From Apostichopus japonicus (taxonomy: Eukaryota; Echinodermata; Holothuroidea; Aspidochirotida; Stichopodidae), in NCBI RefSeq assembly GCF_037975245.1, contig NC_092567.1, positions 21,302,376 to 21,366,375 of the forward strand: a stretch of 64,000 bases of DNA. Reading direction: 5' to 3'. The notes under the pieces are model-generated. The model was given only the letters and a program-made list of their open reading frames with translations, did not search any database and was not told where the DNA came from. The position numbers were made by a program, and so were the translations under genes. Positions 1 through 64,000 of this stretch are shown in pieces (positions within the stretch are counted from its first letter, which is position 1; the number at the start of each line of letters is the position of its first letter).

Positions 1-68
<68 letters not shown>

Positions 69-152
69 TATATTAGGTAGATATATATTAGGTAGATATA
101 TATTAGATAGATATATATTAGATAGATATATTAGATAGATATATATATATAT
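1..152. repeat. GATA microsatellite grading into TATATTAGATAGA-type repeat
   Basis: About 16 perfect GATA units run from the window edge to about position 66. They are followed by degenerate copies of a 13-14 bp TA-rich unit containing TATATTAG, ending in a TA run near 150. The array continues past the left edge of the window, so its full length is unknown. Confidence 0.97.
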
Positions 153-372
153 ATTTCTATGTATATTTCACGAAAGAATGAAAATCTATTTCTTCCTTTC
201 TTTGTTTAATAGAAGTTGATCGTTGCTTATAGTTTACCATGTGTGAGACTATTGGTGAAGATCAAGTTTGTTACTTCAAGAAATAAGTGAGGTATAATGG
301 GGTGACATGTCAAATCAACCTTGCACATTATTTATTCGCTTTTTGCTTTTGTTTCTCATGAATCATATACAG

Positions 373-437
373 GGTTATTTCATCTATGTCTAAGCAGCCT
401 TTATGAAATCATTTGCTGTCGTTTAAAGAAACCAAAG
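373..437 (+). CDS. Candidate internal exon of an unidentified membrane protein
   Basis: A T-rich acceptor ending in CAG (370-372) and a textbook donor (AAAG then GTAAGT at 438) bound a 65-base exon. It is open in only one frame and encodes a hydrophobic, cysteine-containing stretch (LFHLCLSSLYEIICCRL) ending in KKPK. That looks like the end of a membrane helix followed by a basic cytoplasmic turn. It ends in phase 0, which matches the next candidate exon at 2211. I do not recognise the family. The call rests on splice consensus and phase agreement only. Confidence 0.4.
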
Positions 438-2210
438 GTAAGTTGAGTATATTTAAAAGAAACAACAAGTCTTAAGAAAGATAAAATACTTAGAAGAGCA
501 ACGCTCTGATTTTGGTCGACATTTTAATACCAAAACAGTGTAACTACAAAATTGGGTCCCAATCGATCAAATTGAGACATCCATTGATCAATCACTTAGT
601 GTTTATAGGTTATTAAAACTGGCATGCAAGTTCAATATTTTTTTTGTATCTATCGTTTTGTCTGTCCGGCATTTTCAATAATTGTGGTTTTTCTTTCTTT
701 TTGAATACCCAAACCCTGTGGCGTTATTAATGAAATATTGCCAGCAAATTTCATAGGTCTTTGTACAGCATGAACAAGTCCTTTAATTACATTTTTTATT
801 TTTTGTTTAGTATTGCTTAATAATGAATAAGTATCTCAGATCAATGTTTAAAATTGTTTCAGAAAGAAAATGTCTCATTTCTGCTTTTGATTCTTGTGTT
901 TAGTCCAAAAAAAACATTTTTTTGTTTCTGTTTTTTTATCGTTGTTTTGGAAGAAACAGGAGAGAGAATGATGATTTGGTTTGTGATTTATGCTTACTTT
1001 TATCCTTTTGTTTTGTTTTCTTATTTTTGTTGAGATTAGTCAATTTTCAGGTTTGGTGTTGGTATTTTTATTATCTGCCCTTGTAGGCCTTTTCACCATT
1101 TATTTTGAAAAAACTAAGAAAGAGACTTACCTGGCTGAAAAATTGATATTTTATGTTTGCTCTCTATTTAACTTTCTTTCTCCCGCTTTGACTGTTTGCT
1201 TTTCGGCTTTATTTAAATATTTTTTCTGAGATACAGTATGTATGCAACTGTGCAGAATATAAGTAGAGTTAGATATTGGAGAGGCTAGTAAGGTTGGAAC
1301 CCTATTCTCCCATCTCCATGTACACTACAGGATATCGTCCAGATGCTACCTGTAAAGGGAATGGTGAGGTCTTAAACTGCCTCCTCCCCCCAAACAAAAT
1401 GAGCTATTCGTACATGCTTATTCCAACATATTTCCCAGCACCATATTGTTCTTCTCAGAGGAACTTCCCCTTCCCCCACACCTCTCCCCCCACCCCACCC
1501 CTATCCCAAATTAAATCTGGGACATTTTTGGGACACTTAGTAATCGGGAACGAAATGTTGGAACCGGGGACTGTCCCCATAAATTGGGGAAGTCTGGTCA
1601 CCTTACTAAAGAGAGTTTGATTGTAGTCCCTTTCCTTGCCACTAGTTCTTCTTTCAACATCTTGCATTTACTGCACATAATTCAAGGACTATAAAGTGAC
1701 CGAAAATCTGCTAGATATCCCGCAAAGTTTCAAAACCTTTCAAAATGCATCTTAGCATTTCTTTAACAGGTTTGTATTATCTTTCTATATAGTGAACGTA
1801 AAAAAAATTCCCTTCTGTTATAAACTATTTCCCGCAGAACTTCCTAGACAGTTTTCCTTTGATGTATTTGCTTGATTTTCTTGACATTGGCCGATAAGTC
1901 AGAGTTTTGTGTAACAGTGAGAACATAAAATTCACAACCAACATAAAAAAAAAAACATAACCTAAAGGAGACATCAACCCAACTGTCACCATTACTCTGT
2001 GTGATATGGTTCTACCACCAGAGCAGTCCACAAACTTTTATCCTCATGACCCACGACCTTACCTTCCTTGACAACTGAGCCATGGCCCATCAGGTCTCAC
2101 CCCTCAAATTTGATTCTCTACCGTCCTCGTGAATCCATGTGAATTTGTCCAATCATCTATTGTGTTAACAACCATGGTACTGACATTATTTTTTTTATCT
2201 ATTTCTTCAG

Positions 2211-2303
2211 GCCCCAGATGACGGGGGACCAGTGCCTGTTCATCAACTCCCCCTCACTCCCGCTCCAAGCCCTCCTGGAATCACCTTACCTGCCCCTCAA
2301 TGA
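2211..2303 (+). CDS. Candidate last coding exon of the same unidentified gene
   Basis: A strong acceptor (T-rich tract ending in TTCTTCAG at 2210) opens a locally GC-richer block. In phase 0 it reads 30 residues beginning APDDGGPVPVHQ, a proline-rich tail, then TGA at 2301-2303. Joined to the exon at 373-437 it gives a short cytoplasmic-looking C-terminus after a hydrophobic segment. Another frame of the same block is also open for about 40 codons, so the frame is not certain. No family was recognised. The block is followed by AATAAA at 2781-2786, which could end the transcript. Confidence 0.4.
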   Translation, partial: APDDGGPVPVHQLPLTPAPSPPGITLPAPQ

Positions 2304-2661
2304 GCCACATAGGTCTCCTCTCCAGGATAGATGTTGGTCTTGGGAGATTTCTTGCTGATTTACGATGGTGGTGGTTTCCGTGTTCGGTCTACTTTGAAGA
2401 AGAAGAAAAAACACAGTCGCTCTTGTTGCAATGTACCTTTCCTGCTACACGTGCATTCATGAAGACAGTGTATTTAATTTACTGTATTACTGAGCTACAA
2501 AAGATGTTTAGTACCTTGGGAACATGTTCGTCTTTCAAAACACAGCTGAGTTAAGTAAGGCTCATCTTGTTTATTTTGTTCTGAGATGGAATATGTCATG
2601 AGTAGCCATTTGGGACAATATGCCAGTGCTATTACCACTCTATACTGTCCTCACATGTCAT

Positions 2662-2756
2662 GCTTCCAAGGACCTCGTACTGACAGTATGAACAGTTCTG
2701 AAAATTTGTCTAATAGAAATAGGATGTTCATACTGTCAGTACAAGTTCTTCGAAGC
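2662..2756. other. Long imperfect hairpin with an 18-bp perfect stem
   Basis: GTACTGACAGTATGAACA at 2677-2694 is perfectly complementary to 2725-2742 across a 30-base loop. The pairing continues outward with a few mismatches (2662-2676 with 2743-2756), giving arms of about 32 bases. It lies just upstream of AATAAA at 2781, in what may be the 3' untranslated region of the upstream gene. The shape is compatible with a small-RNA precursor or with a tiny foldback element. Confidence 0.6.
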
Positions 2757-2780
2757 TTGATGTGCAATAACAACATATTA

Positions 2781-2786
2781 AATAAA
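2781..2786 (+). terminator. Candidate polyadenylation signal AATAAA
   Basis: A canonical AATAAA sits about 480 bases after the candidate stop at 2301-2303. It is the first clear signal seen downstream of that stop. Without transcript data this is only a candidate. Confidence 0.3.
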
Positions 2787-3743
2787 ATAAGTGAACCCAC
2801 ACCTAACCATGGACCTATAGTACATTTGAGATTGCTGATCTTGCTAGTCTAGGATGCTTGATTTATCTGCTTGAGTATATTTAATTCCAAAGTCAATAAT
2901 CAGGACATTTACATAATGTTTACTGAATATCCCAAAGCTCACAGAGGTCAACAGTTTATGAATTAAAGTTGTGACCTGTTTATTCCAGAAAATCAGGGGA
3001 CATGATACCCACCAACCCCCCAGCAATGTTGATGTCAACACTAATACCTACACTATGTTTAAAGGAAGGCATTTTGAGGGTCTCATTGGTTCTGGGGTTC
3101 TATGTTTCAAGGATGTTGGTCTAATGCCTAAGTTTAGAACACCTTTCAGAAACAAGTATTTGTCCAAGATAATAATCCAATTTAAAAAAAAAATTAGAAA
3201 ACTCAAAGGTAACTGGACGTTCTATTATTCATCACTAAGTACGACATAATTCCGTTCATGTATTAGAACCAGCTGTGAAATTATTCAATGATCTGGGTTA
3301 TCTCTGAGCGATGAAAGAGAATTATGTTTGTAGTTATGAACAATCACAGCTAAGGATCAAGTTGTCTCTATAACCAGTAAATCAAACAGGCAAATTGAAA
3401 TATTTCAGTGCCTTTTTGCAAACTGAGGCATACTCATACAATACTCATACAATCTGTGTGCATTTCCGTGGACACTTTTAATCCGGGACGGCACATGAAG
3501 TCATGGACGACCCCCGGAAATCAGGGTGTCTGGTCACCTTAATATAAAGTAAAAGTTAAGTTAAGTAAATGCATTCATTGACATAGACAGCTAGGCTGTT
3601 TTTTTTTTTAAATGTTTTGGTTTTTGGGGCTTTGGTTTTTTTTTAAACTAATAGTATCAGACACAGTAGGCTGGCATTGAACAGGGAATACTTTATCAGG
3701 TATCTCATAGCAAAATGTTTAAATTGCTATACAAGTGAAAAAA

Positions 3744-4170
3744 TGTATAGCAGTTTTTGTACACAGAGAAACCATAGTATTTTATAGGAGATGACAGTTG
3801 AGAGGATTCAAAACTGCTACCAAAAAATGTTCAGATTGCTATACAATACACATACAATCTGGGGACATTTCTGTGGACACTTTTAACCCGGGCACAGCTC
3901 TTGAAATCCAGCAGTTTCTGTAGACAGGAACCATAGTATTTTATGGGAGATGACAGTTCAGAGGATTCCAAACTGCTGCACAAAATGTTCAGATTGCTAT
4001 ACAATACACATACAATGTGGGGACATTTCTGTGGACACTTTAATCCGGGGACAGCACTTGGAATCCAGGAGGGTTTCTGTAGACAGGAACCATAGTCTTT
4101 TATAGGAGATGAAAGTTCAGAGGATTCAAAACTGCTACACAAAATTTGAAGACTAAATTATTCCCTGTGT
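3744..4170 (+). repeat. Tandem repeat of about 158 bp, member of a dispersed family
   Basis: The phrase ATTGCTATACAATACACATA starts at 3835 and again at 3993, so the unit is 158 bp. There are two good copies and a partial one to the left (from about 3744). Each carries a block reading CATAGTATTTTATGGGAGAT and ends near AAACTGCTACACAAAAT. Single diverged copies occur at about 23893-24000 (minus), 25630-25735, 37168-37275 and 57261-57355. Confidence 0.8.
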
Positions 4171-5164
4171 GTATCCATGGCAATAATGATGATCTATGAG
4201 ATCAGTTCTTCCTTAAATACTTTTTTGTTTCATTTTTCATATTTTACTAAGATCATAAATAAATTTCATTCTGTGAATAATCATGTCAAAATTTGAAAAA
4301 TACAAAAACTTACAAAATAACCAGAAAATTTACTTTGAATTTGTTTATTTTATTTTTTTTTTCATATCTTTCTATAAATAATAAAATTTGTTTTATTCTT
4401 GAATTATAATGGAGGTTTTAGGGGTTACCTTGCTCAGTGGAAAGTTTTTTCATGGATAGCTACCTTCTTCATGAATTGCCAGTGACATTTTCATATTGGT
4501 GAGCTTGAGCTACATTCTGATATAATTTCCGAAAGTCCCAAACGATGATGTGTTTGTTGTCGAGTTAATACTTTGTGAAAACTACAGGGAAGGAGGCCCA
4601 GTCAGATTAGTAGAGGCTTTACCCACTTCACCGATCCTGTCATTCACTGAACATAACTTTATCATTTGACACTTAAATGAAATTTAGTCAAAAGATATGA
4701 AAAGAGGGCTGGCATAAACAAGGGGAGAAACCAAATATCAACCCTTGTCCCCTCCTCCAATTTGTTATTATAAATTATTAATCTGTTATTAAAATTCATT
4801 GTTTTTACAAATTGGTTAATTTGTTATTACAAATTATTAATCTGTTGTTAGAAAACATTAGCTTTATTTGTTATTACAAATAATTTATTTGTTATTACAA
4901 ATTATTGACTTGTTTTTAAAAGAATTCTTAACTCGTTATACCAAATTGTTAACTTGTAATCTGAAATAAACTTATTTCAAATTAATAATGGCCTAAGTGT
5001 AGACAGTAACAGAAAGAAACTAGCGCCCTCTGTCTTCCAGTCTTGCTCAGTATGTTCAACAAAGTATTCTGTTATCTGGATTTTCTTTAATTATTTATTA
5101 ATTATTTGCAATGAACACATCCAATGTCAAATATAGTAAAGTATTAGTTAATGGCATCTAAACT

Positions 5165-5513
5165 TGGAAAGGGTGTGAAGAAACGTCTCATGCCGGTAAT
5201 CTGACCTAGTTTCGAATGAGGTGTAACATAAGTGTTAGACACCACCATTGATCCCAGAAGATACACACACAGCTTGCTCCCGTCGGTAATTAGACACTAG
5301 TGTACAGTCAATACATACAGCTACGGTCAATACCCACAACACAGTGTACATAGCAGCGTGGACATCTCAGGTCTAGACAAAGGATAAGGTATCATGTTTC
5401 AACACTGTCTGCATTTTGTAGCGACAAGAAGAAAACGTCACTTGCAAGCAACGGAAAGTTAACTTTTTCAGAGCGCAGCACGCGGGTTGTGGCAAGTCTT
5501 CAATGCCTTTTAA
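5165..5513 (+). mobile_element. MITE with TTAA-type ends, copy 1
   Basis: This 349-bp segment matches, in inverted orientation, the element at 34450-34821 over its whole length. Its right end is AATGCCTTTTAA at 5513 and its left end begins GGAAAGGGTGTGAAGA. Compared with the other copy, the termini form imperfect inverted repeats (TTAAAGG..TGAAGACT) with TTAA at the outside. TTAA target sites are typical of piggyBac and Kolobok-type DNA transposons; which one is involved is not determined. No coding capacity was seen, so it is non-autonomous. Confidence 0.7.
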
Positions 5514-7136
5514 GCAATATTTTTAATTCCACCATTTTATCTCAATATTCGACTTGTTTTAAAAAATTCTTTACTATTCCAAAATCGCAAAATCATAACT
5601 ATTTTCCAAAACAAAAAGATTTTCGAAGTATTTTGACAATTTTACTACAATTCTAAACTTCAACTATGTTATATCAAACTTTTCACTATATACTGTCAAG
5701 ACAGTATTTTTACTTGATATTGAAATATCGACTTTTACATTAAACCTATTCTCTAATATTGGCTTTTTTATATATCGATATTTCGACTTGATCCTGAACA
5801 AAATTCATATCAAAGTTTAGCTATTTATCTCTATTCATCTGGGGTCAGTATTTAAATAAACTAATGAGGTAGTGTGAACAGACCGGTATGAATGTTGTAA
5901 GAAGGCCGGTGAATTAAAATGCACAAAACCACTCGTTTCAGACACCAACAAATGACTTCGTTAGCTGATATAACAAACAGATAGGACTTTTGCACTTTTA
6001 AAACAAACGATTTTTTCGGTACCATTATATAAGTTGGTGATTTCATCCGAAGAAGTAATATCACCCATACCACTATAAACAAAACGGCTTGCCATAATCT
6101 TGCTAAAAATCAGCTGGCGGGAAGAAGCACACGACCAAATTTCGAATGTGCGCTAGGGACACATTAGCACTGTCTACAGCTCACGAACATTACAACTTAC
6201 TACACAAGTGTTTTGGCGTGTTGATTACACAGTAAACCACCTCATGCATGGTTTAATGTCGAAAATACCGCGCTTGGTAATAACGTAATATGGATAAAAG
6301 GCTTTACGCATTACCGTCAGGTTGGTAGTTATTGGTAATTTTATTTAGAATCACAAACTTTTGAGGGAAAATGTGACGAGTAACAACCGCTTAGCCAAAA
6401 TAGTAGACCTAGCCAATTTCCACTTTGGCTTAGGCCACCCTAGTATAAACACAACATAACAGTTACGAGGCCTAACTAGTCCTAGCCTAAGCCGAGACCA
6501 GGCCTACGAATCGATGAAGTATTAATGTGTATCATATGTGCGAATTAAGATTGAAGTTCGAAAGTTGGCCAAGTCTAATACTAAGCCTAAACTAGCTGTA
6601 GTACTATGACTAGTATGACTGTGAGGGAGTTTATATACAATACCCTGAATAGCAACTAGGCCTAGGCTAAACACATTCTCTTACTTGTCTTAGTCTTCTG
6701 AATCTTACACAACAAATTGCAGGTAGGGCCTAGGCTTGAGTATGGGCCAGCATACTCAAACAAAAAAGATGACTATTAAGTAACATCTAACGTGTGACCC
6801 CTAAACTAAGCCTACATTAGGTGTAAACTCTACGCTATAAACAGCTTACTCCAAACTTTTTGCCAAAGTAACTTAAACCACAGTTGAATCAAAACTTACC
6901 TTAAGTTAGACATACTTCCCTAGGCCATAGACGTGTGAAATTATGGCCTATAGGCCTAGGCTAGCCTTTGTAAGGTTTCTAATTATGATTCTACCCAGGA
7001 TTTATGTGACTTATATATATATATTTCTTACAGATGCTGCAGGCTAAGTTAACTCCCAACAGGTCAAGAAACATTCATCATCTGGATTCAAAAAAAAAAA
7101 ATCGTCCTCCATGAATAATTTCTAACTGATGAATAT

Positions 7137-7725
7137 ATGAACCACATCCAAGCAGTTTTTTATTTGGAAGCAAAAATGTCAGTACTTCCTCACATTTCCC
7201 CATGTCCAAATCTCTCATATATCTGTAAGCCTCTGAGCTGTCTAACTTATACCTGTCCAGTCCTGACTAGGAGACTAGGCTATCAACAGGTTTGTTCCAA
7301 ACAATTGAATTTGAGAATGTCAGTCAATGTACCTGCAGTACATCATAAGCTTTTCAACTCTTTTCAAAGAAGTTGGAACGATACGAGTGGTGACGGATTG
7401 AGCAATGTAGTAGTAAAGACTAGAAGGCAAATTGACTGTCAGAATTGTATACTTTGGAAACACAAGACTAAAGCATGGAGGAGATTTTCATCGAAAGCAA
7501 CCCCACCAGATTTAGACCTGACAAGCAAGGAGGTATCGATGGAAGAGTGCCTTGTTCCATCAACTTCTGACATTAAAACTTTCCTGAAGAAGAGGAGATA
7601 TGATCTCAAAGAAGGCTTTGTCTGCTTTGAGATCGATTGCCAGTTTTGTAACTATCTGAAAGACCCTAAACTTAGAAATCCACCGCAGACTGAAGGCAAA
7701 AGTGTCTATGTCAACAAAATTTCAG
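7137..7725 (+). CDS. TWNK: TWNK exon 1 (coding): presequence and start of primase-like region
   Basis: Residues 1-197, ending in phase 1 at TTTCAG followed by GTATTT. Residues 140-197 align with the human N-terminal region ([17 protein letters not shown] matching TEIRQYLRGHGIPFQDG). Cysteines C168 and C171 form a CxxC that human Twinkle lacks. A similar DCQNC occurs at 100-104. The start Met is uncertain (7137 or 7176). Confidence 0.85.
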
Positions 7726-10700
7726 GTATTTTCAGATTTGTACTTTATTTTATTTCATTTTATTTTATTGTTTTCTTGAAATCTTTGTATATACACCTAG
7801 TAGAGTTTGAAACGTAGACGGCTGTACTGGTCATCCTTCCTTGCCTCCCCAACCTACAAAAAGTAGTTCTATTGAAATACGGTAAGATTTGTAGAAGTGT
7901 TTCTTGCTGCAAAGAGCAATATGAAAACCCTCCCCCCCCCCCCACCCTCACAATTTTTGTCTCTTTGTCCTTCTAGCATGTTTTATTATGTGAGTCTTAT
8001 ACAACATACTGTACTACTTGAGAAGACTAGGACTTTCTGCTTTATATTTACTCTTTAATCTAATGGGAACCTTATATAAGGCTTCAAAATATTCTTGCCC
8101 TGATACGTCCCTTGCAAACCCCCAGCCTTCAGCTCACGAGTAAAGCACCATCGCTCGGCCCATTTTCAGTATTTTCCAAGATAATATTTTTTTGCCCCAG
8201 TTACTGATAGTTTCGATATTTAAGTACTGTCAACTTCCCTCCTCAACACCCTAATACAACCCTGGGTCATCCCTGACTGACAGAGCACCTCTCCCGTTCT
8301 CACGTTACCCTTACATTACCCATACCTTACCTTGATCTTCATATGTTACCTTCACAGGCCATTCCATGTGTGAATGCGGTCGGATCAAAGGGTCGTGGAC
8401 CCAGACCAAGGACTCCCTATCAGCACTCAAACAGAGGCGAAGTGCTTACTACGTAAACGTCATTGAAACGGCAATCCGGGCAAACAAGCAGAGCGGGGCG
8501 TCCACTGCTGGAATCAATACAACTGGCAGTGCATTGTGGGAGGAAGCTGTGCATCTCTCAGATGTCTCTCGGGGAGTCTACGAACAAGTGCAAGAAAAAT
8601 TCGATATTCCTGTGAGTGTGCCAGAATATCTGAGAATTTAATGTGTGTGTTTTCCCCAGACAGGGCATTTTTTATTTTTTTAAATCTCAAATTGCCAAAT
8701 ATGACTTGAAATTAATGATGTTTAGTTTTCATACATTTAACAATCAAATTACAAAGTTTCTTTTTATTCTAGCCATGGATACCCTCGCGATGCCTTGTAG
8801 ACAGAAATTACTCGTTTAAAGGTAGTCAGTTTAGGCCCCAAATTATAGCACTCTATTATTGCAAAAAGTTATCAAAAAGTACTTTCCTGGAGGTATTTAC
8901 TCTCCAAATTGTTTTCAGAAATGTTTAAGGAATACACAAGATACCTGAATGTCCTAGTGAGGAAAATTTCCTTGAAGGTTGTAATGAAAACAGTTTAAGA
9001 ATTTTGACCAAAGGTGACCATATTTGAATATCTAGCATATTTGGGGCCCATACAGCACACCTTTAATGTCCATTCTTGCAAAAATCTTCCGAGTCACTAT
9101 AACTTTTTGTTAGTGGACATTAGTGTAGGTTGTTAACAAAGTTTGAATATATATCTAAGATGTAGCATACCTGGATTATTTCCATAGTACCATAAATAAT
9201 TCTAATCTAGCAATATCCGAACCAGATAGCAATTTTAACATACATCATTCGATTTACTGAACTTGTAGTATTGTATGGTTTCTATAGTTCCATTTACATT
9301 CTAACTCAGTTGCAACACAAAGTAGTACAAAATTACCGCAAAGTAAAACGTTTTATCGCATTACATTATATCATCGTAGGAATTTTCCTTTTTTACGGTC
9401 TGTTAAAAACTGCACCCTATAGCATACCAAACTGATTTAGCCAGACTGTTTTTTTGTGTTTGGTTCCAATTTTGTCTAAATATATCAAGAAGACAAACTA
9501 AAAGAAAACAATTTTTGTTCATATCACTGCTTGATTTGCTTAGATCCATACAGGTTTGGCCTTGAGCTACTGTACGTAAGCCTTAAATGGAAATTGCGCC
9601 CTATATCATCTTTGTGGTGAGCTATGATTGGGTACCAATTAGAAGTCTTCAAATTGCATTCTGGTTTTATTCATTTCACAGGGAATTTCTCAAGATACCT
9701 TTGATTTCTTCAACGTCAGATTCAATCGTAAGAGGTCGACTTTGCTCTTTCCCAACTACAGTCTCCAACAGAGACTCGTCGGCTTCCATGCAGTCACCGC
9801 TAAGTCAAAGATAATCTCAAGAGAATCCCCAGACTCTGAAGAAGATCAGAAATACACCAAGAGAATAATAAATATATCTTCGGAGTTTCATCCAAAGTAA
9901 GTAACGGCTCATCTGGGGTGGTTTATAGTTAAAGTGAAGCAATAAAGAAGAATCGCTTGATGATACCAAAATTCAGGAATCCTCTAAACCTGGGGTGGGC
10001 AGCCTATGGCCCGCAAACCACATGCGGCCCGCCAGTGATTTATTTGTGGCCCGTGAGAAGTCTCAAGACGAGAGAAAAAATTAATCTATTTTACATCATC
10101 ACAAGAAATGAGCTAGCTGCTTAGAATTTATCGGCACTAATGATACTGTCTGGTAGGCCTATTATCCTCATTAAGTAACAACTGAACTGAATTGACATGT
10201 TTTTTTGAAAAAAGATTAAGTACACACACCTATTGCTTGAAAGTCCTCGGAATCAAAGGTTTGAAATCAACAGCAGGTCGTTGGTTAGGTGCAGCCCAGT
10301 CAAGTTTTCACTCCTTATATCTAGCCCATTCATTCAAAAAGGTTGCCCACCCCTGGTCTAAACTGAGCCCACATCAGTGTGTCAGTATGACCAACTTTCG
10401 CACAAAAGATTCTTTCAAAGCTTACTCTATTTATGAAAGTAACTATGCAACAAAGGTCGAAAGAAATTCATACACCTCATATTAATTCTGAAAGCAAGGT
10501 CAGTGTTTTGACCGTTTTAACTTTGTTAACCAATTTGACAGTCATAAGTCAAGTCTGATTAATCCTATTGTGAAAGAACATTTTTTTAGTTTTTCAAAAC
10601 TCCATTCAAATCAAGAAGATGATTCTTCTTTGTTTAGAAACGTGTGCCAGAAACACATGCCAACTTCCCAAGATACTGTTCCAGGTTTGCATTTTGGTTA

Positions 10701-13700
10701 ACACCATCAAAGCAAGCATTGATAACTAAGAGACAGAGCAAGATTCTATTGCACCCATGAGACCTTAGTGCCAGATATGAAAAAGGGAGGGGGAGGGGCA
10801 AAAGCAACCAACCAAAGTAGAGTCAACATATGTGCAGGCTTAAGACTAGGAAGTATTTCCATGGATAAGTTAAAGTTTGCAAATTCTTTACATATTTCTG
10901 TCATGTCTGGAAGAGTTATCACTGAACTCCCTCCTTCAATTTTCTGTTTTCTTAATGTTTTACATAAAATTAGCCTGTGCCACAGTTTGTAAGGATGAGT
11001 TTGTGCCGGCAAACTCACTGACGATCGAGTTCCTCCCAAACCAAATTCTGTAAAATATCCATTTGGGACACTTGACATGTCTGTAATTTTTCATTGTTGA
11101 TTTTAAAACTTGTATGAAGTAAACAGAGGCTTAAACAGAGGCTAATGGTCGATGTGCCATCACTTTTCAAAATTAATTCAATCCCAATCACTAATATTTA
11201 ACTATTGCTAATTCCGTTCTGGTTCTGTCTTTGTATATAGAGGAGTCCCAAGTGGCCTCTTTGGTTTCCATCAGGAGGACCTCCCGCCTCATCAAATCAT
11301 TATTACATCATCAGAAATGGATGCCCTGGCAATCCACGAAGTGTCGAAACTGCCGGTCCTTGCTCTTCCAAATTCGATAGCTCATCTTCCCCAAGAGGTA
11401 CAGTAAATAGAGCCGGCATTTGTCTGCTAATGAACTGATTTGATCTTTGTTTTGAAAAAGCTTGGGTGAATTTTTAAAGTAGCGTTGACGCTCAAATACA
11501 ATAACGATGGATGGCATTAGTATCACTAGCCCAGTTTCACATTCAATAATAAAAAAAATGAAGTTATGAATCTCAGATAAATGCTTGTTGGATGTGCTTC
11601 TTTTTCATTGCCAATGTGGAACTTTTGTTTTGCCATGATTCATAGTAAAGCCAATGTCTAATGCCAAAATATCAGTCCATGAATGACACCCGTGTGTAAC
11701 ATTTAAGCATAGATGTGTTTTCAAAAATGTAGACATTTATGGCCAGTTACATGAGACTCCTAAACATGCATTCTGATTTTATTATGAGAGCAACAATACT
11801 GAATAAATATTATGTCATACCTTTACCAACATTTAATATGAGTTTCATCTCCCAATACTGATATTTGTTGTTTCCTAATGGTACATTGCTAGCTGGATAG
11901 TATATACCAATGTACAAACTTCCAACCCACCTGTATAAGTGGAGGATGCAGAGGTGTGCCCAGAACGAAGAAATGTCAACAATTTTAAATAGAAACCCTA
12001 CAAAATTCCACATTAAACGCTGGAGTAAAGCTTTCAACATGACCAAATCCTGTGTGCCAGACACTTTAGTTGTACAATACACCCTGCAGCCTTACAGAGC
12101 AACTTAACAAATCGGCAACATATCTCCTTGTGCACAACACACAATTTAGTCACTGTAAAAAAATGACTGGTCTCGAGTTTCTCAGTAAAAGTTTCATTCA
12201 CGACAATTGTGATGCTCTGAACACTCTTCACATTTGTCTATTTCATTCTTTAAAATTCATCTCACTGGTGAATAAGATAAATTCCCATGCAATTATCAAA
12301 CTAACCGATAAAGGTTTCTATTCCAAATTAATTTTAATTGTACATATTTTTTAATATGGTTTATATTCTTCTTATTTGTTATCTGTAGGTGCTTCCACTC
12401 TTAGAGCGATTTGAAAAAATTATTCTGTGGTTTGACAACGACATCAGGTCCTGGGAGGCTGCCAAGCAGTTCTCCAAGAAACTAAACACTATGAGATGTT
12501 ACTTGATCAGGTGAGAACTTTAAAAAATAAAAAAATTAAACATTTGAAGTTGGGCATAAAATTTTATTTCATAAACATATTTACAAATTTCTGGGTGAAT
12601 TTTGGTGATAGATTTATTGGTGGTAGTGTTATTGTCAACCATATATCCATATTTTCTTTTATCGGACTCCCTGTTGAATAATGGGCTATTTCCAAGTATT
12701 TATATCTTTCCTAGGCCTTATGTTTGTAATGTCCATCTTCATATCAGTGAATCCTTGTTTCCTGGTTAAATGTCCAGATACCTTTGAAGTTCAAACAACT
12801 GTCCCTCCATTCTTTTAGTCAAAGTTGGAACAGTTCGTTTGAATTTAGATATTCATATTTCATCTGCATTACAAGTTCAACGAGCCAGATGCCAGGGTTT
12901 TTGTTGAGTGGAGGGGCAAGATCTTTAATGTTACAAAGTGAACATCTTGCAAAGATTGTATCAAGAACCGAGAAGAATTGATAAAATCATAGTGTGAATG
13001 GCAACTTGTTTTTATGATTTCCATCATATGGAACATCGCTTGATGAAGTTAAGAAGTCATTTGCATTCAACAGAGGTCATAACCTGAAAGTTATGTATAG
13101 GTGAAGTCTGTTGGGGTTTGCATGAAATAGGGTCATACTCGACTAAACTCTTTTTTACTCAAGTTTTTGCGAGGTGGGAAAAGTTACATTTGCAAGCGCA
13201 GACAACCTCTTGGAAATGAATTTCTTGGGGAAAAAATCACTTTTCTGGGAAAAAAAGCAAATTTATTCAAGAAAGAGAAGAGAACGAAATTTGTTTATCC
13301 ATTGTTAATCTACTGGAAAAAAACATTGTGTATGCGATTCTTCCCCTTCAGGCTGGCTAACTTTTGCACAAGCTTTTGGAAAAAACAATAAACATAGTCT
13401 CTTTGATCAACTTACTATTTGGTCAAAGAGAAAATCCTTTTACCGAGTGCATGTGTTTTCTTTTCTCCAGACCTGTCAGTACTCAACCTGGTCCTTTGGA
13501 GGCATTAAGGAAAGGTCTCAAACTGAGCTCAATATTGCAGGAAGCCACTCCAGTCAGCCATAAGTCCATTGTTACATTTCCATCTCTTCGGGAGGAAGTG
13601 CTGGGAGAGCTCACCCACGCCGAACAGGTCGCTGGTGTCAAGGTTCGTACATGACCAAACAGTTTCTAAAAGTTTTCTTTGCTTCAATTTCTGACAGCTG

Positions 13701-16700
13701 GATTGCCCATCCAGGGCTGCAATTTGCAAATCTTTGAATCTGTGAATTGTCAAATTTGCGAATCTGCAAATTGTTTATCCAGGGCTGCAAATTGCAGATA
13801 TAAGTAAAAATAAAACAGGTTAGGGTTAGGGAGTGTTTGGGTTAGGGAGGGTAGTGTAAGGTGGTTAGGGTCAGGGGAGGGCTAGGGAGAGGATAGGGTA
13901 GGGTTACATGGTATACAAGGTAGTGTGGCTCCTGACTGGCTTTCCTGCATCACCACTGTCCAAGGGCTGGATAGCTCAGCTCTTAGAGCACAGAGCTTGT
14001 AACGTTGAGGTCACTAATGGTCACTAATGGTCACTAATGACATTGTAGCCAAGAATTTCTTCTTTTTTTGTCTGGTATTTTAATTTGCAACAGAATTGAA
14101 CGAGAAGAGTTTTACGTGTCATCATACAGTAAATTATGTAGATATGGATTAGTGACAAATCAGACACACTTTGAGGGTTTGTTAACGATCTTAGCTACAA
14201 AACTAAGTTGTAGAAAGTAGCTCAAAAGGTGTATTTGCAAGCAATTTATTGTGCCCTGGTATACACTGGTAGTTTGCCCATGGATACCTTTAATATCCAA
14301 TCTCATAAGTGTTAAAATCGGTACTTTCATTACCAAATAGACCGGTGTTGTGAAAGAGTGTATAAAGGCGGTGGCATTTGAAGCAATGAGGCTTAGCAAT
14401 CGGGAGGTTTGGGGTTCGATACCCCGACAGGGTAATAGTAAGGTGCAGGTTTTTCATCCAAGAGCAATCTACTGTCTTCCCAATCTGAAATAACTTTCTA
14501 ATTTGAAAAGATTCCAAATTTGAGTTTGAATGTTGCATGGAAGCCACCTGACGTGTAAGTTGTAATCCATGAGCCCTTGCGGGCTTCTCCCACATTAATG
14601 GTCCCTTAAGTTTGGAAAAAAATAACTGCCTGATTATTATTATGATTAGTAACATTATTTTGAACAAACCTTGTTTTCTAGCCATGTTCCTAGTAGCTGC
14701 TGGTAAGATATGTCCCAAGAAGTTGCTAGATTTCACCTTCAAGACACCTTTTCAGTAGATTCAAAATGTTTGATAAAATCTTTCAAGTATTGCACATGAC
14801 CAACACCCACAACAACATAGCAAAACAGCCCTTTAGCCATCTTGAAGAGAGTGCGTACTTCATGTGCAAAAATTCAAGATTCCCAATTTGACGTACAGTA
14901 CCCAACAATATGGTTTGGCTGGATTGCATTAATTAATTTGGGGAGTTTCTCTGAATCTGTAAATATATTTGCCAGCTTTTTCTGACCCAAAACGAATAAC
15001 CTTTTTAAATCTTTTTAATTTTCTTCAGTGGAAAAGGTACCCTCTGCTGACTAAGTTTATGAAAGGCCACAGAAAAGGAGAACTGACTATCTTTACTGGA
15101 CCGACGGGGTCGGGGAAGACGACCTTCATGTCTGAATATTCATTAGATCTTTGCATGCAAGGGGTAAGTGACATTCACCATTACCTGTTCAAACATGGAC
15201 TAAGTTTTAAATGCACGGTCAGAAACCTGTTAGATTGATAGATTCATTCACAAATTTTGAATTAACAATGACGCCAATCTGTGAATTGGTTGTTCTTTGT
15301 AAAAAATATTTCTGTCAAAGCAAGAAGATATAAAGTTCACCTTAAGTGCATATTATTTAGAATACTCCAATATGCTCATCTCAACCATTCTTCCCCCTCG
15401 TAAAAATCGCTACTCGCCTTATAATTACATGAAATAAACATCTAAATCAGGGTTTCCCTAACTTCCCTCCCCCCCCCGAACCCCCTGTGGATCTCAGAGT
15501 TGTCCAGGAACCCCCAACTTTTCGAGACACGATCTGAGTCATTATTATACTCTAATACGCATAACAGTGCTTCGTAAATGATCAAGTTCATAGTGTAATA
15601 TTGTAGAGTTTGTCGATATCTACGACTTTTGTACATTACTAAATAATATGACATATCAGATTTTAGTTCAAACAAAAAGCGCTTTAGTTTTGACTTTCAC
15701 AAAGCCCCCTCAGGGAAGCCCTGGTCTAAATTGTGCCTGAAAGTGTTCTTCTTCATTTTCTCCTACCGTGTTGGTTTGATAATTATCTGTATTATAAAGA
15801 CAGGTTTAATCTGGTTGCCATCTTTGAATTATGGTCAAAGCGGTTCACGCAAGGACCGATTAATTCAAAAATCCATGGAATACGCTGGCACCAATGCACA
15901 AGTTGTCTTTTTATGAGGTGTATACACTACTAAACCATGACCATGCACCAACACGCATGTGTGTTAATTCCATTATTTTGTCTGTTAGAAGTATCGGATT
16001 GATATCATATCTACGTGCACAAGACCTTGCATTTGAAGGTGTCGGTCGTTTTCAGTCGTTAACGAACTGTTTGGAATCGTCGTTTGCGATATTTCTATCA
16101 GCTCATTAGTAACATATTTCTACATAATTATTTTATTACGGTAAGGCAAAACTCGAAGGGTATTTCCTAGGGAAGATACATTTCCATGGACAATTCATTT
16201 GTATATTACCTTCTTCACAAGCAATATTATTTACCTATCTTGAAATTTGCAAGCAAAGATGTGTTTGATAGATAGGGTGACATCATATCTGTGGAGTTGA
16301 ATATGCATGAGATACTGTCATGATAGCTAATATTTTCATCCCCTCTCAGGTAACCACGCTATGGGGCAGCTTTGAGATTCAAAACGTCCGTCTTGCCAAA
16401 ATAATGCTGACTCAGTACTCCGAGACCAACTTAGAAAAGAACATCAAGAAATTTGACCAATATGCAAATGAGTTTGAAGAGCTTCCGCTATTTTTCATGG
16501 CCTTTCATGGTTCCCAGACGTTGAATAGAGTCATCGAGGTAATTCAAGATCAAATTACTGAAACACTTTTAGACTACTTTTCCTTAAACATTGTTTGGTT
16601 ATTTTTCTCTCTACATAACACTCCAGGAAACAAGGTATTGATAACAAGTTATCTGAGGTCACCAGATGTCAAACATTGAAAACCTTGTAAACAATATATC

Positions 16701-18581
16701 TCAAGTTAGGAAGCATGGAGATTTTTTATAAGTGGCATGCGAATGCGTTACATTGAATAGAGAAACTCAATTGTTTTTGGTAGAGGTCAAAGGTCATCTG
16801 GGTCACCAGCAGTCAGACTCTGGAAACCATTTAAACATGCTACCGTATCTCATGGTAGAAATCAGGACATTTATATTATAATAGCTGTTTCTGGTGAATA
16901 AGCAGAAGTCTATTGCAATGAAGTAATCGAAACTTCAATGCATATTTGCATTAGATTATAATTAGATTAGATTATAATGTCTTTTTCGTCCCTGTTGTTG
17001 TTTACAGGCCATGCGACACGCTGTCTACGTCCACGATATTGAGCATGTTATTCTCGACAATCTTCAGTTCATGATCGGGCTAGGATCGCGACAATCCTTC
17101 AGCGATCGCTTTGCGATGTACGACAACAGCATCGCAGCTTTCAGGGATTTTGCGACGAAGAATAATTGTCATGTGACTATAGTCATACATCCTCGAAAGG
17201 TACGTGATGTCTCCATCGAATCCACTGCACCGTTGAGATATTTTGTCCTTTTTTTAATATAGTTGGGGAGATTTATTTTGTCAACCACTCTGTGGGCCCA
17301 CCACTGATCCCCCACTAATGGTGAAAATTGTTATTTGTTATTTGGAGGATTTTATTCAGTGATTGTTTCCTTTTCAAGGCACATGCAGTTCTAGATGCAT
17401 AGACCAGGGGTTCTCAATTTATTTTCTTCAAGGGCCAGACCGAAACAGTATTCAGAGTTTAGGGCCAAAGGGAATTATCTCTATACTTAGAATAAGCAAT
17501 GTTCTTGGTATGATGGATGGTAGCAACACCCACTGTTCAAAACTTGACCAATTAAAGTGCAGTATTAAGTGGATAATGCATATGCATATGAGGGAAGTAA
17601 GTGTGTTTCACAGAATCTCACTATACCTTGCTTGAGCAATGTTCATGGTAGGACCTGTAGGGTGCTGAAACCGAAGGCCCAATCGACAACCCGCAGACCC
17701 AGTAGGTGCAATAAATTTGGGCTGATTTTTACACTTGCCGACCACCTGCTTACAACACCTGTGGTAGAACCCATTAATGGATGGTTCCACTCCTCTCACC
17801 CAACCTCACTCTCTCCTCTACCACTTAATTTTTGTGAACATTCAACGTTACTCTTCTTTCCCTTTTTTAGGAGAGAGAAACCGAAGAACTCTTCACATCC
17901 TCCATCTTTGGGAGTGCTAAAGCCAGTCAAGAGGCAGACAACGTTCTCATCCTCCAAGATCGTCGACTGATCGATCCAATCAAAGGAAAGAAATACATTC
18001 AGGTTCGTCGGAGGTCAACCAAGTTTCTGTATGTTCTGTCGAACAAGTTTCTGTCAAAACTGGACATTTTGAAAATAAATTTTAATTCAAAAGTTGCCAA
18101 ATCATTTTTTGCATCTTAGCATCATTTAATAACACCAATAAAATATAGAGGGGACCATCAGCTTACAAACCATCCCTCAAAGCGTGGATGGTAACAGATC
18201 ATTTGGCCCCTCCTGATGACCACCCTAGAACCCCCCCCACCCCCTAGTGTTCTGCCTCACCAAGCTGAAACTCCTTCAGGCACCCCTGATGCCATTAATT
18301 AATCAATTAATTGATTAATTAATTAATTCTTCTGTCGTGATCTTTTCCCCTAGGTGGCGAAAAACAGGTACGACGGAGACCTGGGAATATTCCAACTTCA
18401 CTTTAACAAGGACACGTTGATGATGTCACCAATGAAACCACCAAAGCAGACCAAGCAAAAGAAGGCTGCAGAGTTTATTAGTCCAGACAAGATAGAACAG
18501 GAGGGTGGAGATAAGTATGAGATATTTGAAAGATTGATGCTGGAGAGTAAATCAGAGGAAGAGATAGGGATAGGAGAATAA
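7137..18581 (+). CDS. TWNK: Twinkle mitochondrial DNA helicase (complete, 11 coding exons)
   Basis: Twinkle is the hexameric 5'-3' replicative helicase of mitochondrial DNA, related to phage T7 gp4. Coding exons: 7137-7725, 8358-8611, 9682-9896, 11241-11397, 12389-12510, 13471-13642, 15029-15163, 16350-16538, 17008-17199, 17871-18002, 18354-18581; all junctions are GT-AG and phases agree, giving 794 residues (human 684). The N-terminus is rich in Cys, Ser and Arg with few acids, as expected of a mitochondrial presequence. A primase-like region follows (about 140-400), then the RecA-type helicase: Walker A GPTGSGKT (527-534), Walker B ending in D628, IVIHPRK (669-675) and KNRYDGD (722-728). 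The start could instead be the in-frame Met at 7176. An acceptor-like TTCTTACAG before 7034 suggests an upstream non-coding exon. The stop codon lies in the first unit of a minisatellite. Confidence 0.96.
8358..8611 (+). CDS. TWNK: TWNK exon 2: primase-like region
   Basis: Residues 197-281; acceptor CTTCACAG, donor CCTGTGAGT, ending in phase 0. [14 protein letters not shown] aligns with human GHFLCMTSLAEGSW and supplies C201 and C203, the second half of a possible zinc-ribbon relic. The rest matches the gp4-like primase linker region only weakly. Confidence 0.9.
9682..9896 (+). CDS. TWNK: TWNK exon 3: primase-like fold
   Basis: Residues 282-353; acceptor TTTCACAG, donor AAAGTAAGT, ending in phase 2. 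It contains [20 protein letters not shown], corresponding to the human block that includes KRFSVRYLRPARSLVFPWF. The reading frame is not open from an ATG, so it is only visible through splice phase. Confidence 0.9.
9990..10355. mobile_element. hAT-type MITE in TWNK intron 3
   Basis: A 366-bp element. The left end is CTGGGGTGGGCAGCC and the right end is the complement of CAGGGGTGGGCAACC. Flanking 8-mers are CTCTAAAC (9982-9989) and GTCTAAAC (10356-10363), matching at 7 of 8 positions. Terminal repeats beginning CAGGGGTGGGCA with 8-bp duplications of NTCTANAN type are typical of hAT transposons. No transposase frame is present. Confidence 0.85.
11241..11397 (+). CDS. TWNK: TWNK exon 4: TOPRIM-like region
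   Basis: Residues 353-405; acceptor TATATAG, donor GAGGTACAG, ending in phase 0. [20 protein letters not shown] and [10 protein letters not shown] align with human [20 protein letters not shown] and RELDSLALNQ, the TOPRIM-like part of the primase-related domain. Confidence 0.93.
12389..12510 (+). CDS. TWNK: TWNK exon 5: end of TOPRIM-like region
   Basis: Residues 406-446; acceptor ATCTGTAG, donor CAGGTGAGA, phase 2. It reads [20 protein letters not shown], closely matching human [20 protein letters not shown]. Confidence 0.95.
13471..13642 (+). CDS. TWNK: TWNK exon 6: linker region before the helicase
   Basis: Residues 446-503; acceptor TTTTCTCCAG, donor AAGGTTCGT, phase 0. [20 protein letters not shown] matches the human linker ([20 protein letters not shown]), the helix-rich region that mediates subunit contact in this family. 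Confidence 0.95.
13817..13908 (+). repeat. Interstitial telomere-like TTAGGG tract
   Basis: Degenerate TTAGGG and related words (GTTAGGGTTAGGGAG, GGTTAGGG, GGCTAGGG) run for about 90 bases in TWNK intron 6. It is G-rich on the plus strand and close to the metazoan telomere unit but imperfect. Confidence 0.7.
13965..14045 (+). repeat. tRNA-like A-box fragment and 10-bp triple repeat
   Basis: GGGCTGGATAGCTCAG followed by CTCTTAGAGCA resembles a tRNA D-arm with an A box, but no B box follows at tRNA distance, so it is not a tRNA gene. Three perfect copies of TCACTAATGG occupy 14011-14040. It may be a truncated SINE head. Confidence 0.4.
14360..14650 (+). mobile_element. tRNA-derived SINE in TWNK intron 6
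   Basis: A B-box-like GGTTCGATACC (about 14412) closes a tRNA-like head of about 70 bases. It is followed by an unrelated body with the short hairpin GCCCTTGCGGGC (near 14575) and a tail ending in ATTATTATTATGATT. Head, body and simple-repeat tail in this order are the usual SINE architecture. The family is not identified. Confidence 0.5.
15029..15163 (+). CDS. TWNK: TWNK exon 7: Walker A
   Basis: Residues 504-548; acceptor TTCTTCAG, donor GGGGTAAGT, phase 0. It contains [20 protein letters not shown], the nucleotide-binding P-loop, then the [11 protein letters not shown] helix. Confidence 0.98.
15448..15723. mobile_element. hAT-type MITE in TWNK intron 7
   Basis: A 276-bp element. It starts CAGGGTTTCCCTAACTT and ends AGGGAAGCCCTG. 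Flanking 8-mers are ATCTAAAT (15440-15447) and GTCTAAAT (15724-15731), matching at 7 of 8 positions. The CAGGGTTTCCC end and the 8-bp duplication fit the hAT superfamily. No transposase is encoded. Confidence 0.82.
16350..16538 (+). CDS. TWNK: TWNK exon 8: helicase core
   Basis: Residues 549-611; acceptor CCCTCTCAG, donor GAGGTAATT, phase 0. [20 protein letters not shown] is nearly identical to the human motif and includes the conserved glutamate of SFEI. Confidence 0.98.
17008..17199 (+). CDS. TWNK: TWNK exon 9: Walker B and H3 motif
   Basis: Residues 612-675; acceptor GTTTACAG, donor AAGGTACGT, phase 0. [10 protein letters not shown] carries the Walker B aspartate (D628); [12 protein letters not shown] is the sensor motif. 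Confidence 0.98.
17405..17640 (+). mobile_element. Possible truncated hAT-like repeat in TWNK intron 9
   Basis: CAGGGGTTCTCAATTTATTT followed by CAAGGGCCAGAC is the characteristic left end of many hAT non-autonomous elements. No matching right end or target duplication was found, so the right limit is approximate and the element may be truncated or rearranged. Confidence 0.4.
17871..18002 (+). CDS. TWNK: TWNK exon 10: helicase core (DNA-loop region)
   Basis: Residues 676-719; acceptor CCTTTTTTAG, donor CAGGTTCGT, phase 0. [20 protein letters not shown] is identical to the human block. Confidence 0.98.
18354..18581 (+). CDS. TWNK: TWNK exon 11: arginine-finger region and C-terminus
   Basis: Residues 720-794 plus TAA; acceptor [31 protein letters not shown] aligns with human [20 protein letters not shown]. 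The tail is charged and Lys/Glu-rich and ends EEEIGIGE. The last codons and stop (TAGGAGAATAAGAGAGAGG) resemble the 101-bp minisatellite unit that follows. Confidence 0.95.
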   Translation: MAKNRYDGDLGIFQLHFNKDTLMMSPMKPPKQTKQKKAAEFISPDKIEQEGGDKYEIFERLMLESKSEEEIGIGE

Positions 18582-19360
18582 GAGAGAGGACAGAGAGGTA
18601 TGCTATCCCAAATGAGGACTAGGGATAGGCCAGTAAGAGACGAGGAACAGATTCAATCGCAAGTAAAGCAATTAGGGTGTGGAGGATAAGAGACGGGACA
18701 GAGATATCACTAATGATGACTAGGGATAGGCCGGTAAGAGACGGGGTGCAGATTCAATCGCAAGTAATTAGTAAAGCAATTAGGGTGTGGAGAATAAGAG
18801 ACAGGGGACAGAGATATCCCTAATGAGGACTACGGATAGGCCAGTAAGAGACGAGGAACAGATCTACCCCAAGTAAGCACTTAGGGTGTGGAGGATAAGA
18901 GACAGGGGACAGAGATATCACTAATGAGAAGTAGGGATAGGCCAGTAAGAGACGAGGAACAGATCTATCCCAAGTAAGCATTTAGGGTGTGGAGGATAAG
19001 AGACAGGGGACAGAGATATCACTAATGAGGACTAGGGATAGGCCAGTAAGAGACGAGGAACAGATCTTTCCCAAGTAAGCATTTAGGGTGTGGAGGATAA
19101 GAGACAGGGGACAGAGATATCCCTAATGAGGACTAGGGATAGGCCAGAAAGAGACGAGGAACAGATCTATCCCAAGTAAGCATTTAGGGTGTGGAGGATA
19201 AGAGACAGGGGACAGAGATATCACTAATGAGAAGTAGGGATAGGCCAGAAAGAGACGAGGAACAGATCTATCCCAAGTAAGCACTTAGGGTGTGGAGGAT
19301 AAGAGACAGGGGACAGAGATATCCCAAATGAGGACTAGGGATAGGCCAGTAAGAGTGTTT
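18578..19360 (+). repeat. 101-bp minisatellite immediately after TWNK
   Basis: The phrase GTGTGGAGGATAAGAGAC recurs at 18677, 18785, 18886, 18987, 19088, 19189 and 19290. The period is 108 once and then exactly 101 bp five times. Units contain GACTAGGGATAGGCCAGTAA and GACGAGGAACAGATCTATCC. The first, most diverged unit begins in the last TWNK codons and includes the stop. If transcribed, the array forms most of the TWNK 3' untranslated region. Confidence 0.95.
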
Positions 19361-19614
19361 ACATCCATGCAGGGGTGAAAATATGATTAGAAATTGAGGC
19401 CTTTATGGTAATGCTGTTTACATATTGCAGGATTACTCACTGAACGAAAAATCATCTACTGTGATTTCATTGTATCCTCTAATCCAATCCCAAATTTACA
19501 TACTTACAAATTGGCACACCTCATATTGTAAGTGCCTCCCCCCCCCCCACCCCCCCCCCCCCCCAAATCCAGCAGGCCAGAGCACTCCTGCCTGTTAGGG
19601 GCAGAGAGAAAGGA

Positions 19615-19620
19615 AATAAA
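19615..19620 (+). terminator. Candidate TWNK polyadenylation signal
   Basis: AATAAA in GGAAATAAATGAAG lies about 1 kb after the stop, beyond the minisatellite. A second AATAAA is near 19803. Either would put the minisatellite inside the mature transcript. Confidence 0.3.
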
Positions 19621-19907
19621 TGAAGTGATAAGTGAGGGGATAGCATGGCATTATCAAAGATATTCCTTATATCCATTATAGATATTCCATATTGGGAATA
19701 TTATATTTGTATGGGAAAAAATGCAAAACAAGAGAGCTAAATTGAGAATTTGGCAGTTTCTATGCAGACATACGATATAGCAATTAGTCAAGAGAAATGT
19801 GAAATAAAATGCCAGTAATTTGGTTCTTGCATCTATAAGATTTAGAGCTAAATATTAGCTCTTCTTGTCATCAAACAACATTGACAGGTCTGAATATGCA
19901 TATCTGT

Positions 19908-19961
19908 ATATACATATATATATATATGTATATATATATTTATATATATATGCATATATAA

Positions 19962-20021
<60 letters not shown>
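19908..20021. repeat. TA dinucleotide microsatellite
   Basis: Long (TA)n interrupted by TGTA and TTTA words. Apparent Tyr/Ile reading frames on both strands are artefacts of the repeat. Confidence 0.97.
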
Positions 20022-20022
<1 letters not shown>

Positions 20023-20526
20023 TCTTTATTCATTCAAGCACCTGTCAATCTAGATCATAAGCACAAAACAGTACTAATGTTTTGGTTTTTTTTCTTGGGG
20101 TGTGGGAGGGCGGGGGGGGGGGGTGGCAGGGAAGTGTATGATCTAAACTACATCATTTGCGATGGGTGTGCATGTTTAACCATTCTTATTTTGTAACAAG
20201 TGCAATTTATCTTCATTACTCTCTTCCATTTGTAACGTTTTATCTTCAGCATATATCATTTCTAAGCATTGTATCATTGTAACCCACATTTATTTTTGCA
20301 CACTTTTGTGAAACGTTGATTTGTCTCATTAACCATTTTGGATCATCATATTTTGTAACTGTTCTTTTTAACCAGAATCTTTATTTGTGGCAGGGTGTTT
20401 GTTTAATCACACATTGTCACATACCTAAGGCACAGTGTCAATAGGAAAGACTGCAGCAGCTGCAAAATCCACCGATCTCAAATCTGAATTAACGTAAAAG
20501 ACAAAATATAAGATTTTATTTCTACT

Positions 20527-20767
20527 GCGGTCGTAAGGTGACATTAGAGATGTAGAGTTACCATGTTAGAATAAAATGTCATCCCGACAAAATATTGAGT
20601 TTTTGTCGAGATACCAACTTAAGCTTACTTGACATCTCGGTAAAATTTGTCAAAATGTCGAGTACGTAACACCCAACTAGGTATCGCGACAAAAATCAAC
20701 ATTTTGTCGAGATGTCGTGTTATGCTAACATTGTACCTCTACATCTCGCATGTCACCTTATGACCGC
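20527..20767. mobile_element. Foldback MITE with arms of about 100 bp
   Basis: Left GCGGTCGTAAGGTGACAT pairs with right ATGTCACCTTATGACCGC. Complementarity continues inward with few mismatches through AGAGATGTAGAG and GACAAAATNTTGA to near the centre, so almost the whole 241 bp is a hairpin. Inner arms repeat the word TCGACAAAATGTCGAGAT. No clear target-site duplication was found. It is non-coding. Confidence 0.7.
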
Positions 20768-23700
20768 TTAATTCTCTCAGCAGACCAGCAGTGCCTATTG
20801 TGTGAAACTTCACAGCACGAAAGATATGCATCCTATACAGCCTGGCTGCAGGAGGGCTGCAGCCTGTTCAGCATCCTACCTATTGACACAGTGCCTCATA
20901 AGATTTTGCTTTCAGAAAAACTTTTGAAGTTTCTGCTAGTTTTCAAGCTGGGTGCTATGAATACTTCCAAAGCTATTTATCAAATGCAGTTTGTCAGTGA
21001 CATTAATTAATTTTTTATTTAAAAACAAATTAAATACATCTCATCACTTGCTACTTACCCACCGTGTGTGCACTTGCCTTGAGCAGATGTCTCAATCATT
21101 GTACATAAAATTATTACAGTAAAAGTGACAGCCCAATTATACACAATTTTGAATACATGTTGTTAGCGTGTTATTTTTTGAGTTTTTCATGAGTTGTCAA
21201 GTATTTGCCCTAGATTTCTCAAGTTCAAGTTGTTCAATACTAACATCATCGGGACAATATTTTAATGGTCATCTGGGATGACCAGATTTCTGTTCGAATG
21301 ACCAAAATCAGCTTCAGAGGTCATCCAGTGGTCCACTGTTTACTCAAATTCAGCCCCACACCCCCAAACAAGTAAAACTCATCACTTTGGAGGGGAGTTT
21401 CACCTAACCTACACATCTCTACTACAGTGTACATATTATTTATTCTTTGTTACTTTGCTACATTTTTTTCAGTCTGAAAGCAAATTTTGCTGTTTGGACA
21501 ACCAAAATGTACGACCTTCAAATATGCCCTGATCTTGGTTTTGCTGTGGACCGACTACTAAAAAGGGGTCAACCTGTCAGAACTAATAGAGATTATACTT
21601 CAACCTCTTCAAAGAGGGACAAGGGTATGGGGGAGGGGTTGAGTGTTGGGGGGTAAAATATCTTTTTGCCAATTACAGTAACCTAAAAATTGTCGCTATG
21701 ACAGTTGTCCTTAAAAATTCAAGATTCTCAATCTTTGCATAATTCTCAGAGAAACAAGAAAGCAAAATAAAAACAACAAAACTAAAAAAAAAAGAACAGA
21801 CAAATACCTTCAAATATTTTGCAATTTTATTGCAGCAGTGAAGAGTTTCTTCAATCGTTAATCAAGGAATAAAGTTCTTTTGGTATTCCAAATTCTATTA
21901 CAAATTGCTCCATAGTTTCAAGTATATCCTTATACCTGAAAACATCATAATTGTTTAATTAGGACCAAAATATTAGACTTAACTAGTTTCGTTTCAGCTG
22001 AGGAAAGTTCGAGTCGATAGAGAACGGCTCCATCGGACATCTGCTATCTCTTATACCTTAACAATAACCAGTACCATTACTGTCGGTGACGAGAAAATTG
22101 CCTTTGGTCGAACTACTTTCTCGATGAAAACAGGGTTTGACTCTGGACATGCAATAAAAAAAAACAAGCGAAGCAAAAAATATGGAAAAGGTTTTCTCCT
22201 AGTTGGAGCATAACGCACGAAAAGATATTGAAAAGTAATCTATTAACCCACAGTAAATTAATATAGTTTTTCATATATATATGAGAGACGGGTCGCAAAA
22301 GTGTTGGCCAATGATCCAGCTCTGAAAAGCCTTTCTTCTGACAATGAGTGGATCAATACTTTGGCAATTCAATGAATCAGAACCATTTAAAAAAAAAAAA
22401 AAATTATGACTTTTTGGGGTAAATTTTGAACTTTTAAAGATGCTTTTGGTTGGTACTCAGACCAGAATCTGAGCATTTAATTTCACTGAAGTATCAGGGA
22501 ACTGAATGTTAACTTTGTCTTAGCTATGCATGCTGGTATCCAAATGTGAGTGACCAGCAAAATAAACTGTGATGGTATAGAAGATTTTATTATTAAAAAT
22601 TTCTCATCGGTAAATTAATCTCCAAAGTAAGCAGAGACTTGAGTAAGCTAATCAAAACAAAAATGCAAGGATCAATATGAAGAGGGAAACTTAACATCCT
22701 GAATACTTAAATTTGGGTCACTAAATTAGGTTACTTTTAAGGAACCTTTCCACATTCCAAAAAACCCGTACTCTGCCCCTCCCCCCAACCAACCCCTCCC
22801 TCCAATCCTTTAGTTCCTTTTGCTCTTAAACAGTAAACCTATGACATTTCATGGACCTGTTTCTCATTGAAATACAACTGAATCTGCTTATAGACTGGGC
22901 GAATAACATGTTTCAGCCATTTTGCCTTAAAACTAGTTAATAGGAATTCTATATATAGATAAATTTGCCTGAGCAACAAGACTATAATTACTTCTACTTC
23001 TTTGTGTTTTATACTTAAATCATCTGCAGAAAAAAAAGACCCCACAATCTTATTACTGTTTGTGTTAATAAGTCTGGTGCTTTCTATAAATGTTATTGAA
23101 ATTTAAAAAAAAAAATGTTGAAAAATGTCTCCCCATATATTTCAAATCTTCCCCAAAATCTTTCCCCCTTAACTAAATATATTACAGCTCACTACACAGA
23201 TTCTGTGCACTGATATTCAACCTACTAGGGAGGCTGAAACCTTTTCATGATTCCAGCCTTACATTCTTCCGTGGTGGGTTCAGGACAGGGAGCAAGAATT
23301 GGTAAATATGGACAATTAATATTTGAATAGAATTGCATAAGAACACATTGGTAAAGAGGAAGAAATGTGCACATGACACGTGCTAACTTTGTCCACTATG
23401 TACCTTTTTTCGTTTTCAAATAATGTTTCAGACCAGAGGGTCAGCATCCCCACCCCCTACCCCACCCCACCCCACCCCCCATCGTTGGATCCGCCCGATC
23501 TCAACATGCAATTGTAGGGAGAATCACTATACAATACAAGTCTGGAGTCATCTCGTTGACGACCCATGACACATTAGAAAGTAATCATTTGAATAGTTGT
23601 AAAAATATTAAAGAAAACAGAGTTATTTTGTTTGAAACCTTACAAAATGTCTCTCATTTGAATGATATATACATGACCTGGTTATCTATTCAAACATCCT

Positions 23701-23892
23701 GAGCAATGGATACCATTTTAATGGGTGCTTTGTATTTCAGTTTCAAAGATTATGAGATGGCATACATTCCTATGAATATGTATTTTCTGATATACATATT
23801 CACGACTGTTTGCATGTATTCACGCCAGTTTTGATGATATGTTTATTTCATAGGGGCTCTGACATCTTTGCGGGGAATGATTTAGGGTTCAA

Positions 23893-24000
23893 AGCTTTTG
23901 TGTGGCAGTTTTGAAGGTTTCCGAATTCCGTCTGTTATAAAAAATACTACATGGTTCATGTGTACAAACCTGCTATACATTTTTGCACTTGTATAGCAAT
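23893..24000 (-). repeat. Dispersed repeat copy (family of 3744-4170)
   Basis: Read on the minus strand it carries TGAACCATGTAGTATTTT and CCTTCAAAACTGCC, matching the tandem repeat near 4 kb. It is one diverged unit. Confidence 0.5.
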
Positions 24001-24547
24001 TTGACCATTTCGTATAGCATTTTTTGAGGCGATACTGGATAAATTATTCCCTTTTTGTAGAAGAAAAGGCGAGGGGGGGGGCTGATGTTATCAGTAAAAT
24101 ATCTAATTCTTCTTTTTGCACCTCTACCATTGAATCTACCTTACCCATTCCCTTTCACTTCCACATTCTCACCCCTAATGTGCAAATTGCCCTTTCTCTA
24201 ATCTACTCTCATCCTTGCTGTGCCCTCCTCACCCCCTCCCCCCCATTTGATCACTGTTTGCACCCCATGTGTCCCCTGAACTTTTTCACTGATAAATCAA
24301 TGATCTTCTTAATATACCACCACTGTCCTCCTTCCTCTCACTCTTTGATCTCTGAACACTTTTTGCCCTCCCAAAATCGAACCCTTCTTGTTTCTATATT
24401 TTTTGTGGGGGATCGCTGATCTCATTAAAAAAAGAACAGATCTTCATTATTTGAATAAAAAATGAGTTTTTAAAAATTGACTAAAAATTATTATTATCAT
24501 TAGATTTCCCATCCATAGAGATGTGTAATAATTCATGGACAGGAGTG

Positions 24548-24715
24548 CTATGATATACCACCCCCACCCTGGTGGTGGTGATGGTGAAGCTGATGGTTGG
24601 CTAATTGCTCCTGGTCATTGCTCTGAGGGCCGGCAGAATGTTGAGGGAGGAAGTCTAGATTTGATAAATGTGAGTTTGCTGTTTGCACATGCTGGTTTGT
24701 TTGAGGATGAGGTAA
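24548..24715 (-). CDS. ILRUN: ILRUN exon 6: His/Gln-rich C-terminus
   Basis: Residues 252-306 and TAG (24550-24548); acceptor TTTTTTTGCAG. It encodes repeated Gln/His/Asn, a QLHHHHHQGGGG run, then the stop. Assigned by phase continuity and a strong acceptor; alternative 3' ends are possible. Confidence 0.75.
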   Translation of the reverse strand, partial: LPHPQTNQHVQTANSHLSNLDFLPQHSAGPQSNDQEQLANHQLHHHHHQGGGGIS

Positions 24716-27700
24716 CTGCAAAAAAAGAGAAGGGAAAAAAAAGTGAAAACCATTGACAAATTTCCAGGGATGTGCACACGCTGGGCAGCCCCGCCCAGCA
24801 CTAAAAATTACCCCCCAGCACTGTCTTAAAAATCGTGAATCCTGCTCAGCACTATTTTCATCTAAAATCCTGACATTCCTAACAATATATTCAACATAAA
24901 TTGGGCCTAGCCCTATGCCAAAATTATACAGACTAATAATGCATCAGTTATGCATGCGAGACACATTACTTACGGCTCTCAATCGGTCCCTTGTAATCTC
25001 TTTGAAACAAACTAACAACTTTTACCAGGTACGTAATATATTTCACTAAAAAAAAATTTAAAATTTAAATTGTTAGCAAAACTAGTACTTGTGTATGTGC
25101 CTAAAAAGCTACACAAGTGCCAGCATTTGGCATCTGAGCACCTTCAAAAATCGAAACACCCCCCTCCCCTTAGACCCCTCCCCCAGGACGGCGATCAGTA
25201 TACCCGGCACTCAGGAAATCCTGGGGACAACCCTGATTACTAAATTAAATCTTCTTTTCCAAAACTATTTAAGATCAACATCATCGTCTCCCTCCCCAAG
25301 AAAAAAAGATGTTTGATGTTGAAACGCAAAATAAAATAAAATTCATAGCCAACAATGGAAAGAGATGTTACCTGGAACAAAGTGGGTCTGAGAGGAGATT
25401 GAGATGGACTCTGAGTCGCATTTAATTGAAGAGAGTTGACTGAATTACTCAAATCTGTTTCTGCAAAAAAAATTAAACACAATGTAAAAGGAAAGAAATA
25501 TCTGGGAATCTGAATAAAAAGCACCAAAAGGTACTAGAAAACAGACATATCAGCCTTCAGAAAGTAAATTCTCTCAGGAGAGAACTTAATATCTATATTG
25601 TATTGCATAGGAAAAGACTGGCAAAATGGGGGCAAATAGCTAATGCAGTTTTTTGAACCATAGTAATTAACAAGACACAAAATTCAGAGCCTTAAAACTC
25701 GCCACGTAAAATATGAACGGTGAAATTATTCCGGTTCAAAATATCATATTCTTGAATTTGTGCTGGCGGTTCTAGCTTGGCTTTTGACTAAGACTTGCGT
25801 ACGACTGCTAATGGTTGATGCTTAAAGATTATCTCACAAGAGTTGCTGACTTCTGCTTTTGGTATATAGATGAAATTGCAGTGTCAGATAGGTTACAATA
25901 TTTCAGGTTATATCTACCAAGGGGTGGATCTAGGGCAAGGGACCCCCACCCCACCCCCAACTTCTGAAAGGTTTGGTGCAATAAGGATTGGATACAAACA
26001 GCATTTTAATCATAACATGGTATTTCGTGGAAAATGTTTAAAACAGTTTACATCAGGGTAGACTGGACATTGTCAGCAGAGAAACCTTCAATTCTTAAAC
26101 AAAGAATCATGTTGGTTTCATACCTGTGGAAGATCCGAACGGATTAGACACAGCTGCATTGTGGGTAGCCTGGCTGAAGGCCGATGATCCCATGGATGAC
26201 ATCTGCTGTGTTAGACCAAGTAAACCTCCCTCTTTAACCTCTAATATCACCCAAATAGTTTCTAGAAAGAAAGAGGAGAATTTAAACAAAAACTTGCACA
26301 TTAGTCATTGCAATCGCAACATTGTTAATTTCAGTGAATTGTTAGTTTAATTGTTAGTTAATTCTTTATCAGTTCAGTGATACTAGATACAACTGGTGGC
26401 TGTAGCATGAAGAATTTTGTTATGTTTCATGGAGATTTGAAAACCAATTTCCAGGCCAAGGCAATGGAAAGTGGAATGATTACCTTTTTTAAATTGTTTT
26501 CTACCTGAGTATTATTTTGTTCCCTTTCCTCCTAAAAATTTGCCCCCCCCCAAATCCCCCACCGACCTCCCCAACAACTGAAAAGTACAGGCATGTTATA
26601 GGGAAAAGGTCACAGAATTTTCTAATAGAATAATATATTTACAAAAAGTGTGGAAACCCTGTAAACACAAAGGTTTCTGTGCTTACAATATGTATTACAG
26701 TCAAATCTATACACAATTTTTTTTTTAAATTCATTTTATTCTCATTTGAACCATTGCTAGTAATTTTCCTGACTAACACCATTAAGTCACCAAACAAGTC
26801 GCCATTCTCTAACTGTACAAAACTCCACCGACTTTTCGAGTCACTTTACAGTTAAAGTTCAGTGACTGGGAGTCATGACTCTTAAATTCAACAATTGTTG
26901 TGGAGATACTTGTAAAAAATCATTTAAAAAAAATTGTTGTAATTAAAGACAATGAAATTACCACCAAAAAACATTCCATTCTGTGCACACATTCTCCACT
27001 GGCCCTGGTATAGGCCACATTCCTTCGGGCTGTGCATCTGAACACTGATGTTAGCGACCTCTTGCGGCTCTAACGACCTGACGTCCTGCCTCTCTCTCGA
27101 ACCAAGCACATGTCCCTGTAGAAATCTTAGGTAGGAGCCTTGCGGCCATGCATCTGTTCCTGCAAATGAGAAAAATCCAAACATTTACCTGAGTTATTAA
27201 ATTCAGCTCTACTATACACAGGTATTGTACCATTCAGGCAGTAGTAAACCATGCGCAGTACACAAAAATATTTACTATAGAAGTATTTTAGCATTTCAGT
27301 TCACACTTTGGGCAGCTGGTTAGGTTTAAATGAAGATTTTCTTTTGCCATTACATATAGTGTATACAGAAACCATATTTTTATAGTTCAATAAAAAACCT
27401 TGACAACCAATATTTTAAGTCGTAAGAGCAGAAGTCGGATGCTTTTTCAAAACAAAAGTCACATGACATCACTTTCACAGCACAGATACCAATGGGTAGA
27501 GTATTTACTTCTATGATCTACAAATCTACGCTGACGCTCTGATGAAGACTTAGATGAAGAGACGAGTAACACAGTCCTTGATACAAAGTATGAGATCATT
27601 GTCCATGAGGTAGAGTAAGTTATGGATATAGTTGCAATTGCCAAATTACTGTGTGTTGGATAGATGGGGACGATAGGTGGGGAGGTAGGGGGCGGGGCTG

Positions 27701-29236
27701 AACATTGTCAAGTCTAAAGACACTTGCAGTAACAACTACAGTACCATGTCATGATTGGTGAATGAAGTAACAAATCAGGTTCCTGACTGACACACCCTCT
27801 ATTAAAAAAATCTTCATAAATACACACAATAGTGTATTGTACAGTACATACTGTATATGATGAATTCCAAGCACAATGTGAAGTTTTGATGTTACACTGA
27901 ATCAATTCACACTCCTTTGTTTTAAGTAAACATGAACCGGTTATAGCCTTATGTCAATAAGGCAATCTCGTATCTGATCTTTGTCCCGGCCGGGCTAAAG
28001 GTTCCTTAAATACGTTAGTGACAATCATTCAATATCTTTACCTCTTAAATATGCTCAGAAATAATCAATTAATCATGAACAAAAAGGAATCTAAGTAAGA
28101 AGTAGTACCATGTAATGGGGAGGGATGTAAATTGGAGACAGTCAAAGTAGAGACAAAGATGGCATCCAGAAGTGTTAGTCTTCTTTGTAAAAGCAGCGAG
28201 ACTTTCAAACTGTTATCTGCTATGGTTTGAATGTCCTAACGTTGCTACACACCTTCCTGCACCCCACCCTTCCCCTACCCTCAATCCCCCCCCCTCCTCA
28301 CCTACCCTCAGTCAATCATAAAATGCCAGAGTTCCTTCTCCTGTTTGTAATATTAATAGATCTGTAATTTACCTGAATTTTGAACCCTCCACGTCTTAGT
28401 GAAGTTTGTATCTGGTGGGACACTTTCACCTTCACCTATCGTAACATCTTGAATGAAGGTCATGTTAGGTAATGGCATTTCCACTGCAGGATTTTCAAAG
28501 TCATAGTATGAACAGATGGCAGCTTGTAAGTTCCTACAGATAAAATATTAAAAAAGATGGGCACACTTCAAAAAATAGTTACAGTGTACAGAATAGTCCA
28601 CCAAAATCAGAAATCTCTTCTCTGTACCTACAGTACAGTAGTTACTTTTTAGCACATGTCTTCAAATGTTTTCATTTTGTTTGTGTTTATGCTTCTTTGG
28701 AACTAGAAGAAATCATATTCAGACCTGAACAATTGTAAACTCTCACAATCAATCATCAATATCTTCAAATATACAGTAAGGCGACATATTGATTAAGTAC
28801 AATTTCAAGTCATTACTTGCTAAATTGAAACTGATCAGTCTGATACTTTAAAATATTTCATTTTCATACATTGAGGTACAAAAGAAACGTATTGAATCCT
28901 TTTCATAATCGACTAGTACAGTATATCAAATTAAAGAGCTCTTCTTTGAAAATCAGATGCCTCTTGAAAACTTGAAAACAATTACAATAGGCAGATATAG
29001 TATTTTTAAACCTGGAAAATATACATAGTATTCACACAACTTCATGTTACCAGTGAAATGTTCACTTACCAGTTGTTCATATCCAGGAAGAAGGCACATG
29101 CTGTTGGATTGACAGTGTTACCAGCAAGTCTTTGAAACTCACTTATTAAGACATCTTTGTCAGTTGTACCCATGCTACTAAACTTCTGCATAAAATCCCC
29201 ATCGAGTTCCATTTCTGTGTCATTTTCTACTTCCAT
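24548..29236 (-). CDS. ILRUN: ILRUN (C6orf106-type) protein, complete, 6 coding exons
   Basis: In vertebrates ILRUN (inflammation and lipid regulator with UBA-like and NBR1-like domains) dampens antiviral cytokine transcription by acting on p300 with IRF3. Minus-strand exons in order: 29236-29070, 28533-28373, 27159-26962, 26261-26124, 25460-25372, 24715-24548; all GT-AG and phase-consistent, giving 306 residues (human 298). An N-terminal UBA-like segment (about 12-75) contains MQKFSSMGTTDKDVLISEFQ and ACAFFLDMNNWNLQAA. The NBR1-like Ig domain (about 80-195) has TIGEGESVPPDT, RSLEPQEV, GLYQGQWRMC and EGGLLGLTQQ. The tail is low-complexity, rich in Ser, Gln and His, ending in five histidines and a Gly run. 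The 5' flank has no TATA box that I can see. The function in this organism is inferred. Confidence 0.96.
24767..25234. mobile_element. Probable non-autonomous element, ends CAGGGATGTGC and CCCTG
   Basis: CAGGGATGTGCACACG at the left resembles the left end of the element at 63639. The right side has GGGGACAACCCTG, a loose inverted match. The internal C-rich block at 25157-25198 is shared with the element at 45624. No target duplication was found, so the limits are approximate. It lies in the last ILRUN intron. Confidence 0.4.
25372..25460 (-). CDS. ILRUN: ILRUN exon 5: disordered tail
   Basis: Residues 222-251; acceptor TTTTTTGCAG, donor CCAGGTAACA. Ser/Gln-rich (SLQLNATQSPSQSPLRP). Placed by splice signals and phase rather than similarity. 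Confidence 0.8.
25630..25735 (+). repeat. Dispersed repeat copy (family of 3744-4170)
   Basis: AACCATAGTAATTAACAAGA followed by AATTCAGAGCCTTAAAACT matches the tandem unit near 4 kb and the single copies near 37.2 and 57.3 kb. Confidence 0.5.
26124..26261 (-). CDS. ILRUN: ILRUN exon 4: end of NBR1-like domain
   Basis: Residues 176-222; acceptor TTTCTTTCTAG, donor CACAGGTATGA. TIWVILEVKEGGLLGLTQQM matches human VIWVILSVEVGGLLGVTQQL. It then enters a Ser/Ala-rich tail with NPFGSS, like human NPFASP. Confidence 0.96.
26962..27159 (-). CDS. ILRUN: ILRUN exon 3: NBR1-like Ig domain
   Basis: Residues 110-176; acceptor CATTTGCAG, donor GGTGGTAATT. It includes the tryptophan of DAWPQG and the VRSLEPQEVANISVQM and YQGQWRMC motifs. 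Confidence 0.97.
28373..28533 (-). CDS. ILRUN: ILRUN exon 2: UBA-like end and NBR1-like domain start
   Basis: Residues 56-110; acceptor TTATCTGTAG, donor TCAGGTAAAT. NLQAAICSYYDFENP and FIQDVTIGEGESVPPDT match the human protein almost residue for residue. Confidence 0.96.
29070..29236 (-). CDS. ILRUN: ILRUN exon 1: UBA-like domain start
   Basis: Residues 1-56; the ATG at 29236 opens MEVENDTEMELDGDFMQKFS, matching human MEGMDVDLDPELMQKFS; donor TGGTAAGTG. It ends in the middle of the Trp codon of FLDMNNW. Confidence 0.95.
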
Positions 29237-32200
29237 CTTTAAATGTTATTTGTCAAATTAATGAAGTTCTCTACTAATACAAATTAACAACAAGAATCTA
29301 TTGATCACTGCCTACTAAAGTACATTGTACTAAAGTAGGCTCTGGTAGTAGAACCAAACTATCCAGTTAAAAATTGTTCAACTTTTTAGCAACAAGCTAT
29401 CAGACAAGGTTCTAGCATTGAAAACAAGTAACCATTACATCCTAAGGCAAAAGTAGAGAAACTTGCTAATGGTTGAAGGCTGTTCCTTTTCAGTTAACTG
29501 AATCAGTAGTACACTCAGTACTCACTTACATTTATAAGTTACTTATAGCATACATGGACAATTTGTATCACAAATAATCTAACTACTGAATATAGGCTAT
29601 GTCCCCTTGCCTACTGACAAATAATTTATCTACTGATTTGCCACCAAGTTCTTTGATCTTCTCAATGAGAGAATGTCTTAAACTGTCAATGTAGCGTTAC
29701 GGCTGTTGCGATGTAAACAACCTCAATGTCCTTGCGTATACACCTTCAAGTTACGTACAAACCCAACTTAAAGCTTAGGCTCATGTACAGTAGCACTAAC
29801 TAACAGATCAGTGTGGCAATGACAAACGTAAAGCCTAGCCTCGTCCTTCTCATTCTAACGTACAGCATCAACACAAGATTATGCTTAGGACTAAGTAGAC
29901 GAGCACTGTTCCTTCAAATGACTGTTGTAAATCAATGGTCTTTCGTGGCAAACGTCAAATTAACACTCCAAAGTATTTGATAAAATAATTATCAGAAACA
30001 TGTTGACGAGAAAAATCCTTAAAAAACCTTTTACGTTGGCAATTAACAACGAGATATCGCCAAATTGGATGTTCGATAACTGCTGCCATCTAAAAATTGG
30101 CGAGGGTGGCATCATAATATTTACGCTGCACTTACAGTTGAGTTACTCAAAGTTCTTGAAATGTGAACGCAGATCGTAAATAACACATTTTTCATCATCG
30201 TAAAATGTCAGAAAGAACAAACTGACATAAAATATTATCACGCCCGGTGATACGTCATGTATCGACGAAATTAAGTAGCAAAATAATAAGCAAACAATAT
30301 AGAAGATGAAATGAAGAAATACGACCGACTTTTTGTGGGTATTGCTTGTCTGCTAACATGGTTCAATGTAAATTTATTAAATCATTTTAGAACACTTTCT
30401 TGAAGTGAACTGTTGTACATGCTTATAGCATATTGATTAGTTGGAAGAGTTCTTATGAAATATTTGAACTTGTTCTGTTGTTATCTGTTCAAATTACACA
30501 TTTAAGTAACTCCTACAAAGAATAGTTTTGAACTTTCAGGGAGGTATCTTGGGTTGTCGAATGGTATTGTTAGCCAGAGTCCGTCAGTTCTACACAGAGC
30601 AGTATATAACACACTATGATTGTGCTGTACCAAACTGTGACTGAGTTTACAACTATTTCATAGCTGAATTAAATTGTTCGAAATATATGGCTTTTTATAG
30701 TCTTATAGGCAGGGACGTAGATATAGAGGTGTGGGGTGTCTAACCCCCCCCCCCCCATAATTGGCATGAATCTTCAATAGTTGTGAAATCGGTGGTCAAA
30801 AATATGACATTTGGAAATTTTTATCTATGCAATACTCTGTTAAAGAAAGTTAAGCTGGGCGCACTATTGATAGGATAATTCTGATTTTTGAGTCAATATA
30901 TTAGGCTGCTATTTCTAATTTTAGGCTTACATTATTACAAGATTTGATGAAATTCGAACTTACAATTAACCGAAATATTGTTTCTAATATATAATAACCG
31001 CGATAATTTATATCCAGTTATACAATACATCTACCCATTGGCTGTGAAAAATTTGTACTGTATTCTAATTGTGTTGATTTGTAGCCTGCTACTAACTTCT
31101 GTCGCACCAGCAGATCCAGGGATGGACACCTTTTACCTCCCTTTTTTAACCCCATAAAAGGAATCACATTATCACAACCTCACTTGTAAACCTAATTATT
31201 GATTAAATATCTCAGAATGCACCATTTTCTGTCTAAACTTCATTTGGTAGGGTGGGGAGGGGGGTGGGTTGGGGTCCCAGGGTCTTCTACATGTGAGCAG
31301 ACTTCCATGATCCCTGGGACACACCCCTTCCTTTATAAAACCTGGATTCACCCCTATGTGGGGCTTTCAATGGCGACAGGGAGGGGCTCTAGGATGGCTA
31401 TATTGTCTGTGTACTACACTTGTTTTACTACATTTTTGTTCAAATTTAAGCCTTTAAATTTGTGTAGCTATTTTGGTTTACAGTATTTTCACCTTATTTT
31501 ACTTCTCCAGAAATGTAACTTCCACAAATAGTATCTTCAATGTCCATATTAGATACTTTCTTGCCTTCAGAAGGGACACCTAATACTTTCTCCATTGATA
31601 CACAATATGGAATTAATATAATAAAGTTGCATCTGAATGTAAAGAAAACAACTATGATTACTCTACCTCTCCCTCCTTCACCCCTTCCCCCCCCTCCCCC
31701 TTGCCATGTTTGAAACATTTTATTGGCTTATACAGAGGATATAAAGCCTGTGCCTGCCTCAAGTACATCGATACATACACAATTCAAAAATGAAAAGAGA
31801 TTAGAAAATTACCGTAGGGTTCTTTCTTATATTTATTTTCTAACTTTTTTTATATTAATTAGAGATTACTAGGCTCATTAATAACATTAGGGTAGAGAAA
31901 TGTAACCAAACAAGTATGAATCCCATTCAAGAGAACAAACACAAAACAAAAAGAAACAATGGAAGAAGATTAAAACCACCAAAAAGTGATTGAAAATCTT
32001 ATCACTCCAACCATTCTTCATGTGTTCCACTTGTTTTGTTTTTGTAGCGGATTCATTTTGCTTCGTCAAAGCATTAAAGCATGTTGGGAAAGAGCAAACA
32101 TCCTCTACCCCAACACCCCCCCCCCCCCCCGCCTGCCCCACAGGGTCAAAATTAGCTAACAGGCTTACTTATAAAAAGTATGCATTTCATTGATCAAAGC

Positions 32201-33022
32201 CACACAAACTTGCTGAGATTTCAAGCCTTCACTGGGCATTGCCTAAGGGTGCCATTAATACCCTTCGCCCCAAGCCCACTCACTCCCCATTAAATATCAA
32301 AATCACTGATGATGCCTCAAGTAGCAAGGAATACTTTCATTTTGGTTCTTTTTACTGTAATGCTGGCTCATACTCTTGCTTTCCTCAGAAGATCACTTCC
32401 AATATGCAACAGTTTGCTGGCACTGCAGATTCCCCACCCCCTCCCCACCCACCCACCCCCTCCCCACCCACCCCCCCCATCCTCATGTTCTTTCTTTTTT
32501 CCCTATATATGCACCCTTGCCAAGTTTCACCTAAGGTCAAAACACAAGTATGTGATATATACAATCATCATTTCCTGACTGGAAACAGTATTTACTCATG
32601 CATGTTTTCTTATCATAAGAAAACTCTTTCACCTAGAAGCTAGAAGCAATCTCTCACCAAACATTGACCATTGCCAATCTCTCATCAAGTCTGAGAATCT
32701 TCTCCTGTTAACACCATCATCCCAACTTCAAAAAGAGACATTTCAAGTCTAAACTACTTCCTACATTACAAGAAAACATTTTCCCTTCATTTGGAATGAT
32801 CGGCATCTCGACAACGTTCACCAAATCCGTCTCTTCTTTTACCTCTCTCCCAAATTGCCTCATAATTTTGAGCATCCTTCCCCAGTCCTCCTCGATCGCA
32901 GGCAGTTTGTTGTGATCTTTCAATACCCTATCTCAGGTTACAAACAAGCTATCGGAATGTCTGTCCATCAGAGCATATCATATTTCGTAGTTCCTGTTTT
33001 TTCATTTATTATCTAGTTCTTT
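29237..33022. other. Region between ILRUN 5' end and EIF3M 3' end
   Basis: Both neighbours are on the minus strand, so the ILRUN promoter should lie just above 29236; I see no TATA box. 29570-29900 contains several AGGCT/AGCCT words. Poly-C tracts occur near 30744 and 32109, and C-rich low complexity at 32430-32480. CAGGGACGTAG near 30711 looks like one end of a mobile element without a partner. No coding exon was recognised. Confidence 0.6.
33005..33010 (-). terminator. EIF3M polyadenylation signal candidate
   Basis: TTTATT on the plus strand gives AATAAA on the minus strand only 12 bases after the EIF3M stop codon, implying a very short 3' untranslated region if used. Confidence 0.4.
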
Positions 33023-33158
33023 TTACTGGGTCTCCTCCTGAGGTGTTGCCACTGTGTCCAGTCTGTCTCGGATAAAGACCAAGTTCTTCTGCCAATTTGT
33101 GAGAATGTCCCTCAACTGCTGCCACTGGTGTTTGCCAAAAGTACGATGGGTGACGTAA
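33023..33158 (-). CDS. EIF3M: EIF3M exon 10: C-terminus
   Basis: Residues 336-380 plus TAA; acceptor [29 protein letters not shown] matches human THRTFGKQQWQQLYDTLNAW. Confidence 0.97.
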
Positions 33159-36100
33159 CTGAACGAGAAGAAAAATAGAAAGCAACATGATACATTCTGT
33201 CCGGACAAGTTCAGTTGAGTCAAAGTATAATAAAATAATTAATAAAATACCCCCTTCCCCACCTACCCACTTTAAAGTTCCAAGAACATGAAATTTAATT
33301 GAAAGTTTTATGAAAATGGTGTTATATCCAGAAACAGTGTCACAATAGCTTCTACAACCAGACAGTCTAATTTCCTCTTCCCCACCCCCTCACTCCTTCC
33401 CCCTCACCCAATTACATTTCCAACATGATCTATACAGGATGTTTTTGGAGAAGGACTTTGGAAGTGTTAAAGGGTGTCCTGGCATAGAAGAAATACACAA
33501 AAGGTGTCAAAAATGGTTTTGGCATTCGCTAATCCTTGCTCTTTACCAGCGAGGAGTCGTCAGTCCACAAAAATATATATTGATAGACAACCATCCCTAA
33601 CCACAAATATATTATGATAGGCAACCCTCCCTAACCATGTTGACTCACCTTACAAAGACTTTTCTATTTTTCTGATCAATTTTAACCTTGGCCATCTTTG
33701 ACTTGACCACTGCAAAGGAAAGAAAATGGAGATTTGATTCTTTAAAAATAAATGATCAGTTAGCTAGTAGGGATAGCAAAATAATTTCATTCTATGAAAA
33801 GATAATTCATTCACTGACATCAACATGCATATTGACTTGAGTGGCTTGGTTGCATTTCCAAAGTTCTCGTCATATGTATAAAAAAAGTTCAGAAAATATG
33901 TGAGTTTACATATCTTACTCGCAGTGATTATGCAGGGCCTGAAGTTAGAATTGCCATTTTCGTAAATAAATGGCCTTCACCATAAAATCATTCATTAACT
34001 ACCATATGGAAATGTCTAACAGACAAATGTCAGCAAAATTAGTGACATTTTCAAAGTTTATGGTATTGTATTTATGTTACATCTCTTCTTTTTCTCCTTT
34101 AGGGAAGACAGCAATGGTAAGAATAATCATCCAAATTTATTCAGAAGTATTTTTAAAGACAAACTAACTTTGGAGAGATTAAATTCCTTTTTTTTTTGTC
34201 ACAAGAATCAATTGTCTTTTCAAAAAGCATCCAAATTTGCAATGGCTTACACTTTCAATTTTTAAACAGAATCTACATTGTCAATGATTTGTAATTTTTT
34301 TTTTTTTGGACCTTGTTCATAATTTGCTCCTTCTTTTGTCAAAGATGCAAAAGTCTGCACAAAGTATCCAAATTCTTCTAAGGAACTGAAAACTGCAAAG
34401 AGATGAGTTATGATGAAGTAGCATTAAAGATCAATGATCAGTCAAGGTCTTAAAGGCATTGAAGACTCGCCCCAAACCACGTGCCACGCTCTGAAAAAGT
34501 TAACTATCTGCTGCTTGCAAGTGACGTTTTGTTCGTGTCGCTACAAAATGCAGACAGTAATGAAACGTGATACCATAATTGTTATCTTTAGCTGGACCTG
34601 AGATGTCCATCGCTGTATCGTTTGTATACGGTGCTGTGGGTATTGACCGCAGCTGTATGTACCGACTGTACACTAGTGTCTAATTACCAACGGTAGCAAG
34701 CTGTGTGTGTATTTTCTGGGATCAATGGTGGTGTCTAACACTTCTGTTACACCTCATTAGAAACTAGGTCAAATTACCGGCATTAGACGTTTCTTTTTGC
34801 GCAAGTCTTCACACCCTTTAACAAAAAGAAGCACCGACACCTACAGTCAAACAGACTCTTTTACCTTCGATAATAAAGTTCTCCACTTCTTCCTCCGTTA
34901 TCTTCAGTGTCTGGATGATCTGATCGAAGCTGATCTCCTTCTGATCCACGGCGATGCCCATGAAAGTCAGGATTCTCATTTTACGTAAAGTCTCTTCCTG
35001 ATTCAACGCTAGAAATAAGGGATAAGGATGCCAAAACACACATTGCATTAATGGGAAACAAAGTAGATCAATTGGATGACTAATTCATGTTCATGTGGTG
35101 AAAACAATCTAGCAAAATGCCTAAATTAAAAAAAATGTAAAAACACTTCTTTCGTAAAATAATGCCTGCCCTACCATTTGTATATTTATTTGGAAAGGAG
35201 TGTGAAAGAAAATGAATGGTTACAAAACCAAGAAATGACTAGGTACACCCCCTTTTTTATTTTCAACACAACACTTGTTAGCTTAACATCCTCATGGTAG
35301 TCATTTATTATTCATAACCCTCAAAGAATGTTGCCTCTGCTTACCTAAGGACTGGATAAAATCTCTGTTGGTGTTGTAAAAGTCTTGGTACATTTCAAGG
35401 TTACCGGAAACAAATATGGTGAGAAGCTAGAACGAGATCAGAAGATGAGAATTGAGAGACTTTGGAAAACATCTAATGATTCAAGATCAAACCAAAGCAC
35501 ACTGATGCAAGAATCCATGATGAGGGAGAGAAGACACGTAACGATAACGATGAAGAAATCGACCAAATGTAAACAACAGACAAGTACTGTCCTGTATATC
35601 ACACGCTATCCCGTTGCTGCTATGTGAGTGTGTGACGATATAATTTATGTCAAATTTCATTCTTTACACAAAGACGCATTCCTTTTAATGCTATGTGACG
35701 ACATAAATATATATAATTTTATTAATACTTTAAGTGCCGAATTTTTTTACCCGTCTCAATTTTTATGATTTTGTACTTTAGCGGCGATGAATTTTTAAAG
35801 ACAAAAATGTCATATCCCTCGGGCATCACTAGTCATTCACAAAGAATAACCCCCCTTCACCCCCTTCCCTTCACCAGGGTTTGTACAAACATTTGCTCTC
35901 AGTGTGTGCTACAGCAAGCCTACATTGAGATACTATTTTCCTTTACCTCGTGTATCCTTTCTCCTTCCAAAAATTTGACCGGTCTCAGGGTGAGTAAATG
36001 GTCAAAGAGGTACACGTTGGGGTCAGCGAGAGCATTCTCGATACACCTGTGTGCCTCGTCTCTGGCCTGTGATGCATTATCCTCTGTGTAAGTCCCTAGT

Positions 36101-39100
36101 AACTCCACCATGACTTTGCTTGCCTCCTCACTATAGTTGATAAACAAAACAATTATGATAGATACTTAAAAACTAGAGATAGTGTCAACATCGTTTTATC
36201 ACTCAAGTTGGGCTTTTTTCCCCCTTTAATCCAGTGATCTGTTAGGAAACTACATGACAGACGCTACATAAGTTTAGTCTAGTAGTTCCCAAGAGTTTTG
36301 AAACCAACAGAAACTCATTTGAAACCCTATCCATGTGATGATCGTGAATGAACACCACCTGCTAATATCGGGCTGTTTCCTTTTGACGAGTGATCATAGA
36401 ATTACAATGAATGTGTTGAATTGTTGCACCTATTACAAATTCGAGCCTGAAAAAGTGCAGAGAAGTCTAAAAATTGGAACACCACCATGGTATCCACTGT
36501 ACAAAAAAAAATCTTCTAACTAGTCAAGCTAAGAGACAATAGCTTTTTTTCTTTCTTTTCAAAAATAGCAAATGTGCCCTAATGGCAAATAAAATGTGCC
36601 CCTTTGATGGAGAACTGTCTTTTGGATATCTTAAGCCTTTGTTAATTTTAATATTTCATTTTAATTATTCATGTGCACCATAATAGTATTGATAGCATAC
36701 TAACACATCATATATATATTTAAGTGATATGGCCAGTGTGTATCGGTTGATAGCGTAACAAGTGGTGGTTGTGGAATGAGAAAGTGCCCCTCTGATGTTG
36801 TGCCTGCCCCCCCCCCACTTTTTGGAAGCTTCCTACCCCCCTGAGTACACACATGATGCTAAGTTTACCACTGTTGTCCACAACACATACTGACAACTGT
36901 TCAACTGGTTCTCACCTTAGTTTACTTTCTTTGAGAGCTTCATATAACAAACTTAACAGGTTACATATCTTGTCTTGGTCCAGTTGCCAAAGTTTTATCC
37001 AGTCTCTCACCTTTAAAAATGAGAAGAAAAAAAAAATCTGTGAATAATGCATTAAAATGGAGAAGTGGGAAATGACCTGGATTACAAAGTGCAGAAAATA
37101 ATTTACATGGTACTGCATTGCAAAGTGCTACAGTGCAAAATGTTCAATTTCCTTTATTAGTGCAATGATGTATAGTAATTTTTGTACACAGGAATCATAG
37201 TATAATGTCAGAGACAAAATTCAGAGCCTTCAGAACTGGTACAAAAAAAGTTTGAAGACTAAATAATTCCCTGTAGTGATTTATATTTTTCAATTTCAAT
37301 CTAAATTTCTCTATGATTACAAGATATAAGAGGAGATTATAAACATTGTCACTGGTTAATCACACTGAACCAGACTAGAACACCCTCAAGAGTGGTTCAC
37401 TGCCCTGCACATCGCTTGTCGAAATTTCCTTGAAATATGTGCAATGTTCAAATATACCAGAATCATACAGCATTCTATGCATTTGTAACTCGGTTCATAT
37501 AAATTAATCTTTTGACACGAACAAATTACAAATCCTTACATATGTAAGAAGAAGAATTTAGCTTCCAAGGTCATCAGTGTTGGGTGTCAAATTTTGGTAC
37601 GCTCAAAATTTCAAACATTTTAAAAAGTGCTTTGAGGAGTGTCAAAATCAGGTAACAACAAATCTCCAGATGGGAAAGGCTAGATCCAAGTTCAGACCTT
37701 GCACATTGCCCAAGGTAGGTAGGTATAAAGAGAATTTTTTTAAATCCAGTCTGGACCTTTTGTTACAATTTATGTTTCTACTGCTACTGCTCTCCAAAGA
37801 AAATAAATGTAAGAGCCCCTGGTCCAGATTGTTTACCTGATCTAGTTCCGTTTGCATTAGTTCGCACGATTTTGCTTGAGCAGCCACCTGAAGCATGCAA
37901 CAATAGACGATGTAAGACAAAGCATTCTGTTCTCCCACACCATGGAATAAGCTGCTCAGTCTGTGAATATTAAGGAAAATGGATTAAAAATTAGTCATTG
38001 ATCATTAAACATATATGGATATTGCTGCTCCAAACCCTAAAATGTTGCTTTCGTAGGGACAGTGCCAGTTTACAGATGGGTCAATCCATGCCAAATCAAC
38101 AGTGGCCTCCACGTCGACCCTCTCAGAATCGCCTGAAATTGATATGGTGTCTTGCCATATGTCTCAAAGGATGAAATTGGGCAAAAAAAAAATTAAAAAA
38201 ATTTTCGTTGCTAAGATACGGCCCCGCCTAGCAACCAAATCCAGATTGCATTTTAAGAGCCCTTAATTTGTGTCAAGTTTGGAGGCTTTTTTTGCATAAA
38301 TGTTTAGTATTTTATGTCTAATATTGCAGATATTGTGGAAGATATGTGGCCAGTCTTCGAATTTAGCTAATTTTGAGGAAAATTTACGGTCTCAATTTTT
38401 CGTAACAAGTAATTAAAATGGCAGAAAATGAGATAGGGGTCTTTCCTGGCCCTACTTTGAGTGTGCTCTATATTCACAAGCAGAGGCATGTTTGAGTTTT
38501 AATTTCCATAGGATCCTTGTCCAGTGGTAGTTGTACGGGAAAAGTGCAAAAAAAAAGTCAAGCGGGTCGTACGTTTTACGAACAGCGCCCTCAAACTTAA
38601 GAAATCTCACTTCTGGCCCTAATTGGGGGTCCATTTTGGGCCTGTGGGTATTTTTTTTTTTTTTTTTAAATAGCATTTTTCAGGAGCATATTGACCCTAT
38701 TTTTAAAAACTCAAGTCAAAAAGTTGTGTATTTTGTGTTTTCTACTCAAATTTACGACTCGAAAATTGCAAAAATCACTTCGTTCATATGTATGAAAATG
38801 CTTGCACAAGCCGATTTGAGTAATTCAAATGACAACAACTTCTTAGCATTAGCATACAGGTGCTTAACAATTAAGAGGGTGGTCCACTAGCATAAGGACT
38901 ACACATAAACTGCATTTTCGGGTCATATGCCCAACGATGCCTGTGAACAGCGCCCTCAAACATCACATTTTACCAATATTTTGGGCTATTTTGGACATTT
39001 CAAGGTCAAATTTGGTCACAATTAAAAGTTTTATTTTCGGTTTTTAATACAAAATTAATAAGATATGTATAGTTATGATGCACAGAATGAGCTAAATCAT

Positions 39101-42100
39101 CTTTTATATTAGTTATTAATGCTCTGATGAGCAGCTTAAAGTGGCGTATATATGAGAGTTACATCAGCTCTACAGAAACATGCGTGCGAGGGCAAACAGT
39201 GGTAACATTGTATCTTCATTCAAAGAGATGTTAAACAATATTAGAAATTATTGAAATGTATTTATTAAAAGAGTTCTGTCTAATACTCTTTGACTCCCTC
39301 TCACCCCCACCCCCCCCCCCCAACACCCTCCCCATAGTGCACTATGCAGATTTGTATACATACAGTATGTGACTGACTTTTACTGCACAGAGACTGCATA
39401 AACATGCATATACTGAATGTTTTGGTATGGTAATCTTCTGCTTCAAATTGTCTGTATGCATGTAACCCACCCCTCCCACCCACATCCTCTACCCAACCCT
39501 ATATCAGAATAGAAAATGAATGTAAACCAGTGCATACAGTGTGCACTATATATGTGTGTACATGTTCTGTACAGTGTTATTTTACACCAAGTACTATTTA
39601 AATACACTGTCCAAAATCATGTACAGTATACACACTGTACATGTATGTACTGGTGAAAAATTCCTTTTAAAATATTAAAAGTCTTTTAATTTAGTGAATT
39701 AGCAAATGCATACACTTCATTGCAAATATTTAAAAAGACATTGAAATATGCACTATGCAGTGTGCACTATATATGTGTGTACATGTTCAGTACAGTGTTA
39801 TTTTTCACCAAGCACTTTTAAATAAACACTGTCCAAAATCATGTACAGTATACACACTGCACATTTATGTACTGGTTAAACATTCCTTATAAATTGTTAA
39901 AAGTCTTTTAATTGATTGAATTAGCAAAAGCATATAATACACTTCAAATATTTAAAATGACATTGATATATATGCACAGTATTGAATGGAATGACCAGTA
40001 CACAGTGTGTACTGTACAGTACATGATTGTGGACAGTGTATTTATTTGCTTGGTGTAAAATAACACTGTACTGAACATGTACACACATATATAGTGCACA
40101 CTGTACGCACTGGTTCACAATTTTCTATTCTGATATAGGGCTGGGTTGAGGATGTGGGTGGGAGGGGTGGGTTACATGCATACAGACAATTTGAAGCAGA
40201 AGATTACCATACCAAATAATTCAGTATACCTTGAATGCATGTTTATGCAGTCTCTATGCAGTAAAAGTCAGTCACATACTGTATGTATACAAATCTGCAT
40301 AGTGCACTATGGGGAGGGTGCTGGGGGGGGGGGGGTGTGGGTGAGAGGGAGTCAAAGAGTGTTAGACAGAACTCTTTTAATAAATACATTTCAATAATTT
40401 CTAATATTGTTTAACATCTCTTTGAATGAAGATACAATGTTACCACTGTTTGCCCTCGCAAGCATGTTTCTGTAGAGCTGATGTAACTCTCATATATACG
40501 CCACTTTAAGCTGCTCATCAGAGCATTAATAACTAATATTAAAGATGTTTTAGCTCATTCTTTGCATCATAACTATACATATCTTACTAGTTTTGTATTA
40601 AAAACCAAAAAAAAAAACTTTTAATTGTGACCAAATTTGACCTTGAAATGTCCAAAATAGCCCAAAATATTGGTAAAATGTGATGTTTGAGGGCGCTGTT
40701 CACAGGCATCGTTGGGCATATGACCCTGAAAATGCAGTTTATTTGTAGTCCTTATGCTAGTGGACCACCCTCCTAATTGTTAAGCACCTGTATGCTAATG
40801 CTAAGAAGTTGTTGTCATTTGAATTACTCAAATCGGCTTGTGCAAGCATTTTCATACATATGAACGAAGTGATTTTTGCAATTTTCGAGTCGTAAATTTG
40901 AGTAGAAAACACAAAATACACAACTTTTTGACTTGAGTTTTTAAAAATAGGGTCAATATGCTCCTGAAAAATGCTATTTAAAAAAAAAAAAAAAAATACC
41001 CACAGGCCCAAAATGGACCCCCAATTAGGGCCAGAAGTGAGATTTCTTAAGTTTGAGGGCGCTGTTCGTAAAACGTACGACCCGCTTGACTTTTTTTTTG
41101 CACTTTTCCCGTACAACTACCACTGGACAAGGATCCTATGGAAATTAAAACTCAAACATGCCTCTGCTTGTGAATATAGAGCACACTCAAAGTAGGGCCA
41201 GAAAAGACCCCTATCTCATTTTCTGCCATTTTAATTACTTGTTACGAAAAATTGAGACCGTAAATTTTCCTCAAAATTAGCTAAATTCGAAGACTGGCCA
41301 CATGTCTTCCACAATATCTGCAATATTAGACATAAAATACTAAACATTTATGCAAAAAAAGCCTCCAAACTTGACACAAATTAAGGGCTCTTAAAATGCA
41401 ATCTGGATTTGGTTGCTAGGCGGGGCCGTATCTTAGCAACGAAAAATTTTTAAATTTTTTTTTTGCCCAATTTCATCCTTTGAGACATATGGCAAGACAC
41501 CATATCAATTTCAGGCGATTCTGAGAGGGTCGACGTGGAATCGACCCAAAAATCTGTTGATTTGGCATGGATTGACCCAGATAAAGAAAGTGTCTTGCTT
41601 GAATCAAAATGTAATTTGTATTTTGAGTAAAGTACAGTAGGTTGGATAGACTTGCCTGAATCTGCCAACCCAACCCAGAAACAGCTTCTTTTTTTTCTTT
41701 TTTTCTTATTTTGTACTCACATTTTGAGCCTGAGGTCACACATCTGGCCTTCTGCTGCAGCTACTAGGTGGTCACTGACTTTCGGAACTAAGATGCTCAT
41801 ATCCTCCACAGGCAGGTAAATTAGCAATGAGAGGATGCTGTTGAAAAGAGCCTCGATATCTGGAGCGTTAAAGATCACAGAGGGGGGAAAAATTGGATTG
41901 ATAGTCAATTATGGCTATAAAAAAAACATGTAAAATGAAATATCATTGAAAGTTCAATCATTGAAACCATCAAATATTTGAAAGAAAATTTCTACTAGCA
42001 AAATAATATGTTTGATAAGATTCAATTTAGCTCAGACATAGAAGTGGTGTCAGAATCAAGTTGTGAAATAAAAGTCTTATCATAATTGTCAGTTACAAGT

Positions 42101-43209
42101 GCACCAGCCAAAGGGAGACCCCTGCCACCCCACCCCCTTCCCAACCCCACCTTATCCTTCCCTTGGAGGATGAAGATCAGATGGATATTGCCATTCTACA
42201 TCCATGAAGCTGCAAATCACAACCCTGGATGACTGGTAAAAAAATCAATTAATTTTTTTATCATGAAAAGTGACAACTGCACTTATCTTGGCCTTGTTAT
42301 GGCTGTTGAGAAGGGGCAGGTGGAGGGGGGAGGGGATTGTGATGGATACATTGAAGTTTTTTTTGACAATACTGTACCTTGTTCTTCATCGTTTTTCCAC
42401 ACTATTCCTACTGCCTGAAGTATCTCATAGAGGTCCTCTTGGATGCCTTTTTCTGACAAAGTTTCACCTATGTTTGCACCTTGTGACTTCAGGTAAGATT
42501 TAATCTCACCAGCCTGAGATATGGAAAGTAGGACAATGATAATACAATGTGATGGGACCATATACTAAACAGTGAAAGAATAGGCCTAGTATTTCTTGAA
42601 AGGCTGTAGGCCTAGGGCCCATGTCAAAAGGTAGCTTCCTATTTCCCTTTGTTTGCTTCATGGTCATGTGGCTTGCAAAAAGGAAGCTGGATCAAATATC
42701 ATGAGGTGAAGCCAGTGAGCCTAGGCTAGCCTAATGTTAGAGTTGCAGAAGAGCAAGGTAGCCAATTTGCAAGGTACCTAGCCTAGTAAAGTAGTACTTG
42801 GCTAGTAATAGTAATTTAGTAATATAGGCCTAGCGACTTACTGTAGAGTGTAGGCCTAACTATTAGTGTTACAGTTATACTGGCCGGCGATCCTTAAGAC
42901 ATGAAATATTTGTTCTGTTAGGCTTAAGTGTTACTGTTAATAACTATAGCAAGTCATGCAGGGATAGTAGAATTGTGGTGTATCATATAGCTTAACCCTT
43001 GCAATCTGAGTGCATATAGCCTACCGTTGTGAAGGCTAAGTAGCATACTGTGTGACTAAATGTACAACAGCTGCTACGGTACGATTCCCCTAACGTTAGC
43101 ATAGCACAGCCTAAATGAGTGAGTTGTGGTTGAACCGTGCTCTATTTCACACCATCAAGAAACTTACCTGTTCAGTTTCCTGCAGGGAAATGAATGTTGT
43201 AAAGTTCAT
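33023..43209 (-). CDS. EIF3M: Eukaryotic translation initiation factor 3 subunit M, complete, 10 coding exons
   Basis: eIF3m is a PCI-domain subunit of the eIF3 complex, which recruits the 40S ribosome and mRNA in the cytoplasm. Minus-strand exons in order: 43209-43168, 42513-42378, 41859-41721, 37960-37837, 37010-36916, 36130-35947, 35426-35345, 35008-34865, 33709-33649, 33158-33023; GT-AG throughout with matching phases, giving 380 residues (human 374). The N-terminal helical repeats start [34 protein letters not shown] and [16 protein letters not shown] are nearly identical to human. The PCI domain (about 180-345) ends [13 protein letters not shown], and the C-terminus is a short helical tail. 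Intron 3 holds a 3.5-kb palindrome and intron 8 a TTAA MITE only 43 bases from the exon 8 donor. The gene is head-to-head with the liprin-alpha gene. Confidence 0.97.
33649..33709 (-). CDS. EIF3M: EIF3M exon 9: PCI winged-helix end
   Basis: Residues 316-336; acceptor CTTTGCAG, donor [27 protein letters not shown] aligns with human RTKMVYCKIDQTQRKVVV. Confidence 0.94.
34450..34821 (-). mobile_element. MITE with TTAA ends, copy 2, in EIF3M intron 8
   Basis: A 372-bp element bounded by TTAA at both sides (34450-34453 and 34818-34821). Its ends are TTAAAGGCATTGAAGACT and the complement of TTAAAGGGTGTGAAGACT. It is inverted relative to the copy at 5165-5513 and clearly related along its whole length. 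It starts 43 bases from the EIF3M exon 8 donor. Confidence 0.8.
34865..35008 (-). CDS. EIF3M: EIF3M exon 8: PCI core
   Basis: Residues 268-316; acceptor TATTTCTAG, donor [29 protein letters not shown] is nearly identical to human MRLLTFMGMAVENKEISFDT. Confidence 0.97.
35345..35426 (-). CDS. EIF3M: EIF3M exon 7
   Basis: Residues 241-268; acceptor GTTCTAG, donor [29 protein letters not shown] matches human LLTIFVSAKLASYVKFYQNN. Confidence 0.95.
35947..36130 (-). CDS. EIF3M: EIF3M exon 6: PCI domain start
   Basis: Residues 179-240; acceptor AACTATAG, donor GAGGTAAAG. It holds the most conserved block of the protein, [20 protein letters not shown] and [20 protein letters not shown]. Confidence 0.98.
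36916..37010 (-). CDS. EIF3M: EIF3M exon 5
   Basis: Residues 148-179; acceptor TTTTTAAAG (poor pyrimidine tract), donor [19 protein letters not shown] and [13 protein letters not shown] match human VRKWISDWNL and LLRLLYEALVDCK. Confidence 0.95.
37168..37275 (+). repeat. Dispersed repeat copy (family of 3744-4170)
   Basis: TTTTTGTACACAGGAATCAT, AATTCAGAGCCTTCAGAACT and TTTGAAGACTAAATAATTCC match the tandem unit near 4 kb, including its right-hand border. It lies in EIF3M intron 4. Confidence 0.6.
37837..37960 (-). CDS. EIF3M: EIF3M exon 4
   Basis: Residues 106-147; acceptor ATTCACAG, donor [29 protein letters not shown] matches human SNLFHGMDKNTPVRYTVYCS; it ends TELDQ as in human. Confidence 0.96.
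38078..41578. mobile_element. 3.5-kb near-perfect palindrome, probable foldback transposon in EIF3M intron 3
   Basis: The left arm (38078 to about 39653) and right arm (about 39995 to 41578) are inverted copies of roughly 1.58 kb each around a spacer of about 340 bp. Outer ends read GGGTCAATCCATGCCAAATC and its complement. AGAT directly precedes the left end (38074-38077) and directly follows the right end (41579-41582), a possible 4-bp target duplication. The same 119-codon frame occurs in both arms (38531-38890 plus; 41116-40757 minus) with a single residue changed, showing very low divergence. No transposase was recognised. Sea urchin TU elements are a known echinoderm example of long-inverted-repeat transposons, but relationship is not shown here. 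Confidence 0.85.
39525..39985 (+). repeat. Tandem duplication of about 220 bp at the palindrome centre
   Basis: The block with GTGCACTATATATGTGTGTA and ATCATGTACAGTATACACAC near 39540-39640 recurs near 39757-39870. Both copies continue into AGTCTTTTAATT and AGCAAA words. A third copy is inverted at the start of the right arm (about 39995-40115). Confidence 0.75.
41721..41859 (-). CDS. EIF3M: EIF3M exon 3
   Basis: Residues 60-106; acceptor CGCTCCAG, donor [29 protein letters not shown] corresponds to human DVESVMNSVVSLLLILEPDK. Confidence 0.94.
42378..42513 (-). CDS. EIF3M: EIF3M exon 2
   Basis: Residues 15-60; acceptor ATCTCAG, donor [29 protein letters not shown] aligns with human AELRAYLKSKGAEISEENSE. 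Confidence 0.95.
43168..43209 (-). CDS. EIF3M: EIF3M exon 1
   Basis: Residues 1-14 ([14 protein letters not shown]), matching human MSVPAFIDISEEDQ; donor CAGGTAAGT; phase 0. No other Met in this frame is nearby. Confidence 0.92.
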
Positions 43210-44561
43210 GTTGATTTTAATGTATTGATGGTATTCTCTGGGGCAAAATATTGTTTGGTTAGTTTAGACTAGTTTAATTCGTGCCAAAGTTACAGATAGA
43301 CACATGCTTTAACAGGTAACTTACAGTATCCTAAAGGCAAAAAAATATCTTGGGGTAAAACATGGTGATAAATCAGGTTTACTTGATATCATATATTTTA
43401 ATATATATTTAAAATTAACGTAGAAGATAACTTTATTTTGTGGATATTAAAATTTTGGAAAGTTTATAAATATTTTTTGCAAAGGCGATTACTCGATTTC
43501 AGGATATGAGCATCTACAACTTGACTGACGAAGAGCCACTGTGGTCGTAATTATGTTTTGACATAGCGCCACTATTTCGTCGCCCATCCAACCATTCACA
43601 GATATAAAGATTTGTTCAACCAGCATAGGGAGGTTCAATTTAAACATACCCCGTTCCTCTCCAGGAACCGCTTTTGTGATCAAGTAACTATCTTTCTTCT
43701 TGTAGTCAGCAAGGGCGAGTCACAATGGGAATAACTTGACTCTACTGTCACTTAGTAAATCGACCCAACGTATACGGCCTCAAACCAAAACAGGGGACTC
43801 CGACAGTCAATTGAATTGACCATATGCGTCTTCTTTTTTGAAGTAAACATGTCATTGTGTACAACAAATCAAGAACCGTTCCGTTATACGTAGACTCCAT
43901 GTTATGTTTTCTGTGAACACTGAGGCTAGGGATGCAAATTTATAGATGTCGTGCGACATTGAATTGTAATGACTTGCTAATAAAGTAAATTCGTCACCTT
44001 CACGTTCGCCAGAAAAACTTAGATAAAAAATGACCAATTGACATATGCTACCCCCCCCCCCCCCTCCCCATATCATATGATGGAATGCACGGACGCCGAG
44101 AACCAAGTCAGGGCCGGTGAAAGATAACGTCATCGGGCTCCCGTATTCGAAGTCTTCGCTTTTCCAGAAATAGCATATATTATGAAGATTGGAATTTACT
44201 ATTCTTTAAGACATATTTCACCGGGTATACCATAATAACCATATACCCTGGGAATGTGTCCCCTCTGAAGGTGGTGAAACATTAGCATGGTACTGCCCCA
44301 ACCCATATGCCTATTTTCCTTGGGCAAGGCTTCCCGGGTTCACCCAGGAATTTCTGAATCGTCTTAAGTACCTTCAGTCCTCCTGATATTTATAGTTATG
44401 AGTATTTCATTTAATAAGGGCCCACTCTTCGACATCCAAGCATCAACAATAGTAGTTATGACAGAGAACATGCCAGAAATGTCACTTTAGTAATCAGTAA
44501 ATCCGTTCAGGAACTTTTCTCAATAATGGTTGGGCGGACGTCACTACTGTAATTGTATGGT

Positions 44562-44850
44562 CAGTGGCGTAGCAAAGTGAAACCTGGCCCAGGTACAGAA
44601 ATAGATTTGTTTATATTTGGCACCGTCTAACCGTCCAGATGTTGCACTCGGCTTGGGCTTTCCCTGATTAGGGCAATGTTTCGATCCTTTAAATTCCCAA
44701 TTTGTTTAGTATAGGGAGAAAAATTCAAGAACTGTATTAATTGAACAGTATTTAAGACAAATTAATAAATCAAATCTTCTAATTTTAAAACTTTTTTCTT
44801 CCGATTGGTGGTCATATTTTTCGGTCCTTGACACCGAACCCCCCTGGGGC
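44562..44850 (+). mobile_element. Possible hAT-like element, left end only
   Basis: CAGTGGCGTAGCAAAGTGAA resembles the inverted-repeat end CAGTGGCGTAGGAA of the complete element at 45624-45992. No matching right end was found; the right limit is a guess at the C-rich block CCCCCCTGGGGCC. Confidence 0.3.
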
Positions 44851-45623
44851 CTAGTTGAACAACTGGGTATATCGTACCTATTGTTTATGATGGGCCTACA
44901 TCTAACTCTAAACGGATGCAGTCAGTATAGTACTACAGTAATGTGTAATAAGTCTTGGACCCTGAACATGCCTGTTAATCTACCAAGCCTGGTCCTTGGA
45001 AATGCAATTATTGGTGCGTTACTTGTACGAAGAACAAATAATATTAATTTGGCACTCAGTAATATAGGGCGGCTTGACAGGAAAATGGCGACTTGCAAAC
45101 ATTTATTGTACTTCAGCTTTAGGGATTTTAAGAGGATTGGATGCATTCTGTTAGCGCTCTGAATCGAATCATGTTGTCTTGTTCACGTACTTATTGTCCT
45201 GTTGAAATTCGTATCCAATTTCGAGATGCTTTGTTTTTCCTTATTTTGTTACTTTATTCTTATGACTTTGGATTGGATAGGGTTCCAACTTATATCTCAC
45301 AATAAGCCAATGGCGTAGCGTTTATATTCATAATTAGATATACATCCCAATTTTGAAGTAGAAATTTAGAAAAGTTTGAAACCACAGTTGTTTTGCATCA
45401 TTTTCTGTGCCAATTGCAAAGCATGTCAACGTCAAATGTAACTGTTATCTCGAAAGTGGTACATAGGATTCAAATGCAAATTTCAGCAGGATGCTTAGAA
45501 TTGCAAGCTTCTCTTTCGTCCTCTATAGACTATTATCATTTGAAGGCAGCTATAATAAATCGAATTATTTAAAGAATATTATAGTTTTACTTGATTTGAG
45601 TAACGTGTTGAAATCATTTGACT

Positions 45624-45992
45624 CAAGGGCGTAGGAACCGGGGGGCTGGGGGGGCAGCCCCCCCAATGAAAAATATGGAGGGGCGGAAGTATCATTCCGC
45701 CCCCCGCTTCGCAAGTCAGAAAACCCCTTTTTCATTTCCAAATGGGGAAAAAATCTCATTTGGAGCACCAAATTGCATCTAAGGCCAGGTGAAAATGCAA
45801 AATTATATACAAAATGGAGTGAGTGGGTTGAAGTGTGCTATATTGCACCAAATTGCATCTGAGGCCACCTGGAAATGCAAAAAAAAAATCCAAAGGGGGA
45901 GGGGGGCACCCCCTCCCCTTAGACCCCTCCCCCAGGCCGGCCATCAGTCTTCAGCCCCCCCCCCCACTCAAAAGTACCTTCCTACGCCACTG
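45624..45992. mobile_element. hAT-type MITE with perfect 8-bp target duplication
   Basis: ATTTGACT occurs at 45616-45623 and 45993-46000, exactly flanking a 369-bp element. Its ends are CAAGGGCGTAGGAACC and the complement of CAGTGGCGTAGGAAGG. Inside, a block containing CACCAAATTGCATCT is duplicated (45766 and 45847). It carries C- and G-runs at both sides. The 8-bp duplication and CA(A/G)NGGCGTAGG ends fit hAT. No coding capacity. Confidence 0.88.
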
Positions 45993-46914
45993 ATTTGACT
46001 TGCATAATGAGTTTGGCATGACTTTGGGCAACAGTATAAAGTTCATGACTGGACCTCACTTGTGAGTCAATCACAATTATAGTTTGAGTTTAGCTAAGAA
46101 GAGAAAACTGATCAGGAGGTACAAAAAGTCTCCATCAAGAACCTTTTGGGGAAAACGGATAACTGAAAACCATGCATCTCCAGTCTTAGGGCGGAGCAAG
46201 ATACAGCAAAAATTAGTGGAATAAATCATCGCAAAGTTCAACTTTAAATTTGGTCATTACCTCGACTCGGACACTGAACCCGATTCTATCCATTCAACAA
46301 TCCTCTGTGAGGAAACCAAAACAAATAAACAAGCAAAAACGGAAGGCTTCCCCTGACTTGATACACGAACCACGCCCGCGAGAGTGTTCCTATCGTCGGA
46401 TAAGCTGAGAAAATTTGCACGACAAGTTATGACAAAGACATGGACAATTGAATACCAGTATTAAAGGAGAATCAAATCCGACCATCGTCATTGTTTGTTC
46501 TGATCATGATAAGGACATTTGTCACGAACGGCCCTCGAAAGCAGATACGAGAAATCAAACATGACATCATCAAGCCACATCTTGTCAGATTGTTTATTTA
46601 ATTGTTTTCTTTATTTACTATCTATTCATTTTCCATGGTTTGAGTCTTACCAGTGCAGCTGATTCTAAATTGTTAGACTGTTTCCAGATACGACATACTG
46701 ACATTGCTTCACTCGGCAACAATGTTTACGTACGTTACCATACAAATATAAAAGAAGAAAAAAAACTAAACTATATATATATATATATTTATTTATTTAT
46801 TTATATAGGAAATATCACATATATTGGCAAAATGGCAGCCCCTGCGATGGCACGAGTTTTAAACCACGATGCTTCCGAAATAGGGCGAGACTTTTTAGGG
46901 TAGTTGCTTTCTCA

Positions 46915-47050
46915 TATGCCGCAATGGCTTAAGAGAAGTCTGGGTAGTCTGATTTCGATCGGGGTCTTCGATCCCCGGCGGATATCTGATCCCCTGCTCT
47001 TTAATTCCCCAGTGCAAGCCTTACAATTATAATAATTATAATAATAATAT
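46915..47050 (+). mobile_element. Possible tRNA-derived SINE
   Basis: A tRNA-like head with an A-box-like TGGCTTAAGAGAAG and a B-box-like GGTCTTCGATCCCC is followed by a short body and a tail of AATTATAATAATTATAATAA. The order is SINE-like, but the A and B boxes are imperfect. Confidence 0.35.
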
Positions 47051-50000
47051 CCTTCATAGCATATCTCTTTATACATACGTCACCCACAAAACGTTACCGC
47101 AATACTAACATTCAACTCCAAAGTAAATGTGCAAATACGGTTAATCTGACAGAAAAGCCCCAAAGAAAAGTCTCTGAAAGATTGAAATCGTAATGGGCCC
47201 ACGCACTTCCGTCCGTACAGTTAGGCCTATACACACATACCTATAATATTCCCCGATCTCATCTTCCGGCCCCCTCCCCTATATACACACAGCAATTCGA
47301 CGTAGAATCATGTGTGTCAGTTATAAATAACGTTTTAATATGTCGTTTTAATCAAGAATCGTTTTTGTTATGAAAAGTAAAAACGTTTTTGTACAAGTAA
47401 CTTGAGTTTGGTTACGTTTGTGGGCTAACTTCCAATCCGATGTATTTTATTTCTCTCCTCACTATTATTGTAATGTTCAAAGTGCATTGTGGGTAAAAAT
47501 GAGGTTGTAACAGTGCAGTACCTGTGCATTGAAGGCGAGCCGTTTGACTTACGGGGACTTACTGTATCACTGTGATCTGTATGGATTTTCTCACCGAATT
47601 TGGATTATAAACTACAAAAAGATGTAGTGTTGTTCAATAAGACTTTGTGCTCTTAGTTGGATTATTCTTACCGTTAATCCTTGAGTTTCGGGGACTTTTT
47701 TGTTCGATATATTTAGTAAGTTTTCATGTTTTCGTAAGACCCAGTCTTAAGCCCACCAGAATAGTTAGCCTACAACGTTAGGCCTAGCCTACATTAAATA
47801 GTTACCTGAAACATAAGTGATCATAGGCTACTGAGTACTGTATATGTACTATTACTAATTCTATACATGTATGATGTAGGTAACATCTGTAAACATAAGA
47901 CTAGCCTATTACTAACTTGGGTCATAGCTGGTAACAGTTGGTAATACTACATTCACAAAGATGTTTATAGCAAATACAGTTAGGAATGTCGGATTTCATG
48001 TCAAATTAGCATAGCAATACAATAGGCCAGATTGATTCTTTGATGGATAGTGATAAGACAAAGCAGCCTAAACGAGTCCGATTTATAAATGGTGCAGTGA
48101 TACAGTGCCATTAAGAAATACTGTGGTTAAACTAACTTTTCAAGGTAGCCAAGGCCCTATTCATTGTGGGCCTAGGCTAGGACAATTGGAAATGCAAAAT
48201 CATTTAAAATATATTGAAACATTTTATAACAATCAGCATTTTCAATTTGTTTAATGAAGGAACTCATACAATAACAAGACCAACAATATCTGATACAAAT
48301 TACTGGGCAAAATACTTGTAGCCTTTGTACACTGTAACCTATAGTTGAACAGATTTTCAAGGAAAGTTGCATAGATTATTAAATACCACTTTCGCTAGGT
48401 CTGTGACTGTACAACAAATGGAAATTTAGAAAATTATCAGAGGCATACTACTCTCTGGGAAGGGGGAGGTAGTATCGTCCTCACACTTGAGATATATGTT
48501 TGAAGGTGCTTAGTGGTGTTATATTCGCAAATTTGGAAGTAATTATTCATGTTCAACATTTATCAACAATTATCTGCAATTTTCTTTCCCTCCCAAAGTT
48601 TTTGTCAGTGTAACAAGGATCACAGCCCCTATTATTCATACTCAAGTCCTAGATGATTTGTTGGTTTGCTTTACCTCTAAAGGCACCTTTTGTGTTTTCT
48701 GTACAATTTGACCAAATCTACCAAGTAATATTCACACAAAGTTAGATCTCACAATAATAAGAGACTCTAATCGATTTTTTTTTCTTCATCAAAATGAAGG
48801 TGACTCGGAGAGAAATGAGTAAATTTGATTTATTTGTGAACATTTCTTTTCTCAGTCACATTTCTAAATTTTGAAACAGCATAATTTGATCAAGCGACTG
48901 GGAACTTTATCATATTTAGTTTGTTTTATTTATTACATTTAAAATAATATGAAATGAAACGTGAACAGTGGCAAGCTAATCACATAATTGGCAAACGGTT
49001 CATTTAGTATCTACAGTTTTAAGCGTTTCACTGTGTTGAATTATTTGTATATTATTAGAAAACAAGATTCAACTACATAACATTACCTTCATGCCATATA
49101 ACATTGGAATGTTGACACCAAATGTTTGCTTGATGATTGCGCATTTAAAACTTGCTCATGAAGTCTTCAGCCTTGTGTGTGTGAGGAAACATTCAACCTG
49201 TGATATCTTTCAAATGTAAATTAGACTTTCGCAAACCATTTTGGGAAGGGTTTACATCATAACTTTAACTCAAGATATCATATATTGACTATTTATGATA
49301 GTTGGGTTTTTGTGTCTCCTTTAACCAAGGTGCAATAGTAGAGTAGAGACAGGTAAGTATCGTGTCTTGTTGCAGCTTGTAAGAGCTCTTGCCTCTCAGC
49401 TTTCCAAATCATCGTCAATGTTATCATGTCACTCTAGGTGTTTCTGCTTTTTACCAGCCTGCTGACTATATGTACATGTACAGTACATAAGAAAACTTTT
49501 TATTTTTTTTTATTATGGCAACCATAAAAACTGCTGCCCAGTAATATCATTTTTTATTTTTCCCTTTTTATTGTTCGAGGGTATGACTGTAAGTTTCTTT
49601 GTGTACCTTCTGGGCTTCTAAATGACAGTACTCAGTGGAATCCAAAGGTTTTGATGCTGATATACTTGGTTGGTGATGTGACAAATTACCATGTTCAGTG
49701 TTTTTCTCTCTGTCAGGCCTTTGTTTACCTTGCCTATGATGTATTGATACCATTAACAAAATTCAGACGTGACTCCTGTCTCATGATGTTGTCTTTGTGT
49801 TAGTCATTCATTGCAAGGGGCCTCAGCTTTGGCAGGGACTGGTTAAATTTGTTTCTCTTTTGACCATTGTCAAACCCTTTTCATTTTTTTAGGAAGTTTG
49901 AAATAATGAGAAGTTTCTTAATTGGGTAAACACTGATAAAACTTCACTTATTTACAGTAAGAACTATGATTTACTGAAAAGGATGAAAACAGAAACAATG

Positions 50001-50159
50001 TTTTATTAGTGATGTATTTTCTTGTAAAGTCTTAACAAAGTTTTAGTTACAAGTTTTACAGAAGATGACTAAGGAAATGAAAGTTGTGTTGCTTTATCAT
50101 GCATACTCGTTCATTTCTACACATGAACAAAAGTGTATGTGACCTTTCTGTGCATCTCA

Positions 50160-51265
50160 ACTATAGTATGTACTCAACTACACTATGTACTCAACTATAG
50201 TCCAGTATGTACTCATACACAGTATGTACTCAAGTACGGTTTGTACTAAAACACAGTATGCACTCAACCACAGTATGTACTCAACCACAGTATGTACTCA
50301 ACTACAGTATGTACTCAACTACAGTATGTACTCAACTATAGTATGTACTCAAACACAGTATGTATTCAACTACAGTTTGTACTCAAACACAGTATGTACT
50401 CAACTACAGTATGTACTCAACTACAGTATGTACTCAACCACAGTATGTACTCAACTATAGTATGTACTCAAACACAGTATGTATTCAACTACAGTTTGTA
50501 CTCAAACACAGTATGTACTCAACTACAGTATGTACTCAACTATAGTATGTACTCAAACACAGTATGTATTCAACTACAGTATGTACTCAAACACAGTATG
50601 TACTCAACTACAGTATGTACTCAACTATAGTATGTACTCAAACACAGTATGTATTCAACTACAGTATGTACTCAAACACAGTATGTACTCAACTACAGTA
50701 TGTACTCAACTATAGTATGTACTCAAACACAGTATGTATTCAACTACAGTATGTACTCAAACACAGTATGTACTCAACTACAGTATGTACTCAACTACAG
50801 TATGTATTCAACTACAGTATGTACTCAAACACAGTACCGTATGTACTCAACTACAGTATGTACTCAACTACAGTATGTATTCAACTACAGTATGTTCTCA
50901 ACTACAGTATGCATTCAACTACAGTACAGTATGTACTCAAACACAGTATGTACTCAACTACAGTATGTACTCAAACACAGTATGTACTCAAACACAGTAT
51001 GTATTCAACTACAGTATGTACTCAAACACAGTATGTACTCAACTACAGTATGTTCTCAACTACAGTATGCATTCAACTACAGTATGTACTCAAACACAGT
51101 ATGCACTCAACTATAGTATGTACTCAACTACAGTATGTATTCAACTACAGTATGTACTCAAACACAGTATGTACTCAACTACAGTATGTACTCAAACACA
51201 GTATGTACTCAAACACAGTACAGTATGTACTCAACTATAGCATGTACAAACCTACAGTATGTACT
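50160..51265 (+). repeat. 17-bp minisatellite with 85-bp higher-order repeat
   Basis: About 65 head-to-tail copies of TATGTACTCAACTACAG and three main variants (AACACAG, CTATAG, and TATTC in place of TACTC). Between about 50394 and 50800 a fixed order of five variants recurs every 85 bp, a higher-order repeat. A few 4-5 bp insertions (GTACAGT) shift the phase later. Because 17 is not a multiple of 3, long Tyr/Ser/Thr/Gln frames appear; they are artefacts. The array lies upstream of the liprin-alpha coding exon. Confidence 0.97.
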
Positions 51266-52009
51266 TCTAAAGGGTATGCCATTCAATGTGTCAATCTGAA
51301 ACACTGACCTTAAAAGTAGAAGGAAACCCACCTATTATTGCTTAGAGAATTACTGCAAAAAACATGTCAATTATTCCAGTTGTTAAATATAGAATTTTTA
51401 TTGTTCCTTTGTACACAACATTGAAGACTTGAGTAAGTCTAATTGACCGTACATATGAGATCATCTGTTTGGGGCAGTCAAGGTGTTCATTGTAGGTATC
51501 TCTTTATCACACAAAGTGAGAGGATACTTCAAATGATTGAGTTTACTTTGTCTTGAACTTAACAAGATTATGTTTCCATGAAAATTAATGTTTTGTTTAA
51601 ATAAGTGATTCTTATCATAACAAGACAGGAAATGAGGTGTATTGTATTTGTTTGTAATTAAGTAAATCCATGAAATCATCTGATATCCTGTTTATGCTTA
51701 TAAATAGGGTAAGGAATTACCCAAGTCATTTTATTTAATATGGTCTACATTTTCTCATTATAAACATTGACTAACCAGTCTAACCACCAGGGGAGCATTA
51801 ATGATGCACAAACCAAAAGAAGGTGCCATGCCAAGTACTTATTGTTCAAAATATGACCCAATGTTGTCATAAACTTTGTCATTTGAAAGTTTCTAAGAAT
51901 ACACTACAATTGGGACAAAAACGTTGACAAATATGAAGTTCACAGTATTATTCAATGGTATAAAAGTTGTATTTGTTCATTTGTTTGTAATGACATTAGC
52001 TTTTTTTTC

Positions 52010-52240
52010 TCAATTTCAATTTTCAATTTCTTTATTCCAGTACAAAATTTATAAATAGGACACATAATAATGATACACAAAGGACGTAAAATGTACAATC
52101 ATGAAAGCATGAACAAATAAGAAGGAGGATTAGAAGGTTGAAAGATTAAAAGGACCATAACAGAGATTCTAAGAATTTGTTTTGAATATAAATGGCTACT
52201 CTGTAGATAAATGAGTTCTTAAAAAGCATAATTCTAATCT
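52010..52240 (-). mobile_element. Possible 3' fragment of a LINE (non-LTR retrotransposon)
   Basis: Read on the minus strand, it encodes MLFKNSFIYRVAIYIQNKFL before a stop, reminiscent of the NSFIYRGA..WN.LP segment at the C-terminus of several LINE reverse transcriptases. After the stop the sequence becomes A-rich and ends in a repeated GAAATTGA-type tail. Similarity is from memory and weak. Confidence 0.3.
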
Positions 52241-52314
52241 CTTTGTTTTTGTATCATGAATATCATTCAGAGATCCAACCATTTTTTCCTTTTACTATCT
52301 CTCTTTGCCACCAG

Positions 52315-52658
52315 GAGGAAGCTCACCAAGTGGGCCAGGGTCCAACAGCACACAGTAACATCCATATACCTCTACCGTCGCCTTCTCTGTTCGTGGCGCT
52401 CAAAGATTTCTTGCGATGATGTGCGACGTCATGCCAACCATCTCTGAGGACTCTTCGAGTCAGCGGGGGTCAATCTCCAGCTATGGGGACGACCCAAACT
52501 TGGAACAGCTGATGGTCAGCATGTTAGACGAACGGGATCGTCTGATGGAGACACTGCGGGAGGCTCAGGACAATCAGTTGATCGCAGAGCACCGTGCGGA
52601 CGAACTTGAAAAGGACAGGGAGATGCTGCAAAAGCAGTTGTCTACCAGTCAACCAAAG
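52315..52658 (+). CDS. PPFIA: Liprin-alpha, first coding exon (partial gene)
   Basis: Liprin-alpha proteins are coiled-coil and SAM-domain scaffolds that organise presynaptic active zones and focal adhesions and bind LAR-type receptor phosphatases. Acceptor TTTGCCACCAG precedes 52315, the first 101 bases are 5' untranslated, and the ATG at 52416 opens MMCDVMPTISEDSSSQRGSI, matching the vertebrate start MMCEVMPTISE. FEQLMVSMLEERDRLLDTLRE of vertebrates matches LEQLMVSMLDERDRLMETLR here, the start of the N-terminal coiled coil. Donor AAGGTAAGT follows 52658 at phase 0 after 81 codons. Vertebrates have four paralogues; I cannot assign one. Remaining exons are not seen to 64000. Confidence 0.93.
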
Positions 52659-55600
52659 GTAAGTCCCGGTCATTAACTTTTCTGTCACTGGTGTCATCAT
52701 TAGGGTTGGTCTGTGGGATAGTAATGGAAGAGAGGGGGGGGGGAGGGGATGGGGTTGGCTGTTGTTGAGGGACCACCAACATCAGGATTCAGGAATGTCA
52801 CCAGAAGTTATCGTCCTTGACTGTCAACACAGTCACACAGTCTCACAACTATCATTCATGACATAGCTAGTGCATGAAACCATCTCTGTGTCAACCATAC
52901 ATGAATACAGTATGTTTCAACAAAATGTATGAAATGTAGTGCACAGTCACATATAAAGCGATTAACTGTGCTCGTTATACATTTACCCCCTATCAAGTTA
53001 CATTGAGCCTATTCAGTACCCGGTTCTTGCCAGTTGGAAACTTCGGAGGTGTTAAAAATCAGTTTCACTCAATAATGTGCCATCAGTTGTAAGAGACTGG
53101 TTTGCTGTGACAGAATTTAGTGGATACATCAAAGCGATCACAAAGCTCCTTACACAAGTTTACATCAAGATAAAGTACATGTGTGGGTCGAACTATTCCA
53201 TTCATGATGCAAATAAACTAGCCATGGTGGGACAATGAGTTTACAGGAGCTGTTAATAGTTCTTAGCATGATGTCCCATCACATCAATATTCATGACTGG
53301 TGAATGTGATAGGTTAGCCAAAACCACAAATTCTTCATGTGGAGTTGAAAATCAGCTGATACTAGGAGACAGTAGCCTACCATTACACTCAATTATCCAC
53401 ATCGTTGCTGGCAAATACAGTACCCATCTATGTGTCTCGAGAGTATAGGAAGAAAAAATTAAGGCAATGCGACTGTGTGTTTATGGAAATTCATGCATTT
53501 TGCATGAGAAAATACCCATAAATTTATGCCTAATTGTGATAAATAAAAGTGACCAGTACTTTTGTAAGGAGAATTAGGATAATTAGACCTAAATACCTTT
53601 TAAAGTTTTTGATATCCATGTTTGTCTAAGGTTCAGGTAGAGGTGAATTTTATTCCCCCACCCGGACTGTCACATGTACAGTAGATCTATATCACAAAAC
53701 TTCTCTGTTGAATCACAACCAAAGATCTTGTTTTTAAAATGCTCTTCCTTCATCCTCAATTACCTGTCACGGACATAAATCAGTCTGTCGGCATCAGTAG
53801 TAGTCAAAAGGAAAAGGATATTAGAAACAATGGCGAGTTTCCTACTCGAACAGGAATGGATCTTACAGTTCATGCACTGGTCGGGATTGATACTGTTTTA
53901 TGATAATACAGATCAACCCTGTTGCACTTTACTACGAGTATGTGTACTGTAAAATTTCATTGTGCTCAAGTAATGTTAACTTCAGCCTGTCAGAATTGAT
54001 GAATAGCATAAGTTCCTTCTAGTATCCTCATAGCTAATATTAGATTTTGTTTTGTTTTTCCCTTCTTTTTTTCATCTTTTGTTTTTCCCCATTGAGGAAA
54101 GAAGAGAAAAGAAGAGAAATTAAATCAATACTCCATAGATTCTCTTCGTTGAGAGCAATCATTCCTTTACACAAATTGAAAGGTCTGCTGCTGGAGAGGT
54201 TGGGATTCAGTTTTGCCGCATTCTTAATTCACTAAATGCTTGATATTACCAATCATCAATTTCATTTCCATGGTACGATTTTGGCCCGAAGGAGCTTGTG
54301 TGTCTGTCGTTGCACAATCTTGATGGATCTTTCTCTCCACCAGTCCCCGGTTTGCATCAAGTGCGTGCTGGCAACAGTAGTTTGGTGTTTTGTAGGAGGT
54401 ACTGTACCGTGGTAATTTTTTTCCCCATCGATTATTGACTTCCTCGTCGGGGGAAAAAATTGTTGGGGGCAAGGTCACATTCATCTTTTCTCGATATGCC
54501 GGGAACGATAGCACACCACGACAGAGTCGCTATATATGTTATAAGTGTAAGAAGCCTCAGTGAAAAATACTACAACAGTGTACTTTGTAACACACTACGT
54601 TGAACATTTTATTTAATTTCATTTATAAATATACTTCTCATCACAACAATAAATCGCAACGTTCATATCACACCAGTACTGTACAGTAGGTCAATGGGGT
54701 GCAGTGCTGAAATTTAACCAATTTATGTACAGGTACCGTACATACATAATGTAAAAATGGTATACATTATGTAAAAATGGAGACAGGTTATTTTTGTCGT
54801 TCGGAAATACCTGAACAGCACTGTTAGTTTGGGTTTCTGTCACTATATAATCTGACCATGTACAATTATTCCCTAACCTTCCTCAAAAATAATAATTATA
54901 ATTATTTAAAAAAAAATATGTTTAACATATAGAACAAAGATGATAATTAGTGTAACATTTTACTTTATCGCTGTTTCACTTTCAGCATATTTTAAACAAA
55001 AACAAAAATAAAAACAAATTTTACAACAACAATTAAATAGAACAGCAGATATTTATAGTAATATTCAACAATTAACAAGAAAGAAAGCAAGATTCACCAC
55101 ATAAACTAATTAAAAAAAAAATTAAACCAAACTTTGAATCTTTCTGCAGCAAATATTGTAACGTACTATGCAGAGATTGCTTTAAATTTTCTAAACATGA
55201 AAGTCCTATCACTACCGTATCTCGCAGTCATGTTCTTGTTAAAGGTCAAGTGATGAACAACTGTACTGTACGACCATTTGTACCATTTGGATAATACAGG
55301 AGAGCCGAAACTCAATCAACTACATCTTTAATCAGATTATTGGTAAGTTTATCCGCTGTGATGCATTTACACGTTTGTGACACTTCTGAATAACAGAAGG
55401 TTTAAAAGACAAAGTGATCAACATGTCGGAAGCTTTGTCTCCAGGCAAAATGGAAGCTTGTCACTCGCAGTATATTACTTGGTAAAGTACAACAAAAAAG
55501 TTCACAGCTGGCTAAGTTGTAAATTGAATGCCCGCTGAATTGGATGTCGTGCAAGCCTTTGGTCTTCAAAGATATCTCGAGCCGTCATCTGCGATTATTA

Positions 55601-57260
55601 ACATTATCGGTGGGACTGTGAAGGTATTGGCACTGTATATTACCATGTATAATCATATTTAAACAGACCCATCCTCTGTACCCAATTATCTCACAGCACA
55701 CATTAAGAAAGTGCACAGTAATATTAATAGCGCATTTCAACCTCTTTGCTCACGTGAAAGATTAACCGCAGATGACATTTAGGAAATCCCAGTGGTGGAA
55801 CTGGGAAATGATCTTGAATCTCTGCCAATTAAGCATAGAGACACTTAATCAAATGGTACGGGTAGTACGCATCCATGGGTTCACACAGTGTTTATGCACA
55901 GTACGTATGTGAATTGCAATGGTGTCTTCAGTCACAGCTATGTAGGTGTACAGGACGACGAGTAGCATGGTACGAAAACAAACACTCGGGGTGCAACAGC
56001 CTGAATGAATCGCGGGCTTCTGTGATGGGTACCGTAGTCAGTCTCGACTGGTTTGTTCAAGTCTATTGGTTCCGTTGCTATGCAGCTGAGAACAATGAGA
56101 AACATTTTGAACATAATTTGTAATTAATTTTAGGAATTTTAAATTTGGATGCGATCATTGTTAATTCCACAAACCAATCTGTCTCGAAGCATATCATCAG
56201 AGGAACGTAAAAAAATATCGGCTGTAACTTTTTCCAGTGTTTTATATCATGTTTTGCCCACAAGAGTTGAGATCGTCAGGTTTGATTTTATGAGAAAGCT
56301 CTGAAATTGCCCTTCCAAAAGCATAAAATAGAAAGGACTGGGAAAGTGTTATGTACATATTAGCCTTGAAGAGTCTCTTAATCTTACTTGTGATATAAAT
56401 TCTGAGAAAACCTATCCTACGTGGCATACGTTTGTTTTCCTTTTATAAGTGTAAGTACTGTATACCTTGTGTTTTGTATTTGTAATACAGAGCCAGGCAG
56501 CCCAGGCTATGCAGGGAAAAGTTGGTCACCTGGATTTTATGTAACTTGCACTTCTCTCGTTCACTGTCAATCTCTCCAAGACATTTTCCTAGTGTGACCT
56601 TCCTTAAATGGTACTTACTGAAGTGTCAAATTTCTAGGGCAGGTACTTTTTGGAAACAGATTTGCAATTTTGGCACTCTAAAATCCCAACTTTGAGGGCA
56701 ACAGGGATGACTTCTGCATAAACATTCATTGATTACTACAGAAAAGGACTGTAGAGGTGAAAAACCTCTGGAGACTTTTGTAGCATTGGGTGATGGAATT
56801 ATTTTGTAATAGAATCCTCTAAACTGTACTGTACTTTACATCATAAAAAGCTCATTAAATACTGTGGGAACTGGGAAACATGTAACATACAGACATAATT
56901 GATATTGCAAATTGGGAGAAAGTGTCTTGTCTTGTACAATATGTCAATACACAGTGCATATATATCTATGATATGTCTATATCTATATAGTGTATTATAC
57001 CTATATGGTAACTTACAGCATGTTGTTACTCGAGTTTCACGCCTGCAGTATACAAAGGCCTCTAGGTGGTGTCCCGGTAACCTGCTTCCATGTGGCAGGG
57101 TATCAACCCAATTCCTCTTCCCCCAAAATCTAAGATTTACAAGTCATGGTGAGCTGATGATTTTCCTGGAAATGCTAACTCTCCAGTTAATAATTTATCC
57201 GGTATCGCATAATGCTATGCAAAATGGGCAAGTTGCTATATAGAGGTGTTCAAAGAAAAG

Positions 57261-57355
57261 TATATCAATTTTTGTACATACAGTAGGAACCATGTAGCAT
57301 TTTATAAGTGACCAAGTTCAGAGCCTTCAAAACTGCTATATACATGCAAAATGTA
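57261..57355 (+). repeat. Dispersed repeat copy (family of 3744-4170)
   Basis: TATATCAATTTTTGTACATA, GGAACCATGTAGCATTTTAT and CAGAGCCTTCAAAACTGCTA match the tandem unit near 4 kb. Confidence 0.6.
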
Positions 57356-59879
57356 CTGAATGTTACAGATCTGTAGAATTTGTTCACCCATTGAAATTGC
57401 ATTACCTGTACAAGTGATCTTTTCCTTGTAAAATTGTCTGAATGCAAGCTTAAAAGTTGCATTTCCTTATCACATTTTGCTACAAGCTTGTGTACTGTAC
57501 TACAGTACAAGACTATACACTTATGTTATTCAAAGACCAGGTATATCTAAAAACATTGTATTTATCTGTTAGTAAACTTGAATCACTCTGAAATCACATC
57601 AGAATTGAAAAAAAAAAAATAATAAACATAGGCGTATTTTGCAAATGAGGTGTTATTCAAATTCTGACTTCAAGAACAAGAATTTTAAGCCCACTCACTG
57701 TATCTCTGTAGCTGTAGAAGTTTACTGTACCATACTAAAGTACAGTATATATAAACAAACCACAAGACCAATGATTCACAACATGTAACCTTTTGTACTA
57801 TTGTGTACTATACATAGCAAATTTACATACATGTATGGCCTGACTGTATGCATGTTCTTTGCTACTTCTGTATTGTTCATTGTCCTAACAACAGATCATC
57901 AACATGAAGTGATATGAATGGTATGTACTGTGCAGTACATTGAATTTAAAAACTTAAACATGATGGTGTCATACGTTATTTCATGACGAAGAATCTGTTC
58001 AGATTGAAAGCTTGCAAAATTTTGATTGTTATTTCATCTTTGCCATATTTGAAGCCTGGCTGTCTTTATTACAGACTTACTTTATCAATCTTCCTGTAAC
58101 CTCCATTTTTTTCACATCTGTCAGTGTAATTTTTTTTTTTACCATACCTGTGTATATATATTTCTCTTTCTCCGCAACTTTCGGTCATTTAGATTAATAA
58201 CGATAATATTAAAATATTCAACCTGTCACTTACAGTACAGTAGTACTACGCACACTGTATGGGATATTACGCACAGCCAGCATCGAGATAAACTCTCTAG
58301 GCCAACATATCATTCAATTTCCCTCCTCTGTTCAGGATCGTCTCATGTTTCGTCACAAGCAATACCCAATTACCCGCGGTGGCACATCGTCGAAGGGAAT
58401 GCTGCGTTAGTACGTACACATCGGTGCTCGTTATAATACTGTACAGACTCACTGAGTCATCATTGCGCTCAGCTATGGCTATGAAAATGAAATGCCGACT
58501 TAATCTCTCTGTTATGAAAAGGATCGTCGATTATGGACTTCCAGATCTCAGGGTACTTGTGTGCAAACCGTATTTTGAAGATTGTGTATAAGTGACCTGT
58601 AGTTACAGTAAGGGTTGAAAATTGTCAAAAAAAGATTTTTGTCTTCTAATTAGGTAGATAGAGGAATGTGAACGAAAATCGGTCAATATGTGTAGAAGCT
58701 GGAGAAGGTCGAAATTCTGGTACATTACATATTACATGTGCATGCCTTCACTGCATGACAGGTAGAATGATGTAGAAGAGGTCACATTATAATGGTTTTA
58801 ATTTATCCAATTGATCTCAGACTACAGTATGTGTTGTATGTTCGTATATATATGTTGAACACGGCAGTACCCAAAAGGAAAGCAATTTGTGTTTGTGAGG
58901 GAATCATTTACTGCTCACATTTTTGAATATTATAAATATATCAGAGTCATGACATTTGAAAGGTTTTTGCATATTTTGGAATACATACTGAAAACAGCAA
59001 ATGTTTTGCATACTAACGCTGCTGTGTACAGAACATCTGTACATAACTTGCAATCTAGCTATTTGATGATTATTCTAGATCCGATTAACCAGATATACTG
59101 TTCCCTGTTTGTGTACGAATATAATGATGTATGAATTTATGGCATGCATTAGCAGAAGGCTGTGCACTGTGTGCTGAATCTGTGATGATTTTCTGTAAGT
59201 TGCTGAGAGTGGCATCTCTAAAATTAAATGAATGATTATTCCAATCATTCAAGACTGGTTAAAATACTGTAAATATCGTACTATAAATTGTAAGATTGAT
59301 CATACAATTGAGTGTAGTTTAACATAACATTGGAACATTAATGATTCTACTTTTAGTGTAATCACAACAGTTCCTTTTTGTTTTATAGTAGGGTACAGGA
59401 TATATCTGCAGTCTGTACTGATAAGAAAATTCTCATGAATCGGTATGTGAGGTTTGAAATTCTAATTCTTTTAATTATATGGTACCAATTCTAAAGTGTT
59501 CTGGGTAATTTCTGTGTATATGTGTGTTCGAAGAAAATTGTTCCCAATACGAAAAACATGTGAGACACTTTGGAATGGTAGAATATGAAGGAGTTTACTG
59601 GGGGTCGGTGAGGGTGCACAGTGTTAAAAGATTACCAGGGCATACTAGACACGGTAGAATGCGGTGCTTAGGTTGTGGGGAGACCGGTAAGTGGGTCACT
59701 CGTAAATATATAAACCAGTAAGTTTTATAATATATGTGTGTGTTTGTTGACAAGTGTTGGTAATGTCTGGGAAAGTTGGATGAAGTCACCTGTCGTGCCA
59801 GTTGAGATAATATCATTTTTTGAGGCTTCGGCGTCCTACAGTACGTCCTAGCCTGGGTAGATCCGGGAGGAAGATAGTA

Positions 59880-59950
59880 GGTGGAGCCAGGGATATGGGC
59901 GGAGCCAGTGATGTGGGTGGAGCCAGTGATATGGGCGGAGTCAGGGATTT
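59880..59950 (+). repeat. 18-bp minisatellite, about four copies
   Basis: GGAGCCAGTGATATGGGC and variants (GGGATATGGGC, GTGATGTGGGT) recur every 18 bp. In one frame it reads a short Gly-Ala-Met-Asp-rich repeat; coding status is unknown. Confidence 0.8.
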
Positions 59951-62900
59951 AGGATCGGGGCACAGAGAGAAAAATGTTACCAAGTTTACTAGGTTAGGTG
60001 GAGTAAAGTGCATACTTAAGTTAACAGGAGACAGGTAAGTATTGTCATTTGATTTGGGATTATAAGTAAAGTCTTTAAATGCATGTGTCTACCAGTTCTA
60101 TGTTACTGAAGAGTGGACACAGTATACTAAGTTACTATACATACATGCATTATTTAGTAGTCCTACTGTAAGATGTTTGGAGAGCTTAATTTTGTTCATG
60201 AACTCACTAATATTATATATTGCATCCTTGAAGATGCTTCATAAGTGAATCAAATTTTAGCTCAATTTTTTTTTTCGTTTGTAACGTAGCAATTATTCAT
60301 CTGAAATTTTCCGGAAAAACTTTCTCTTCAGATTGTTCAGGTTGTCGAGCAGAATTGTACCAGCATTTACAGTACAGTATGTATATTTATAAAACTCTGT
60401 CCCTACCTACTCTGTCAGAAAATTGCAATTTACTCACTTAAAAATTTTGTGTACACATTGAAACCACAGACCCAACCGTTCTGCAAAGCTATTCATTACA
60501 AAACTTAATGAGAAAGGCCTGAAGCTAAATTGGTCGTCCATGAGTGGCACAGGGACGGGAATTATTATCCTGTTTTTGTCCAAATTTGCAGATTCTAAAT
60601 ATAGCACTACGGTACTAACAATTATCAGACTCTATAGTCTGCCAATTGTTAGAGTTTCCAAACTTAATTAGTTTCACTCTAATTTTCCAGGTACACATTA
60701 TAAAGTTTCACGTTTTTGCTAATTGTACTCTTCAAGCAAATTCTCAGTTCTTAAGAAATTCTATAATATTGAGGTACTGACATTACCGTACAGTGTGGTA
60801 CTGTAAACGTGTATTCACACTACTCGAAGTAGTATAGGCGATAACTGAATATGATTGACACAAATAATAAATGCTTCTTTATACATTTTCTTTGAGAATG
60901 GGAGTGAACCCAGAGGGATTAAATTACAGTGTTTATAGTCAGTCAGATGCCAATTTGTTTCATTCATACAGGTTTCTAGAAGTTTTTATCAATACACAAG
61001 ATGGCAGATAATCTTTTCTTACCTCCTCCCTCTCCCACTCTCTCCCCCACCCCCTTCCCATTCCCCTCCCCCCTTCCCATTCCCCTCCCCATCCCCTTCG
61101 TCCATAATTTACACTCTCAATTAATGCTACAGGTCTTTGCACATTATTTCCTTTAATGACTTAAAGTAAGCGTCAGCTTTCCACGGGAATACTTGCAAAA
61201 TCTCTTCCTGGTTTGAAAATTTGATGACAAAGTTCAGCTTTCATATCTGTGAGGAATTTGTTCAGGCAGTCAATTCGACTTCATGCTGCACATGACAGGC
61301 CATTGTGTGGTTCAAGGTTATCAGTTTAATATGTAATGGGGTATTATCATCATAGAAATTCAATGATGGATACAGTATTTAATAGAACGTTCTTGGATTT
61401 AACGGATGTTTACTTCACTAGGTTTGAATTACTATGTAACTATGTGACATGCGAGTAATGGTGATGACAGATCACCAGGGAGTAACAATCAGTGTTGGAA
61501 TATCAGATATAAGTTTAATGTGCAATGATAGACCAGGCAATTGAGTCTATTTCTTAAATTCATTTAGGACTGAACTGGTAAAAATCTTTACCACCCCCCC
61601 CCCCCCGTCCCTCTCCACTTCCATTCCCTCTCTCTCTCTCTCTAATAGGTGACTATTTTTTTTACTCTCCCTAAAAATAGAGAAAATACTGAACTTTGCT
61701 TCCACGTTTGAGAAGGTTTATAGTATCATGGCTTTTAAGAGTAGAAAATTAAGCAAAAAGCAAGTAAATTGACATTCTACTAGAGAGGTTATGGTTTTAT
61801 CTTGAATTTTACTTGAACCTGAGATATTTGATAGTTTATCAGTGCTTTGTGACTGTTTATTTGCCAGAACTGACCTAGTTGTACAGCTCTGTAAGGTATT
61901 TCACTATACTAAGGCAATATTTTCACCAGTATATATCATCATGCAAGGTCCTCATTACAAGTACAAAACGGTTCACCCCAGTTTGCAGTCGGCATTTCCT
62001 TACCATATAAAATATTTGTGTTTACTCAAGCGTGAAAGGGGAGGCAAAGCCAACAATCACTGAACATTATATAAATTTGAAATAGATACTGTAGTGCTGT
62101 ACATCCTTCTTTACATAAATAGTACAGTAGCTCCGTCACAACCCCCCCCCCCCTTAACCCTTTACATCCTCCTGTACATATATGGTAGCTCCGTCACAAC
62201 CCCCACCCCCCTCCACCCTTTGATCCCCCAGTGGGGTAAGATGTTTTTGGCTCTGTAACATCCCATTATTAAGAGTATATATATCATAACTGCCTCTTGT
62301 TATCTCATTCCAATATATCTCATAGCTAAATATAGATATTTTAGTTATCAGTGGACATGATAACCAAACACATCCTCCTTGATCGAAAGCAGAGCCCCCG
62401 ATGAGTTTTAGCTCATAGTCTCTGCCTCTCTGGACAATGAAGCTCAACACAGGATGCCATGCTGTGAGGCTCCCATAATTAAGACCACGGTGGTATGGTA
62501 TCCGCCGGTGTAGATAGATCGTAGTGCAGTTTCATAGCATTATGACCACTGGGGTTAGGAGAGGGTATTAAATCAGACCTATCCTGATCAATTTTTGATT
62601 AAAACCTGCTGACAGAATACAAAGCTTAAAGAAAACAATAGAGGAGAAGAAGAATTCAAGAAATGCCAGCCAAAATCTGCCTCAAATTGACGACATTAAT
62701 CTTTCATGGAAATTAAGAAAAGATGGGATTTCTTTCTGATTGGGACTGGTGGTATTTATCCACAATCACAGAGAATGGGTTCAGCTCACTTTTTTTTCTT
62801 TTTTTGAATATCGGCGGAATTGGTTAAGCCTTCGGTAGATTAGGTTTTGTAATCAAAGTGTATGAATCATTAAGAGTTAGATATTTTTTGTAACGCTTTC

Positions 62901-63638
62901 CTCCAAAGGTTGCGTGAAATGTCAGTAGTGACGATATTAAACATTTACAGATACTGTCTGCTCGTTGGGTCAGTGCAATTGAGTCTTCTGTTTTTTTGTC
63001 GTTTTTCTTGCTTTTCATGCACCGTATTAGGAACAGAATAGAAGTTATGATAACTACAACAGTATTTTGGTGAAGAGAGATAGGTTACATTATTAGTTAA
63101 CAAATATTGTACTATTGTAGGTTAAATTTTGCACTGGAATTTTGTTAAATTTGATCAGCTTTTGACCTTATTGTAATTGCTGAGGACAATTGTCACCTGA
63201 ATGGTTTTAGTCCATCTTTTCTCGTCTGATCATCCTTCAGTCTGCTATTAAACCTAGAAAGTTGGACAATAAAGGCCCAACCTTTGTGCAATACATTGCC
63301 TAACCCAACTTTTTTGGTTTTGCATTCCCCAAATTTTTGTGGAGAACAAAGGCCGCACGCTTCAGGCTAAGTTAGGTGACAATATTCTTTGAAAACTCTG
63401 CAGTACTTTACCTACAGGTAAAGACTCAAAAGTCAAACACAGCTTTTCTTTTTAATTCTCTCTTCGTAAAGTTGACATTTTTTTGTTTATTATTGACTTT
63501 TTTTCCCCAGGTATTTGTAGGTTTATCTTGATTGTATGATAGCTCCAACAACATTATTTCCTCACCTGCTTAGTATTTCAATAATTCACTGTTATTGAGT
63601 AATTGGATTAATACAGTCATTAGAAATGCAGCATTGCT

Positions 63639-63980
63639 AGGGATGTGCTCAGAATTATTTGAGTGCCGGGTGGATTTGTGCGGTATGTGTGATCCACCTC
63701 CTGGAGGAGGGGGCTCAGGGGTGAGGGTTGCCCCTCTCCTTTGGACAAGTTTTGCAAATGAAGTATCTTACTGTAGATGGCAAATGGTGTCATCTGTTTT
63801 CCTATTCTGGCACTAACTTCTGTTCCAAGTATTCACCTATATTTTGGTTTGATGGAAAAACTTGTTAAATTTATCATCAAAAAAAGAGCCGGGCGGAAAT
63901 GTTTAAAATACTCTTTGTGCTGGACGGCATTCAGATCTGCCCGGCGCAGCCGCCCACAGGCCCGGCAAGAGTACATCCCT
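63639..63980. mobile_element. Non-autonomous element with 8-bp target duplication
   Basis: A 342-bp element with ends AGGGATGTGCTC and the complement of AGGGATGTACTC. The flanking 8-mers are GCATTGCT (63631-63638) and GCATCGCT (63981-63988), matching at 7 of 8 positions. The 8-bp duplication suggests hAT. Next to the termini lie GCCGGGTGGA and GCCCGGC, partly complementary. No coding capacity. Confidence 0.75.
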
Positions 63981-64000
63981 GCATCGCTGTATAACACATT

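Follow-up and report, generated by a model that had tools for sequence, protein, structure and literature searches.

Results

A foldback element in an intron of EIF3M

We identify, in a 64-kb stretch of DNA (hereafter the window) that probably comes from the Japanese sea cucumber, a 3,501-bp palindrome lying within a GT...AG intron of EIF3M on the minus strand (Table 1). The assignment of the host gene, proposed in a preliminary description, is borne out by three exon pieces that, joined across the intron, match eIF3m (E = 5.4e-26). Subtracting the element and one AGAT leaves an intron of 255 bp, and the element is probably spliced out together with it. The preliminary description also anticipated a very long double-stranded RNA in the transcript, and this holds as a prediction: the modelled fold of the intron RNA has a minimum free energy of -2882.9 kcal/mol, with 1,493 predicted pairs between the arms and a longest perfect helix of 560 bp.

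Table 1. Features of the palindromic element and its host intron, in window positions.
Feature	Position	Strand	Remarks
EIF3M exon downstream of the intron	37837..37960	-	downstream end approximate
EIF3M intron	37961..41720	-	GT...AG, 3,760 bp
Left target-site duplication	38074..38077		AGAT
Foldback element, family A	38078..41578		3,501 bp
Left terminal inverted repeat	38078..38102	+	25 bp, same as the right one
Short-tip segment	38103..38108	+	TGGCCT, L type
Left arm inside the tip	38109..39638	+	inner border approximate
Open frame, left arm	38531..38890	+	119 codons; chance, not a gene
Spacer	39639..40006		~370 bp
Right arm inside the tip	40007..41538	-	inner border approximate
Open frame, right arm	40757..41116	-	119 codons; one residue different
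Long-tip segment	41539..41553	-	R type; 15 nt, exceeding the left by 9 nt
Right terminal inverted repeat	41554..41578	-	25 bp
Right target-site duplication	41579..41582		AGAT
Open frame with EIF3M exon upstream of the intron	41721..41908	-	exon start not fixed

The extent of the palindrome, its ends and its AGAT flanks agree exactly with those first described. The left end, GGGTCAATCC, begins at 38078 and its reverse complement finishes at 41578; the outermost 25 bp form a perfect inverted repeat (26 counting the flanking T/A), directly inside which lie 6 nt on the left and 15 nt on the right that are unlike each other. Just inside these tips, 815 nt of inverted arm (38108-38922/40725-41539) are 99% identical, and the arm pieces further in are 95-98% identical. 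Since the pairwise arm alignment reaches ~39638/40007, we place the arms at ~1.55 kb and the spacer at ~370 bp, so that the palindromic structure stands as described while the sizes given earlier (1.58 kb and 340 bp) are revised. The spacer consists of repeat units at ~222 bp spacing that extend into the inner arm ends. The outer arms gave no sign of a short tandem array, in keeping with the earlier view of their make-up. At up to 3 mismatches the element end has 2 matches in the 64-kb window (chance mean 0.01), both belonging to this element, and the window yielded no Rfam match or tRNA.

Dispersed copies are flanked by 4-bp target-site duplications

The 20-bp element end occurs exactly at 170 places in the assembly, against 0 for a reversed control. 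An arm search of the assembly, in which 40 out of 402 first-look candidates were scored, gave at least 69 matches, some of them short pieces, and arm matches of at least 890 bp, the window copy excepted, are 94-98% identical. We collected 21 end-to-end copies, being all convergent end pairs spotted by eye among the 100 places listed out of 170. Perfect 4-bp target duplications flank 19 of the 21, the window copy among them; L037 has ATAT/AGAT, not a perfect duplication, and L035, a composite, has three ends, of which the inner pair is flanked by ATAT/ATAT. Counting that inner pair (n=20), A stands first in 17 duplications and T last in 16, and the target of this family, family A, is thus an ANNT-biased 4-bp site. 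Several of the duplications carry G or C inside, for example AGCT and ATGT.

Because 170 dispersed ends and 4-bp duplications in 19/21 copies point to a transposon and not to a local duplication, the transposition suggested at the outset is upheld, and it is highly probable that the window element belongs, as a single copy, to a family of non-autonomous foldback DNA transposons. Its build is that of a foldback element: long inverted arms around a middle domain, dispersed copies with duplicated target sites and no transposase among the frames tried.

Searches elsewhere were negative. The end pattern had 0 matches in a viral contig collection and 9 in a genome contig collection, where ~7.5 are expected by chance (an estimate from pattern size), and the arm had no match in a phage collection. 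In one open-access library, no transposon paper stood among the titles listed for the end sequences, and a search there for echinoderm foldbacks gave a single title, on piggyBac.

Four further loci are noted as side observations. L047 has an exact 20-bp end but matches the window element over no stretch longer than 40 bp; L059, a single near match in sequence that looks gene-like by eye, was set aside; L060 and L061 carry a third set of ends with only ~21 bp in common with family A.

Unlike tips recur in a second family

One short (L) and one long (R) tip type, 9 nt apart, are found in 19 of the 21 copies. The genome contains another palindromic family, family B (two copies read), and it has the same 9-nt offset, although its arm core diverges from that of family A by 11.3-12.2% and its outer 74-85 bp are 68-72% alike. 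The two arms of family B differ from each other at 18/1295 sites, and its target duplications in the copies read are AGCA and TGTA. Retention of the offset in both families is suggestive, though no proof, of a transposase that requires two unlike ends. Such tips are not an absolute requirement, since the 488-bp copy L034 combines two tips of L type with a perfect AATT duplication.

We note that 9 bp is about one helical turn. The longest identical run in one A-B arm pair, 53 bp, is not significant as a conserved block (566/10000 random placements); a BLAST alignment of another A-B arm pair contains an identical run of ~76 bp by eye.

Arm interiors evolve in concert within copies

We compared arm divergence within copies with that of re-paired arms, by alignment columns, in 12 copies and 5,000 re-pairings. 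Within-copy divergence lies below all 5,000 re-pairings in columns 60-400 (1.76% vs a re-paired mean of 2.64%), 400-800 (0.66% vs 1.52%) and 800-1200 (1.89% vs 2.54%). Past column 1200 the arms of one copy are no more alike than re-paired ones, 3487/5000 re-pairings being at or below the observed value; neither the tips nor the centre show the within-copy likeness. Alleles private to one copy number 34 that are present in both its arms and 180 that are present in a single arm. In an arm tree that covers 15 copies and carries no support values, both arms are sisters in 8/15, those of L022 and L028 interleave, and those of L018, L024, L025, L030 and L033 group by side. The arm interiors of one copy therefore evolve in concert, and conversion is patchy, because the arms of 5/15 copies group by side and not by copy.

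Coding capacity

The 119-codon frame reported in both arms is present, with one change (K to R), but its use as evidence finds no support, as it behaves like chance. Stop-free stretches of at least 119 codons arise in 82/1000 first-order Markov simulations of an arm. Across arms that align gap-free from the first codon, and that are not independent, 105 non-synonymous and 32 synonymous differences give a ratio of 3.3 against a neutral expectation of 3.87, and differences between families A and B fall on the three codon phases as 11, 17 and 14, with no third-position excess. Among 35 arms the frame is open without indels in 25, is open but carries an in-frame indel in 2, and is shifted with stops in 8; so many open copies could suggest constraint, which is a point against reading the frame as no gene.

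None of the element frames tried had a Pfam match. Judged by open frames, no transposase or autonomous copy was recognised 8-9 kb inward of 20 single ends, and no autonomous relative in four sister copies read over ~3-3.5 kb. The 6.07-kb copy L027 holds an insert of ~2.5 kb whose longest frame is 135 aa. Some single ends have long frames inward of them, namely one that is reverse-transcriptase-like by eye (L041), a low-complexity one (L050) and others of 483 aa (L053) and 1,710 aa (L055); none of these was seen enclosed by two family A ends.

Discussion

Two accounts would deny that the palindrome is a mobile element. A non-mobile inverted duplication arising locally within EIF3M would fit the presence of only one such palindrome in the window, but the preliminary description proposed a search for other genomic copies with the same ends, and these are present at many places, most of those examined with a 4-bp duplication of their own; the local reading is refuted and retains practically no probability. 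Long-read libraries are known to suffer from mirrored reads, so one arm might be a mirror copy introduced by the assembler or by a read through a hairpin. This is extremely unlikely: a mirrored read would not produce tips that differ in the same way in 19/21 copies, nor arms bearing differences of their own, and PacBio HiFi reads averaging 14.7 kb, likely those of this assembly, could span the element (PMC10344927).

Given a transposon, the likeness of its arms and the unlikeness of its tips must be explained. The preliminary description left the arms either young or kept alike by gene conversion, and arm re-pairing supports conversion, though patchy, over simple youth. That the copies are close (mean between-copy arm divergence ~1.8-3.4%) is what youth by itself would give; it is nevertheless improbable, as across columns 60-1200 the two arms of one copy are closer to each other than are opposite arms taken from different copies, and family B, despite its distant core, has arms that are nearly the same. 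Rebuilding of palindromes by one-step arm copying (hairpin or snap-back replication) in place of repeated gene conversion would yield equal within-copy likeness, and L038 and its kin have a rearranged form made up of two pieces of the right-hand arm. We regard it as unlikely, if less so than youth, because conversion seems to occur in patches over the arm and to be missing from the tips and the centre, and because fixed tip differences persist. Gene conversion requires flanking homology, and the tips, 25 bp from the end, may simply lie too near the edge of homology, their difference then being without meaning. This reading comes close to an even chance: the inner arm edge likewise lacks a within-copy excess and L034 has its perfect duplication with two like tips, whereas the same offset is kept in family B despite its dissimilar outer sequence.

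The combination of concerted arms with persistently unlike tips goes beyond the earlier reading. We tentatively propose an echinoderm foldback lineage outside Mutator and P, in which arms are continually copied into each other and the transposase demands unlike ends 9 bp out of register. We infer that the transposase acts in trans, and it counts against this account that neither a transposase nor an autonomous copy came to light. Made elsewhere, it would bind the 25-bp ends, and perhaps also the unlike tip segments, excise the element and insert it with a 4-bp stagger. As the arms are inverted copies, one can serve as repair template for the other; arm-templated repair of breaks, after excision or in a cruciform, would homogenise the arm interior, end short of the tips and rearrange the middle.

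With no transposase found, Sola2 is the best lead to the superfamily of the element. Sola2 elements follow an end rule of a GGG start, which the element fits. The Ginger, Academ and Chapaev superfamilies share 3-4-bp target duplications, which weakens an assignment to Sola2, as does the lack of a transposase. Members of the P superfamily duplicate 7-8 bp (7 bp in Galileo), and the 4-bp duplications here led us to reject that placement. TU elements of sea urchin are echinoderm foldback elements; their arms consist of short tandem repeats according to the preliminary description, and by that description our element, with no short tandem array seen in its outer arms, would differ from them.

AT-rich 4-bp duplications and short terminal inverted repeats are common to Sola2 and the element, and AWWT duplications are described for some Sola2 elements (PMC3627910), yet several duplications of family A (such as AGCT and ATGT) and both of those read in family B are not AWWT. 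Sola2 is defined by its transposase, of which none was found here, and long palindromic arms do not figure in the passages that describe it (PMC3627910). Membership in Sola2 is accordingly possible but doubtful. Tetris of Drosophila virilis resembles our element as a foldback: its inverted arms reach 1,735 bp, it has no conserved frame, none of its copies was found to be autonomous, its repeat units are named TIR-220, and there are hints of homogenisation; it differs in its 8-10-bp target duplications and was placed in Mutator by its authors (PMC4079207). By that duplication length, a Mutator-type foldback was rejected for our 4-bp family. The same source relates that foldback elements are for the most part believed to be Mutator members, Galileo being among the exceptions, and lists a sea-urchin foldback, without the TU name in the part concerned (PMC4079207). 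Galileo of Drosophila is likewise a DNA transposon with long inverted repeats of foldback-like form, and differs in its P-type transposase (PMC4168063).

With its 4-bp duplications, the family extends the long-arm form to another group. A 1.5-kb hairpin within an intron of a housekeeping gene lends itself to the question of how cells cope with RNA of this kind, and the fixed 9-nt offset offers a sharp, testable prediction on how the transposase distinguishes its two ends. Taken together, the copies form a natural archive of gene conversion between arms and of how far it extends.

Dispersed copies identify a mobile element

The palindrome in the EIF3M intron is a transposon. The preliminary description had read its ends as marks of transposition, and this was borne out when the assembly (671,581,487 bases, 35 contigs) was searched with the ends and one arm, which recovered other copies sharing the same ends. 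The 20-bp end has 170 exact matches, 87 on the plus and 83 on the minus strand, against 0 and 0 for a reversed control. Among the 100 of these places in the matches listed, we paired by eye at least 21 sets of convergent ends, the window copy included, and fetched the other 20. Copies span 214 to 6,066 bp, with 10 of the 21 at 3.39–3.61 kb, and 19 of the 21 pairs show a perfect 4-bp target duplication, a count that includes L027, a copy in an AT run where the duplication length is uncertain. The copy L037 has a mismatched duplication (ATAT/AGAT), and the composite L035 carries three ends, of which the inner pair matches (ATAT/ATAT) and the outer pair does not. Duplications begin with A in 17/20 and carry T at position 4 in 16/20. 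The arm search gave 69 matches, short pieces included (best 40 of 402 candidates scored); among those scored, matches of at least 890 bp are 94–98% identical, the window itself excepted, and include two more convergent pairs on contig C17. Older copies are under-represented among the paired copies, which were picked by exact ends; single-ended and nested relatives at 80–93% exist. The published assembly of this species (PacBio HiFi reads, 671.60 Mb, 23 chromosomes, 34 scaffolds, scaffold N50 29,647,521) is described in PMC10344927.

The window lies at C7:21302376-21366375. In its copy of the element, which AGAT flanks on either side, the outermost 25 bp form a perfect inverted repeat, directly inside which the tips are unlike. 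The arms are 99% identical across 815 bp and about 95–98% farther inward, around a spacer of ~370 bp, itself composed of repeat units at intervals of about 222 bp. As first proposed, the element lies wholly within an intron of EIF3M, here on the minus strand (one upstream exon by itself gave no match); without the element and one AGAT, the intron would measure 255 bp. Each arm also holds two copies of the 17-mer GAACAGCGCCCTCAAAC (window 38580, 38945, 40685, 41051); in family B the outer copy and its surroundings are unchanged and the inner copy differs by one base.

Features of the window and of family B copies
Feature	Location	Strand	Details
Family A element, window copy	window 38078-41578		3,501 bp
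Left tip, window copy			AACAG-TGGCCT-CCACG
Right tip, window copy			AACAG-ATTTTTGGGTCGATT-CCACG
EIF3M intron	window 41720 to 37961	minus	counted from borders
Dispersed inverted repeat pair	window 5178-5510 and 34452-34795		84-92% alike, 29 kb apart; separate repeat family
101-bp tandem array	window 18604-19456
17-bp minisatellite	window 50058-51300		55 overlapping register copies; several frames open
Open frame	window 52359-52676	+	presumably resembles liprin-alpha N-terminus; no Pfam match above cut-off
Family B palindrome	L062 81-2905		2,825 bp; arms 98.3% over 1,300 bp; duplication AGCA/AGCA
Longer tip	L062		AACAA-GCAAAATTTGATTT-CGACACCC; 14 nt
Shorter tip	L062		AACAA-GGGTC-CGACACCC; 5 nt
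Family B short copy	L063 81-519		439 bp; duplication TGTA/TGTA

Arm interiors and tips behave differently

Family A arms evolve in concert over alignment columns 60–1200. When arms of 12 copies were paired at random between copies (5000 re-pairings), arms within a copy were closer than random pairs in each of three stretches of this range, where 0/5000 re-pairings gave a divergence as low as that observed. No within-copy excess of likeness was found in columns 0–60, where every re-pairing gave an identical value, or beyond column 1200 (3487/5000 at or below observed). At 500–900 bp, within-copy divergence per 100 bp drops to 0.3–0.5%, and opposite arms of different copies diverge by 1.3–2.2%. 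In the same 12 copies, 34 private alleles occur in both arms of one copy and 180 in a single arm; the window copy has eight substitutions, plus two inserted bases, private to it yet present in both arms. The concert looks patchy in a tree of 15 copies, where the two arms are sisters in 8, L022 and L028 interleave and five copies group by side.

Unlike the interiors, the tips do not evolve in concert. Across the 12 copies, 12 columns at positions 24–30 separate every left arm from every right arm, and 58 distinct ends (window copy and L018–L057), some of them dependent because they sit in one amplified larger repeat, comprise 31 with the short segment (L type), 27 with the long one (R type) and 0 other. 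L pairs with R in 19/21 pairs, counting L037, in which the L tip is truncated a few bases in; the 488-bp copy L034 joins L with L inside a perfect AATT duplication, and the composite L035 falls outside the pattern.

We rejected the 119-codon frame of both arms as a gene on its chance-like length, the lack of a clear amino-acid deficit and the lack of a third-position excess. A stop-free frame of at least 119 codons arises in 82/1000 simulations, and amino-acid changes occur at a ratio of 3.3 against 3.87 expected; between families A and B, third positions show no excess. Of 35 arms, 25 keep the frame open and free of indels, 2 keep it with in-frame indels, and in the remaining 8 it is broken by shifts and stops. 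Pfam matched none of eight frames taken from the element and its surroundings at E up to 1, and the element appears to carry no gene.

A rearranged foldback copy is nested within a larger repeat at six loci (L038, L039, L040, L049, L055, L057), which have an outer flank in common and share pieces mostly 96–99% alike, the longest single piece exceeding 6 kb. At L055 (oriented 2371-7501, minus), a 1,710-aa open frame, probably another mobile element, interrupts the foldback copy.

A second family and classification

A relaxed end search found 39 places against 1 in its control, some not relatives, and GGGTCATTCCANGNCAAAT gave 78 matches against 0. Fifteen of the 78 contain GGGTCATTCCATGCCAAAT, and our description of family B, a second palindromic family in this genome, draws on two of these. 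BLAST aligns an arm core of about 690–840 bp in L062 to family A at 87–88% identity and gives no match between the centres; the outer 74–85 bp are 68–72% alike and the first 24 bp 96%. All four A–B arm combinations diverge by 11.3–12.2%, yet the L062 arms differ at only 18 of 1295 sites, so the palindrome would either predate the split and have evolved in concert in both lines, or have been rebuilt. The L062 tips are offset by 9 nt, as in family A (TCTCAGA starts at 44 and 53 in family A, 52 and 43 in family B); L063 has the same two types, slightly changed, the longer ending before TCTCAGA. As two copies are a small sample and may share one ancestor, this offset is a strong lead towards a general pattern and no rule. 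A third end set, GGGTCATTCCATGTCAAATCACGG, occurs at L060 and L061, identical over ~36 bp and 85% alike across about 570 bp; the longest of the frames above 90 aa reaches 175 aa, in L060, which seems by eye to hold a nested element, and no second end was located.

Structurally, the element corresponds to the definition of a foldback element. P group duplications span 7–8 bp, against 4 bp here. Sola2 ends begin with GGG, and family A, with this start and AT-rich 4-bp duplications, fits in part. Sola2 duplications are given as AWWT (PMC3627910), whereas several in family A have G or C at internal positions. Tetris, placed in Mutator by its authors, is reported with 8–10-bp duplications (PMC4079207), longer than the 4 bp of family A. 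No transposase was found for family A, which may already be in Repbase as an unclassified repeat. Under the published Repbase rule, non-autonomous families are united if their duplications agree in length and their first 11 bases can be aligned with no more than one mismatch (PMC4455052); A and B differ at one of these bases and would thus belong to one superfamily.

Proposed mechanism and predicted RNA structure

From these sequence patterns we infer a transposase, a repair route and effects on RNA. A transposase supplied in trans probably acts on the 25-bp ends with a 4-bp stagger, and perhaps also reads the differing tip spacing. One arm would serve as template for the other when breaks are repaired, either following excision or within a cruciform; this would account for the homogenized interior, for tips and centre being spared, and for the rearranged copies, among them L035 and L038 with its kin. 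Folded in silico, the EIF3M intron reaches a minimum free energy of -2882.9 kcal/mol with 1,493 arm–arm pairs and a longest perfect helix of 560 bp, and is predicted to form a near-complete hairpin.
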